NCBI GenBank assembly: GCA_903904685.1
Contig: CAIVDS010000113.1
Coordinates: 1-48,360 of the forward strand
From: an uncultured Verrucomicrobiota bacterium
Lineage (GTDB): Bacteria; Verrucomicrobiota; Verrucomicrobiia; Opitutales; Opitutaceae
DNA: 48,360 bases
Direction: 5' to 3'
The translations under genes and the position numbers were made by a program. Under the pieces are notes generated by a model. It was not told where the DNA came from, searched no databases, and worked only from the letters and a program-made list of their open reading frames with translations. Below are positions 1 to 48,360 of this stretch, in pieces. The first letter of the stretch is position 1, and every line of letters starts with the position of its first letter.

Positions 1-961
1 CGACTTGGGGCGCGACTTTGTGTCTGGCGGCGAAGTCGAGCATTTTGGCGAGCATGGCCGGGCTTCCGGTGGGTGAGCCCGACACGCTTTTCTGGGCGAC
101 GATCAAGGCGAGCGCTGGGATCGCCATCGGTTCGAGAACCGCTCCGACGACGTGGAGACGTCCCTTCGGCTTGAGCGTGTTGAGCAAGGCCGCCCAGTCG
201 AGGGTGACGTTGGCCGTTACCATCACCAAGTCAAACGTATTGGCGGCGTTGGCGATCGCTTTTGGGTCGCGGCTGGAGAGAACGTGGTGCGCTCCGAAGC
301 TTCTGGCTTCGTCGGCCTTGGATTCGCTTGAGGTGAACGCGGTGACGTCGCAGCCCCAGGCGTTGGCGAACTTGATCCCCAGGTGTCCCAGGCCGCCGAT
401 TCCGACGATCCCGACCTTCTTGCCCGGGCCGGCCTTCCAATGGCGCATGGGCGAGTAGGTGGTGATGCCCGCGCAGAGGAGCGGTGCGACCGCGGCGAGA
501 TTGAGGTTGGCGGGGATGCGCAGGACGAAGTGTTCATCCACGACGATGCCCTCGGAGTAGCCGCCGTAGGTCGGCAGGTTGAGATGCTTGTCCATCGAGC
601 CGTAGGTCATGACCATGGTGGGCGAGAACTGTTCGAGACCCTTCCGGCAATGCGGGCAGCTCAGGTCGGCGTCCACCATGCAGCCGACGCCGGCGATGTC
701 GCCGGGTTTGAACTTCGTGACCTTGGGGCCGACCTTGGTCACGCGGCCGACGATCTCGTGGCCGGGCACGGCGGGATATTGGGTGAAGTGCCACTCGTTG
801 CGGGCGAAGTGGAGGTCGGAGTGGCAGACGCCGCAGAAGAGAATCTCGATCTGCACGTCGCGGTCGGTCGGCTCGCGGCGCGGGATGGTGGCGGCGGCGA
901 GCGGCGAAGCCGCGGCGGCGGCGGAGTAGGCTTTGACGGAATAGGCGCGTGGTTTGGACAT
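1..961 (-). CDS. NAD(P)-dependent zinc alcohol dehydrogenase, YahK/cinnamyl-alcohol-dehydrogenase type (3' end outside window)
   Basis: The frame runs from an ATG at 961 off the left edge, giving about 320 residues. Near the N-terminus FCGVCHSD and PGHE carry the catalytic zinc Cys and His-Glu. A glycine-rich GIGGLGHLGIKFA stretch is the Rossmann dinucleotide-binding motif. These place it in the medium-chain dehydrogenase superfamily, YahK/CAD branch, which reduces aldehydes to alcohols in the cytoplasm, usually with NADPH. The structural-zinc loop is altered: where YahK-like enzymes have four Cys, this reads VDADLSCPHCRKGLEQFS, so only the middle two Cys remain. The last residues are missing because the gene continues beyond position 1. 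The 21-bp repeat array starts about 85 bp upstream of the start codon, so promoter and array share one intergenic space. The family is certain; the substrate is unknown. Confidence 0.9.
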   Translation of the reverse strand, partial: MSKPRAYSVKAYSAAAAASPLAAATIPRREPTDRDVQIEILFCGVCHSDLHFARNEWHFTQYPAVPGHEIVGRVTKVGPKVTKFKPGDIAGVGCMVDADLSCPHCRKGLEQFSPTMVMTYGSMDKHLNLPTYGGYSEGIVVDEHFVLRIPANLNLAAVAPLLCAGITTYSPMRHWKAGPGKKVGIVGIGGLGHLGIKFANAWGCDVTAFTSSESKADEARSFGAHHVLSSRDPKAIANAANTFDLVMVTANVTLDWAALLNTLKPKGRLHVVGAVLEPMAIPALALIVAQKSVSGSPTGSPAMLAKMLDFAARHKVAPQV

Positions 962-1045
962 GGGCGATGTGGTGATGAGTGAAAGGATTTTAGTCTTCCG
1001 GCGGAGTTATGCGAGCGGCAATGTCCTTAATAGCGGTTTCCCTGC

Positions 1046-1528
1046 ACGCCAATTTTTCTTGGCAGCACGCTAAGAACTGAAGACGTAAGCCTAAGAACCA
1101 GTGACGGGACACTAGGGACTTATGGCGGGACGCTATGAACGAGTGACGGCGCGCTATGGACCAGTGTCGGAGGCTTATGAACGAGTGTCGGCATGCTAAA
1201 AGTTGGCCAAGTGGCGCTAAGTTTTCGTCAAGTCCCGCTAAGTCGACGCCAAGTGTTGCTATGTCATCGCCAAGTCACACTAAGTTTTCGCCAAGTGGTA
1301 GTAAGTTAACGCCAAGTCACGCTAAATTGACGCCAAGTTATGATAAGTTAACGCCAAGTAGCACTAAGTTAACGCCAAGTTGTGCTATGTCATCGCCAAG
1401 TGAGGCTAAGTTAACGCCAGGGAATGCTAAGTTTTCATCCCAAAACCCTGTGTTTTCGCCAAAATGGGGTAGGAAATCGTCATTTTTGACCGATTTTACT
1501 CAAAAAGGCCAAAAAAACCACCGAAAGG
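1046..1528. repeat. Array 1: degenerate tandem repeat with exact 21-bp period
   Basis: Eighteen consecutive 21-bp units can be laid end to end from 1067 to 1444 with no slip. Fainter units extend to about 1046 and 1528. Most units begin nnGCTAAG or nnGCTATG. The second half changes along the array: units from 1088 to 1192 end in a GTGACGG/GTGTCGG-like block, while units from 1193 to 1423 end in CGCCAAGT. Positions after the core often read TTAA, TCAT or TTTT. Because 21 bp is seven codons, frames stay open; one frame from an ATG at 1156 to 1533 would encode heptapeptides of the type KLTPSHA, but nothing else supports that as a gene. It is not a CRISPR array, since there is no constant repeat with long unique spacers. 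It shares period and core with array 2 at 44.9-45.9 kb. Function unknown. Confidence 0.9.
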
Positions 1529-1897
1529 GCTAGATTTGCAGGAGCCGGGGCGATGTTTCACCAAGATTGCTCCGTGGGGCCTCAAGCCGCCCGACTGGCA
1601 AACAATCCCGTTTGGCGAGCCGACCGCTGGGCCGACCTATGCGCCACCCACCGTCCGCCGTTTCACCCATCCGCATTCCAGCGGGGGCATGAAACCAGGC
1701 AATCCCACGCGAACCGGAGAGCATTCCGCCTTTACGTGCGTGCGCTTTCGCCTCAAACCAAACCGCAAAATGATGTTGGCCCCCTCGACTCCCGGCAAGC
1801 GACAGGACCGGTGTGCGCGTGATGCGCAATGGAGCGCCCCCAAGTCCAGTTCCGCTCTAGCAGTTCCGTTATTTGCGGGATTCACGACCCTTGCAAA
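1529..1897. other. About 370 bp between array 1 and the first attC-like site, no supported gene
   Basis: Open frames exist on both strands, but they overlap each other, lack convincing ribosome-binding sites and encode no family I recognise. The 10-mer AGTTCCGCTC occurs at 1848-1857 and again at 2019-2028, inside the following attC-like site. That hints the right part of this stretch may be cassette-derived. Confidence 0.4.
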
Positions 1898-2044
1898 GCG
1901 GAACTCGACCCCACGAGCCAATGCCGAGAATCATCGGACAACTCTCCAACCAATCGCTTGCGCAAGAAGGCAACCTTCCCGACTCCCCGTGTCTTCTCCT
2001 CCTAAACCGGAACCCACGAGTTCCGCTCAATAACACTGTTCGCC
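1898..2044 (+). other. Putative attC-like recombination site A (long form)
   Basis: The right half reads GCTCAATAACACTGTTCGCC (2025-2044), with a terminal GTTSGSC-like core 5 bp before the start codon of the next gene. The left half begins GCGGAAC at 1898 and ends GAGC, as the other sites here do. GCGGAACTCG (1898-1907) is exactly inverted at 2017-2026, giving a 10-bp stem around a ~110-bp centre. Outer pairing is imperfect, so the right half is more certain than the left. Known attC sites have this plan: short conserved inverted ends around a variable centre. The match is by eye only. Confidence 0.4.
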
Positions 2045-2049
2045 GGAAG

Positions 2050-2436
2050 ATGAAGTATTCCCCACAACACGCTGCGACAGCACTTGAGATTATGCGGCGC
2101 TTATCGCCGCAGGTCGCAAAGCGTCAGGAGTATCTTGACCTGATCTCGATTCTTGAGACGCCTGCGCGGTGGAAAGAAGCACATCAGCAGTTCACGAAGA
2201 TCAGAACGCGTGTCACGCTACCGAACGAACAGAAGAAGAAGAAAGACCTAGAATCCTATTTTGCCTACGTCGCCGAGAATGCGGCGAAGACGGCCTACAA
2301 TTGCAGCGGAGAGTCAGCGCCGTTCGATGAGGGCAGTTTCGACTGGTTACTTCGATGCGAGCGGGAGTTTCTTGGTGAGTTGAAGAAAGAGGCGAACCAG
2401 TCGTCACAGCCAACGGCCCCGAGCGGCCGTGGCTGA
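2050..2436 (+). CDS. Hypothetical cassette-type protein, 128 aa
   Basis: The ATG at 2050 starts a 128-residue soluble, charged protein beginning MKYSPQHAATALEIM. It has no signal peptide or membrane segment and I do not recognise a family. A basic run, NEQKKKKDLESYF, lies in the middle, followed by a predicted helical region. The last residues, QSSQPTAPSGRG, are encoded inside the attC-like site at 2391-2451. Gene tails running into the recombination site are common in integron cassettes. Site A ends five bases before the start codon, leaving almost no leader, which is also cassette-like. Alternative upstream starts in the same frame exist from 1873 but would translate through site A, so 2050 is preferred. 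Real gene likely; function unknown. Confidence 0.6.
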   Translation: MKYSPQHAATALEIMRRLSPQVAKRQEYLDLISILETPARWKEAHQQFTKIRTRVTLPNEQKKKKDLESYFAYVAENAAKTAYNCSGESAPFDEGSFDWLLRCEREFLGELKKEANQSSQPTAPSGRG

Positions 2437-2451
2437 GCTCAAACGTTGGGC
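2391..2451 (+). other. attC-like recombination site B (61 bp)
   Basis: The site starts GGCGAACCAGTCGTCACAGCC (split as GGCGAAC at 2391-2397 and CAGCC at 2407-2411) and ends GGCTGAGCTCAAACGTTGGGC-type sequence, with GTTGGGC at 2445-2451 matching the canonical GTTRRRY core. Left and right arms are each 21 bases. CAGCC pairs with GGCTG. The centre, ACGGCC to GGCCGT, folds into a 6-bp stem with a 6-base loop. The GGCTgAgCTCAAaCGTTgGgC arm resembles the right arm of the aadA-type attC. The left core (GGCGAAC) departs from the RYYYAAC consensus. This is the best of the attC-like sites in the window. Confidence 0.65.
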
Positions 2452-2455
2452 AAAA

Positions 2456-2737
2456 ATGAATCTGCCGTCGAAATACAAATGGCCATTTTGGCACTTTCCT
2501 CTCGTCTTGATATTATCACTCATGACGATCCCTGCTATTAATGCGGATCGCACTTGGTTTTTTGTTTTCGGCCGAATTAATTCTGCCGGCTATCTGATTT
2601 TTTCTCTTCTGTATTTGAGAGGCTGGCTCAAAGGCGGAAATAGAATGGAATGGTCCATTTGCTTATTAGGGACTTTATTTATTCCGACTACATCCATGTA
2701 TTTGACCGGAAAAATTGAGCATATTTTATTTTACTGA
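2456..2737 (+). CDS. Small membrane protein in a cassette-like module, 93 aa
   Basis: The ATG lies four bases after the GTTGGGC core of attC-like site B, the usual position of a cassette gene. The product has about three hydrophobic segments: roughly residues 8-27 (WPFWHFPLVLILSLMTIPAI), 31-52, and 62-80. It is therefore a small inner-membrane protein. Base composition is noticeably more AT-rich than the surrounding chromosome (for example TATTTTATTTTACTGA at the end), which suggests a foreign origin. No family recognised and no catalytic motif visible. It is followed by a partial attC-like site at 2794. Confidence 0.6.
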   Translation: MNLPSKYKWPFWHFPLVLILSLMTIPAINADRTWFFVFGRINSAGYLIFSLLYLRGWLKGGNRMEWSICLLGTLFIPTTSMYLTGKIEHILFY

Positions 2738-2793
2738 TTCAGACTACAAGCCACGCATATGAATAGCTCTGGAGCCAGCACCCAAACTACGGA

Positions 2794-2817
2794 GCCGAAC
2801 CAGTAGGAATGAGCAGC
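2794..2817 (+). other. Left half of attC-like site C, interrupted by IS110-family sequence
   Basis: The bases GCCGAACCAGTAGGAATGAG start at 2794. The same half-site, with two substitutions, occurs at 48181. It is the reverse complement of the right arm at 47016-47035 (CAATACTACTGTTCGGC), except for one extra C after GCCGAAC. That is the kind of unpaired extra base that known attC sites carry in one arm. No right arm follows; instead the stop codon of a minus-strand IS110-type transposase remnant begins at 2824. Confidence 0.5.
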
Positions 2818-2821
2818 GGTG

Positions 2822-2990
2822 TTAACGGACAAGGACAAAATGAGAGTCTGCGAGTAGCAGATTGAGGACGTGGAGCATTTTTCGCATGACGGCGACCAAT
2901 GAGACTCGCTTTGGCTTACCGGCGGCGATGAGGCGCTGGTAGTAAGCGCGCAGGGTGCGGTCAAAGGGGTCGGGCGAGTTGGGTTGATTT
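2822..2990 (-). pseudogene. C-terminal remnant of an IS110-family transposase
   Basis: Read leftwards from about 2990, the sequence encodes PDPFDRTLRAYYQRLIAAG, then KPKRVSLVAVMRKMLHVLNLLLAD and a stop at 2822-2824. The block with YYQRL, GKPK, VALVAxMRK and LN is characteristic of the C-terminal end of IS116/IS110/IS902 transposases (Transposase_20 region). The N-terminal DEDD domain and most of the C-terminal domain are absent. Upstream sequence (2991-3167) does not continue the homology and contains GC-rich leader of the next gene. The remnant directly abuts a half attC-like site, consistent with insertion into that site followed by deletion. Confidence 0.75.
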
Positions 2991-3167
2991 CGAGTCAGGC
3001 GGTGTGGCCGAGGCTGTGGGCCTCCGGCCCGTTGAAGTTCTGAGTTTAAGTTGAAGAGCCAATCCTCAGAGCGCCGATCCCAAGCGGGCGAGGCGGGAAG
3101 CGGGAGAAACGGGGCGGGGAGTTTTTCGCGGTTGCGGCGGGGCGGGAATCGCGTCCATTGGCGGTCT

Positions 3168-3803
3168 ATGACGATCCATGTGCTGCCTTCCGGGCCGATC
3201 CAGACCAACGGCTACCTGCTCACCGACGCGGCGCGGGGCGAGGCGGTATTGATCGACGCACCGGGCGACATCCTCGACGAGATCCGGCCCGTCCTCGCGA
3301 AAGAAGGGTGCAAGTTGACGGAGCTGTGGATCACGCACGGGCATTGGGACCATACGCAGGACGCCGCCAAGGTCGTGCGGGCGACGGGCGCCAAGGTGCT
3401 CGCCCATGCGGCGGACAAGACGCTGATCGAAACCCCGCAGGTCATGTCGGCATTCCTCGGCGGCTCGATCAAACTGGAGCCGGTGAAGGTCGACCGCTGG
3501 GTGAAACAGGGCGAGCGGTTCAACGCGCTCGGGCTGGAGGTCGAGGTGCGTCATGTGCCGGGGCATTGCGCGGGCAACGTGCTGTTTTATTTTGCCAAGG
3601 TCGGCGCGGCGTTCGTGGGCGACGCGTTGTTTTCCGGCAGCGTGGGGCGCACCGATCTGCCGGGCGGGAGCAGTGCGGTGCTCAAGGAGTCGATCCGCAC
3701 GCAGATCTACACGCTGCCTGACGAGACGACGGTGTATGCCGGGCACGGCGACGAAACCACGGTGGGCGCGGAGAAGCGGACCAACCCGTTCGTGCGCGGA
3801 TGA
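3168..3803 (+). CDS. Metallo-beta-lactamase-fold hydrolase, glyoxalase-II-like
   Basis: A 211-residue protein with the diagnostic THGHWDH metal motif at residues 56-62, a later GHCAGN (third metal-binding His), GDALF (bridging Asp) and AGHGDETT (last His). This order matches the small YcbL/GloB-like branch, which hydrolyses thioesters such as S-lactoylglutathione or related compounds in the cytoplasm. There is no signal peptide. The ATG at 3168 is preferred because the family normally starts with a short strand just before PIQTNGYLL. The gene stands 51 bp upstream of ribD in the same direction and may be cotranscribed with ribD-rdgB. Exact substrate cannot be told from sequence. Confidence 0.88.
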   Translation: MTIHVLPSGPIQTNGYLLTDAARGEAVLIDAPGDILDEIRPVLAKEGCKLTELWITHGHWDHTQDAAKVVRATGAKVLAHAADKTLIETPQVMSAFLGGSIKLEPVKVDRWVKQGERFNALGLEVEVRHVPGHCAGNVLFYFAKVGAAFVGDALFSGSVGRTDLPGGSSAVLKESIRTQIYTLPDETTVYAGHGDETTVGAEKRTNPFVRG

Positions 3804-3854
3804 GTTTTCGCGTTTGTCATTTTGCGCGTCCGGAGGGATGAACAAGAGCACCCC

Positions 3855-5018
3855 ATGACGGATACCAACCACGACGACCCTTTCATGCGCACCGCGCTCA
3901 ACCTGGCGCGGCAAGCCTGGGGCAATACGCACCCGAACCCCATGGTGGGGGCGGTCGTCGTCGAGGACGGGAAGATCGTGGCGGAGGGATTTCACGCGCA
4001 GGACGGCGGACCTCACGCGGAACGTCTCGCGCTGGCGAAACTCGGACGCGCACCCAAACCGGGAGCGACGCTTTACGTGACGTTGGAACCCTGCTCCACG
4101 CACGGGCGCACGGGCGCGTGCTGCGATGCGATTCGAGAGTCCGGTATCCGGCGCGTGGTGGTCGGCGCGACCGATCCCAATCCCGATCATGCGGGCAAGG
4201 GCTTCGAGGTGTTGCGGGCGGCGGGCGTGGAGGTGGTCGCCGGCGTGCTGGAGCGCGAATGCGCCGACCTGAACCTGATTTTCAACCACTGGATAGCACG
4301 GCGCACGCCGTTGATGGCGGCCAAGGTCGCGGTGACGCTCGACGGCAAGATCGCCTGCCGCACGGGCGAGTCGAGGTGGATCACGGGAGAGGCGTCGCGC
4401 GCCGACGTGCATCACTGGCGGCGTTATTTCCCGGGCATCGCGGTGGGCGCGATGACGATTTTGAAAGACAATCCCCGGCTGACGGCCCGGCCCGAAGGCG
4501 GGGAGGAATGGTGTCCGCGGCGGTTTGTTTTCGACGGGTTGCTGCGGACGGTGTCGGACAAAATCCTGCCGCATGTTTACACCGATGCGCATCGCGAACG
4601 CACCGTCGTGGTGACGACGCCGCACGGCGGCATGGGCTACGTGCGCAAGCTGCGCGATCTCGGCATCGCGGTGTGGGTGATGGACTCGTCGACGCAGCGC
4701 GTAAACTTCGCCGATTTCCGCAGGCGTTGCGCGGAGGAGAAAATCACCGGCGTCTATGTCGAGGGCGGGGCGCAGCTCGTCAGCGAGATTATCCGGGCGA
4801 AGCAGCTCGACTATCTGTTCAGCTACCGTGCGCCGGTGCTGTTCGCCGACGACAAGGCGCGCTCGGCGTTCGGCGGCCTGCGGCCCGAACGGCTGGACCA
4901 GGCGGTGCGGCTGGCCGACGTGAGGAACGAGACGTTCGGCGACGACTCGCTGATGCGCGGACGGGTGGTTTACCCGGAAAAACTCCTGCTTGATGAAACT
5001 GTATTTAGCCTCCGGTAA
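3855..5018 (+). CDS. ribD: Bifunctional riboflavin biosynthesis protein RibD (deaminase/reductase)
   Basis: The 387-residue product has an N-terminal cytidine-deaminase-like domain with zinc motifs HAE (54-56) and PCSTHGRTGACC (79-90). The C-terminal reductase domain starts near residue 150, with AAKVAVTLDGKIA and SRWITGEASR, and continues with the VGAMTILKDNPRLTAR substrate-site region. RibD deaminates the pyrimidine product of GTP cyclohydrolase II and then reduces its ribose with NADPH. Start: the ATG at 3855. An ATG at 3838 is out of frame and closes at once. A TTG at 3822 would add 11 residues with no family support. The 3' end overlaps rdgB by 26 bp. No FMN riboswitch-like structure was seen upstream. 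Confidence 0.95.
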   Translation: MTDTNHDDPFMRTALNLARQAWGNTHPNPMVGAVVVEDGKIVAEGFHAQDGGPHAERLALAKLGRAPKPGATLYVTLEPCSTHGRTGACCDAIRESGIRRVVVGATDPNPDHAGKGFEVLRAAGVEVVAGVLERECADLNLIFNHWIARRTPLMAAKVAVTLDGKIACRTGESRWITGEASRADVHHWRRYFPGIAVGAMTILKDNPRLTARPEGGEEWCPRRFVFDGLLRTVSDKILPHVYTDAHRERTVVVTTPHGGMGYVRKLRDLGIAVWVMDSSTQRVNFADFRRRCAEEKITGVYVEGGAQLVSEIIRAKQLDYLFSYRAPVLFADDKARSAFGGLRPERLDQAVRLADVRNETFGDDSLMRGRVVYPEKLLLDETVFSLR

Positions 5019-5643
5019 CGCGCACAAGGCCGTCGAGATGAACGCGCTCTCCGCCGCCAGTCGTCTGACGGTCGAGATCGTCTCGGCCAAGGCGGTGGGC
5101 GGAATGCCGCCGGTCGAGGAAGACACGGGGACGTTCATCGGCAACGCGCGCAAGAAGGCGCTCGCGCTCAGGGCGAAACTGCCGGGCGACGCCTGGGTGC
5201 TGGCGGACGACAGCGGCGTATGCGTGGACGAACTCGGCGGCGGACCGGGAGTGGAGTCGGCCTACTTCGCGGGACCGCAGGGCGACAGCGCGGCCAATCT
5301 GCGCAAGCTCGTTGATGTGATGCGCGGCGTGCCGGCGGAGAGGCGCGGCGCGTGTTTTCTGTGCGTGCTGCTGCTGGCGGGGCCGGGCGGCGCGGAGCAG
5401 GTTTTCGAAGGACGCTGCACCGGGCGACTACTCGACGAGCCGAGGGGCGGGGCGGGGTTCGGCTACGATCCACTCTTCGTGCCCGATGGCCTTACGCAGA
5501 GTTATGCCGAACTGGATGACGAGGTGAAGAACAGCTTCAGCCATCGTGGCCGGGCGTGGAAACAGCTGGCCGATTGGCTGCGCACATTTTCGCAACAGGT
5601 CGGGACGGACGGAAAGCAAGGACTGGCCAACGGCGGCGTGTGA
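4993..5643 (+). CDS. rdgB: XTP/dITP diphosphatase (RdgB/HAM1 family)
   Basis: The 216-residue protein opens with LASGNAHK, the conserved triphosphate-binding start of HAM1 proteins. ADDSGVCVDEL (metal-binding acidic residues), GFGYDPLFVP and SHRGRA follow at their expected places. The enzyme hydrolyses non-canonical purine nucleoside triphosphates (XTP, ITP, dITP) to the monophosphate and pyrophosphate, which keeps them out of DNA and RNA. The ATG at 4993 lies inside the end of ribD; a TTG immediately before it is possible but less likely. Overlap with ribD suggests translational coupling. The gene ends eight bases before the stop of the convergent response-regulator gene. Confidence 0.93.
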   Translation: MKLYLASGNAHKAVEMNALSAASRLTVEIVSAKAVGGMPPVEEDTGTFIGNARKKALALRAKLPGDAWVLADDSGVCVDELGGGPGVESAYFAGPQGDSAANLRKLVDVMRGVPAERRGACFLCVLLLAGPGGAEQVFEGRCTGRLLDEPRGGAGFGYDPLFVPDGLTQSYAELDDEVKNSFSHRGRAWKQLADWLRTFSQQVGTDGKQGLANGGV

Positions 5644-5651
5644 AAATATGG

Positions 5652-6332
5652 TTACAGGCGGCCGTTTTGACGGTCGTGAGATCCTTGGGCGAAAAAGGCG
5701 GCGGCTTGGGTTCGCCGGGTCACGTGCAGTTTTTCGAACACCGTGCTCAGGTAGTTCTTCACGGTTTTTTCGCTTAGATTGAGGTCGTTGCCGACTTCCT
5801 TGTTGGTTTTCCCCTCGGCGATGAGGGCGAGCACGCGGCGTTCCTGCGGGGAAAGAAGCGCGAGCGCATCGCGAGTGGCCGGGGCGGGGGAGCGCATGAG
5901 CGACATCACGCGTGCGGTGATGGCGGGGTCGAGGATGGATTTGCCCGCCGCCACGTCATGGATCGCCTGAACGAGGGCGCCGCCGTGGACTTCCTTGAGC
6001 AAATAGCCGTGGGCACCGGCGCGGATGGCGTTGTCCACAACGTCCTCGTCGGCGACGGAGGTGAGCACGAGCACGCGGGTTTTGGGTGAACAGTCCATTA
6101 TCTGCCGGCAGGCGTCGAAACCGGTGCCGTCGGGGAGGCGGATGTCCAGCAAGACGACGTCGGGGTGGTGCTTGCCGGCGCTTTTGACACCGGAGGCGAC
6201 ATCGTGCGCCTCGGCGATCACCGTGAGAGTGCGGTCGGCGCCGAGCAGGGCGCGCAGGCCCATGCGCACGACTTCGCTGTCATCGACGATCAGCACGCGG
6301 ATGGGGGCGGGCGTAGCAGGCGTTGGTTTCAT
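5652..6332 (-). CDS. NarL/FixJ-type response regulator
   Basis: The 226-residue protein has a receiver domain (about residues 11-125) with the acidic pair in LIVDDSE, the phosphorylatable Asp in VVLLDIRLPDG (D63), the Thr/Ser in LVLTS and the Lys in LLKEV. The C-terminal LuxR-type helix-turn-helix (about 160-215) reads LSPQERRVLALIAEGKTNKE and KTVKNYLSTVFEKL. It should bind DNA when phosphorylated by the kinase encoded just upstream. The start is the ATG at 6332, which overlaps the kinase stop by four bases (ATGA), indicating translational coupling. Target genes are unknown. Confidence 0.93.
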   Translation of the reverse strand: MKPTPATPAPIRVLIVDDSEVVRMGLRALLGADRTLTVIAEAHDVASGVKSAGKHHPDVVLLDIRLPDGTGFDACRQIMDCSPKTRVLVLTSVADEDVVDNAIRAGAHGYLLKEVHGGALVQAIHDVAAGKSILDPAITARVMSLMRSPAPATRDALALLSPQERRVLALIAEGKTNKEVGNDLNLSEKTVKNYLSTVFEKLHVTRRTQAAAFFAQGSHDRQNGRL

Positions 6333-7360
6333 AAGACAGGCCGGAGAGGCAAGGTGAGAACGAGTCGTGTGCCGGTGCCGGGCGTGCTGGTGACCAGCAA
6401 GGTGCCGCCGATGGTCTCGGCCCGGGCATGCATGTTGGCCAGTCCGTGACCACTGCCGGCGCGGGTGTCGTTGACGAAGCCGCAACCGTCGTCCTGCACG
6501 AGCAGGCACACGGCGTTGTCGCCTTCATGCAGGCGCAGGAGGATGTGGCGGGCCTTGCCGTGACGGAGCGCGTTGCTGACGGCTTCGCGCACGAAAGGCA
6601 GCAGGTCGTTGAGATGTTCGGCGGCGATCCGGTGTTCCGCCGCATCGTCGATCCTATAATCAAAAACCACGTCGCGTCCCGCGCGCAGTTCCTCCGCGAC
6701 GGTTTTCAGCGTGGCAAGCAGGCTGCCCCTGCGCACATTGTCGGGGGAAAGACCGGTGATATGGGTGCGCACATCGCGGATGGTGTCGTTGATCGTCTTG
6801 AGCGCGGTGTCCAGCCGGCGCGCGGCTTCCGCCGGGTCGCGTTGGAGGAGTTCCCTGGTCGATTCCAGCACAAGTCCGGTGGCGTAAAGGGACTGGATCG
6901 TGCCGTCGTGGAGATCGCGACCAAGGCGGATTTTTTCATCCAAGGTCTGGCTGACGAGTTTTTGCTGAAGCTGGAGATTTTCCTCGGTGCGGATGCGAAC
7001 GTCGCGCTCACGGCTGAGCGCCTTGCCTTGGTTTACGCTCGCGAAGGCGAGCTGCTCGGCGGTTTTGATTTCTTTGCGCACATCCTTCAACGCCGGATCG
7101 TCGGTCCCGAGGCGGCGCGTCGGGATAAGCGCGGTCACGAGCAAGGCGGCGAAGGACACTCCGACCAGAGCGACGAAGGCCTTTTGCTGGTCGGCGCGAT
7201 ACAGGCGCAAGACTTCCCGCTCGCCATCGGTCGGCGCGACGCCGGCGGCGCGCTGCCGATCCAAGGTGCGGCGAAGCACCCAGGTTTGGAGGAGCGCGGC
7301 GGTGGACCCGACGACGCACAGGGCGAGGACGAGCACGAGGAGCCTGAGCGCGTTACGCAT
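6329..7360 (-). CDS. Membrane sensor histidine kinase, HisKA_3 (NarX/DesK-like) type
   Basis: The 343-residue protein has two transmembrane segments (about residues 5-27 and 61-79) enclosing a short ~35-residue periplasmic loop, which is too small for a classical ligand domain. A coiled linker (about 90-140) follows. The dimerisation/phosphoacceptor motif is LGRDLHDGTIQSLYA, with His151. The ATPase domain shows an N box (REAVSNALRHGKA), a G1 box (QDDGCGF) and a G2 box (GSGHGLANM). It autophosphorylates His151 and passes phosphate to the response regulator encoded downstream with a four-base overlap. The signal is unknown; the short loop suggests intramembrane or cytoplasmic sensing. Transcription diverges from metG. 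Confidence 0.93.
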   Translation of the reverse strand: MRNALRLLVLVLALCVVGSTAALLQTWVLRRTLDRQRAAGVAPTDGEREVLRLYRADQQKAFVALVGVSFAALLVTALIPTRRLGTDDPALKDVRKEIKTAEQLAFASVNQGKALSRERDVRIRTEENLQLQQKLVSQTLDEKIRLGRDLHDGTIQSLYATGLVLESTRELLQRDPAEAARRLDTALKTINDTIRDVRTHITGLSPDNVRRGSLLATLKTVAEELRAGRDVVFDYRIDDAAEHRIAAEHLNDLLPFVREAVSNALRHGKARHILLRLHEGDNAVCLLVQDDGCGFVNDTRAGSGHGLANMHARAETIGGTLLVTSTPGTGTRLVLTLPLRPVL

Positions 7361-7485
7361 GGGGGATATCCTGCTCCCAACTTGCGCCGCCGCTTCTTTC
7401 TGGCAACGGCAAAGCCCGGGGAAATCCCTTTTAGCAAATTCTTCGACATTTACCGCCGCGTGGCTTTGTTCTTCCTGCTCCGCCC

Positions 7486-9015
7486 ATGAAGACTTTCTAC
7501 ATCACGACCGCGATCGACTACGTGAACGGTTCGCCGCACCTCGGCCACGCCTACGAAAAGGTGCTGACGGACGTCATTGCCCGATTCCGCCGGTTGATGG
7601 GCGATCAGGTCTATTTTCTCACCGGCGTGGACGAGCACGGCCAGAAGGTCCAGCAGACCGCCAAGAAGCGCGGCATTCCTCCGCAGCAGTTTTGCGACGA
7701 AATTTCCGAGGAGTTCCGCGCCGTCTGCAAGAAGCTCAACATCTCCAACGACGACTTCATCCGCACCACCGAGGAACGCCACAAGAAGGTTGTTCGCCAG
7801 CTCCTCCAGCGGCTCTTCGATAAGGGCGAGATCTACAAGGCCGAATACAAGGGCTTCTACTCGACGCGTCAGGAGCAGTTTCTTCAGGACAAAGACCGCA
7901 ATCCCGACGGGCGCTGGCCCGAGATTTTCGGCGAGGTGACCGAGATCACCGAGTCCAACTATTTCTTCAAACTGCGCTCCTATCAGGACTGGCTCGTCGA
8001 TTTTCTGAAGAAGAACGAGAACTTCGTGTTCCCGCGCTACCGCCAGAAGCAGGTGCTCGAATTTCTCGCCGAACCGCTCAACGACCTGTGCATCTCGCGT
8101 CCGAAGGACCGCCTCGAATGGGGCATCACGCTGCCGTTCGACGAGAACTTCGTCACCTATGTGTGGTTCGACGCGCTGGTGAACTACTACTCGGCGGTGA
8201 TCGACAAGCCGGGTCTTTGGCCGGCCGATTTCCACGTCATCGGCAAGGACATCCTCGTGCCGCCGCACGCCGTCTATTGGCCGATCATGCTCAAGGCCTG
8301 CGGTATCGAGCCGCCGAAGTCGCTGCTCGCCCACGGTTGGTGGTCGATCAACGGCTCCAAGATGTCCAAAAGCACAGGCAATTTCGTGGACCCCATTGTT
8401 TTTGCCGACCAATACGGCGTCGATGCGCTCCGCTACTTCCTTATCCGCGAGATGAGCGTGGGCCAGGACAGCGATTTTTCGCTCCAGCAGTTTCTCATCC
8501 GCTACAACAGCGAACTCGCCAACAACCTCGGCAACCTCGTCAACCGCACGCTGAACATGACGAATCGGTTCGCCGCCGGCGTTGTGCCCGCCGCCGCAGT
8601 GTCCGAAGAACCCGAGCAGGCTCTCAAGGCGCTTTGGGAAAAGACCCGCGACGAAGTCGTCCCGCTTTGCGAAGGCTTCCAGTTCCACATCGCGCTGGAG
8701 CGCACCTTTGCGTTCATCACCGCGACGAACGCCTACATCGAGCAACGCGCGCCGTGGAAGCTCGGCAAGTCCGCCGAGCCGAAGGATCAGGCGCTTCTCA
8801 AAACCTCGCTCGCCACGATGGCCGAGGCGCTTCGCCTCGGCGTGGCGCTCCTGCCTGCCGTCATGCCCGAGACGACTCGAAAAATCAATGGCGTGCTCGG
8901 CTACTCGGCCGGCGCGGTCTGGAAGGATGAACTCGTCTGGGGCGCGCGTCTCGCCGGCAGCAAGGTCGCGGAGACCGCAATCCTCTTCCCCCGTCCGCAG
9001 ACGGAGACGAAATAA
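7486..9015 (+). CDS. metG: Methionyl-tRNA synthetase
   Basis: This class I synthetase of 509 residues charges tRNA-Met. The HIGH-type motif is HLGH (18-21) and the KMSKS loop is exact at 292-296 (GSKMSKSTGNFVDP). The anticodon-binding helical domain follows, with ELANNLGNLVNRTLNM. The protein ends soon after, so it lacks the C-terminal EMAP/Trbp111-like tRNA-binding domain found in many bacterial MetRS. In the connective peptide, where zinc-binding Cys pairs often occur, the sequence reads YSTRQEQFLQDKDRNPDGRW with no Cys, so this is a zinc-free version. Start at the ATG 7486. The gene runs 33 bp before menF. Confidence 0.96.
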   Translation: MKTFYITTAIDYVNGSPHLGHAYEKVLTDVIARFRRLMGDQVYFLTGVDEHGQKVQQTAKKRGIPPQQFCDEISEEFRAVCKKLNISNDDFIRTTEERHKKVVRQLLQRLFDKGEIYKAEYKGFYSTRQEQFLQDKDRNPDGRWPEIFGEVTEITESNYFFKLRSYQDWLVDFLKKNENFVFPRYRQKQVLEFLAEPLNDLCISRPKDRLEWGITLPFDENFVTYVWFDALVNYYSAVIDKPGLWPADFHVIGKDILVPPHAVYWPIMLKACGIEPPKSLLAHGWWSINGSKMSKSTGNFVDPIVFADQYGVDALRYFLIREMSVGQDSDFSLQQFLIRYNSELANNLGNLVNRTLNMTNRFAAGVVPAAAVSEEPEQALKALWEKTRDEVVPLCEGFQFHIALERTFAFITATNAYIEQRAPWKLGKSAEPKDQALLKTSLATMAEALRLGVALLPAVMPETTRKINGVLGYSAGAVWKDELVWGARLAGSKVAETAILFPRPQTETK

Positions 9016-9048
9016 GGCGGGGCGTGACCGCCGGGTGCACCGTTTCCG

Positions 9049-10467
9049 ATGACCATACTGCCCGTCAATCCCGCCGAAAACGCCTCGCCGGACGCGCTGT
9101 GCGCCTTCCTTGCTAAGTGCCGGGACGCCGCCTGCCGCGACGGACGGCCAAAGCTGGTGAGCATTTCGCTTGCGGTGGACGCGCTTGATCCGCTGGCCGT
9201 ACTGGAGTCGATCTTCGAGCCGGGTGAGCCGCATTTTTATACGGAACGTCCGGGGGCCGACAGCGCCGTTGCCGGAGCGGAAGTGGCGGTGGCGCACACG
9301 GCGCACGGGCCGGATCGTTTTGCTTCCGTTCAGCGTTTCATCGACCGGACGCTCGACGACACCATCGCGGTCGGCGATGTGAACGCTTCGTTTGGCGGGC
9401 CTCATTTTTTTACTAGTTTCGCTTTTCTGGACGAGGTGGAAAACGGAGAGCCGTTTCCCGCCGCGCACACTTTTGTGCCCCGCTGGCAAGTGGCGCGCGC
9501 AGGCGCCACGACCACGGCGGTCGCCAACCTGCTCGTCCCGCCCGACGCGGATCTCGCCGTGCTGGCCGAGCGCGTCTGGCGTGCGCATGGGAAGTTCAGA
9601 GGGTTTAGTTATCGCGACTCCGACGACACGGTTTCGGAGGAGAAAAAGACTTCCACCACCCTGAGGGAAGTCGGCGATTACCGCGTCTCTGTCGCACGCG
9701 CCCTGGCTCGCATCGATGCCGGTGAGTTTCAAAAAATCGTGTTGGCGCGCGCGCTCGATCTCGCCGCGACCGGGCCGTTGCATCCGTTGCGCGTGCTCAA
9801 CGGCCTGCGCCAGCGCTTCCCCGACTGTTATGCGTTTTCCGCCGCCAACGGTCTGGGCCAAAGTTTTATCGGCGCCTCGCCGGAACGTCTGGTTCGCGTG
9901 AGCCAGGGCGTGCTGGAGACCGAGGCGCTTGCCGGTTCCGCCCGCCGGGGCGCCGGCGCGAGCGAGGATGCGGCGATCGCCGCCGGGCTTTTGCACAACG
10001 AGAAGGATCTGCGCGAACACCGCCATGTGCTCGAATCCATCGTGCGCCGCCTGACTCCGCTGGGCCTGAAACTCGATTGCGCAGCGGCCCCGACATTGCG
10101 CCGTCTGGCCAACGTCCAGCATCTCCACACCCCCGTCCGCGCCGTGTTGCCGGAGGACGTGCGCTTGCTGGATGCGCTCGCCCGCCTGCATCCGACGCCG
10201 GCCGTCGGCGGCACGCCCCGTGAAGCCGCCGTGCCGGTCATTCGCGAGCTGGAGGGATTCCCGCGCGGCCTTTATGCGGGCGCGCTGGGCTGGATAAACG
10301 CCCGCGGCGGCGGCGAGTTTTTCGTGGGCATCCGCTCCGCGCTGATCGACGGCGATCATGCGCGGATCTATGCCGGAGCGGGCATCGTGGCCGGTTCGGA
10401 ACCGGGAAGGGAGTTTGCCGAAACCGAGCTCAAATTTCACGCCATGCAGGATGCGCTGCTGGGGTAG
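9049..10467 (+). CDS. menF: Isochorismate synthase (menaquinone biosynthesis)
   Basis: The 472-residue protein has a poorly conserved N-terminal half and a typical chorismate-binding C-terminal half. FQKIVLARA carries the Lys that activates water. FIGASPERLV, TEALAGSARRG, HNEKDLREHRHV, HPTPAVGGTPREAA and FPRGLYAGALGWIN are all present. These residues distinguish isochorismate synthase from anthranilate synthase. It converts chorismate to isochorismate, the first committed step to menaquinone; a siderophore role is possible for the family but no siderophore genes are nearby. No other men gene is in the window. It starts 33 bp after metG, probably in the same transcript. Confidence 0.9.
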   Translation: MTILPVNPAENASPDALCAFLAKCRDAACRDGRPKLVSISLAVDALDPLAVLESIFEPGEPHFYTERPGADSAVAGAEVAVAHTAHGPDRFASVQRFIDRTLDDTIAVGDVNASFGGPHFFTSFAFLDEVENGEPFPAAHTFVPRWQVARAGATTTAVANLLVPPDADLAVLAERVWRAHGKFRGFSYRDSDDTVSEEKKTSTTLREVGDYRVSVARALARIDAGEFQKIVLARALDLAATGPLHPLRVLNGLRQRFPDCYAFSAANGLGQSFIGASPERLVRVSQGVLETEALAGSARRGAGASEDAAIAAGLLHNEKDLREHRHVLESIVRRLTPLGLKLDCAAAPTLRRLANVQHLHTPVRAVLPEDVRLLDALARLHPTPAVGGTPREAAVPVIRELEGFPRGLYAGALGWINARGGGEFFVGIRSALIDGDHARIYAGAGIVAGSEPGREFAETELKFHAMQDALLG

Positions 10468-10632
10468 GAGGCCGTGCAGGATGACGGGGAATCGCCGGGG
10501 TGGACAAGGATGGTGGTGGAACGGCGGGGCCCAGAAAGCAGCAAGTGACGGTCCTTTGGTTTGATCGTCCTCCGTTAAAGTTGACTATCACGATCATTCT
10601 CAGCCCTGGTTGAAACCAACACCCCGAACAAC

Positions 10633-11874
10633 ATGAGCGCCCCGATCATCAAACTTCGCCCCGAGGAATGCACCGACGCGGCAGCCATTCAGGCTGCCAT
10701 TGATCGTCTGGCCTTATCCGGCGGGATTTTACAACTTCCAGAACTCGATCTGACGTTGGACCGCGGGTTGGAACTCCGCTCGGGGGTCGAATTGCGGGGC
10801 TGCGGCGCCCGCACGATTTTACGCAAGGGTGCAAGTCGCATCCATCCGTTGAACGGCTATCACAACTACGGGATGCGGGATGTCCCGCTGGAATCGTCCG
10901 CAGGTCTGGAGGTCGGCATGACCGTGACAATCTTCGACGACAAGAGACGGTGGTTTCTTGCGACCTTTGCGCGGATAACATGGATCGATGGTCTGTGGGT
11001 CGGGCTGGATCAAGGCCTCGAGTCGGATTACGACGCCACGGAGCATGCACGCCTGGTAACGACCTTTCCTCTGATTTTCGGTCAGAGCATTCATCGGGCC
11101 GCGCTCCGCGACCTGACGCTGGACGGGAATCGCGACGCCAATCCCCATGGCATCGACGGCTGCCGCAACGGGGCGGTTTATTTCACCCGCGGCGACGGCA
11201 TTGAAATCACCGGAGTCCGGGAGTCGGGGTATAACGGCGACGGCCTGAGTTTTCAAATGTGCTCCCGCATGACGATTCGCGACTGCTCCTTCAGTCATAA
11301 TGTCGGCAACGGATTGCATCCCGGCGCCGGCAGCACGGACATTCGATTTGAGAATTGCCGGAGCGAGGGGAACGATGCGTATGGCTTGTTCTTCTGCGTC
11401 CGCGCCAACCATATCACGACCAGCGGATGCACCTTGGCCAACAACAAGGAAGCCGGCATCTCGATCGGCGCGCGGGACTGTTTCAATCTGATCGAGGACT
11501 GCGACATTGCGAACAACGGAGGTCCGGGAATCTCGGTGAGACCCGATCCGAAGCCCGTCGAAGTTCATTCATGCACGGTGCGGCGATGCCGGTTTTCCGG
11601 GAACGCCCTGACTTGGGGACGGGGCCAGATCGAAATCGCCGGCGACGCCCGCGATATCGTGATTGAGCAATCCACGCTCGACGGCGGCGGTCGGACGATC
11701 GGCGTGCTGACCACGGACCGGGTTGCGGCGGTCTTTCTCGATCGGAATAACATGCCGAACTGCCGTGCCGAAACCCAAGGGAATGGCTTCGGCTCCAAGC
11801 GGACGATCTTTGTCTGCGGCGCCGATCATTGTCAGCCCGACCACTATCGGCACCTGTCCATCCATCATCCATGA
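10633..11874 (+). CDS. Right-handed parallel beta-helix protein, pectate-lyase-like fold
   Basis: The 413-residue protein opens with a pectate-lyase-superfamily N-cap (TDAAAIQAAIDRLALSGG, then ILQLPELDLTL and GVELRGCGARTIL). From about residue 160 it has repeated short strands with Asn and Gly turns such as RDCSFSHNVGNGLHPG, FENCRSEGNDAYGLFF and TTSGCTLANNKEAGIS, typical of parallel beta-helix coils. No signal peptide is visible, so it is probably cytoplasmic or exported by an unrecognised route. Fold members include polysaccharide lyases, epimerases and tail spikes; the catalytic residues cannot be assigned. It stands alone, with 165 bp upstream and the convergent kinase gene 48 bp downstream. 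Confidence 0.8.
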   Translation: MSAPIIKLRPEECTDAAAIQAAIDRLALSGGILQLPELDLTLDRGLELRSGVELRGCGARTILRKGASRIHPLNGYHNYGMRDVPLESSAGLEVGMTVTIFDDKRRWFLATFARITWIDGLWVGLDQGLESDYDATEHARLVTTFPLIFGQSIHRAALRDLTLDGNRDANPHGIDGCRNGAVYFTRGDGIEITGVRESGYNGDGLSFQMCSRMTIRDCSFSHNVGNGLHPGAGSTDIRFENCRSEGNDAYGLFFCVRANHITTSGCTLANNKEAGISIGARDCFNLIEDCDIANNGGPGISVRPDPKPVEVHSCTVRRCRFSGNALTWGRGQIEIAGDARDIVIEQSTLDGGGRTIGVLTTDRVAAVFLDRNNMPNCRAETQGNGFGSKRTIFVCGADHCQPDHYRHLSIHHP

Positions 11875-11922
11875 GGAGTGGGCAGGAGATTGCCGCGAGA
11901 GACGGACCGGCGTGACAGGTTC

Positions 11923-12936
11923 CTAGCCTGCGAGAGTCTTGGCGCGGGCTTGGATGGCGGGCCAGTGGGCGTTGGGGATGGCGGGACCCAGGGTGCGCAC
12001 GCACTCGGAGCCGAGCAGGGAGCCGAGCACACCGGCGGCGGGCAGCGTCCAGCGTTTGCAGTAGCCGTAGAGGAAGCCGGCGGCCCAGGCATCGCCGGCG
12101 CCGGTGGTGTCGATCACGGATCGCACGGGAACGGGGTTGATGCGATGGAGGCCGGTGCCTTGGGCGATCCATGCGCCGTCCTTGCCCATCTTCACGGCGG
12201 CGATGCCGCCGAATGCGGCGAGGCGGAGGGCGAGGTCGGCGTAATCGTGGCCGGCGGCGTCGGGGAAGAGCGCGCGGATTTCGTCCTCGTTGGCGAAGAC
12301 GACATCGATGCCGCTGCGCAACTGCGCGAAAATCCAGTCGCGGGCGGCGTTGACGACCTCGAAGGACGCGAGATCCACGCTGAGGGTGCAACCGGCGGCG
12401 CGGGCGGAGTTGACCACGGCGTTGGCGAGGTCGCGGTTGAAGAGGAGGTAGCCTTCAATGTGGGCGTGGCGGCATCCGCGGAAATCGGCGGGGCTGATCT
12501 CGTCGGGGCGCAGCGTCATGGCGGCGGCGAGGCAGGTGCGCATGGTGCGTTCGCCATCCGGTGTGACGAGGGAAACGCAGCGGGCGTTGGCGAGGTCGGC
12601 GTATTTGAAGCGAGAGGTGTCGCCACCGGAGGCGACGAAGTGTTTGCGATAGGCGCGGGCGGTGGCGTCGTCGCCCAGTTTGCCAAGGAAGGTGGTGCGC
12701 AGGCCAAGGCGGGCGGCGCTTACGGCGGTGTTGCCCGCAGAGCCTCCGGCGGCGGCGGCGGGTTGGTCTTCAAGACGCGAGACGATGGCCTCCATTTCGT
12801 CGTCGTCGACGAGCACCATGCCGCCCTTGGCGCCGGTGAGGGTGGTGAGGAAGGTTTCCGGCACACGGGCCAGAAGATCCATGATGGGAGAACCGACGCC
12901 AATGAGATCAAAGGATGAGAAAGGGTCCAAGGACAT
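11923..12936 (-). CDS. PfkB-family carbohydrate/adenosine kinase
   Basis: The 337-residue protein has both ribokinase-family signatures: the N-terminal GGSAGNTAVSAARLG and the C-terminal DTTGAGDAWAAGFLYG near residue 280, which holds the catalytic Asp and anion hole. Between them are substrate-lid and ATP-binding strands (VFANEDEIRAL, AAVKMGKDGAW). The closest subgroup by feel is the bacterial adenosine-kinase-like branch that starts GVGSPIMDLLARV, so nucleoside or sugar phosphorylation is expected. It acts in the cytoplasm. A small DUF6941-like gene follows 616 bp away from this start on the minus strand upstream side; no pathway partner is adjacent. Substrate not determined. Confidence 0.88.
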   Translation of the reverse strand: MSLDPFSSFDLIGVGSPIMDLLARVPETFLTTLTGAKGGMVLVDDDEMEAIVSRLEDQPAAAAGGSAGNTAVSAARLGLRTTFLGKLGDDATARAYRKHFVASGGDTSRFKYADLANARCVSLVTPDGERTMRTCLAAAMTLRPDEISPADFRGCRHAHIEGYLLFNRDLANAVVNSARAAGCTLSVDLASFEVVNAARDWIFAQLRSGIDVVFANEDEIRALFPDAAGHDYADLALRLAAFGGIAAVKMGKDGAWIAQGTGLHRINPVPVRSVIDTTGAGDAWAAGFLYGYCKRWTLPAAGVLGSLLGSECVRTLGPAIPNAHWPAIQARAKTLAG

Positions 12937-12957
12937 GGAAATGAGTTAAGGGAATAA

Positions 12958-13341
12958 TCAGTTCGTCACCGTGATGCTTGTGGCGAGGAGCGGTTCGTCA
13001 TCCACCTCGATGATGATCGAGTAGTCGCCAGGTTGGGGAAAGGACAGATTGCGAATCTCGTTGATGAGATTGATGCGCTGGAGGGGGCTTTGCGACTCGA
13101 AGGGGCGCTCGATGAGAGATTGCGGCTGGGTCGCGTCGAGGCCGAGGGAGATTTTTATCTTATGCTCGCCGGCGGGGACGTCGCTCAGTGTGAGGAACCA
13201 AATCATGAACGGATGCACGACGGGAAACTGGCGTCCGCGGATGGTGGAGAAGATGCCGAGAATGGTGTGTTTGCCAGAGCCGGGGTCGAGATGGACGCCG
13301 TCGCAGGTGAGCCAAGCAAGAACTTGCGGTTTGGAATGCAT
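12958..13341 (-). CDS. DUF6941-like conserved protein, 127 aa
   Basis: The protein begins with PQVLAWLTCDGVHLDPGSGK and HTILGIFSTIRGRQFPVVHP, the characteristic opening of the DUF6941 family. The remainder is an all-beta domain with FFLTLSDVPAGEHKI-type strands and ends PGDYSIIIEVDDEPLLATS. There is no signal peptide. The family has no known activity; its members are small, probably beta-sandwich proteins found in many bacteria. It lies 21 bp upstream of the PfkB kinase gene on the same strand and is likely cotranscribed with it. I assign the family from the memorable N-terminus; the function is unknown. Confidence 0.7.
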   Translation of the reverse strand: MHSKPQVLAWLTCDGVHLDPGSGKHTILGIFSTIRGRQFPVVHPFMIWFLTLSDVPAGEHKIKISLGLDATQPQSLIERPFESQSPLQRINLINEIRNLSFPQPGDYSIIIEVDDEPLLATSITVTN

Positions 13342-13519
13342 TGAAGAGGTGATTTTGCGCGGCGGACGCGAGGTGGTGCAAGCGGGGAATTGCCTGGCGC
13401 GGGCGCCGACGGGCGTTTTGCGTGTGCTGTTTCATTGATGTCGCCGATTGATGATGCTCTGCGCCAGTCGCTCCTAGCTTATCCGAGGGAACTGTAAAGC
13501 CGATCGCGATTTGATCCTC

Positions 13520-13540
13520 ATTGGCGGAGGTTTGCTCCTC
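13520..13540 (+). repeat. Left arm of a 21-bp perfect inverted repeat
   Basis: The core GGCGGAGGTTTGCTCCTC preceded by ATT is identical, inverted, at 14903-14923. Both arms also have AGCCGAT nearby (at 13499-13505 on this side and immediately adjacent on the other). GGAG and CTCC within each arm can pair over a five-base loop. The two arms enclose the two unknown minus-strand genes. Confidence 0.8.
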
Positions 13541-13598
13541 ATGGGGTGTTTTGGAGCGTTTATTCAAGGTGGCTTAAGAGGTTCTTAAGAACACCGCT

Positions 13599-14294
13599 TC
13601 ACGGCGTGAAGTAGGACGGGGTGAGAGTCACCGAGCCGCCCGTCACGGTCGGGTAGAACAATGCCGGGGCACCAAGCGAAACCGTCGCCCCAAAGATCGA
13701 GGTCGAAATGATGCACGCTCCGGACATATAGTTTGTTGACCAGTTCACCGCCCCCGCATGAGAACCGGACGGGGCAAGAACCCTGGCGTAAATTTCCAAG
13801 AACAAAGCGAACGACCCGTCATCGGTGTTTTTGACTATCGGTCCCCACTTTGGGTCATACGGGGTGGAGTATTGGCCATATGGAACGAAACCAAACGAGC
13901 CATCCGCCGTTGCCGCCGAGGGTGTGGGATAGGGACTTTGCAAACGATAGAATCCGCCGTAAGGTGGGTATCCTTCAGACGGTATTTTACAGGCGGGGTG
14001 CGGGGTCGAGTTGGTTGCCGCTAGTTTGTCGAAATCGCAGGAGCCTGAAATGGCATAAGCCGCGACAGGATAGAGCGGTGGCCCCGCCAACCCAGACGCA
14101 GACACCTCAGCATGAATCTTCTCCAGCATCCACCAATTCTGCCACGCCTGTTGAAGTGTGAGGCCCGTGACCTTGGCGAAGTATTGGCTTCCCGATCCAG
14201 CACCACCGTTGTAAGCGGCGATCTGGACGGTGGTGAGCTCGGCGACGGCGAAGGGGAAAAGCCCCTTGTAGAGAAACGGCGAGGCGGTGCTCAT
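13599..14294 (-). CDS. Unknown protein, 231 aa, second gene of a two-gene unit
   Basis: The start is the ATG at 14294, which overlaps the stop of the upstream gene by four bases (ATGA). That coupling argues that both frames are real. The product begins MSTASPFLYKGLFPFAVAEL and is rich in Gly, Ser, Tyr and Pro, with many aromatic residues (for example PPYGGFYRLQSPYPTPSA and VPYGQYSTPYDPKWGP). There is no signal peptide or clear transmembrane segment. I recognise no family. The composition is reminiscent of structural or surface proteins, including phage virion components, but that is only an impression. A palindrome GTTCTTAAGAAC (13581-13592) follows the stop. Confidence 0.55.
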   Translation of the reverse strand: MSTASPFLYKGLFPFAVAELTTVQIAAYNGGAGSGSQYFAKVTGLTLQQAWQNWWMLEKIHAEVSASGLAGPPLYPVAAYAISGSCDFDKLAATNSTPHPACKIPSEGYPPYGGFYRLQSPYPTPSAATADGSFGFVPYGQYSTPYDPKWGPIVKNTDDGSFALFLEIYARVLAPSGSHAGAVNWSTNYMSGACIISTSIFGATVSLGAPALFYPTVTGGSVTLTPSYFTP

Positions 14295-14773
14295 GGGCCG
14301 AGGCCCGGCCACGCCTCGGCATAGAGCGCAGGACCGGTGCTGGTGCTGCGGTGATAGCAGCGGATGTGATCGGCGAGCAGCTGGTAGAGGTGGTAGGTGT
14401 CGGCACCGATCGGAAAATCAAAGCCCGGAGCCGCGTTGGCGCTGACCGGGGCCGCGCTGATCTTGGCGATCGGGATATTGAAGGCGGTCTGACTGCCGGA
14501 CGCCCAGATGGTTGACGCGGGCCAATAGGTCGCTCCGGTGACGATGGCGGCGGCGCCCGTTGGTTGCAGGGTGGAGCCGTCAACCGGCACATTGAGCCAG
14601 ATGCATAGGTCGGCGATAAGCGCGATGGGCGTCGTCAGATTGGTGATCGTGCGCACGGAAGTCTCGCCAAGATCGTAGAGGTTGGGGGACTTTATCAAGC
14701 AGACGCTGGGCGCGATGCTGAAGCCCGGCCCGACGATCCCGGAGCTGGTTGCCCAGCGTCGGTCCGAGATCAA
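14291..14773 (-). CDS. Unknown protein, about 160 aa, first gene of a two-gene unit
   Basis: The frame is open from about 14773 to its stop at 14291-14293, and its end overlaps the next gene by four bases. The first possible start is a TTG at 14773, so the true N-terminus is uncertain. Protein-like sequence begins around NLYDLGETSVRTITNLTTP and continues through PIALIADLCIWLNVPVDGST and AAPGFDFPIGADTYHLYQLL. It is beta-rich by appearance and neutral. No family is recognised. The N-terminal 20 residues overlap a short plus-strand frame that also looks protein-like, so one of the two starts is probably wrong. The unit lies between inverted repeats just upstream of the dcw promoter region. Confidence 0.5.
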   Translation of the reverse strand: MISDRRWATSSGIVGPGFSIAPSVCLIKSPNLYDLGETSVRTITNLTTPIALIADLCIWLNVPVDGSTLQPTGAAAIVTGATYWPASTIWASGSQTAFNIPIAKISAAPVSANAAPGFDFPIGADTYHLYQLLADHIRCYHRSTSTGPALYAEAWPGLGP

Positions 14774-14861
14774 CCAGGAGCGCGATGAGAAGCTCCGCGC
14801 GAGGCTTTCTAAAGCCCGGCTTAAGGAATCCTCCAGTGACGGTCAGGGGAGCCTGTTTTAA
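14715..14861 (+). CDS. Possible short protein or gene fragment, 48 aa
   Basis: From the ATG at 14715 the plus strand encodes a charged, strongly helical peptide containing PELVAQRRSEINQERDEK and LRARLSKARLKESSSDGQG, ending SLF and a TAA at 14859-14861. It overlaps the first bases of the opposite unknown gene. A stop lies in frame 36 bases upstream of the ATG, so this is either a very small gene or the tail of a decayed one. The sequence is more protein-like than most shadow frames, but no homologue comes to mind. Confidence 0.3.
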   Translation: MLKPGPTIPELVAQRRSEINQERDEKLRARLSKARLKESSSDGQGSLF

Positions 14862-14902
14862 GGCTTAAGGACAGTTTAAGAAACCGCTTTAGACGAAACT
14901 AC

Positions 14903-14923
14903 CGAGGAGCAAACCTCCGCCAA
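14903..14923 (-). repeat. Right arm of the 21-bp inverted repeat, with a partial third copy
   Basis: This arm reads GAGGAGCAAACCTCCGCC followed by AAT on the plus strand, the exact reverse complement of 13520-13540. A 12-bp partial copy, GAGGAGCAAACC, follows in the same orientation at 14956-14967. No transposase is encoded between the arms. Confidence 0.8.
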
Positions 14924-15016
14924 TATCGGCTCTTTGGGCGGCTTTCGGCCTCGACGAGGAGCAAACCGGAATCCAGCCCACCAGAGGGACCGCTCGGCGG
15001 CTTTTCCCCTCTATGG

Positions 15017-15053
15017 TTCAGGGTTATTCAGGGCGGCTCAGGCTTTTTCAGGG
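15017..15053 (+). repeat. Four TTCAGGG-type direct repeats at exact 10-bp spacing
   Basis: TTCAGGG starts at 15017, 15027 and 15047, and the variant CTCAGGC-type copy at 15037, so all four lie on one face of the helix. They are about 100 bp upstream of the MraZ boxes. A binding site for an unidentified regulator of the dcw cluster is a reasonable inference. Confidence 0.6.
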
Positions 15054-15063
15054 AGGATCATAT

Positions 15064-15118
15064 CTCTTCCCCTCTCTCACCCTCTCTCATCACTTCCCCT
15101 CTCTCACCTCTCTCTCAC
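15064..15118 (+). repeat. Polypyrimidine tract, two imperfect 27-bp copies
   Basis: Almost pure C/T with the phrase CTTCCCCTCTCTCA occurring twice, about 27 bp apart, each followed by CCTCTCTC. Between 14862 and 15145 there is no gene; this tract and the TTCAGGG repeats are the main content. Confidence 0.75.
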
Positions 15119-15145
15119 AAAATCACGATTTTCGACGGAGTTTCC

Positions 15146-15190
15146 TTGACTCGGATGGGTAAAAGTGGGTTGAAATGGGGCGTTGTGGGG
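15146..15190 (+). promoter_or_regulatory. Probable mraZ promoter with four MraZ boxes
   Basis: Four TGGGN pentamers are spaced by exactly five bases: TGGGT 15156-15160, TGGGT 15166-15170, TGGGG 15176-15180 and TGGGG 15186-15190. This is the established operator arrangement bound by the MraZ ring. A TTGACT at 15146-15151 could be the -35 element, placing the boxes over the -10 and start region, as expected for autorepression. The -10 itself is not obvious. Confidence 0.8.
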
Positions 15191-15210
15191 CATATGGCTC
15201 CGCAGCGTTT

Positions 15211-15663
15211 ATGGCTCAACTCGGCGCAGCTTCCTACACCGGCCTTTTTAGGCATACCCTTGACGACAAGAATCGTATCACGATTCCGTCGGCATGGCGC
15301 TCTGCACATGATGAAGGGGAGCAGTTTCTCGCGACGCCGCATCCGGATGGTTATATTGCCATCTTGCCTCCCTCAGAGGTCGCCAAGCTGCGGGTGAAGA
15401 TTGAGGGCATCGCGCTGTCCGATGGTTCGGGCCAGGATTTTGCCGCACGCTTTTTTGCGCAGACGCAGACCCTCGGCTTCGACAAGCAGGGACGCATCAT
15501 GCTCAACGGCGACCTTCTCGCGCACGCCGGCATTTCCAAGGACACCGTGCTTGTGGGCTCGCTGACGAAATTCAGCCTCTACAGTCCCGACCGCTGGATT
15601 CGGGTGGAGCAACGAACTGCGGGAGAGAACTTCGGTGATCTTATGCGTCGGATGGGGATATAA
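15211..15663 (+). CDS. mraZ: Transcriptional regulator MraZ
   Basis: The 150-residue protein contains two SpoVT/AbrB-like MraZ domains. The first has GLFRHTLDDKNRITIPSAWR, the second TLGFDKQGRIMLNGDLLAHA; each holds the DxxxR-type motif (DDKNRI and DKQGRI). MraZ forms a ring that binds tandem TGGGN boxes and represses the dcw operon, and in some bacteria it also interacts with RsmH. The ATG at 15211 fits the family length. The ATG at 15194 is out of frame, and starts further upstream would lie in the boxes. It is the first gene of the dcw cluster and likely autoregulated through the boxes at 15156-15190. Confidence 0.93.
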   Translation: MAQLGAASYTGLFRHTLDDKNRITIPSAWRSAHDEGEQFLATPHPDGYIAILPPSEVAKLRVKIEGIALSDGSGQDFAARFFAQTQTLGFDKQGRIMLNGDLLAHAGISKDTVLVGSLTKFSLYSPDRWIRVEQRTAGENFGDLMRRMGI

Positions 15664-15900
15664 CCATGAGCAACAGTCCCTGCATCCTTCCGATTCGCGC
15701 GCTGGCGTCCAACTCTGTTCGCCTTGGGCGCTGCCGGTGTTTTAAGGATGGCCCGGTTTCGTGCGGCGATAATGTCGTCGCGCGTCACTTCGCGCTCGCT
15801 GATGCCAGTCGTCCTGCGTGGCTCGATGCGCCGCTTTTTTCACGTCATCAACCGCAACCCGCCGTTGTGCGCCATGCTGCTTGATGCCGCCATCGCTTCC

Positions 15901-16821
15901 ATGACGCCCGGTCACCAACCCGTTATGCTGCGTGAAGTGATCGACCTGCTCTCGCCGCGTGCGGGTGGTCGTTATCTTGACGCCACGTTCGGCGGCGGCG
16001 GGCATACTCGCGCGATTCTTGAGGCCGCCCCTGACATCAACGTGGTCGCCCTTGACCGCGATCCGGCGGCCCAGCCGCGTGCCGAGATCCTTCGCATGGA
16101 ATTTGAGGGCCGATTCGCGCTTATCGACCGCGATTTCGGCCGGCTTGGTGAACTGCCTGTGGATAAATTCGACGGCATCCTTTTCGATTTCGGCGTATCG
16201 TCTTTCCAACTCGATGACGCCGAGCGGGGTTTCTCTTTCCGCAACGATGCCCCGGCCGACATGCGCATGGATCCCCGCGCAGGAGTTCCCGCCTCTCTTT
16301 GGCTCGAAACCGCCACCGAGGAAATGCTGGTTCGGGCCGTGCGCGACTACGGCGAAGAAAAAAACTGGCGTCATGTCGTGTGCGCGATCATCGCCGCACG
16401 TGGCACAGGGAAACTCGCCCGAACGGCATCGCTCGCCGCGTTCATTTCCGGGGCGATTCCTCCGCGCGACCGATTTACGTCGAAAATCCATCCCGCCACC
16501 CGCGCATTTCAAGGAATCCGCATCGCGGTGAACGACGAGCTGGGAGCCATCGAGCGTGCGCTGCCCGCCGCCTTCGCCCGGCTCAATGTCGGCGGCGTGC
16601 TCGCCGTCATCAGCTTCCATTCGCTGGAGGATCGAATTGCCAAGCAGTTCTTCCGCCGGCTCTGCGGACAGTCCGAAGGGCTCGACGATCATCGGCCTCA
16701 GGATCTCCGCGAAAAATTTGCCGAACCGCTCACCCGCCGGCCGGTCACCCCGGACGATGATGAGATCGCCGTCAATCCCCGCAGCCGTTCTTCGAAGCTG
16801 CGCGCCATCCGAAAACTTTAA
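15901..16821 (+). CDS. rsmH: 16S rRNA (cytosine-1402-N4)-methyltransferase RsmH
   Basis: A product of 306 residues from the ATG at 15901, beginning [20 protein letters not shown] as RsmH proteins do. The S-adenosylmethionine site is [16 protein letters not shown] and [33 protein letters not shown] and the C-terminal [16 protein letters not shown] are strong signatures, and it ends [11 protein letters not shown]. An in-frame ATG at 15874 would add nine residues, and more upstream starts exist in an open but unconserved stretch. It methylates N4 of C1402 in the ribosomal P site. The 237 bp between mraZ and this start hold no recognisable gene. Confidence 0.94.
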
Positions 16822-16855
16822 AACGCCAATAACGTATTTCCCTGCCACGCCCGCC

Positions 16856-17257
16856 ATGAACAAGACCTCGACCAACGCCTTTGTGAACCAGCTCCTCGTG
16901 TATACGTTGGTGATGATCTGCTTCAGCGGATCCATCGGATTGGGCACGGTTTGGCTGCGTCACCAGATTTCGGTTACGGCCAATAACACCAAGCAGCTTG
17001 AGCAGCGCATCGCCGAGACTGAGCGGCACATGGCCGAGGTGAACACGCAGATCACCGAAGAACAGTCGATCGACGTGCTGGCCCGTCGCAATACCGAGTG
17101 GCGGCTGGGCCTCGTGTTGCCGAAGGAACCGCAGGTGGTGCGCGTCAGTGACTCGGTGGAACAGCGACTCACCGCACGCAACAACGCAGAGATCTTTGCT
17201 GCCGCGTCCAACGTCGTCATCCCGGTGCGCTTTCGTCTCGTTAACAATTATCACTGA
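16856..17257 (+). CDS. ftsL: FtsL-like division protein
   Basis: The protein has 133 residues: a short cytoplasmic N-terminus, one transmembrane helix (about residues 13-34, LLVYTLVMICFSGSIGLGTV) and a periplasmic coiled-coil region (NNTKQLEQRIAETERHMAEV). It sits between rsmH and ftsI. This size, topology and position define FtsL even though sequence conservation is low in the family. FtsL helps assemble FtsQ-FtsB-FtsL and activates FtsWI at the septum. It ends five bases before ftsI begins. The assignment rests on context and architecture. Confidence 0.75.
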   Translation: MNKTSTNAFVNQLLVYTLVMICFSGSIGLGTVWLRHQISVTANNTKQLEQRIAETERHMAEVNTQITEEQSIDVLARRNTEWRLGLVLPKEPQVVRVSDSVEQRLTARNNAEIFAAASNVVIPVRFRLVNNYH

Positions 17258-17262
17258 TCCTG

Positions 17263-19071
17263 ATGTCCAAGGGTTTTGCATCCAATTATCGCATCGTGCT
17301 GCTGAGCGTCGTCGTGCTCGCCAGCTTCGGGTGTGTCGGATTGCGCTTGCTCGATCTCCATGTAATAGACCGAGAGAAACTGGTTGGCTTTGTGGATAGG
17401 GCGCGCCGCCAAATTATCGTAGAGACTGCCAGGCGTGGTGATATTCTTGATGCGCGGGGAGACACGCTCGCTACCTCTCGCTCGCTCATCGTGCTCGGCG
17501 TCGATCCACAGGCATTGCGCAAGGAGGACGCGTCCAAATGGCCGCAACTCGCCAAGCTTTTGAACATGCCGGCATCGGACTTGGAACGTGTGTTCAATGA
17601 AAAGGCGCGTCCTGCGGAACCTGATGACAACAGCGAAGAAGACCGGCAGATTCGCTGGGCCAAGCTGAGTGAATCTGTCGAGGAATCCACCTACGATCAG
17701 ATCACCAAGCTCGACATCAAGGGCGTCTACGGCAACCGCACGTTCCGTCGCGCTTACCCGCACAACACGATGGCGGCCCATCTCATCGGCTACGTGAACA
17801 AGGAAGGGCAGGCGGCCGCTGGGGTTGAGAATTTTGCTGATTTTTATCTGCGCGGACAAGATGGGTGGTGCGAGTCGGAAAAGGACGGATTGCGTCGTGA
17901 GCTCGCCCAGTTTCGCAGCCGCGAGGTCGATGCGACTTCTGGTTACAGCGTGGTGCTTTCCATTGATTCGGCAGTCCAGCATATCGTGGAGCAGGAGATC
18001 GACGAAATTGTTAAAAAATTCAATCCGGCGAAGGTTTCGATCATCGTTAGTGAACCCAATAGCGGCTTCATCTTGGCGCTGGCCAACTATCCGACCTACA
18101 ATCTCAACGAATATAATACGCTTTCAAAAGATGAGATGGGCAGCATGCGGAATCTGGCTATCACCGACATTCTTGATCCCGGATCGACCTTCAAAATTGT
18201 TTCCGCATCGGGTGCGTTGAACGAGGGGCTTGTCACTCCGGCCACGCGATTCGACTGCACACTCGAGTCGATGGAATACAAAGGAAAGCCGCGCCGATTC
18301 ATGCGCGACGACCATAAGTTTGACCATCTGCTGCCTGTTTCCGAGATCATCAGTCATTCGAGCAATGTCGGCGCCGCCCAACTCGGCATGCTGCTAGGAG
18401 AGGATCGGATTTACAGCTATGCGCGGGCGTTTGGCTTCGGCGAGAAAAGCGGCTTTCCTTTTGGCGGTGAAGTCTCCGGCTTCTTAAACACGCCCGACAA
18501 GTGGAGCGGGGTGGATATCACGCGCATCCCGGCCGGCTATAGTATTTCGGCAACGCCCATGCAGATTCATTATGCCATGGCGACCATTGCCAGTGGTGGC
18601 TTGTTGATGCGTCCTCAGATCATTCGTCAGGTGCGTGATGAGTCGGGCGAAGTTGTTTATAATTTCACCGGTTCCGTGCGGCGTCATGTGATTACGACAC
18701 GTACCGCCGAGCAGATGGCCCGCATGTTGCAAGGAGTCGCCTCGCCGGAGGGCACCGCGCCTATGGCGGCGATTGCCAACTTCGAGGTCGCTGGCAAAAC
18801 TGGCACAGCCCAGAAGCTCATAAACGGGCGTTATTCGGAGCATAATCACGTGGGCTCTTTTGTAGGTTTTTTCCCCGCGAGCCGTCCGCGTGTGGTTATC
18901 TCGGTGATCGTGGACGATGCCAAGGTTCCTAACGGTCGTGTCGCCTACGGCGCGACTGTGGCCGCTCCCAGTTTCAAACGGATTGGTGAGCAGCTGATCC
19001 AGTATCTCGACATCAAGCCCGCGATTGAACCGGGTCGCAATTTGTTGGTCATGGATGGAGGCCGGAAATGA
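17263..19071 (+). CDS. ftsI: Septal peptidoglycan transpeptidase FtsI (PBP3)
   Basis: This 602-residue class B penicillin-binding protein has an N-terminal membrane anchor (IVLLSVVVLASFGCVGLRLL), a dimerisation/pedestal domain and a transpeptidase domain. The active-site triads are STFK (Ser308), SSN (366-368) and KTG (512-514, VAGKTGTAQK). It cross-links septal peptidoglycan in the periplasm with FtsW. No C-terminal PASTA domain is present. The gene is downstream of ftsL and ends overlapping, by four bases, an ATG at 19068 that is in frame with murE but probably not its true start. Confidence 0.95.
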   Translation: MSKGFASNYRIVLLSVVVLASFGCVGLRLLDLHVIDREKLVGFVDRARRQIIVETARRGDILDARGDTLATSRSLIVLGVDPQALRKEDASKWPQLAKLLNMPASDLERVFNEKARPAEPDDNSEEDRQIRWAKLSESVEESTYDQITKLDIKGVYGNRTFRRAYPHNTMAAHLIGYVNKEGQAAAGVENFADFYLRGQDGWCESEKDGLRRELAQFRSREVDATSGYSVVLSIDSAVQHIVEQEIDEIVKKFNPAKVSIIVSEPNSGFILALANYPTYNLNEYNTLSKDEMGSMRNLAITDILDPGSTFKIVSASGALNEGLVTPATRFDCTLESMEYKGKPRRFMRDDHKFDHLLPVSEIISHSSNVGAAQLGMLLGEDRIYSYARAFGFGEKSGFPFGGEVSGFLNTPDKWSGVDITRIPAGYSISATPMQIHYAMATIASGGLLMRPQIIRQVRDESGEVVYNFTGSVRRHVITTRTAEQMARMLQGVASPEGTAPMAAIANFEVAGKTGTAQKLINGRYSEHNHVGSFVGFFPASRPRVVISVIVDDAKVPNGRVAYGATVAAPSFKRIGEQLIQYLDIKPAIEPGRNLLVMDGGRK

Positions 19072-19172
19072 TCGGCTATATTACTCAAAACCATGCGCTC
19101 ATCCACGCCTTCCAACCCCATGCCACGGAGCGCACCCGTCGTCTTGATCCCGTCAGCCAGCGCATTTTTTTA

Positions 19173-20666
19173 ATGGCCCTAAAACTTTCCGACTTCTTAA
19201 GCGAAAACGAGGCGATTGCCGTGAAGGGTTCGCTCGACCGCCCCATCTCGGGTATCGTGATGGACAGTCGCCGCGTCGTGCCGGGCGCCCTGTTCTTCGC
19301 CTTGCCGGGCCTGAGGACCGATGGAACTTCCTTTATTGATGAAGCGGTGAATCGCGGCGCCGTCGCTGTGGTTACTCAGAAGATGCCGACACACGCCTCG
19401 GCTAAGGTGACGTTCATCCAGGTGGCTGATGCTCGCGCCACACTTGCTCGGCTGGCCCAGCGGTATTACAAATTCCCCGACCGCGACATGCAGGTCGTCG
19501 GTGTCACCGGCACCAACGGCAAGACCACGGTTGCTCATCTGGTAAAACATTTTCTCAACGGCGACCAACGCGTCGGTCTGCTGGGCACCATCAATTACGA
19601 TCTCGGAGTGCGCACCGTGCCGTCATTCAAGACTACGCCCGAATCACTCGATATTTACGGCATGCTCGCACAGATGCGAGATGCCGGCTGTCGGCAGGCG
19701 GTCATGGAGGTCAGTTCGCACGGGATCGACCAACAGCGAGTGCTCGGGCTGCAGTTTGGCGCGGCCATCTTCACCAATCTCACTCGCGATCATCTCGATT
19801 ATCACAAGTCGATGGAGGCCTACTTCAGCGTGAAGACGCGGCTTTTCACCGGTCATACCGGCGCGGAACCGAAGGTCGCGGTCATCAACGCCGATGATCC
19901 GCATGGCGTTCAATTGGTCGCCAAGGTGAGCGCCGAAGTCTCATCTGTCCGTGTCGTCACGTATGGAGAATCTTCTGTCGCACAGATTCGCGCCGAGCAG
20001 GTTTCACTCAACTTTAAGAACACGACCTTCAAACTTGTCTGGCCCCGGGGGGAAATGACAGTCGATTCGCCGCTGATCGGCCGTTACAACGTGAGCAATT
20101 TGCTGGCGGCTATCGCCACCGCCTGGGGGCTGGGTCGTGATCCACAGGTTTTCCTCGCAAAGCTTCGTACGTTCAAAGGCGTGCCGGGCCGCATGGAACG
20201 GATCGAAGAGGGACAATCGTTCAATGTGTTGGTTGATTATGCTCACACCGACGACGCCCTCAGCAACGCCCTCGGCATGCTCCGAGCCATCACGCCGAAC
20301 CGACTGCTCGTCGTTTTCGGCTGCGGTGGCAATCGCGATCGCACCAAGCGTCCGCTGATGGTCAAAGCGGTGCAGGAGTATGCCGATTTCGCTTTTGCGA
20401 CGGCCGATAATCCGCGCAACGAGGCGCTCGCTCAGATTTTTGGAGACATGCAGGCCGGCGTCACGGATCCCATGAAAATCACTTGGATCGAGGATCGTCG
20501 TCGCGCCATCAGTCTGGCGCTCGACATGGCCAAGCCCGGCGACTGTCTGCTCATCGCCGGCAAGGGGCATGAGACATACCAGGAGTTTGCGGATACTGTG
20601 AGTCCGTTCGACGACCGTCAGGTCGTTCGTGAACTGATCGGCATAAAACAAATCCAGAAGGCGTGA
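19173..20666 (+). CDS. murE: UDP-MurNAc-tripeptide synthetase MurE (meso-diaminopimelate type)
   Basis: From the ATG at 19173 the product has 497 residues, the normal family size. The ATP loop is GTNGKTT (113-119), and the C-terminal DNPR motif (412-415, TADNPRNEAL) is the known determinant for adding meso-diaminopimelate rather than lysine. It therefore predicts Gram-negative-type peptidoglycan. An ATG at 19068 overlapping the ftsI stop would add 35 residues that do not resemble the family, so 19173 is favoured; this leaves a 101-bp gap in an otherwise tight cluster. A weak point is the absence of a strong ribosome-binding site before 19173 (a T-rich run precedes it). Confidence 0.94.
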   Translation: MALKLSDFLSENEAIAVKGSLDRPISGIVMDSRRVVPGALFFALPGLRTDGTSFIDEAVNRGAVAVVTQKMPTHASAKVTFIQVADARATLARLAQRYYKFPDRDMQVVGVTGTNGKTTVAHLVKHFLNGDQRVGLLGTINYDLGVRTVPSFKTTPESLDIYGMLAQMRDAGCRQAVMEVSSHGIDQQRVLGLQFGAAIFTNLTRDHLDYHKSMEAYFSVKTRLFTGHTGAEPKVAVINADDPHGVQLVAKVSAEVSSVRVVTYGESSVAQIRAEQVSLNFKNTTFKLVWPRGEMTVDSPLIGRYNVSNLLAAIATAWGLGRDPQVFLAKLRTFKGVPGRMERIEEGQSFNVLVDYAHTDDALSNALGMLRAITPNRLLVVFGCGGNRDRTKRPLMVKAVQEYADFAFATADNPRNEALAQIFGDMQAGVTDPMKITWIEDRRRAISLALDMAKPGDCLLIAGKGHETYQEFADTVSPFDDRQVVRELIGIKQIQKA

Positions 20667-20672
20667 TTCAAC

Positions 20673-22100
20673 GTGCCCAACTTTGCCCCAGAAAATCTCG
20701 CTGCCTGGACGTCCGGTAAATGGACGGCCATTCCGTCGTCCCCACTCACCGGGTTTACGATAGACACGCGTCAGTTGAGCGCAGGGCAAATTTTTGTGGC
20801 GATAAAGACGCCCAAACGCGACGGGCATGATTTTTTGACAGCGGCACGGCAGGCGGGAGCAAGCGCCGCGATCGTGGGCCATGCGAATCCTGCGCTGTCG
20901 CTGCCGCAGCTCGTGGTGGCTGATCCCCTAGTGGCATTTCAATCCATCGCCCGCGAATACCGTCGCACCTTTCGTGGACCGGTTGTGGGTATTTCCGGCA
21001 GCGCCGGCAAGACATCGACCAAGAACCTGCTCGCGCTTCTTCTCGGAGGCTCGTCGTTCGAAACTTCAGCCAAGGACAGTAGGGTGCCGGGGGTGCTGGC
21101 GACCGAGGGTAACCTCAATAATCATCTTGGCGTGCCACTCACGCTCACGCGACTGGACTCGACGCGCCATGCGTTTGCCGTGATCGAGGCGGGCATCAGC
21201 GAACCGGGGGAGATGGTTTCGCTGGCTGCGATGATCGAACCGGATATCGCGATCAACACGTTGGTGGCCCCGGCTCATGTCGAAGCCCTCGGTTCCGTGG
21301 AAGGAGTCGCACGCGAGAAGGCGGTATTGACCGCCTCGGTCCGCGCGAGTGGCATCGCGATTTTTCCCGGGCAAAATTTGGATTTCTCCGCTTTTCGTGA
21401 ATTGAACGTGCGCACCTTGGTGGTTGAGCCGGCCGAAGTATTGCGGCCGAGCGCGCCGCCCAAGGACCGGGTTTATTTCACGGTCACCCATCGGGGGGAT
21501 CAGACGGCGGTTGCCTTGGCTTACGGGCTGCCGCCTCCGTTGGCGTTTACGTTTCGCCGGGTGTCGGCCGGCATGGCGCAAAACGCGGTGCTCGCGATCT
21601 GCGCGGCGCTCTGGCTCGGCATAAAGCCCGAGGTTGTGCAGGCGCGTCTGGCCGGCTGGCAGCCCGCCGCGCTGCGCGGTGAACTGCGCCGTGAGGATGG
21701 ACGACTGCTCTATCTGGATTGTTACAACGCCAACCCTGCCGCGATGGGCGATGCTCTCGATGCTTTTTATGCCGTGGCACCCGAATCGGAGCCGCGTTTG
21801 CTGGTCATTGGGTGCATGGGGGAACTTGGACCGGAGTCCCCGATGTATCATCGGGCGCTGGGTCGTTCGATTCATCTGCGTAAGGGCGATTATCTGGTCA
21901 TTATCGGAGACGATGCCGAGTCGGTGCGGCAGGGGGCGGTTGAAAACGGGATCGCTCATTCCCAAGTCGATGTGGTCACTGCGCTGGAGCCGATCGCGGC
22001 GCGACTCACCGCCTTTCGAGGTTCGGTTTTTATCAAGGGAAGTCGACGCTACCAGTTGGAGAAAATTTTAACGGGGGAGGCGGCGCTCGCGGCGCATTGA
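20673..22100 (+). CDS. murF: UDP-MurNAc-tripeptide--D-Ala-D-Ala ligase MurF
   Basis: The 475-residue Mur ligase starts at a GTG six bases after murE. It has FTIDTRQLSAGQIFVAIK at the N-terminus, the ATP loop GISGSAGKTSTKN (about 106-118) and downstream EGNLNNHLGVPLTL and EAGISEPGEM, all MurF landmarks. The C-terminal domain has LDCYNANPAAM, the motif that contacts the D-Ala-D-Ala substrate. The ATP loop has Ser where Thr is more usual (KTST instead of KTTT), a conservative change. It adds D-Ala-D-Ala to complete the UDP-MurNAc pentapeptide in the cytoplasm. Confidence 0.94.
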   Translation: MPNFAPENLAAWTSGKWTAIPSSPLTGFTIDTRQLSAGQIFVAIKTPKRDGHDFLTAARQAGASAAIVGHANPALSLPQLVVADPLVAFQSIAREYRRTFRGPVVGISGSAGKTSTKNLLALLLGGSSFETSAKDSRVPGVLATEGNLNNHLGVPLTLTRLDSTRHAFAVIEAGISEPGEMVSLAAMIEPDIAINTLVAPAHVEALGSVEGVAREKAVLTASVRASGIAIFPGQNLDFSAFRELNVRTLVVEPAEVLRPSAPPKDRVYFTVTHRGDQTAVALAYGLPPPLAFTFRRVSAGMAQNAVLAICAALWLGIKPEVVQARLAGWQPAALRGELRREDGRLLYLDCYNANPAAMGDALDAFYAVAPESEPRLLVIGCMGELGPESPMYHRALGRSIHLRKGDYLVIIGDDAESVRQGAVENGIAHSQVDVVTALEPIAARLTAFRGSVFIKGSRRYQLEKILTGEAALAAH

Positions 22101-22106
22101 GTTCCC

Positions 22107-23228
22107 ATGCTGAGCTACCTCTCAAACTACGAGGATGTCTGGGGCCCGCTGCGTTTATTGCGTTTCATCACGCTGCGCACTCTGATGGCGGCGGGCACAG
22201 CTGCGGTCATCGGCTTCATCATCGGACCCTGGCTCATTCACAAATTACGCCAGCTAAAGTTCGGCCAGCACTACGACGATGACCGCACCGGTGATCTCGC
22301 CCAGAAGTTCGACAAGAAAAACACGCCGACGATGGGAGGGCTGCTGATATTCTTTTCCGTGTTTATCAGCACCGTCCTCTGGGCTGCACCTAATATATGG
22401 GTGGTGGTCGCGCTCTTCGTTTACACGGCACTCACCGCTGTCGGCTTCCGTGACGACTATCTCAAGGTCGTGAAGAAGAACCGTGATGGCATTTCGTCGC
22501 GTGAGAAAATGATGTGGCAGACGATCATCACGGTGGCGGCTTTGACCGCGCTTGTCCTGCATCCGCTCAGCGCGCATAAAATACGCGAACTGTGGGTGCC
22601 GTTTCTAAAATACCCAATATTCCAGTTTTCGGGCGTCGTCGGCCTACTCGCGCTCTTCGTGTTGGTTTTCTTCTGGGTCGTGGGCTTCAGCAACGCGATC
22701 AACCTCGCCGATGGCCTCGATGGTCTCGCCATCGGTTGCACCATCACGGTCGCTTTGGTTTACGGCATCATGGCATATGCCTCCGGCAACTCGAAGATAG
22801 CCGACTATCTTCTGATCAGTTTCGTTCCTGGAACGGGTGAATTGACAGTGATCTGCGGAGCGCTGGTGGGCGCGGGTCTGGCGTTCTTGTGGTATAATTC
22901 CTATCCCGCCGAGTTGTTCATGGGTGACACCGGTTCGCTCGCGATCGGTGGACTGATCGGGATTATCGCCTTCATGGTGCAGCAACCGTTAACCCTCGTG
23001 ATCGTGGGTGGCGTTTTCGTTGTGGAGGCGGTTTCGGTGATCATTCAAGTGGGGTATTTCAAAGCCACGAGAATACGCTACGGTGAAGGCCAGCGCTTTT
23101 TCCGCATGGCACCGATTCACCATCATTTCCAGAAACTTGGTTGGCCTGAGACGAAGGTCGTTCTGCGTTTCTGGATCATTTCCCTGATGTGCGCCCTTGT
23201 CGGTCTGGGCACGCTCAAACTCCGCTGA
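22107..23228 (+). CDS. mraY: Phospho-MurNAc-pentapeptide transferase MraY
   Basis: The 373-residue polytopic membrane enzyme has about ten transmembrane helices. Signatures present are DKKNTPTMGGLLIF, DDYLKVVKKNRDGISSREKM, NLADGLDGLA and MGDTGSLAIGG, which contain the catalytic Asp residues. The terminal HHHFQKLGWPETKVVLRFWI is also diagnostic. It transfers phospho-MurNAc-pentapeptide to undecaprenyl phosphate, making lipid I at the inner membrane. The stop codon overlaps the murD start by one base. Confidence 0.96.
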   Translation: MLSYLSNYEDVWGPLRLLRFITLRTLMAAGTAAVIGFIIGPWLIHKLRQLKFGQHYDDDRTGDLAQKFDKKNTPTMGGLLIFFSVFISTVLWAAPNIWVVVALFVYTALTAVGFRDDYLKVVKKNRDGISSREKMMWQTIITVAALTALVLHPLSAHKIRELWVPFLKYPIFQFSGVVGLLALFVLVFFWVVGFSNAINLADGLDGLAIGCTITVALVYGIMAYASGNSKIADYLLISFVPGTGELTVICGALVGAGLAFLWYNSYPAELFMGDTGSLAIGGLIGIIAFMVQQPLTLVIVGGVFVVEAVSVIIQVGYFKATRIRYGEGQRFFRMAPIHHHFQKLGWPETKVVLRFWIISLMCALVGLGTLKLR

Positions 23229-24520
23229 TGCCACTCATCATTCCAGAGTTTATCCAACCGCTCCTCGAGCATCCCGTCGCCATTTTAGGCGGCGGCGTGA
23301 GCGGGCAGGCGGTGAGTGCGCTGGTGACGCGAATCGGCGGGACGGGTGTGCTCTTTGATGAAAAAGGACGGGGTGATGCGGCCACAGAGTTTCGTGGCGC
23401 GACCGTTCAGACTCACCGTCTTGTGATTTATTCACCGGGCTTCATGCCCACGCATCCATGGATTGCGGCGGCGCGCGCCTCCGGGGCTGTTTGTCTGGCG
23501 GAACTCGATTTTGCCTCGCTCTTTTGGCGCGGTTCATTGGTCGCGATTACCGGCACAAACGGGAAGACGACGCTCACGGAGTTTCTTGCGCATGCGTTGC
23601 GTTCCGTCGGCCGCGACGCCTATGCGACGGGAAACATCGGCTACTCGTTTGCACGGTTGATGGTTGAGCGAGAAGGCGGCTCGCCGGACTCCATCGCGGT
23701 TTGTGAAGTGAGTTCGTTCCAGGCGGAAACGCTGCGCCATTTTCGGGCGGACGCGGCATTGTGGACTAATTTTTCGGAAGATCATCTGGAACGGCATGGC
23801 ACGATGGAGAATTACTTTACCGCGAAGTGGCGGTTGTTCGAGCGCACGGTGGGCGGCCAGGTGTTTGCCGGGACGAGCGTGCAACATTTTGCCCAGATTT
23901 TCGGGCAGACTTTGCCATCGGAGTCGTTGGTCGCGAGCGAGAATCAAGCAGCCGATGTGTTATTGCGGGGCACTGTATTTGCGCATTATCCGCAGCGGGA
24001 AAACTATCTGCTGGCTGCAGCATGGTGGCGGAGTTTTGGATTGGGCGAGGATGCGCTCTATGCCGCCGCCCGGTCGTTTTGTCTTGGTTCGCACAGGCTG
24101 GCACGTGTGACGGAAGTTGCCGGAGTGACATATTGGAATGATTCAAAGGCCACCAATTTTCATGCCGTCGAGGCGGCGATTTCAGGTTTTCCATCACCAG
24201 TCATTTTGATTGCCGGTGGAAAATCAAAAGGCGGCGACATCGCCGCTTTTGTGCGGCGCATCACTCCGTATGTGAAACATGTGCTGGTGATCGGCGAAAC
24301 ACGCAGCGTGCTGGCCATGTTTTTAGGCGCCGGCCGCGTGCCGCATACGGTCTGCGGAGGACTGGCTGAGGCGGTGGGCCGTGCCGCCGAAATCGCCTCG
24401 AGCGGCGATAACATTCTGCTCAGTCCCGGGTTCGCGAGTTTTGACCAGTTCCAGAGCTACGAAGATCGAGGCGCGCAGTTCATAACGCTCGTGAATAACT
24501 TAGGCGTAACCACATTTTAA
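23228..24520 (+). CDS. murD: UDP-MurNAc-L-alanine--D-glutamate ligase MurD
   Basis: From the ATG at 23228, sharing one base with the mraY stop (TGATG), the protein is 430 residues. It shows VAILGGGVSGQAVSAL at the N-terminal nucleotide-sugar domain, the ATP loop ITGTNGKTTLTEF and the family motifs NIGYSF, CEVSSFQ, NFSEDHLERHG, YWNDSKATN and ILIAGGKSKGGD. It adds D-glutamate to UDP-MurNAc-L-Ala. Slightly short versus the family (about 440-450), but complete. It is followed by 37 bp and then a LysM lipoprotein gene, an unusual neighbour here. Confidence 0.94.
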   Translation: MPLIIPEFIQPLLEHPVAILGGGVSGQAVSALVTRIGGTGVLFDEKGRGDAATEFRGATVQTHRLVIYSPGFMPTHPWIAAARASGAVCLAELDFASLFWRGSLVAITGTNGKTTLTEFLAHALRSVGRDAYATGNIGYSFARLMVEREGGSPDSIAVCEVSSFQAETLRHFRADAALWTNFSEDHLERHGTMENYFTAKWRLFERTVGGQVFAGTSVQHFAQIFGQTLPSESLVASENQAADVLLRGTVFAHYPQRENYLLAAAWWRSFGLGEDALYAAARSFCLGSHRLARVTEVAGVTYWNDSKATNFHAVEAAISGFPSPVILIAGGKSKGGDIAAFVRRITPYVKHVLVIGETRSVLAMFLGAGRVPHTVCGGLAEAVGRAAEIASSGDNILLSPGFASFDQFQSYEDRGAQFITLVNNLGVTTF

Positions 24521-24557
24521 GATAGCTGACCTTCCTTTAAAAAAACAAAATCCTCCC

Positions 24558-25586
24558 ATGAAACTCATCAGAACATTCGGTATCGTCGTGGCCGCGCATA
24601 TCGCGGCCATCCTGTTTATCTTCGCAATTCCCGGCTGCAGTTCGACGGGTAAGCAGAAACCTGCCGCTGCCGATGCCGCCGATTCGCCTGTTGCCGCTCC
24701 GAGCGGAGACGCCGTTTCCCCTGGTTCCCCATTGGCCACCTCCGGCACGGATACTGGCCTTGCAGGAACGGTGCGTTTCAGCCCGACCCGGCCTGGCACT
24801 GCTGCCGCTGCGGCCATCGAAGTCAAACCGGTTGCCGATGTGCAGCCGGTTAGTACTTACACCGTGGCGAAAAACGATAGTCTTTGGTCGATCGCCAAAA
24901 AGCAGGGTGTGACCGTCAAAGCGCTGACTGCGGCCAACAACCTAAAGCCCGACGTCGTGCTGCGCCTCGGTCAAAAGCTCATTATTCCTGGAAAAGCCCC
25001 CGCTGCCGCTGTTGCGACGTCGGATGCAGCTGCCACTCTCACATACACGGTAAAAGCGGGCGATAATCTCGATGCGATCGCGAGGCGTGCTGGCACGACA
25101 AAGGCCGCGATCAAGTCGCTCAACAAACTGAAGTCGGATGTCGTGCGTGTCGGTCAAACGCTCACGCTCCCAGCCGGGGCCGCCCTCTCTGCAACGGCGG
25201 TTGCTCCCGAAGCGTCCCTTTCGTCTGCTACACACTCCGGCGCTTCTATGACTCATGTGATCCAGGCCGGCGACACACTCGGGAGCATCGCCCGCAAGTA
25301 TCAAGTGAAAGTAGGCGATCTTGCCACGGCCAACAACATTGCCGATCCCACCAAGATACGTGTCGGTCAGACGCTCAAAATTCCCGGCTGGCAGGCACCA
25401 GCCGGTGCCAAGTCGACTGCGACGGCGCCCGTCTTTAACTCCATGGCACCGGTCGCATCGCCGGTGGCGCCGGCAGCGGAATCGCCACTTTTCACCACAC
25501 CGTCTACCGATGCCTCGTCGCCGCTCGCCGCGCCTGTCGTTGCCCCGGTCATCAAAGTTCAGGAGGCAGCTCCTATGGGCAATTAA
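24558..25586 (+). CDS. Putative lipoprotein with three LysM domains inside the dcw cluster
   Basis: The 342-residue protein has a hydrophobic signal segment ending FAIPGC, so Cys27 may be lipidated. An Ala/Pro-rich linker follows, then three LysM peptidoglycan-binding domains starting near residues 101 (YTVAKNDSLWSIAKKQGV), 163 (YTVKAGDNLDAIARRAG) and 233 (HVIQAGDTLGSIARKYQV). Each ends with the usual LGQKLIIPG or VGQTLKIPG strand. The C-terminus is a low-complexity Ala/Pro/Val tail. No catalytic domain (peptidase M23, amidase) is visible. It probably binds septal or sidewall glycan in the periplasm. Placement between murD and ftsW suggests a cell-wall or division role. An oddity is the lipobox (AIPGC), which is weaker than the standard L-A-G-C type. 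Confidence 0.85.
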   Translation: MKLIRTFGIVVAAHIAAILFIFAIPGCSSTGKQKPAAADAADSPVAAPSGDAVSPGSPLATSGTDTGLAGTVRFSPTRPGTAAAAAIEVKPVADVQPVSTYTVAKNDSLWSIAKKQGVTVKALTAANNLKPDVVLRLGQKLIIPGKAPAAAVATSDAAATLTYTVKAGDNLDAIARRAGTTKAAIKSLNKLKSDVVRVGQTLTLPAGAALSATAVAPEASLSSATHSGASMTHVIQAGDTLGSIARKYQVKVGDLATANNIADPTKIRVGQTLKIPGWQAPAGAKSTATAPVFNSMAPVASPVAPAAESPLFTTPSTDASSPLAAPVVAPVIKVQEAAPMGN

Positions 25587-25655
25587 TCGCACGCAAGTTC
25601 TCACTTGTTGTCATAATAAACCGCTCAAAATCCTGCCTGATTCGAAGTCTTCCTG

Positions 25656-26822
25656 ATGGCCAAAGATGTTTTCGCGCCTGATCCTGTTCGTGGTCGTTTT
25701 ATCGTAAACCCGGCGGCGATTATCGCCGTTTGCGCGATCGGCCTGGCAGCTCTTGGCATCACGATTCTTTTCAGTGCCACGGTTTCGTTCAAGCAGGGGC
25801 CTTACTCCTATCTTAACAAACAGATCATCGGATTGGTGATGACGATGGCGGTCGCGTTTGTGGTCAGCCGTATCAACCTCGAAAAATCCCGTCGTTATGT
25901 GTGGATATTGGGAGGAGTATCGGTGCTTTCACTGATGCTGGTGTTGGTGCCTCATATGGGCATCTCGGTAAAAGGCAGCCGGCGGTGGCTGGGATTTGGG
26001 ATGCTGCGGTTTCAGGTGTCGGAGTTTGCCAAGATAGCGATGGTCTTCTGTCTGGCGCATTATCTGGCCATCAATCAGACGCGGATCGGCGAGTGGAAGC
26101 GGGGGTATGTTTACCCGCTGATATTGATCGGTCTTTTTGCAGGCCTGATTATTTTGGAGCCCGATTTTGGGACATCAGCGCTCACGTTGGTGGTCGGATT
26201 GGTGCTGCTGTTTTTGGCTGGGGCCAAGTGGCGCTATATCCTTCCGACTGTCGCGCTGGCGGTTGCCGGCTTCACGGTGATGGTTATCCACAATCCTAAC
26301 CGCCTGCGACGATTCACGGCATTTTTGGATGTCGAGGGGCACAGGGACGCGGGCACCTATCAGCTTTGGCAATCGCTCTCGGCTTTCGCCGTCGGCGGAA
26401 CGGATGGAGCCGGCTTGGGACAGGGGCGTCAGCAGATGAATTTTTTGCCGGAAGCCCACACGGATTTTATTTTTGCAGTGATCGGCGAAGAGCTCGGTTT
26501 GTGGTGCACGCTTGGGGTGGTCACGGTGTTTGTAATTATGTTCATCGCGGGAGTGATTCATCTGCGACGTGCTCCCAATCTCTTCCAATTTCTGCTCGTG
26601 ACGGGGTGTATCTTGATGATTTGCCTGCAGGCGATCATCAACCTTGGGGTTGTCACCGGACTGCTGCCGACCAAGGGCATGTCGCTTCCGTTTATCAGCG
26701 CTGGGCTTTCCAATCTGTTGCTCATGGGCGTGCTGATCGGCATTATTGTCAATACCCAGCGCGCTTGGTCGCTGCCTGGGTTGGATGCGGGTCGTCGTTC
26801 GATGGAGGAACTTGCGGGATGA
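25656..26822 (+). CDS. ftsW: Lipid II flippase/glycosyltransferase FtsW (SEDS family)
   Basis: The 388-residue SEDS protein has about ten transmembrane helices. It carries VKGSRRWLGFGMLRFQVSEF, ILEPDFGTSALTL, the loop GQGRQQMNFLPEAHTDFIFAVIGEELG with the catalytic Asp, and the C-terminal LLPTKGMSLPFISAGLSNLL. It polymerises glycan strands with FtsI at the division site. Its position between murD and murG separates it from the rod-elongation paralogue RodA. The C-terminal VPYGGSSL-type motif typical of some FtsW reads FISAGLSNLL here. Its stop overlaps the murG start by four bases (ATGA). Confidence 0.93.
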   Translation: MAKDVFAPDPVRGRFIVNPAAIIAVCAIGLAALGITILFSATVSFKQGPYSYLNKQIIGLVMTMAVAFVVSRINLEKSRRYVWILGGVSVLSLMLVLVPHMGISVKGSRRWLGFGMLRFQVSEFAKIAMVFCLAHYLAINQTRIGEWKRGYVYPLILIGLFAGLIILEPDFGTSALTLVVGLVLLFLAGAKWRYILPTVALAVAGFTVMVIHNPNRLRRFTAFLDVEGHRDAGTYQLWQSLSAFAVGGTDGAGLGQGRQQMNFLPEAHTDFIFAVIGEELGLWCTLGVVTVFVIMFIAGVIHLRRAPNLFQFLLVTGCILMICLQAIINLGVVTGLLPTKGMSLPFISAGLSNLLLMGVLIGIIVNTQRAWSLPGLDAGRRSMEELAG

Positions 26823-27940
26823 GCAACTACATCATCTCCTGCGGTGGCACGGGTGGACATCTTTCCCCTGGCATCGCGCTTGCCGAGGGGCTTGCGGATC
26901 GCGGGCATTTGGCGACGTTGTTGATCAGCCACAAACGCGTGGACGCTCGGCTGATCGAAAAATACCCGCACTTGCGGTTTGTGCGCATTCCGGGTTCGCC
27001 GTTCACACTCGGCCCGGCGGGTTTCGTGCGATTTATTTTTTCTCAGACCAAAGGTTTCTTTTTCAGTCTGAAATTGGTTCGGGCCTTGCGGCCTGCGGCG
27101 ATCATCGGTTTTGGCGGATTCACGACGGCGGCAATTATCGTTGCCGGTAAATGCTGCGGAGTGCCGGTCGCTCTGCACGAGGCGAACTGCGTGCCGGGCC
27201 GAGCCATCCGGTTGCTCGGCCGGCTTGCCTGGCGTGTTTATCTTCCGCCGGGAGTGGACATCCCTGGCGTCAGGGCAAAGCGAGTGCGCCATGTTGGTCT
27301 TCCTGTGCGCAAAGAGATTGCCCGTCTGCCTCGAGAGGTGGCGTGCGGAAAACTCGGTTTGAACTCTCGCAAAAAGGTATTGGCCATTTTTGGCGGGAGT
27401 CAGGGAGCCACCGTACTCAACGATTGGGCAAGGCGTGAACTGCCCTTGCTCGCGGCCGGAGGCATTCAGCTTTATTGCGTTACCGGCCTCGGTAAAGGAA
27501 CCGCCGAAGTGCTGGACCTGAAATCCAGGGACGGCACACCGGTGAAGGCCGTCTTTGTATCTTTTTGCGACCAGGTGGCCGAATTGCTGTCGGCCGCCGA
27601 TCTGGTGGTGGCTCGCGCGGGTGCCGGTTCGATCGCGGAGTTCATTCGTTGCGGCGCCCCCGCCATCTTGATTCCGTATCCACATGCTGCCGACAATCAC
27701 CAGTGGGCCAACGCCGCTTGCTTTGGCCAGCAGGGCGGCGGGTTGGTGGTCGATCAGGCCGAGCTCGGCGGACTGGGCCGCGAGGTTATTGATTTGCTTT
27801 CGAATGAAGCACGGTTGCAGGAACTGACGGCCAATTTACAGCGCATGGATCGTATTAATCCGCTCGATCTGATTTTAGAGGATCTCGCGTCGTTAATAAC
27901 TCCAGTGGCGGACTTGACCGGAAAGCCCAAGGTCGCATGA
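26819..27940 (+). CDS. murG: Lipid II synthase MurG
   Basis: The 373-residue GT28 glycosyltransferase begins MSNYIISCGGTGGHLSPGIA, containing the GGTGGH motif that contacts lipid I. It continues with IGFGGFTTAAIIVAGKCCGV, LHEANCVPGRAIRLL (usually HEQN), FGGSQGATVLN, SAADLVVARAGAGSIAEF and PYPHAADNHQWANA. It adds GlcNAc to lipid I at the inner face of the membrane. The N-terminal start overlaps ftsW by four bases and the stop overlaps murC-murB by four, giving continuous coupling. The HEAN variant of the HEQN motif is a small departure from the common sequence. Confidence 0.95.
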   Translation: MSNYIISCGGTGGHLSPGIALAEGLADRGHLATLLISHKRVDARLIEKYPHLRFVRIPGSPFTLGPAGFVRFIFSQTKGFFFSLKLVRALRPAAIIGFGGFTTAAIIVAGKCCGVPVALHEANCVPGRAIRLLGRLAWRVYLPPGVDIPGVRAKRVRHVGLPVRKEIARLPREVACGKLGLNSRKKVLAIFGGSQGATVLNDWARRELPLLAAGGIQLYCVTGLGKGTAEVLDLKSRDGTPVKAVFVSFCDQVAELLSAADLVVARAGAGSIAEFIRCGAPAILIPYPHAADNHQWANAACFGQQGGGLVVDQAELGGLGREVIDLLSNEARLQELTANLQRMDRINPLDLILEDLASLITPVADLTGKPKVA

Positions 27941-30282
27941 GCGCCGCATCGTTACCTAGACTGTTCGGCCGTATAGTGACGACGCTTCATTGCGTCGGGC
28001 TTGGTGGCATGGGATTGGGACCGCTGGCGATTTATCTTGCGCAACGCGGCTTCATCGTGAGCGGTGAAGATGATGCGATGACCGACGGCATGAGGGCGCA
28101 ACTGCTGGCCGCAGGAGTAACGATCACGGCGACGGGGGCCGTGCCGGCAAATTGCCAGCTGTTGGTTTACTCGTCCGCTGTCGCCCCGCGACATCCGGCG
28201 GTGCTTGCGGCTGGGGCGCGCGGGATTCCGCTCGTTCGGCGAGGCGAATTACTCGCGGAGGCCACGCGCGATCGAAAGTTGGTCGCCGTCTGCGGATCGC
28301 ATGGCAAGACGACCACGACGGCGATGCTGATCACGGCGTTGCGAGCGGCTAATTTCAAAGCGGGCTATGTGCTGGGTGGTTTGTTTAACGACGATAGCGT
28401 GTCTCCGGCCTGTGCGGGTTCCAACGACTGGGTGGTGGCCGAAATCGATGAAAGTGATGGCACGATCCGCCATTTCTCTCCCGAAATCACGGTGGTGGTT
28501 AATCTCGATTGGGATCACCCTGATCACTATCGGCGGCAAGCCGATCTGGAGGCCGCCTTCAGCGAGCTTTTTGCCCGCACGAAGCACACGGTGCTTGTGA
28601 GTGACGCCTGTGCGCTTTCGTTGAAGGCGCTTGCCGGAACCACCGACGACAAGGTGGAACTATCGCGTCTCACCTTCGGAAGCGCGGGCGATTATCGTGG
28701 AGAGTTGCTGAGTGATAATGACGGATGTATCAGACTCGCCCTGGGTGGACGCTTTCCCGAGATCACGACGATGGTTCGGGCGACGGGAACATTCAATGCC
28801 GTCAACGCCACGGCTGTCCTGGCGGCGGCTCATTTGATGGGCGTGGCTGAATTAACCGAAAATCCGTTGGCCGACTATCCGGGGGTGCGCCGTCGGCAGG
28901 CGGTGCTGCATGCTTCGAGCGACTTAACCGTGATCGAAGACTATGCGCATCATCCGGCCGAAATCCGTGCGCTATTAGTCAGTTTGCGGACGCGAGCGAG
29001 TGGGCGACTTGTCGTCGTGTTTCAACCCCATCGCTTTAGCCGAACGGCGCAGTTCAAGATCGAATTCGCTGAGGCGCTTGCCTTGAGTGATGCGGTCTCG
29101 CTGGTCGATGTTTACGGGGCGGGTGAAGCGCCGATCGACGGAGGCACCACGGCTGATTTGCATGCGGAACTACGCCGGATAGCCCCGGCGTTGCCGGTGA
29201 ATTACTTGCCTGAAAATGGCGACGGATTGCTCGACGCGTTGGCGCGCGAGCGGCGTCCCGGCGATCTGGTCGCATTCGTCGGTGCGGGCGATATTGATGC
29301 TATGGCGCGCCGGTGGATTGAGCGTATCAAGGCAATGGAGGCCGGCAAACGCTGGGATGAGTCAGCGGAAAAATTGCGCGTTGTCGTGTCGGCGGCGACG
29401 AAGGTGAAGCGAGAGGAATTGCTCGCGAACAAAACCACCATTGGCATTGGCGGGGCTGCCCGCATTTATTCCGAGCCGGTCTCGATGGAGGATTTGCAGC
29501 ATCTGGTGCAGAGAGCCAAAACTCTTGTGTTGCCGGTGATCGTGCTGGGCCGTGGTTCCAACTTGATCGTCCCCGACGAAGGCGTGGACGCGTTGGTGGT
29601 CAGTCTGCGTCAGCCGGCGTGGGAGATTTTTGAACCGCGCGACGGAGGGCGCGTATGGGCGGGCGCCGGATTGCGGTTGAAGAATCTTTGCGGACTTGCA
29701 GCTAAAAGCGGCATGGCGGGGTTCGAATTTTTGGAAGGCATCCCTGGCAATGTCGGCGGGGCGTTGCGCATGAACGCCGGTGCGATGGGCGGATGGATGT
29801 TCGACGCGGTCGAGGAGGTGCAGGTGATGACGTTCGATGGTGAAATCCGCATCCTCAAAAAGGCCGAGATGCATGTGGACTACCGGCATTGTGCGGAGTT
29901 GAACGACGCCATCGCGTTGGGCGCTTTGCTGCGTCCTGTGTCGCAGGCCGAGGCGGGCGAGATCGCGCGCCGGATCGACGCCTACAAGGAAAAGAGACAA
30001 AAGTCCCAGCCGCGCGAACCGAGCGCGGGCTGCATTTTCAAAAATCCGCCGGGAGATTCCGCCGGGCGGCTTATCGACGCGAGCGGGCTAAAGGGCGAGC
30101 GGGTGGGGGACGCCGAAGTGTCCGTCGTGCATGCGAATTTTATTGTGAACCGTGGCCACGCCTCGGCGGGCGAGGTGATCGCTCTCGTGAGGCGCATCCG
30201 CGCCCGAGTGGAGCAGGCGCAGGGTGTCAAACTGGAGCCTGAGGTTCTGCTCTACGGCAAATCATGGAAGGACGTTTTATGA
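27937..30282 (+). CDS. murC-murB: Fused UDP-MurNAc--L-alanine ligase / UDP-MurNAc dehydrogenase (MurC-MurB)
   Basis: A single 781-residue frame joins two enzymes. Residues 1 to about 470 are MurC: GLGGMGLGPLAIYL (UDP-sugar domain), CGSHGKTTTTAM (ATP loop near 119-130), ESDGTIRHFSPE, NLDWDHPDHY, YAHHPAEIRAL and FQPHRFSRT. Residues from about 478 are MurB: NKTTIGIGGAARIY, VLGRGSNLIVPDEG (FAD site), EFLEGIPGNVGGALRMNAGAMGG, and the catalytic SAGCIFKNPPGDSAGRLID, ending with VHANFIVN and LEPEVLLYG. Together they make UDP-MurNAc and add its first L-Ala. The linker between domains is short. Four-base overlaps on both sides link it to murG and ddl. No frameshift or internal start is evident. Confidence 0.95.
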   Translation: MSAASLPRLFGRIVTTLHCVGLGGMGLGPLAIYLAQRGFIVSGEDDAMTDGMRAQLLAAGVTITATGAVPANCQLLVYSSAVAPRHPAVLAAGARGIPLVRRGELLAEATRDRKLVAVCGSHGKTTTTAMLITALRAANFKAGYVLGGLFNDDSVSPACAGSNDWVVAEIDESDGTIRHFSPEITVVVNLDWDHPDHYRRQADLEAAFSELFARTKHTVLVSDACALSLKALAGTTDDKVELSRLTFGSAGDYRGELLSDNDGCIRLALGGRFPEITTMVRATGTFNAVNATAVLAAAHLMGVAELTENPLADYPGVRRRQAVLHASSDLTVIEDYAHHPAEIRALLVSLRTRASGRLVVVFQPHRFSRTAQFKIEFAEALALSDAVSLVDVYGAGEAPIDGGTTADLHAELRRIAPALPVNYLPENGDGLLDALARERRPGDLVAFVGAGDIDAMARRWIERIKAMEAGKRWDESAEKLRVVVSAATKVKREELLANKTTIGIGGAARIYSEPVSMEDLQHLVQRAKTLVLPVIVLGRGSNLIVPDEGVDALVVSLRQPAWEIFEPRDGGRVWAGAGLRLKNLCGLAAKSGMAGFEFLEGIPGNVGGALRMNAGAMGGWMFDAVEEVQVMTFDGEIRILKKAEMHVDYRHCAELNDAIALGALLRPVSQAEAGEIARRIDAYKEKRQKSQPREPSAGCIFKNPPGDSAGRLIDASGLKGERVGDAEVSVVHANFIVNRGHASAGEVIALVRRIRARVEQAQGVKLEPEVLLYGKSWKDVL

Positions 30283-31220
30283 ATACTCCGATCATCGCAG
30301 TGCTGTGCGGAGGGACTTCCTCCGAACGCGACGTTTCCCTGGGATCGGGGCGTGCTTCGGCCATCGCTTTGGCGCGCAGTTTTCCGACGCGGTTGTTTGA
30401 GATCGATGCCGACGCGCTGCCTGCCGGGCTAGACCCGGCCCGGCACGTTGTTTTTTCGACCTTGCACGGCACGTTTGGCGAGGACGGCGGGATGCAGCGA
30501 CTGCTGGATGCGGCCGGCGTGGCCTATGCGGGATGTGACGCGGCGAGCAGCGCGTTCACGATGGACAAGGCGCGCACGAAGGCCGCCTCCGTCGCCCGGG
30601 GCGTGGGCGTTGCCAAGGGCATTGATTTTTCAGCCGCCCGAAAACCGTCGGCGGACGAAGTGATCGCGCTGCTCGGCGAACAGGTCGTGGTCAAGCCCAA
30701 CGATCAGGGCAGCAGCGTAGGTTTGAGCATCGCGCTTGACCGACAGACGCTGACGGACGCGCTCGCGGCGATCACCGCGGGCCATTGGCTGATCGAGCCG
30801 CGCATTGTGGGAAAGGAACTTTCGGTGGGCGTGTTGCGCGGTCGGGCGATGGGTATTGTCGAGATTCGCCCGAAGTCCGGCGTCTACGACTACGCGAGCA
30901 AATATACCAAGGGTGCGACCGAATATTTCGCGCCGGCACCGCTGGACGAGGCGATGACCAAGACGGTCCAAAAAGCCGCTGAAACGGCTTTTTCTGCCTG
31001 CGGTTGCCGGGATTACGCAAGGGTGGATTTTATCCTCGGTGAACAAAATGTGAATAACCCTCTTTATTTGCTCGAAATCAATACGCTGCCGGGCATGAAA
31101 GAGACCAGTCTTTTGCCGATGAGCGGGCGCTGCGCAGGATTGGATTTTACAGGTTTGGTCAGGGAATTGGTTGGCCCTGCGGTTCAGCGTTTTAGCCAAG
31201 GCACCACCGTCCAGTCATGA
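30279..31220 (+). CDS. ddl: D-alanine--D-alanine ligase
   Basis: The 313-residue ATP-grasp enzyme opens with IIAVLCGGTSSERDVSLGSG and has HGTFGEDGGMQRLLDAAGV, YAGCDAASSAFTMDKARTK, VVKPNDQGSSVGLS and LEINTLPGMKETSLLPMSG near the end, as Ddl enzymes do. It makes the D-Ala-D-Ala used by MurF. One feature to check: the metal-binding region YARVDFILGEQ is followed by an Asn-rich NVNNPLYLLEINT, which is slightly unusual. The ATG at 30279 overlaps murC-murB by four bases, and its stop overlaps ftsQ by four. An in-frame ATG at 30264 lies further inside murC-murB and lacks support. Confidence 0.94.
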   Translation: MNTPIIAVLCGGTSSERDVSLGSGRASAIALARSFPTRLFEIDADALPAGLDPARHVVFSTLHGTFGEDGGMQRLLDAAGVAYAGCDAASSAFTMDKARTKAASVARGVGVAKGIDFSAARKPSADEVIALLGEQVVVKPNDQGSSVGLSIALDRQTLTDALAAITAGHWLIEPRIVGKELSVGVLRGRAMGIVEIRPKSGVYDYASKYTKGATEYFAPAPLDEAMTKTVQKAAETAFSACGCRDYARVDFILGEQNVNNPLYLLEINTLPGMKETSLLPMSGRCAGLDFTGLVRELVGPAVQRFSQGTTVQS

Positions 31221-32242
31221 GCCAGTTGATTGTTAATCCTCCACCCGCCCGCACTTGGCGTGACATCCCCCAGAGCGTCAAGCCGAGGGTGATGACGTCT
31301 GAAGGCAAGAAGCGCCTGGCGCTGGCGATCGGCAACATCGTGGGCGCGGTCCTCGTGCTCTTTGCAGCTGTTTGGGGTATTTATGAGGTGATCGGTGTTT
31401 GGGAAACTAATCCGACGCGCATCACCGCCGCCGCCAGCGGGGTACCGTTAAAAGATATTTCAGTCAGGACAGATGGGGTTTTAGACAAGGCTTGGGTAAC
31501 GCGAACCTTCGATATTCCCAAGGGGGCAACCCTCATGGGACTAAACCTGCGGCAACTGCAGCAAAGCCTGCTCGCGACCGGCCAAGTTCAATCCGCCGTG
31601 GTGACGCGCAAGTTCCCTGATCTGCTCGTCGTGACTCTTCAGGAGCGTTCGCCCGTTGCGCGGGTCATGGCTCTGTTGGGTGGAGTCGCCACGCCGCAGG
31701 CGCTCATGGTTGCCAAGGACGGATCGGTTTATTCCGGGTTTGGATATGATCCAACCATGACCGATACGCTGCCGTTTCTGGACGGAGTGAAGCTGGTGCA
31801 CGAAGGTTCAGGGTATTCCAAGATCGATGGAATGGAACAAGTGTCGGATATGCTCGGCGCCGCCCGCAGCAATACGCCCGGGCTTTATCGCACATTTCGC
31901 ATCGTTTCTTTGGCGCGGTTTGCCGTGGACGGCACGATTGCGGTGAAGTCCACCGAGGTGGATGAGATTACGTTTGGATTGCGCGAGGATTTTATGCGCC
32001 AACTGGCCCGTCTTGATTACATCCTTGAGGAAACGCGCCGGCAGTCTCCGTTCGCCCCGCTCAAGGCGGTCAACCTTGCCGTAGGTGGCAATCAAGTCCC
32101 TGTCGCTTTCGACATACCTGTCGTAACCGCCGATGGCCGTGCTCCGCATGTTTCCGTCAAGCCATCCGCCCCGCTCCCTTTTGGGACGGCGCTTTTTTCT
32201 CTTCCCAACCGCAACTCTTCCTCCTCGAAACGTGATTTCTAG
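31217..32242 (+). CDS. ftsQ: Cell division protein FtsQ
   Basis: The 341-residue protein has a long cytoplasmic N-terminus of about 33 residues, one transmembrane helix (about 35-60, LAIGNIVGAVLVLFAAVWGIYEV), a POTRA-like segment starting near residue 75 (VPLKDISVRTDGVL) and the FtsQ domain with QSAVVTRKFPDLLVVTLQERSPVARV, the most conserved FtsQ/DivIB signature. It is a bitopic divisome protein that recruits FtsB-FtsL. A C-terminal Pro/Ser-rich tail extends beyond the domain and contains the start of ftsA: the last 11 bases overlap. FtsQ is in the standard place between ddl and ftsA. Confidence 0.88.
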   Translation: MSQLIVNPPPARTWRDIPQSVKPRVMTSEGKKRLALAIGNIVGAVLVLFAAVWGIYEVIGVWETNPTRITAAASGVPLKDISVRTDGVLDKAWVTRTFDIPKGATLMGLNLRQLQQSLLATGQVQSAVVTRKFPDLLVVTLQERSPVARVMALLGGVATPQALMVAKDGSVYSGFGYDPTMTDTLPFLDGVKLVHEGSGYSKIDGMEQVSDMLGAARSNTPGLYRTFRIVSLARFAVDGTIAVKSTEVDEITFGLREDFMRQLARLDYILEETRRQSPFAPLKAVNLAVGGNQVPVAFDIPVVTADGRAPHVSVKPSAPLPFGTALFSLPNRNSSSSKRDF

Positions 32243-33440
32243 AACCAAGTGCATCGGCGCCGTCGAAATCGGCACCTCCAAGGTCAGTGTTCTTATCGGT
32301 GAGCTCTCCCAGAGCCGCACCCTCCACATCATCGGCGTCGGCGAATGTCAGTCGCGCGGCGTCATCAAGGGCGCGGTGGTCGATTTCAAGGCTGCCAGCG
32401 AAGCGACGACCGCCGCGCTTATGGCGGCCGAACAGAATGCGGGCACGCACATCGACGAGGTTTATCTGGCCCAGACCGGAGGACACCTCGAAGGGTTTTA
32501 CAATGAGGCCGCCGTTAATGTTTCCGCCGCCGACAACATGGTCAGCGAACTCGACATCGACACCGTCTGCCGTCTGGCCAAGTCCAAGAATCTCCCCGAA
32601 GGACGCATGGTTGTTCACCACTTGCGCCGTCCCTATCGCCTCGATGGTCGCATCGTGCCCGATCCGATGCATCTCGTGGGCCAGCGGCTGGAAGCCGGTT
32701 ACTGGACCGTGCATGGACCCGAGGGGAAAATCGCCGACAACATCCATGTTATTCGCAGCTTCAGCCTCAATGTGACCGAGCTGATTCTTTCCAGCATGGC
32801 CGCCGGTGCCATCCTGGCCACGCCGGAAGACCGGCAGAACGGCGTGCTCGTGATCGACGTCGGCGCGGGCACCACGGATTTCGTGCTCTACCGCGACGGC
32901 AGCGCCCAGATGACCGGAGTCGTGCCGGTGGGCGGCGGGCATTTGACCAACGACATCAGCCTCGGTCTCCGCCTGACCGAAGGTCAGGCGGAAAAGCTGA
33001 AGCTCCGTTACGGTCGCGGGACCATCGTCACCAAGGATCGTTCGGAGAAAGTTTGGCTCAACGGCGATTTCGCCATCGGCGACCGCCAGTTCTCGCGCCA
33101 CGGCATCGAACAAATCACCTCGGCTCGCGTTTGGGAAATTTTTGAAGTCGTGAAAAAGAAGCTTGGCCCGGCTTTCTCGCCTGAGAAGACCGCTGCCGGC
33201 GTCATTCTCACCGGGGGCACCGCCAAGCTGCCCGGCATCGACGAAGCCGCCGCCAAGGTGCTCGGCGTGCAGGCGCGTCTCGGAGAGGCTCCCGGCTGGG
33301 TTGCGGAAAACCTCCGCGATCCCGGTTTCAGCGGTGTCCTCGGCCTTCTCCAATACGGTCTCAGTTCCCGCGCCGAGACGGCCTCCGCGCCTCGCCGCAA
33401 AGCCGCCGGCTGGGTCGGTAAACTTTTCGCCATCGCCTAA
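32232..33440 (+). CDS. ftsA: Cell division protein FtsA
   Basis: From a GTG at 32232 the product has 402 residues, starting VISRTKCIGAVEIGTSKVSV, the phosphate-1 loop of actin-like ATPases. VLVIDVGAGTTDFVLYRDG (phosphate 2) and VILTGGTAKLPGI (adenosine motif) follow. The SHS2 1C domain is in the expected insert (residues ~80-170). The C-terminus AAGWVGKLFAIA is a plausible amphipathic membrane-targeting helix. FtsA links FtsZ filaments to the membrane. The start overlaps ftsQ by 11 bases; longer in-frame starts within ftsQ are open but not conserved, which makes GTG the best choice. Confidence 0.92.
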   Translation: MISRTKCIGAVEIGTSKVSVLIGELSQSRTLHIIGVGECQSRGVIKGAVVDFKAASEATTAALMAAEQNAGTHIDEVYLAQTGGHLEGFYNEAAVNVSAADNMVSELDIDTVCRLAKSKNLPEGRMVVHHLRRPYRLDGRIVPDPMHLVGQRLEAGYWTVHGPEGKIADNIHVIRSFSLNVTELILSSMAAGAILATPEDRQNGVLVIDVGAGTTDFVLYRDGSAQMTGVVPVGGGHLTNDISLGLRLTEGQAEKLKLRYGRGTIVTKDRSEKVWLNGDFAIGDRQFSRHGIEQITSARVWEIFEVVKKKLGPAFSPEKTAAGVILTGGTAKLPGIDEAAAKVLGVQARLGEAPGWVAENLRDPGFSGVLGLLQYGLSSRAETASAPRRKAAGWVGKLFAIA

Positions 33441-33453
33441 TCCAAGCGTCGCC

Positions 33454-34767
33454 ATGAATCCCAACGAACTTCCGCTTTCCCACGAGATTCTCACCGACCG
33501 CACGATTGCGATCAAGGTCGTGGGCATCGGCGGCGCCGGCTCGAACGCGGTGGACCGTCTCAAGATGGAGAATCTCGACCGCCTCCAGATGGCTGTCATC
33601 AACACCGACCATCAGGCGCTCTCCAACTCTCCGGTTCAGGACAAGGTGCTGATCGGTTCCTCGGTCACGCGCGGACTCGGTGCCGGTGGCGACCCCGATC
33701 TCGGTCGCGACGCCGCCGAGGCCGACCGTGAAAAGATCTCCGCCGTCGTGAAGAACTGCGACTTGGTGTTTCTCGTCGCCGGCATGGGCGGTGGCACGGG
33801 CAGCGGCGCGGCCCCCACCGTGGCGGAAATCGCCGCCGAGTCCGGCGCGCTGGTCATCGCTTTCGTCACGTTGCCCTTCAGTTTCGAGGGCGGCCGGCGT
33901 GTGAAGCAGGCGGAGGAAGGTTTGATCGCCCTTCGCAAAGTGTGCGACGCCGTCATCCCGCTGCCCAACGACATCCTTCTTCAAGAGGGAGCCGAGGGCG
34001 AGACCGCGCTCGATTCCTTCGCCCGGGCCGACGAGTGGATTGGCCGCGGCGTGAAATCCATCTGGTCGATGCTGTTCCGCACCGGACTCATCAACATCGA
34101 TTTCGCCACGCTGCGTCAGGCGTTCCACACCCGCAGCGGCAAAACCCTTTTCGGCCTCGGTTCCGGCTCCGGGGAAAACGCCGTGGCGGAAGCCATCGAG
34201 AGCATCAAGCTTTGCCCCCTGCTCGCCACTCCGGAGTTCGCCCGCAAGGCCGACCGCCTGCTCGTCAACATCGTGGGCGGCACCGATCTCACGCTCCCCA
34301 AGGTCAACGAAATGATGACCGCCGTCACCGAGCAGTTTGGCCGCGATTCCCATGTCATCATGGGCGCGGTGATCGACGAAGACATGCAGGGCAAGGTCGA
34401 ACTGGTCGTGCTTGGCACGAGCGATATGGGTGGTCGGAGCGGCGGTGTGCGCCGTCCGTCCGCGCTGGCCCGCGCCACCAAGCCGTTCGCCTCGGCGGCT
34501 GCCGGGCGTGAAAACGACCATCAGGCGGCGGCGCCTTCCTCCGTATTTCCGGCGTCGGTGCCGGGAGCGGCTGCTGCGACCGCGTCCGAGTTCTCCACGA
34601 AGTCCGCGCCCGACACGCTGACGAGCACGGCAGCGGACCAAAATGAATTCACCTTCGGCGAGATCGAACGCCGCGGGCATTTCGACAAGACCGACCGCAA
34701 TCTTTTCGAGGGTCAGGACCTCGATGTGCCAACCTACCTCCGCAAAGGCATCAAGTTGGCGCTGTGA
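33454..34767 (+). CDS. ftsZ: Cell division GTPase FtsZ, with altered T7 loop
   Basis: The 437-residue tubulin homologue has KVVGIGGAGSNAVDRL, the GTP signature GGGTGSGAAP (112-121) and FSFEGGRRVKQAEEGL. The T7 loop, which enters the neighbouring subunit to trigger GTP hydrolysis, reads LINIDFATLRQ; Asp216 is present, but the second Asp of NVDFADVR (E. coli Asp212) is Thr219. The globular domain ends near 325, then a ~85-residue Ala/Ser linker leads to the conserved C-terminal peptide DLDVPTYLRKGIKL, which binds FtsA. It is the last gene of the dcw cluster, 13 bp after ftsA. The substitution comes from clear sequence (ACG at 34108-34110); effect on GTPase activity is not known. Confidence 0.93.
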   Translation: MNPNELPLSHEILTDRTIAIKVVGIGGAGSNAVDRLKMENLDRLQMAVINTDHQALSNSPVQDKVLIGSSVTRGLGAGGDPDLGRDAAEADREKISAVVKNCDLVFLVAGMGGGTGSGAAPTVAEIAAESGALVIAFVTLPFSFEGGRRVKQAEEGLIALRKVCDAVIPLPNDILLQEGAEGETALDSFARADEWIGRGVKSIWSMLFRTGLINIDFATLRQAFHTRSGKTLFGLGSGSGENAVAEAIESIKLCPLLATPEFARKADRLLVNIVGGTDLTLPKVNEMMTAVTEQFGRDSHVIMGAVIDEDMQGKVELVVLGTSDMGGRSGGVRRPSALARATKPFASAAAGRENDHQAAAPSSVFPASVPGAAAATASEFSTKSAPDTLTSTAADQNEFTFGEIERRGHFDKTDRNLFEGQDLDVPTYLRKGIKLAL

Positions 34768-34888
34768 GCCGTGTCTTTGGTTCGGGGAGAAGCGCGAAAA
34801 GGCCCGGTGCCTCATGGGAGTGACGTGATGCCGCTAAGGCGAGCCGATTGACCAAGTTAGTTTGGGCCTTGTAAAAAGAACCCAGACC

Positions 34889-35105
34889 ATGAAAAGGAAA
34901 CGGCATACGACTGAGGACAAGATCCGTATATTGTGGGAGGCCGCCGACGGAGGCAGAAACATCTGAGATGACCTGCCGCCGTTGGAAGAGATGGTTCTGG
35001 CGCAAGCTACGGAACCTCGCAAAAAAGGCTCTGTTGTCGTTAAAAAATCTACCGTACGCCTGTGAGCGCATGAACGTTTGTTCGATCGAGCGGTTGTTAG
35101 ATTAA
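34889..35105 (+). pseudogene. Remnant of IS3-family transposase OrfA
   Basis: The ATG at 34889 opens MKRKRHTTEDKIRILWEAAD, matching the start of IS3-family OrfA (usually MKRKRHTTEEKIRIL), but it stops at 34964-34966. In the next frame EMTCRRWKRWFW (34967 on) resembles the SEATFHRWRKQFG helix that normally follows about ten residues later. So roughly 25-30 bases were lost and the gene is broken. Nothing of OrfB is present. The copy lies between ftsZ and the sulfur cluster. Confidence 0.7.
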
Positions 35106-35414
35106 ATTTCCGATTCCGGGAGCCGATTTCCGTTTTCTGAGGTCGTCTGATCCTAGATCGGCGCCTGGTGAAACTGTCATAGAAGTGGTTGGTGTCGCTG
35201 GCGTTTGAATTTTAATGGGTATCCTTTTTATTGAATCAGAGGATTCCCCCATAAGAAGTAAATCGGGATAGAAATGATTTATAAACGCATAAAAAACAGT
35301 ATAGCAATGTTTAGACCAAGAGTTTTATTTTAAAAATCGTTTCTTTATAAAGATAAAAATAAAACTTGCTTTTAATCCATACTAATTGAATATGCATTGA
35401 AAGAGTAGGCAAAC
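35106..35414 (+). promoter_or_regulatory. AT-rich leader of the sulfur cluster with possible promoter
   Basis: About 300 bp of unusually AT-rich DNA precede the Rrf2 gene. A possible promoter is TTGCTT (35366-35371), 17 bp, then AATATG (35389-35394), ending 20 bp before the ATG. TCTTTATAAAGA (35342-35353) is a perfect 12-bp palindrome just upstream and could be an operator. No gene was seen between 35106 and 35414. Confidence 0.45.
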
Positions 35415-35987
35415 ATGAAACTGTCCAAAAAAGGCGAATACGCCCTCCGTGCTTTGATTGACCTCGGCATCGCCGTCGAGGTTGGGCGACCATTGGTCCA
35501 AGTCTCCGAGTTGGCCGCCAAAGAGGTGATTCCGAGCAAGTTTTTGGAGCAGATCATGCAGCTCTTGAAAGATGAGGGATTCATCGCCAGCCAGCGCGGC
35601 AAATTTGGCGGCTATCGGCTGGCTCGCCCCGCCAACAAAATCACAATCGGCAGCATCGTGCGCCTGATCGACGGACCGCTCGCTCCCATTGGCTGTGTCA
35701 GCCAGACAGCTTACGAAAAGTGCAGTTGTCCCGACGAGACGCACTGCGGTCTGCGCATGTTGATGCTCGATGTGCGCAACGCCATCGCCGGCATTCTGGA
35801 CCGCTACACCTTGGCCGACGTGGTCGAGGTGACGCTCCGCAAGATGCGCCGCGATAAAGTGCCTCTGCCTTTTTCCGAAGCCCGAGCGTCCCGCCGTTCC
35901 CCTGTCAATAGCTACAGCTCTGCAAGAGCCGATCTCACGCCCGTCGAGGGCATCCTCTCCCATCTTTTTCCCGATTACACCATTTAG
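35415..35987 (+). CDS. Rrf2-family transcriptional regulator, likely of cysteine/sulfur metabolism
   Basis: The 190-residue protein begins MKLSKKGEYALRALIDLGIA, the Rrf2 winged-helix start. The recognition region SKFLEQIMQLLKDEGFIAS and the wing RGKFGGYRLARP are standard. Four Cys (94, 103, 105, 111, in GCVSQ to KCSCPDETHCGLR) lie in the loop where IscR, NsrR and RsrR bind a [2Fe-2S] or [4Fe-4S] cluster; spacing differs from IscR. CymR-like members sense cysteine instead without a cluster. A C-terminal extension of ~35 residues is unconserved. The gene heads a cluster for sulfate import and cysteine synthesis, so that is its likely regulon, with iron-sulfur sensing a possibility. Confidence 0.88.
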   Translation: MKLSKKGEYALRALIDLGIAVEVGRPLVQVSELAAKEVIPSKFLEQIMQLLKDEGFIASQRGKFGGYRLARPANKITIGSIVRLIDGPLAPIGCVSQTAYEKCSCPDETHCGLRMLMLDVRNAIAGILDRYTLADVVEVTLRKMRRDKVPLPFSEARASRRSPVNSYSSARADLTPVEGILSHLFPDYTI

Positions 35988-36000
35988 CCCGTCCTCATCA

Positions 36001-36191
36001 TGAGCACTACCGCTGAAACAAATTCTTCCGCCGGCGAGGCTCCGTCGCCCGCCTGGCTCGAAATCGTCCGCCAAAAGGTGGCCGGACTGCGCTACGGCGT
36101 GGTTCAAATCGTCATTCATGACGCCCGGGTGACGCAGATCGAGCGCACCGAAAAGACCCGCATCGCGGGCCAGAACGACGCGGCGGAGTAA
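36001..36191 (+). CDS. YezD-like (DUF2292) small protein, 63 aa
   Basis: The C-terminal half reads IVRQKVAGLRYGVVQIVIHD and RVTQIERTEKTRI, the DUF2292 signature. These small proteins accompany cysteine or sulfate-assimilation genes in many bacteria (YezD in Bacillus). The N-terminal 18 residues are low complexity (Ser, Thr, Glu, Ala). Function is not established; it may bind a nucleotide or regulator. It starts 13 bp after the Rrf2 gene in the same direction, so both are probably cotranscribed. The 137 bp following it contain no gene and precede the porin. Confidence 0.75.
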
Positions 36192-36328
36192 AACACTCCA
36201 CCCGTCCTTATCCCTTTCCGCCTACCGGCTACCCCCCGGCGGCGGTTTCATCAACAACACGTATCACGACCCAAGCTGAAATTCGACCAGGCCGCTGGAG
36301 GACGCCAGACAATACAAACAGCACTACA

Positions 36329-37747
36329 ATGAGAATCCTTCCTTCCGCCGTTCGCACGGCGCTGACCACCGCCATTACGCTCGTCGGTCTTACGGCGAGT
36401 TCCCTGCCCGCCCAAACGGCGAGCCAGGACGACCTTAACGCTCTGCGCGAACAGATTCGCCAGCTCGATCAGAAGCTCCGCATTCTTGAGCGCAGCCAGG
36501 AAATCAAAGACGAAACCGCCGCGGCGGACGCCAAAAAACAAGCCAAGGTCACCTTTACGGACAAAGGTCTCACTTTCGCCTCCGGTGATGGCGCCAACTA
36601 TCTCAAGCTGCACGGCCTGGTGCAGGCTGATTCGCGCTCGTTTTTCGGCGGGAAAAACGGTCCGAACAACAACGACGCCTTCCTGATCCGTCGCGCCCGC
36701 CTCATTTTTGAAGGCGGTTTCGCCAAGAACTACGAGTACCTGATCGTGCCCGAATTTGGCGGTGCCAGCGGCAACGGCACGCTTACGCTGCTCGACGCAT
36801 ACATCAATGTGAACCTGAAGCCCGAGTTTCAGGTTCGCGCCGGTCGTTTCCGTGAACCCGTCGGTCTGGAACAGCTCCAGTCGGATGCGGTCGCCTTCTT
36901 TGCCGAGCGCTCGCTTGTCTCTCAATTCGTGCCCAACCGGGACATTGGCGTCCAGCTCTGGGGGGATCTTTTGGACGGGACCCTGGGTTATGCGATCGGC
37001 GCCTTTGACGGCGTGCCCGATGGCACCAGCAACGCGAGCAACACGGACATCAATAACGAGAAAAACTATGCGGCCCGCCTGTTCGCCCAACCTTTCAAAA
37101 ACAACAAGGACTCCGCCTTGGCCGGTCTTGGCTTCGGCGTTGCCGGGAGTATCGGAAAGGAAAACAACAATGCCGGCGCCCTGACCAGCGGCTATAAAAC
37201 CGACGGTCAGCAGACCTGGTTTGCCTACAACGCGGCCACCGTGGCCAACGGCAGCGTTTCCCGCGTGTCACCCCAAGCCTTCTATTACAACGGGCCGTTC
37301 GGCCTGTTGACCGAGTATGTCCTCTCTTCGGTCGAAGTGCGCAACGGAGCGACAAAACGTCAGCTGCAGAATGACGCCTGGCAGATCGCCGCCGGTTACG
37401 TCCTGACGGGTGAAGACGCGGGCTACAAGGGAGTGACACCGGCCACGAACTTCAGCCTGGTGGATGGCACGTGGGGCGCCTTCGAGGTGGTTGCCCGCGT
37501 GGCCAGTGCCAGCATCGACAAGGGGGCGTTTACCGGCGCGGCTGCCGTGGCGGACCTCACCAAGAGCGCCGAAGAGGCCACCGCCTACGGCGTGGGCCTG
37601 AATTGGTATCTCAGCAAGACGGTGCGTGCGTCCTTCGATTACTTCAACACCGATTTCAAGTTGCCCGCCAGTGCGGCCCTTGCGGGCACCCCGGTGGTCG
37701 CCCATCAGGAGAACGCCTTTGTCGCCCGTTTGCAGCTGAGCTTCTAA
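36329..37747 (+). CDS. Outer-membrane porin, phosphate-selective O/P (OprP/OprO) type, probable sulfate/anion channel
   Basis: The 472-residue protein has an N-terminal signal peptide (about 1-29, [12 protein letters not shown] at its end), then a short coiled coil ([20 protein letters not shown]), and a beta-barrel with alternating strands such as [46 protein letters not shown] and a final FVARLQLSF ending in Phe. OprP-type porins are anion-selective trimers. Here the neighbours point to sulfate rather than phosphate; that is inference. It is followed by a strong hairpin (37760-37798) before the binding protein, which could set their expression ratio. Confidence 0.85.
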
Positions 37748-37759
37748 CCTCTCCTTGAT

Positions 37760-37798
37760 CCCAAGCGGGGCGGGGGCCTGCGCATCGCCCCGCTTGGG
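37760..37798 (+). terminator. 13-bp stem-loop between porin and sulfate-binding protein
   Basis: CCCAAGCGGGGCG (37760-37772) pairs perfectly with CGCCCCGCTTGGG (37786-37798) over a 13-base loop. No T-run follows at once; TTCAATTTTATTC comes five bases later. It may act as a partial terminator or a mRNA-stabilising hairpin within the operon. Confidence 0.6.
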
Positions 37799-37820
37799 TC
37801 GCTTCAATTTTATTCAATCC

Positions 37821-38819
37821 ATGAAACTTAAATCTCTCCTCTCTCTTCTCGCCGCCGTCGCTCTCACCGGCACCGCTCTCGCCAAAGACATCGAACTCCT
37901 GAACGTCTCCTACGACCCGACTCGCGAGCTCTACGTCGATTACAACGCCGCCTTCGCCAAATACTGGCAGGCCAAGACGGGTGACACCGTCACCGTCAAA
38001 CAGTCGCACGGGGGCTCGGGCAAACAGGCCCGCTCAGTGATCGATGGCCTCCAAGCCGATGTCGTCACGCTCGCGCTCGCGGCCGATGTCGATGCTCTCT
38101 ATGAAAACGCCAAGCTCCTCCCCAAGGACTGGCAAAAACGCCTGCCCAACAACAGCGCGCCCTACACCAGCACGATCGTCTTCCTCGTTCGCAAAGGAAA
38201 CCCCCAGAATATAAAGGACTGGGATGACCTTGTTAAAAGTGGCGTGACCATCGTTACACCCAACCCGAAGACCTCCGGCGGCGCCCGTTGGAACTACCTC
38301 GCGGCCTGGGGCTATGCGCTGAAAAAATATGGCGGCGACGACAAGGCGAAGGAGTTTGTCGGCAAGCTCTACAAGAACGTGCCGGTGCTCGATTCCGGCG
38401 CCCGTGGCGCTACGACGACCTTCGTGCAGCGCGGCATCGGCGACGTCGCCATTTCGTGGGAAAACGAGGCCTACCTCGCCGTGAAGGAATTCGGCGCCGA
38501 CAAGTTCGAGATCGTGGTTCCCTCCGTCAGCATCCTTGCCGAGCCCACCGTCAGTGTCGTCGACAAGGTCGTGAAGAAGAAGGGCACCGAGGCGGTCGCC
38601 AAGGCCTACCTCGACTATCTCTATTCCGACGCAGGACAGGAGATTGCCGCCCGCAACTTCTACCGTCCGCGCAACGCGGGGATTCTCGCCAAATACTCCG
38701 CCAACTTTGCCAAGCTCGATCTTTTCACCATCGACGACGTCTTCGGCGGCTGGACCAAGGCCCAGAAGACGCACTTCGCCGACGGCGGCATCTTCGATGA
38801 AATCTACCTCAAGAAGTAA
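37821..38819 (+). CDS. sbp: Sulfate/thiosulfate-binding periplasmic protein
   Basis: The 332-residue protein has a signal peptide ([20 protein letters not shown], cleaved after ALA near 22) and then [20 protein letters not shown], the opening of Sbp/CysP proteins. Ligand-binding loops are [20 protein letters not shown] and [20 protein letters not shown], and WENEAYL is also conserved. It delivers sulfate (possibly thiosulfate) to CysTWA. No lipobox, so it is soluble in the periplasm. It is separated from the transporter genes by two M14-type genes, an unusual arrangement. Sbp versus CysP cannot be separated by eye. Confidence 0.93.
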
Positions 38820-38840
38820 TCTTTTAAAAACACTGCGGAT

Positions 38841-38878
38841 GGGCGCCCGGCCACGTTCACGAGGGCAGCCGGGTGCCC
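38841..38878 (+). terminator. 11-bp stem-loop after the sulfate-binding protein gene
   Basis: GGGCGCCCGGC (38841-38851) and GCCGGGTGCCC (38868-38878) pair with one G-T wobble over a 16-base loop. A short CTCTTTTCAT follows. It may be an internal terminator or processing site; the next gene begins at 38899. Confidence 0.5.
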
Positions 38879-38898
38879 TCCCGCTCTTTTCATATATC

Positions 38899-39705
38899 AT
38901 GAGCCGCATTTCCTCCCGCTTTGAGACAGTGACTCGCGCCCTCGCTCCGTCCGGCCTGCCGTCGCCCTCGCTCGAATTCAACGAACGTCTCACCGCTCTC
39001 TACGCGCTGTCGCAGCGTTCCCAATACATTTTCGCCTCGCCGCTCGGGCCGTTTTATCGGGAGGCGCGGCATTATCACGTGCCTCGGTTTGTCTATTTCG
39101 GGCCGCATACTTCCGAGGAGTCGCTGAGCCTCGCGTTTTATGCCGGCTTCGACGCCCGCGATCTGCGCGGCATCCTCTCGCTGCTGCATTTTGTGGAGCG
39201 GCTCGCGCTCCAGCCTGAACTGGCGCGGGGATTGAACCTCTCGTTTTTCCCGCTGGTCGACGTGACCGGTCTTATCCATGGCGACTCTGCTGGCCTGTCG
39301 GGAGCTTCGTGGAATCATCCTCCCGCGCCCGAGCTGGATCTTCTGTCCAAGGATGCCCGTGGCCGGGGTTATTACGGGTTTGTGCGGATCGAAGCGTCGA
39401 ATGCCGATGATGATGTCGTCACCATCCGCCTGCGCGGACACGCCCTGGAGGTGGTCGGCGTGGAAATCATTTCGTCGGAGGACGTCGAGCCGTGGGAGGT
39501 GCGCTGGGTGACCGAACCCGCCGAGGCGGTCGTCGAGGATGGGCCGCTTTCCCTCGCGGACGACCTGCCGTTCGCTCCGTTCGAACTCACCTTGCAGCTT
39601 CCTTCCTCGTGGCCGGCCGAGATGCATCGCGAGGCGACGTCCTCGATCCTCAGGCGCTTCATTCTCCGCTACCGCGGTTTTCACGCCTACGGGCAGCATC
39701 TCTGA
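38899..39705 (+). CDS. Degenerate M14-like protein paired with a true M14 metallohydrolase
   Basis: The 268-residue protein matches the general plan of the next gene: IPRFVF versus VPRFVYF, a central LAFYAGFDARDLRG where the metallohydrolase has LALFAGVHGDEPAG, FPLVDVTGLIHGD where it has YPMCNPTGFEDN, and the end RGFHAYGQHL versus RGFIAHAQYL. The zinc ligands are missing: His of HGDE is Asp, Glu is Leu, and no later HADD histidine is seen. A 90-residue beta-rich stretch (VEPWEVRWVTEPAEAVVED) replaces it. So it is probably a non-catalytic paralogue, perhaps a partner of the neighbour. The start at 38899 is the first ATG after the hairpin. Confidence 0.65.
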   Translation: MSRISSRFETVTRALAPSGLPSPSLEFNERLTALYALSQRSQYIFASPLGPFYREARHYHVPRFVYFGPHTSEESLSLAFYAGFDARDLRGILSLLHFVERLALQPELARGLNLSFFPLVDVTGLIHGDSAGLSGASWNHPPAPELDLLSKDARGRGYYGFVRIEASNADDDVVTIRLRGHALEVVGVEIISSEDVEPWEVRWVTEPAEAVVEDGPLSLADDLPFAPFELTLQLPSSWPAEMHREATSSILRRFILRYRGFHAYGQHL

Positions 39706-39717
39706 GTTTTCCCCGCC

Positions 39718-40518
39718 ATGGTTCAACTCACCCATTTCCCGGTTTCGCGCGATCTGCGCGCTTTATTCGGCCCGCTCTTCGAGTTGGCGGAGCATAGTCC
39801 GGAGCTGATGGGGAGCATGGCGGGGACTTTTCCCATGCAGGGACGCCGGCATGGCATCCCGCGTTTTGTTTTTGAAGGGCCAAAGGCGGAGCACGATCCT
39901 ATACGCCTCGCCTTGTTTGCCGGCGTGCATGGCGATGAGCCGGCCGGCTGCGCGGCGCTCGTCCGGCTGCTGTGCGATCTCGTGCAAGACCCTTCAAGGG
40001 CGACCGGCTACGATCTCGTCGTCTATCCCATGTGCAACCCGACCGGATTCGAGGACAACACCCGCGCTAACCGGGCCGGGCTCGACTTGAACCGCGAGTT
40101 CTGGCGCGGCTCGACGCAACCCGAGGTCGTCATTCTTGAAAACGAGCTGCGTGCGCATCGTTTTGACGGCATCATCACGCTGCACGCCGACGACACGAGC
40201 GAGGGCCTTTATGGTTACGCCCATGGCCGGGTGTTAAATGAAGCGCTGCTCAAGCCTGCGTTACGCGCCTCCGAACAGGTGTTGCCTCGCAACCAGGCCT
40301 GCGTGATCGACGGCTTTGCGGCAAACAACGGCGTGATCCACCGTTGTTTTACGGGGGTGCTTTCGGCTCCGCCCGAGCAGCGTCCGCAGCCGTTTGACCT
40401 GATTTTCGAAACTCCCGCGCTTGCCCCCCACGAGCTGCAAGTGCTTGCGTGTGTGGCCGCACTTGAAACGATCCTCGATGAATACCGCGGTTTCATCGCC
40501 CACGCCCAATATCTCTGA
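39718..40518 (+). CDS. M14-family metallohydrolase, succinylglutamate desuccinylase/aspartoacylase-like
   Basis: The 266-residue protein has the zinc motif HGDE (His71, Glu74 in FAGVHGDEPAG), NPTGFEDNTRANRAGLDLNREFW with the Arg/Asn substrate-binding residues, a third zinc ligand in TLHADDTSEG (His156) and a probable catalytic Glu231 in IFETPALAP. It belongs to the AstE/aspartoacylase branch, which cleaves amides of small acidic molecules; no signal peptide, so it acts in the cytoplasm. It is between the sulfate-binding protein and the sulfate permease genes, where such enzymes are not standard. A link to an acylated sulfur compound is only a guess. The stop shares one base with the cysT start. 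Confidence 0.82.
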   Translation: MVQLTHFPVSRDLRALFGPLFELAEHSPELMGSMAGTFPMQGRRHGIPRFVFEGPKAEHDPIRLALFAGVHGDEPAGCAALVRLLCDLVQDPSRATGYDLVVYPMCNPTGFEDNTRANRAGLDLNREFWRGSTQPEVVILENELRAHRFDGIITLHADDTSEGLYGYAHGRVLNEALLKPALRASEQVLPRNQACVIDGFAANNGVIHRCFTGVLSAPPEQRPQPFDLIFETPALAPHELQVLACVAALETILDEYRGFIAHAQYL

Positions 40519-41447
40519 TGCCTTCAGCGCGCTCCTCACGTTCCGTTTTGCCCGGGTTCGGTCTTTCGATGGGCTTCACTCTTACTTACCTGAGCTTGAT
40601 CGTGCTCGTGCCGCTGGCGGCCGCATTCATCAAGACATCGGGTATGACGTGGGATGCATTTGTCGAGGCGGTGGCTTCGCCTCGCGTGATGGCATCCTAC
40701 CGCGTGAGTTTCGGCATCTCGCTGCTCGCCGGATTGGTCAACGCCTTCTTCGGCCTCATCGTGGCGTGGGTGCTGGTGCGTTATCCGTTTCCCGGCAAAC
40801 GTATCGTTGATGCGATCGTTGATCTGCCGTTTGCCCTGCCGACTGCGGTGGCCGGCATCGCTCTCACCGCGATCTACGCCCGCAACGGCTGGGCCGGTTT
40901 CCTTGAGCCGCTTTGGGGCGGGGTGGTGGCGCCGGACGGCCATGTGGTTCACAACGGCTTTGTCCAATATCTGGGGAGTATTTTCCCCGGTGTGAACTGG
41001 GGCGAGTGGCTCGGTCTCAAGATCGCCTTCGACCGTCCGGGTATTTTCATCGCGCTCACCTTCATCGGCCTGCCGTTTGTGGTGCGCACGCTTCAACCGG
41101 TGTTGGAAGAGCTGGAGCCGGAGTTTGAGGAGGCCTCGGCGACGCTCGGCGCGACCCGCTGGCAGACGATGCACAAGGTCATTTTCCCGCAGCTGCTGCC
41201 GGCGCTCATCACCGGATTTACCCTTTCGTTCGCGCGTGCGCTGGGCGAATACGGCTCGGTCGTCTTCATCGCGGGCAACCAGCCGTTACACAGTGAAATC
41301 ACGCCTTTGCTGATCATCACCAAACTGGAGCAATACGACTATCAGGGCGCCACCGCCATCGCCGTGGTCCTGCTGGTGACTTCGTTTACCCTGCTGCTGC
41401 TCATTAATCTTCTTCAAAACTGGACGCGTCGCCACCAGCGCGCCTGA
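40518..41447 (+). CDS. cysT: Sulfate ABC transporter permease CysT (CysU)
   Basis: The 309-residue inner-membrane permease has about six transmembrane helices and a cytoplasmic EAA loop ([20 protein letters not shown]), then [20 protein letters not shown], the hallmark of sulfate permeases. [16 protein letters not shown] at the start and [17 protein letters not shown] are also typical. The extended loop [20 protein letters not shown] is longer than in E. coli CysT. The start shares one base with the upstream stop (TGATG). It forms the channel with CysW. Confidence 0.94.
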
Positions 41448-41461
41448 GAAGCTTTTTTGTC

Positions 41462-42382
41462 ATGGCCACCACTGTCACTCATCTTAAGGCCCAACTGGGC
41501 GACGACGCCCCGGTCTCGCGGGCCACCCGGGATGCTCCCTGGGTGCGTTGGTCGCTCACGGCGGTGGCGCTTTTGTTTCTGGCCGGCTTCCTCCTGTTGC
41601 CGCTTGCGGCCGTGTTTACCGAGGCCTTGCGCAAGGGCTTGGGCGTGTATTTCTGTGCCTTGATCGACGCCGACGCGCTTGCGGCCATCCGCCTGACGTT
41701 GCTGGCGGCGGCGATTTCCGTGCCGGCCAACGTCGTGTTCGGTGTCGCGGCGGCGTGGGCCATCACCAAGTTCCATTTCCGCGGCAAGAACGTGCTCATC
41801 ACGCTCATCGACCTGCCGTTCGCGGTCTCGCCGGTCATCTCCGGCCTTATCTACGTGCTCGTTTTCGGTCTGCAGGGCTGGATGGGACAATACATGAATG
41901 CGGAGCATCCTTGGTTGCCGTGGTTCCAGCAGTGGCTCGTCGGGCAGGACTTCAAGATCATCTTCGCGGTGCCCGGCATCGTGCTGGCGACCACGTTTGT
42001 CACGTTCCCCTTTGTGGCGCGTGAATTGATTCCGCTTATGCAGGCGCAGGGTTCGGACGAGGAATATGCCGCCGTGACCCTCGGAGCCAGCGGCTGGCAG
42101 ATTTTCCGGCGCGTCACCCTGCCCAACATCAAGTGGGGCCTGTTCTACGGCGTCATCCTCTGCAACGCCCGCGCGATGGGGGAATTCGGCGCCGTCTCCG
42201 TGGTCTCGGGACACATTCGCGGCGAGACCAACACGATCCCGCTGCACGTGGAGATCCTTTACAACGAATACAACTTCACCGCCGCCTTTGCGATGGCCTC
42301 GCTGCTCGCACTGCTGGCTATTTTCACTCTTGTCCTCAAATCCGTGATCGAGTGGCGCTACGCGCTCAGCCACAAGTCGTGA
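41462..42382 (+). CDS. cysW: Sulfate ABC transporter permease CysW
   Basis: This 306-residue permease has six predicted transmembrane helices. [34 protein letters not shown]-like sequence ([14 protein letters not shown]), the EAA loop ([20 protein letters not shown]) and [20 protein letters not shown] identify it as CysW rather than CysT. It pairs with CysT in the membrane and is energised by CysA. The region after the fourth helix has an inserted [15 protein letters not shown] segment found in several sulfate permeases. It lies 14 bp after cysT and 31 bp before cysA. Confidence 0.94.
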
Positions 42383-42413
42383 GCATCCCCTCTTTCCCGT
42401 CTTCATTTCCTGA

Positions 42414-43466
42414 ATGAGCATCATTGCCCGGAACATCAAAAAAACCTTCGGCACCTACACCGCGCTGAGCGGCGTGGATCTCAATGTGCCCGATGGCAAG
42501 CTCGTGGCTCTTCTGGGTCCCTCGGGTTCGGGCAAGACCACGCTCCTGCGCATCATCGCCGGTCTGGAGTTTCCCGACGAGGGGAGCGGGCGCATCGAGT
42601 TTCACGGCGAGGACGTCACCAATGTGGCCGCCGGCAAGCGCGGCGTCGGCTTCGTGTTTCAACACTACGCGCTCTTCCGCCACATGACCGTGGCGGAGAA
42701 TGTCGCCTTCGGCCTTACCGTTCGCAAGCGCAAGGACCGCCCCTCCAAGAGCGAGATCGCCGATCGCGTCAACAAGCTCCTCAAGCTCGTTCAACTCGAG
42801 GCCCTCGGCAAACGCTACCCGACCCAGCTCTCCGGCGGACAACGCCAGCGCATCGCCTTGGCCCGCGCCCTCGCCGTCGAACCCAAGGTGCTTTTGCTCG
42901 ACGAGCCCTTTGGCGCCCTCGACGCGAAGGTGCGCAAGGAACTCCGCCGCTGGCTCCGTCAGTTTCAGGACGAGATCGGTATCACGACGGTCTTCGTCAC
43001 GCACGACCAGGAGGAGGCCTTGGAAATCGCCGACGAGGTCATTGTGATGAACAACGCCAAGATCGAGCAGGTGGGCACGCCGCAGGCGGTTTATGACCAT
43101 CCGGCGACTCCTTTTGTTTACAGCTTTCTCGGCAACGTGAACCGGCTTCAGCTCCCTTGGCGCGGTTTTTCATCCGGCGACGCGCCCGTTCCCTACACCG
43201 ACGAGACGAACAAGATCGCCTTCGTCCGCCCTCATGAACTGGAGGTTTTGCGCCACCGGGCGGGTCTTGATGGGGAAGTCGCCAGCGTGCGCTCCATTCA
43301 TTCCGCCGGTTCCATTGCGCGAATCACCGTCCTTCGCGGCGCCAGCGAGTATATCGATGTCGAGCTCAGCCGCCAGCAACTCGACGAACTCGACCTCGCC
43401 GAAGGCGACTCCATTCTTTTGCGCGTCCGCCGCAGCAGGCTCTTCTCTGAAGATTACGAAATCTAA
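42414..43466 (+). CDS. cysA: Sulfate ABC transporter ATPase CysA
   Basis: The 350-residue ATPase has Walker [10 protein letters not shown] (35-43), the Q-loop FVFQHYALF, the signature [16 protein letters not shown], Walker B VLLLDEP and the switch His in [12 protein letters not shown]. The C-terminal ~110 residues form a TOBE-like domain ([24 protein letters not shown]) as in CysA/PotA importers. It energises the CysTW permease. The start at 42414 is 31 bp after cysW. The following 81 bp contain no gene before cysK. Confidence 0.94.
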
Positions 43467-43547
43467 ACGCTTCCGTTTGCCTTCGACTTCCCGTTTGCCA
43501 ACTTTCCCGACCGTTAACTAAAACCGTAAAGCCAACCCACCACCACC

Positions 43548-44534
43548 ATGGCCCGCATCTATAACGACATCACCGAAACCATCGGCAACACCCCGCTCGT
43601 CCGCCTCAACCGCACCGCCGCCGCGCACAACGCCGTGGCCGACGTGCTGCTCAAACTGGAGTTCTTCAACCCTCTCTCGAGCGTGAAGGACCGCATCGGC
43701 AACGCCATGATCGAGGCCGCCCTCAAGTCCGGCCGCATCAACAAAAACACGACCCTCATCGAGCCCACCTCCGGCAACACCGGCATCGCGCTCGCCTTCG
43801 TCGCCGCCGCCAAGGGTCTCAAGCTCATCCTCACCATGCCCGAGACGATGTCCCTCGAACGCCGCAAGCTCCTCAAGATTCTCGGCGCCAAGCTCGTCCT
43901 CACCGAAGGGCCCAAGGGCATGAAGGGCGCCATCGCCCGGGCCGAGGAACTCAACAGGCAGATTCCCAACAGCGTCATCCTCCAGCAGTTTTCCAACCCC
44001 GACAATCCCGATATCCATCGCAAGACCACCGCCCTCGAAATCTGGAACGACACCGACGGCAAGGTGGACATCGTCGTCTCCGGCGTCGGCACCGGCGGCA
44101 CCATCACCGGCGTCGGCGAGGTGCTCAAGGCGAAGAATCCCGCCGTCAAGATCGTCGCCGTCGAGCCCGCCGGCTCGCCCGTCCTCTCCGGCGGCGCCCC
44201 CGGCCCCCACAAACTTCAGGGCATCGGCGCCGGCTTCATCCCCGCCGTCCTCAACACCAAGATCATCGACGAGATCATCCAGGTGAAGGAAGACCAGTCC
44301 GGCCCCGTCTCAAAACAGGTGATCAAGCTCGACGGCATCCCCGTCGGCATCTCCTCCGGCGCCGCCATCTGGGCCGGCCTCGAACTCGCCAAGCGTCCCG
44401 AGAACAAGGGCAAGAAGATCGTCGTCATCGTCCCGTCCTCCACCGAACGCTACCTCTCCTCGTGGCTCTTCGCCGATGTGGATGTCGAGAGCGATTCCGT
44501 GGCCGACCTCATCGTCGCGTCCGCCGCCGGCTGA
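43548..44534 (+). CDS. cysK: Cysteine synthase A (O-acetylserine sulfhydrylase)
   Basis: The 328-residue PLP enzyme opens with [18 protein letters not shown]. The PLP lysine is Lys47 in [11 protein letters not shown]. The substrate loop is [11 protein letters not shown], the phosphate-binding loop [15 protein letters not shown], and [20 protein letters not shown] plus SSGAA are the cysteine-synthase signatures. It makes cysteine from O-acetylserine and sulfide. No serine acetyltransferase gene is present in the window. It ends the sulfur cluster; the hairpin at 44547-44574 follows 12 bp after the stop. The C-terminus ([16 protein letters not shown]) is slightly longer than E. coli CysK. Confidence 0.95.
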
Positions 44535-44546
44535 TTATTGACCGCG

Positions 44547-44574
44547 GACGGGAGGCCGGCACCCCGGCTCCCGT
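44547..44574 (+). terminator. Probable terminator after cysK
   Basis: GACGGGAGGCCGG (44547-44559) pairs with CCGGCTCCCGTC (44563-44574), with one bulged G and a three-base loop. The stem is very strong. C-rich sequence, not a T-run, follows, so Rho-independent termination is uncertain. The 176 bp from 44575 to 44750 hold nothing I recognise. Confidence 0.55.
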
Positions 44575-44750
44575 CCCCCGGTGTCAACGCGCCCTTGCTT
44601 TGGAGTCTCCGCCTCTGGGCGGGGACTCCGTGCGCCTGCCGTTCCCCTCGGATCGGCTGCCCTTGTCTCCCGCCGCCATTGCCGGAAAGGGCAGGGGGAT
44701 CGACCAACGTCCCTACGGGATTCTCCGACACGCGCACGGGCTTAATACCC

Positions 44751-44862
44751 TTTCGTGTTCAAAGGTCTCGAACGGTAGGGCGAGGCGTCCCCGCCGAGCC
44801 GCGGCTCACCGGGGCGGTTCGCCCTACCCGCACCACGCATTCTTTATGCCTTTGATCGCAAT
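44751..44862 (+). repeat. Palindromic ~112-bp repeat, copy 1
   Basis: The core 44776-44826 starts TAGGGCGAGGCG and ends TTCGCCCTA (TAGGGCGA inverted). Inside are CCCCGCC/GGGGCGG arms around the perfect palindrome GAGCCGCGGCTC. Flanks TTTCGTGTTCAAAGG (left) and ATGCCTTTGATCGCAA (right) also match copy 2. The second copy lies exactly 1,877 bp to the right with no gaps in the alignment. A REP or MITE-type mobile palindrome is the likely class. Confidence 0.85.
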
Positions 44863-44916
44863 AGGGCAAAACCAACACCGCACGGGGATTCCCCGCCACG
44901 CGCGCGAGATATGACG

Positions 44917-45254
44917 GAGCCCTCTTTGGTTTCACCGGAGCCTAAAAAGACTGCGCCAGAACTGAACATGGCTTCATCGGAGGTGGGAAAGACTCCGCCA
45001 GAGGCGAATACGGCTTCATCGAAACAGAAAAGGGCTTCATCGGAGCCATCTCGGGCTGCATCGGAGGAAGAAAAACCTCCCCCAACGCTGGTCCGGGCTT
45101 CATCGACAGGGAAAAACCCTTCACCAGAGCTGATCCGGCCTCCACCACGGCTGATCTGGGCTTCCCTAACGCTGATCTGAGCTTCATCGGAGGTAATCTG
45201 GCAATCACCAACACTGATCTGGCAATCACCAGAGGTGATCTGGGATGTGTTTCG
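44917..45254 (+). repeat. Array 2a: 21-bp degenerate tandem repeat
   Basis: Sixteen units follow each other from 44917; fifteen are exactly 21 bp and the last is 23 bp (45232-45254). Typical units read GAGCTGATCTGG then CTTCATCG, or ACGCTGATCTGG then CAATCACCA, so the start (a GCTG near positions 3-6) corresponds to the GCTA core of array 1. An ATG at 44911 opens a frame to 45180 that would encode a Ser/Pro/Glu-rich heptapeptide protein (for example MASSEVGKTPPEANTASS), but that may be a by-product of the seven-codon period. Function unknown. Confidence 0.88.
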
Positions 45255-45926
45255 ACGCTCTTTTTTAACGGATAACCGTTAAAAAGTAACGTATTCCACA
45301 TAAAACTGATCGGATGTCTTCTGGAAACTTTCAGATCTTGGCTAAACCTGAACGGATTCATTCTAAAATTCACTGGATTACCGCTAACTTTGAACGGATT
45401 CATGCTAAAAAGTAAGCGATTCCCGCTAACCAGTAACCGACATACGCCAATAACGAAGCGACCTTTCTCAAAGTTGAACCAAGACCATTTGATAAGAAAC
45501 CCACACAATCTGAAATCGAAGGCATCCATTCCGAAAAGTAACCTGCACAGTCCGAAATCGAAGAACCCCTTCTTAATTATAAAGGAATACCCGCTAATAA
45601 GTAACCGCTACAGGCCAAAAACGATGGAAAACATCTGACTTGGATAAGGTTGCGGCCTAAAAACACCCACTGCCGCAGAGTCGGAAGCCAATTTTATCAA
45701 TCCGGAGACCCATTTTACCCTGTCAGGAAACAAATCAACAGAGTCCCCCACCATGTCTGACCAAATTCCCTCCACCGGCACGGAGATTTCCTCCGCCAAC
45801 ACAGAGTCGCCCTCCACCACTACGGCAATTCCTTCCACCGGCGCAGAGTCGCCGTCCGCCACTACGGAGATTCCTTCCACCGGCGCACAATCTCCCACCA
45901 CCGGCACGGAGTCTCCCACCGCCGAC
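45255..45926 (+). repeat. Array 2b: 32 exact 21-bp units running across a start codon
   Basis: From 45255 to 45926 the sequence can be cut into 32 consecutive 21-bp units without a single-base slip. Left units resemble CCGCTAAnnn followed by GTAACCGATTC; middle units drift (GAAATCGAAG types), and the last eleven read ACAGAGTC or ACGGAG-ATT followed by CCCTCCACC. The ATG of the next gene (45753) lies inside a unit starting at 45738, which matches the coding unit at 45801 (ACAGAGTCGCC versus ACAGAGTCCCC). So non-coding repeat and heptapeptide-coding repeat are one array. Confidence 0.88.
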
Positions 45927-46622
45927 ACGCCGGCCGCGCCCGCCCGCGCCAAGACCCGGCGCACCCGCTCGCTCATCAATAAAACCTACGCCGGGCAGCT
46001 CGCCATCGCCGGGGATATCGCCGCCGCCGCCGTGAAACCCGAGTATGCCGAAGCCCTGGCGGCCAAAGGCATCGACGCCGCCTTCATCGCCACGCTCGAG
46101 GCGCAGATCGCCGAGGGCGGACAGTTCATCACCGACGCCGGCGACAAGATCGCCGAAAGGAAGTCCGCGACCAACGCCAAGAAGGCGGCCAAGGCCGTCC
46201 TCCTCGAACTCCTCGGCGTCATCAAGGCCCGCGCCAAGCTCAAATACCCGCGGCTCGGCGACCCGCAGCGCGCCCGCTATTGCATCGGCCAGAAACTCGC
46301 CCTCAGCCGCAACTTCCTCTCGGCCGGCGCGCAGGTGATCATCAACCACCTCGAAGCCGGAGACCTCCCCGATGTGACACCCGCCGAGGTGGCCGCGTTG
46401 AAGGCCGCCCTCGAGACCTACCGCACCTTGAATACCGCGCAGACGGACGACCAGTGCGGCGCCACCACCGCGCGCTTCCGCTGCGCGACCAAGGTGGCGG
46501 AGGTCACCGAACTGCGCCGCAAGCTGCAATACGCCGCCGACGCCGCCTGGCCCTCGACCCGCGCCACCAGCGCCGGCATCCGCGCCGAGTTCAAGCTCCC
46601 CAAAAACCGCGCCCTCAAGTGA
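45753..46622 (+). CDS. Unknown protein with heptapeptide N-terminus from the 21-bp array, 289 aa
   Basis: The N-terminal ~55 residues are eight Pro/Ser/Thr heptads (IPSTGTE, ISSANTE, SPSTTTA, IPSTGAE, SPSATTE, IPSTGAQ, SPTTGTE and a decayed copy), encoded by the end of array 2b. The rest starts with a basic patch (AKTRRTRSLINKTY) and is Ala-rich, helical and soluble: IAEGGQFITDAGDKIAERKS, KAVLLELLGVIKARAKLKY and VTELRRKLQYAADAAWP. There is no signal peptide, membrane segment or recognised domain. It is flanked by the two copies of the ~112-bp palindromic repeat. A structural or DNA-binding role is possible but unsupported. The GC-rich codon use of the body matches the host. Confidence 0.7.
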   Translation: MSDQIPSTGTEISSANTESPSTTTAIPSTGAESPSATTEIPSTGAQSPTTGTESPTADTPAAPARAKTRRTRSLINKTYAGQLAIAGDIAAAAVKPEYAEALAAKGIDAAFIATLEAQIAEGGQFITDAGDKIAERKSATNAKKAAKAVLLELLGVIKARAKLKYPRLGDPQRARYCIGQKLALSRNFLSAGAQVIINHLEAGDLPDVTPAEVAALKAALETYRTLNTAQTDDQCGATTARFRCATKVAEVTELRRKLQYAADAAWPSTRATSAGIRAEFKLPKNRALK

Positions 46623-46627
46623 GCCCC

Positions 46628-46739
46628 TTTCGTCGTCAAAGGTATCAAGGGGTAGGGCGAGGCGTCCCCGCCGAGCCGCGGCTCACCGGGACGGTTCGCC
46701 CTACCTCGATCCGCATATTCTTATGCCGGTGATCGCAAA
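46628..46739 (+). repeat. Palindromic ~112-bp repeat, copy 2
   Basis: Gapless match to 44751-44862 at a constant offset of 1,877 bp, with the core 46653-46703 differing at one position (GGGACGG here, GGGGCGG in copy 1). It begins six bases after the stop of the 289-residue gene and may also serve as its transcription terminator. From 46740 to 46984 there is no supported gene. Confidence 0.85.
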
Positions 46740-46984
46740 ATGGCATGAGTCCGACGTCGCGAAAGCGCATTGCGCCTTTACGCGGAGTGTTTCTCGCACA
46801 ACGCTCACCCGCAGGATGGTTCCCCTCCGCAACAGCCCGCCTCCTTTTTATTTCGAAAATTCTTTTCCGGCTAAAGCCATACTCGCGGTTGAGCTTTGGC
46901 CGGTTGTTTCTGCAACGACTTCCCCCTCCGATTCCCCTTCAAACTCTCTGCAATGAACGTATTCCGTCTCAATCACCCCGTATC

Positions 46985-47035
46985 CTTCAACCCGTCTAAA
47001 GCTCAACTCAGTTGAGCCCAATACTACTGTTCGGC
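46985..47035 (+). other. Putative attC-like site D
   Basis: The right arm GAGCCCAATACTACTGTTCGGC-type sequence ends with GTTCGGC at 47029-47035. Its centre is the small hairpin GCTCAAC-TCA-GTTGAGC (47001-47017). Apart from one extra base, the reverse complement of the right arm equals the half-sites at 2794 and 48181 (GCCGAAC, then AGTAG). The left arm (CTTCAACCCGTCTAAA) matches poorly. It immediately precedes the next gene, as site A precedes its gene. Confidence 0.45.
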
Positions 47036-47058
47036 AAAAAAAGAAATCCAGCACCACA

Positions 47059-47667
47059 ATGGCAAAACCACTCGTCATGGAATACGCGGCGGATGCCGCC
47101 ACCGCCACCAAGGCCGTTACGGCTGCGGTCGCCCGCCTCGGCTACACACTGAAAGGCGTCGATAAAGAAAATGGTCTTGTGACGTTCGAGACCGGCATGT
47201 CCATGAAGTCATGGGCCGGCCAGAGCATGTCGGTTCACATCATGGAAGTCGGAGAAAAGACTTCGCAGATTACGATGGGCGGAAAGCGGAATGCGCACGG
47301 AGCACAGATGCAGGTTTACGATTGGGGTGAGGCCGCAGGCATCGCCTCAAAGATTGTCGAAGCATTGAAGCCCATCTTGGGCGAAGGTAAGGTCATTGCC
47401 GGAGAGGTGAGTTCCGGAGGCGGCTGCTTCGTTGCGACTGCGGTTTATGGAAGCTACGATCATCCTTCTGTCGTTGTTCTCCGACGGTTCCGTGATCAGC
47501 GACTCAGCGTTTCACTCGGAGGACGCACATTCATCCGAGCTTATTACCGATTTGGCCCAGCACTGGCGCGCTTCGTTGCACCACGACGGGCATTGTCCTC
47601 GGTTGCTCGTGCAGTTATTGAGCGACTTGTCGTCATTCTGTCGAAAGCTGAGAGGAAGAGCTTATGA
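47059..47667 (+). CDS. CFI-box-CTERM domain protein, 202 aa
   Basis: The first ~110 residues form an alpha/beta domain of unknown type (MEYAADAATATKAVTAAVAR, GYTLKGVDKENGLVTFETGM). After a glycine-rich joint, GGGCFVATAVYGSYDHPSVV and VLRRFRDQRLSVSLGGRTFI followed by RAYYRFGPALARFV are the CFI-box C-terminal domain, a Cys-containing module found in proteins of many bacteria without known function. The C-terminal helix is basic. It follows attC-like site D by 23 bp and overlaps the next gene by four bases (ATGA), so the two work together. It is not a core gene; it is probably cassette cargo. Confidence 0.75.
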   Translation: MAKPLVMEYAADAATATKAVTAAVARLGYTLKGVDKENGLVTFETGMSMKSWAGQSMSVHIMEVGEKTSQITMGGKRNAHGAQMQVYDWGEAAGIASKIVEALKPILGEGKVIAGEVSSGGGCFVATAVYGSYDHPSVVVLRRFRDQRLSVSLGGRTFIRAYYRFGPALARFVAPRRALSSVARAVIERLVVILSKAERKSL

Positions 47668-48173
47668 GCCATACATTGGCCGGTTTTGTGGATGACGTCT
47701 TACTTCCGCAGCTTCGCGCGATGGTCCAGCATGGCGCTGGTTACCTTGCTTACGGCCAGATTGCGGTTGGCATTGAGTTTCTTGGTGCCTGTCGCGACTC
47801 GCATGACTTCGATCAGCAAGGCCATTCGAAGTGTCGGTTCGAGCGAGGCATTACCGACTACATGGCGAAAGTGGATACTCGGTATGCGACATACAATAAT
47901 TCGGCTTCCCCATATTACCTCTACAAGCATTTGAGATGCGGCATGGCTCATTTGATTCGCCCTCAAGGAAAAGTTGGACTCATCGGAAAAGGGAATGCCG
48001 ATGCATCGGGACTGAAGCATCTCGATAAGCATCCGACATATGATGCCGTCGTGTTGGTTCTTGAGCCATTTCTGGAAGATTTCGAGAAGGCGTGTCAGAT
48101 GCTGAAGGCAGATATTCCGACCCTGACTCACGCGAAGATTTCGCAGGTTTTTCTACCCGTTAGCCCTGCATGA
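47664..48173 (+). CDS. Small helical protein, possible HEPN-like fold, 169 aa
   Basis: The 169-residue protein is mostly helical: LLPQLRAMVQHGAGYLAYGQ and GIEFLGACRDSHDFDQQGHS, then LYKHLRCGMAHLIRPQGK. The RCGMAH segment is an R-x4-H pattern, which HEPN nucleases and binding proteins carry at this kind of position, next to a predicted helix ending. That is suggestive but not diagnostic, because the motif is short. The four-base overlap with the CFI-box gene indicates co-translation, so a two-component toxin-antitoxin or stress module is possible. Eight bases after the stop an attC-like half-site begins. No signal peptide or membrane segment. Confidence 0.6.
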   Translation: MSHTLAGFVDDVLLPQLRAMVQHGAGYLAYGQIAVGIEFLGACRDSHDFDQQGHSKCRFERGITDYMAKVDTRYATYNNSASPYYLYKHLRCGMAHLIRPQGKVGLIGKGNADASGLKHLDKHPTYDAVVLVLEPFLEDFEKACQMLKADIPTLTHAKISQVFLPVSPA

Positions 48174-48180
48174 AAAAAGG

Positions 48181-48204
48181 GCCGAACAAGTAGGGATGAG
48201 AGGC
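48181..48204 (+). other. Left half of attC-like site E, followed by IS110-family head
   Basis: GCCGAACAAGTAGGGATGAG at 48181-48200 differs at two positions from the half-site at 2794. GAGGCG then continues towards the transposase gene that starts at 48227. As at 2794, the right arm is missing and IS110-family sequence takes its place. TATACT at 48211-48216 could be a -10 element for the transposase. Confidence 0.5.
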
Positions 48205-48226
48205 GTGAGGTATACTCTTCACGCTT

Positions 48227-48360
48227 ATGAACACCAAAAATTACACGTTGGGACTGGATCTGGGAGACCGCCGGAGCACGTATTGCCTGCTCGACGTCGC
48301 CGGGAAGATTGAAGCCGAGGACGCGGTGGCGACCTCGCGGGAATGCTTTGAAGCCTTGTC
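48227..48360 (+). mobile_element. Start of an IS110-family transposase gene (cut by window end)
   Basis: The ATG at 48227 encodes MNTKNYTLGLDLGDRRSTYC followed by LLDVAGKIEAEDAVATSREC and FEAL to the window end. The opening GLDLGDRRS with the catalytic Asp and the LLDVAGKI strand are typical of the N-terminal RuvC-like DEDD domain of IS110-family transposases. IS110 elements use a bridge RNA to choose their target. This copy may be intact, since the right part lies outside. Its left end abuts an attC-like half-site (48181), and the family C-terminal remnant at 2822 abuts an equivalent half-site. Confidence 0.8.

Follow-up and report, generated by a model that had tools for sequence, protein, structure and literature searches.

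In type III plasmid partition, the winged helix-turn-helix of TubR binds the centromere tubC, and a superhelical complex is formed (PMC9178275). The 21-bp repeat arrays described here are alike in that repeat sites adjoin the gene for a small winged-helix protein, which is ArsR-like in the present case. They differ from TubZRC in that no TubZ GTPase gene is found at the arrays and in that many copies occur per genome; moreover, many of the arrays precede an unrelated helical protein (family 1). The genome's one tubulin-family match falls at 33511-33984 of the window (the whole stretch of DNA that was analyzed, 48,360 nucleotides long) and at no array locus. Borg repeats, from elements of Methanoperedens, are tandem, occur both between genes and in reading frames and give disordered protein repeats (PMC9879509). 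Tandem repeats that are both intergenic and genic, with disordered protein repeats, are also seen here. The Borg units are perfect, of several lengths and of independent origins, whereas the present units are degenerate (within-segment mean identity between units 0.45-0.84), keep to 21 bp throughout (only 21 and its double among periods 12-42) and are tied to two families.

Plasmid iteron or operator arrays and the controller proteins of restriction-modification systems provide a further comparison, as the gene of a regulator is preceded by direct repeats in these systems. A similar order is present at one winged-helix copy (C100), in which the array is followed by a 102-aa winged-helix protein, a C5 methyltransferase and an HNH protein, although the units here are more numerous and more degenerate. 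By inspection, C100 is the only one with a restriction pair among the seven winged-helix loci with downstream frames listed. Type III toxin-antitoxin systems of the toxIN kind place a structured repeat RNA, with units of about 35 nt, before the toxin gene. The present arrays do not fit this candidate: the unit measures 21, the mean RNA fold z is near 0, the window has no Rfam match and two family-1 proteins scanned have no PADLOC match. With REP elements and integron cassettes, the likeness is one of sequence only, in that REP-like palindromes occur near several arrays and a cassette-like site near one of them (array A). Judged by analogy, TubR-tubC is the closest system in its parts and the Borg repeats are the closest in the theme of genic plus intergenic repeats. 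No published account of such arrays in this bacterial group was found in the open-access literature searched.

Across the arrays, the spacing is retained and the sequence changes. This pattern suggests that a protein reads the DNA at a constant interval, and it speaks less for a single gene assembled from repeats. Our preferred reading, held tentatively and at a little less than an even chance, is that the arrays are a portable operator-like module beside accessory genes, presumably bound by protein. If true, bacteria keep many parallel self-specific arrays, conserved in spacing and not in sequence, which accompany two unknown protein families and, in some cases, restriction-modification genes. 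They would offer one testable case of a DNA site and its reader changing together and another of non-coding repeats spilling into a reading frame and lengthening a protein.

The window locus and its protein

The first-pass annotation had described 32 units of 21 bp at 45255-45926, in perfect register across a start codon and with zero slips, which continue as heptapeptides at the N-terminus of a 289-aa protein. The periodicity itself is borne out by autocorrelation. Over this interval, lag-21 identity is 0.478 (0.498 at lag 42 and 0.475 at lag 63), compared to a mean of 0.274 (sd 0.045) for lags 5-129, and the highest lag-21 identity among 5,000 permutations was 0.324. The repeat is longer than had been thought, spanning about 44913-45941 (onset somewhere in 44913-44934) with about 48 units of three types (Table 1). 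The absence of slips holds for the first and the coding segments, in which a cyclic-profile parse detects no phase shift, but one occurs near the end of the middle segment. Likewise, register is preserved only in part. Segment 1 and the coding segment are most alike when offset so as to keep the register (rank 1 of 21, z 2.6), while the middle segment has no in-register likeness to either (ranks 21 and 14 of 21). Local lag identity is at background level in 45606-45668 (0.27 at 45606) and a finer scan places a break in periodicity from about 134 to 78 bp 5' of the ATG, so that the continuity of the array is not directly demonstrable there. The unit just before the ATG (45732-45752) resembles the coding units and matches four of them at 12-14 of 21 positions. 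The N-terminal heptads are also present as described. A period of 21 is seen throughout the first 189 bases of the gene (z 5.0 versus other in-frame lags), and the second codon positions are the least variable in the coding units (0.24 versus 0.53 and 0.39). The larger part of array A, the second array of the window, shares its unit type with the array at another family-1 copy (winA2/C94, z 7.8).

Table 1. Features of the window related to the 21-bp arrays (positions are those of the window).
Feature	Position	Strand	Basis
REP-like element of about 120 bp with a 55-bp imperfect palindrome, 5' of the array	44741..44870	+	nhmmer
Array segment 1, consensus unit ACCAGAGCTGATCAGGGCTTC, non-coding	44913..45248	+	lag-21/42 identity, unit listing
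Array segment 2, consensus unit GGATACATGCTAAAAAGGAAC, non-coding, 40% G+C	45249..45647	+	periodicity, unit listing, cyclic-profile parse
Weakly periodic stretch up to the start codon; final unit (45732-45752) resembles coding units	45648..45752	+	
Array segment 3, coding, giving the heptapeptides in the disordered N-terminus	45753..45941	+	
Family-1 gene encoding 289 aa, of which an all-helical domain begins at residue ~74	45753..46622	+	
Second REP-like copy, same orientation, directly 3' of the gene	46624..46747	+	nhmmer
Array A, second 21-bp array of the window, no family gene adjoining	1072..1449	+	periodicity, unit comparison

The 289-aa protein is a member of family 1, an unnamed helical family with ten long copies in the genome. 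The other nine share 38-46% identity with it, and none of the ten has an internal stop. The genome search listed 15 matches, five of which were set aside: the short fragments C4, C42 and C49, and two weak matches (C8 and C35:33.8k) that are short, of low identity and interrupted by an internal stop. Among the long copies, C14 and C43 are cut by contig ends. In the AF2 model of the 289-aa protein, pLDDT is below 50 over most of residues 1-68, and the disordered N-terminus is followed by a helical domain that includes two helices of 56 residues. As the gene belongs to a conserved family, it was not born from the repeat of the window, contrary to the earlier suggestion of a gene start created from repeat DNA. 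The gene is fast-evolving, with dN/dS pairs of 0.123/0.197, 0.288/0.367, 0.175/0.190 and 0.062/0.090 for four close family-1 pairs. Across the bacterial family it is patchily distributed, with 8 of 252 genomes carrying it, the present one included. Several copies terminate in a stem and then T.

Searches did not attach a name to family 1. Four of the ten copies were scanned against Pfam, NCBIfam and PHROGs with no match over cut-off (the best NCBIfam line has E 0.011, far below the family cut-off), and two against PADLOC with no match. Neither the sequence search against solved structures (best: HslU, 0.021) nor the fold search of PDB and BFVD gave a match at 1e-3, and no relatives in viral contigs were confirmed. 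In VIA, chemoreceptors and other helical bundles were matched at Z up to 10.2, but such values are typical of long helices and these matches were discarded.

Arrays upstream of two gene families

The genome contains about two dozen arrays (~25), each with about 10-48 direct units of 21 bp. Most of them stand before two unrelated, unnamed gene families and are oriented towards the gene. A 21-bp array is found upstream of all family-1 copies with upstream DNA (9/9; C43 begins at a contig end and is outside this count), upstream of the intact homologues in G010, G011 and G154, the last of which is another genus, and upstream of two truncated genes, those of G003 and C49. Homologues lacking the repeat had been named as what would speak against the first observation; every intact homologue with upstream DNA carries one, and the five that do not are C-terminal gene fragments (C4, C42, G008, G033 and G250). 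A period survey of 436 kb (periods 12-42, z over 9, at least 250 bp), comprising the window and sampled stretches of which some were selected for carrying family genes, gave arrays only at 21 and its double. At a survey threshold of z 7.5, the loci of G154 (6.9-7.2) and G006 (7.4) score below it and pass at 6, a level that no other period reaches at either locus. A 400-kb sample of G010 away from its family-1 gene has no arrays, and at threshold 6 no segment of at least 210 bp. A further 220 kb of the present genome yielded two arrays, C100 and C70, and the C70 contig starts inside a leader similar to that of C9. Four orphan arrays (winA, C35:33k, C85 and C21:74k) occur without either family gene, which we counted against an operator role.

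Entry of the array into coding DNA is not a general feature, as a reading of the window locus alone would have it. In 7 of the 9 family-1 copies, 208-534 bp separate the end of the array from the ATG, and no 21-bp period is seen at the coding start (z -1.3 to 0.6); only at the window locus and in C26 (z 3.0) does it continue into the gene. These two loci, together with the restrained second codon positions, favor the idea of a single expandable element selected as both leader and protein linker, or of a gene start made from repeats. Yet, the coding extension is also absent in G010 and G011 and the gene family exists without it, which makes this idea highly improbable. The effect of the repeat at the window locus is a longer disordered N-terminal linker of about 60 residues, compared to about 20 in most paralogues.

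The second family consists of ArsR-like winged-helix proteins of about 104 aa that are unrelated to family 1. All of its genes in the present genome have an array directly upstream (8/8; one gene and one array among these loci are cut by contig ends). At 1e-8, matches elsewhere are confined to G006 and G161, both with arrays, so that the family occurs in 3 of 252 genomes including the present one. By eye, the array upstream of the G161 homologue looks like a 42-bp higher-order repeat with two 21-bp halves. Conversely, G003, G010, G011 and G154 carry arrays and have no winged-helix match at 1e-8; hence, the winged-helix protein cannot be the general reader. The winged-helix model (pLDDT 84.8) has an ArsR-like fold. 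It is similar to CadC (1u2w; Foldseek E 6.2e-4, TM 0.56; VIA Z 10.9, rmsd 6.6, 85 aligned) and CzrA (1r1u; Z 10.3, rmsd 3.8, 87 aligned). Profile matches stay under the Pfam cut-offs, with 25.3 bits to MarR_2 for the C100 protein (cut-off 27) and 20.1 bits to HTH_24 for the C114:23k protein (cut-off 21.9), and the PHROG search gave a single weak line (0.0015).

From array to ATG, the winged-helix leader is conserved and nearly constant in length. The motif TTGTCA-17-GAAAAT is located at the 3' end of the array in 5 of 9 leaders and variants with the same spacing in 3 of 9; the C39 leader has nothing like it. The array probably ends at a promoter in most winged-helix copies, to judge from this motif. 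At the window locus, no sigma-70-like promoter was found, another point counted against the operator reading. The leader also bears on the possibility that the array acts as a repeated transcript (a sponge, an antitoxin or an untranslated leader). The arrays are indeed upstream and in the orientation of the gene, and RNA folding exceeds that of column-shuffled controls by more than 2 sd in 4 of 31 segments on the gene strand versus 1 of 31 on the other. However, the mean fold z is -0.41 on the gene strand and -0.09 on the other, no Rfam match exists in the window, and the promoter-like site of the winged-helix genes is 3' of the array, which would thus not be transcribed from there. An RNA role is very unlikely on this balance.

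Register, unit turnover and candidate readers

Compared at the sequence level, units differ between loci while the 21-bp register mostly holds. Whole units are gained and lost. The arrays of C19 and C35 (91% identity) are separated by in-array gaps of 42, 21 and 21 bp, with two 1-bp gaps at the array edges, and those of C24 and C49 (98% identity) by one 21-bp gap. The prediction that the repeat changes in quanta of 21 bp has thus held up at least in these two most similar pairs, which are the only clean ones of six pairs aligned. In the arrays of C9 and C14 (77%), a single 21-bp gap is accompanied by a 1-bp slip and by two 5-bp gaps that compensate each other. The more diverged pairs C94/C14 and C94/C9 have gaps of many lengths, which, like the C9/C14 slip, weigh against an operator; the C94 pairs, with 23-25 gaps of mixed length, were set aside. 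At the orthologous locus of C56 and G006, which adjoins a formyltransferase gene, the flanking DNA has 85.5% identity over 1,092 bp, and the leader together with the gene has 75% over 424 bp. Both arrays are 21-periodic there, and BLASTN finds no alignment between them.

In 19 array segments (6,636 bp), six phase shifts were counted next to 2,165 mismatches to consensus, the segments having been chosen by eye from periodic DNA with a bias toward few slips. In a slip-detection test, 54 of 88 planted slips were recovered with 10 extra calls. Spacers at the same loci show 2, 5 and 5 indels per 49, 82 and 80 substitutions. Register slips would accordingly be about tenfold below the spacer indel expectation, a figure that is only an estimate because the mismatches are not independent and the segments were picked as periodic. 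These counts bear on a rival explanation, a neutral satellite, in which an ancestral 21-bp array was duplicated with the genes, unequal exchange homogenizes the units and the period has no function. Such an origin agrees with the clustering of unit types by descent (C19/C35/C21:74k; C9/C14/C70), with the turnover of whole units, with the persistence of orphan arrays without genes and with the other gap lengths in diverged pairs. It sits less well with the estimated slip deficit, with the retention of the period in two genera and in front of two families that are unrelated, and with the absence of arrays at the five C-terminal fragments. We consider it unlikely, albeit a serious contender.

The composition of the arrays is distinct, with a mean G+C content of 47% versus 61% in the genome sample. 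A shared reading frame as their origin was rejected, as segments including C24, C94 and C114:23k have stops in all three forward frames. Unit G+C in 19 representative segments displays a 7-bp harmonic (z +3.2, p 0.002 among 30 tests) and no 3-bp excess. Helical A-tract phasing was dismissed for lack of a 10.5-bp compositional signal, and dyads in the units showed nothing general, with the G003 segment alone at a dyad z of 3.8. Both results count against the operator-like module.

Under the operator-like module that we favor, the 21-bp unit, equal to two helical turns, would place all putative sites on one side of the helix. Each unit would be a putative protein-binding site, and the array would serve the adjoining gene as a cooperative operator or as a scaffold of nucleoprotein, located next to a promoter-like site where leaders are comparable. 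The candidate reader is the protein of the neighboring gene, either winged-helix or family-1, each at its own arrays, and the outcome may be autogenous control with locus-specific recognition. At the window locus and in C26, the array would have grown over the start codon, with a longer linker as the by-product. For the winged-helix proteins, columns 51-59 are the top nine-column run of amino-acid change among eight sequences (pN 0.37 and pS 0.24, versus pN 0.14 and pS 0.34 in the remainder; 94 of 5,000 column shuffles are as high). They correspond to the turn and N-terminal half of the recognition helix H53-66, and such changeable columns fit diversifying DNA recognition. A strict matching of winged-helix protein to unit was rejected: the arrays of C31 and C99 are nearly identical (z 10.9), with QSRGMASHH versus RAPSMASQH as recognition segments. 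Because of this mismatch and the four array genomes without the winged-helix protein, we limit the claim to arrays that are probably read by the neighboring protein. For family 1, no DNA-binding fold stood out and the pI ranges from 6.3 to 9.9 across full-length rows, hence not uniformly basic; both were entered against the operator reading. In a wider and rather doubtful generalization, the arrays may represent a class of bacterial chromosomal cis-elements fixed in period and free in sequence, which co-evolve with fast-changing readers of at least two unrelated folds with copy-specific recognition, comparable to eukaryotic satellite-and-reader pairs.

Unit sharing, REP-like elements and cargo

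Unit types are shared across the two families. Out of 465 array-segment pairs, z exceeds 3.5 in 23 same-strand and six opposite-strand pairs, the latter being a guide to the chance level. For instance, C114:63k (family 1) and C39 (winged helix) have a common unit type (z 9.4), and C24 (family 1) resembles the winged-helix arrays C114:23k, C31 and C99 (z 6.5, 4.9 and 4.9). C19 (family 1) similarly shares its unit type with C21:74k (z 9.3), an array at restriction-modification genes. The REP-like element is present at 11 places in the genome (both copies of the window, C21, C35, C9, C22, C85 and C105), 8 of which have a 21-bp array no more than 1.5 kb away. At the window locus and in C21, array and cargo stand between two copies that share one orientation. 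In C21 (C21:71007-74140), an Eco29kI-like endonuclease (Pfam RE_Eco29kI, 3.1e-55) and a C5 methyltransferase (DNA_methylase, 3.7e-58), i.e., the gene pair of an Eco29kI-like restriction-modification system, lie between two REP-like copies with the C19-type array beside them.

This arrangement raises the possibility of a platform for recombination or mobility, in which arrays and REP-like repeats form the exchangeable 5' arm of cassettes with swapped cargo. One array type is indeed found with different cargo (family 1 at C19 and the restriction-modification pair at C21:74k; family 1 at C24 and a winged helix at C114:23k), and the flanking repeats and the patchy distribution of both families point the same way. 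Nonetheless, REP-like copies are near only about 7 of the ~25 arrays, and exchange alone need not produce the polarity and near-constant leader length of the winged-helix loci, so that we hold this platform to be quite unlikely. Beside array A, at about 2390-2452 of the window, there is what we take to be an attC-like site (GCTCAAACGTTGGGC), 3' of a 187-aa frame and 5' of a 102-aa frame; integron cassettes are possible there. Next to an orphan array at about 34.5k of C35, a 147-aa frame on the minus strand, without a Pfam match at 0.001, presumably resembles the N-terminal part of an integron integrase. Finally, C22:6438-6845 holds an array fragment at the contig end, which breaks off 5' of a frame that we take to resemble the start of an IS1595-type transposase.
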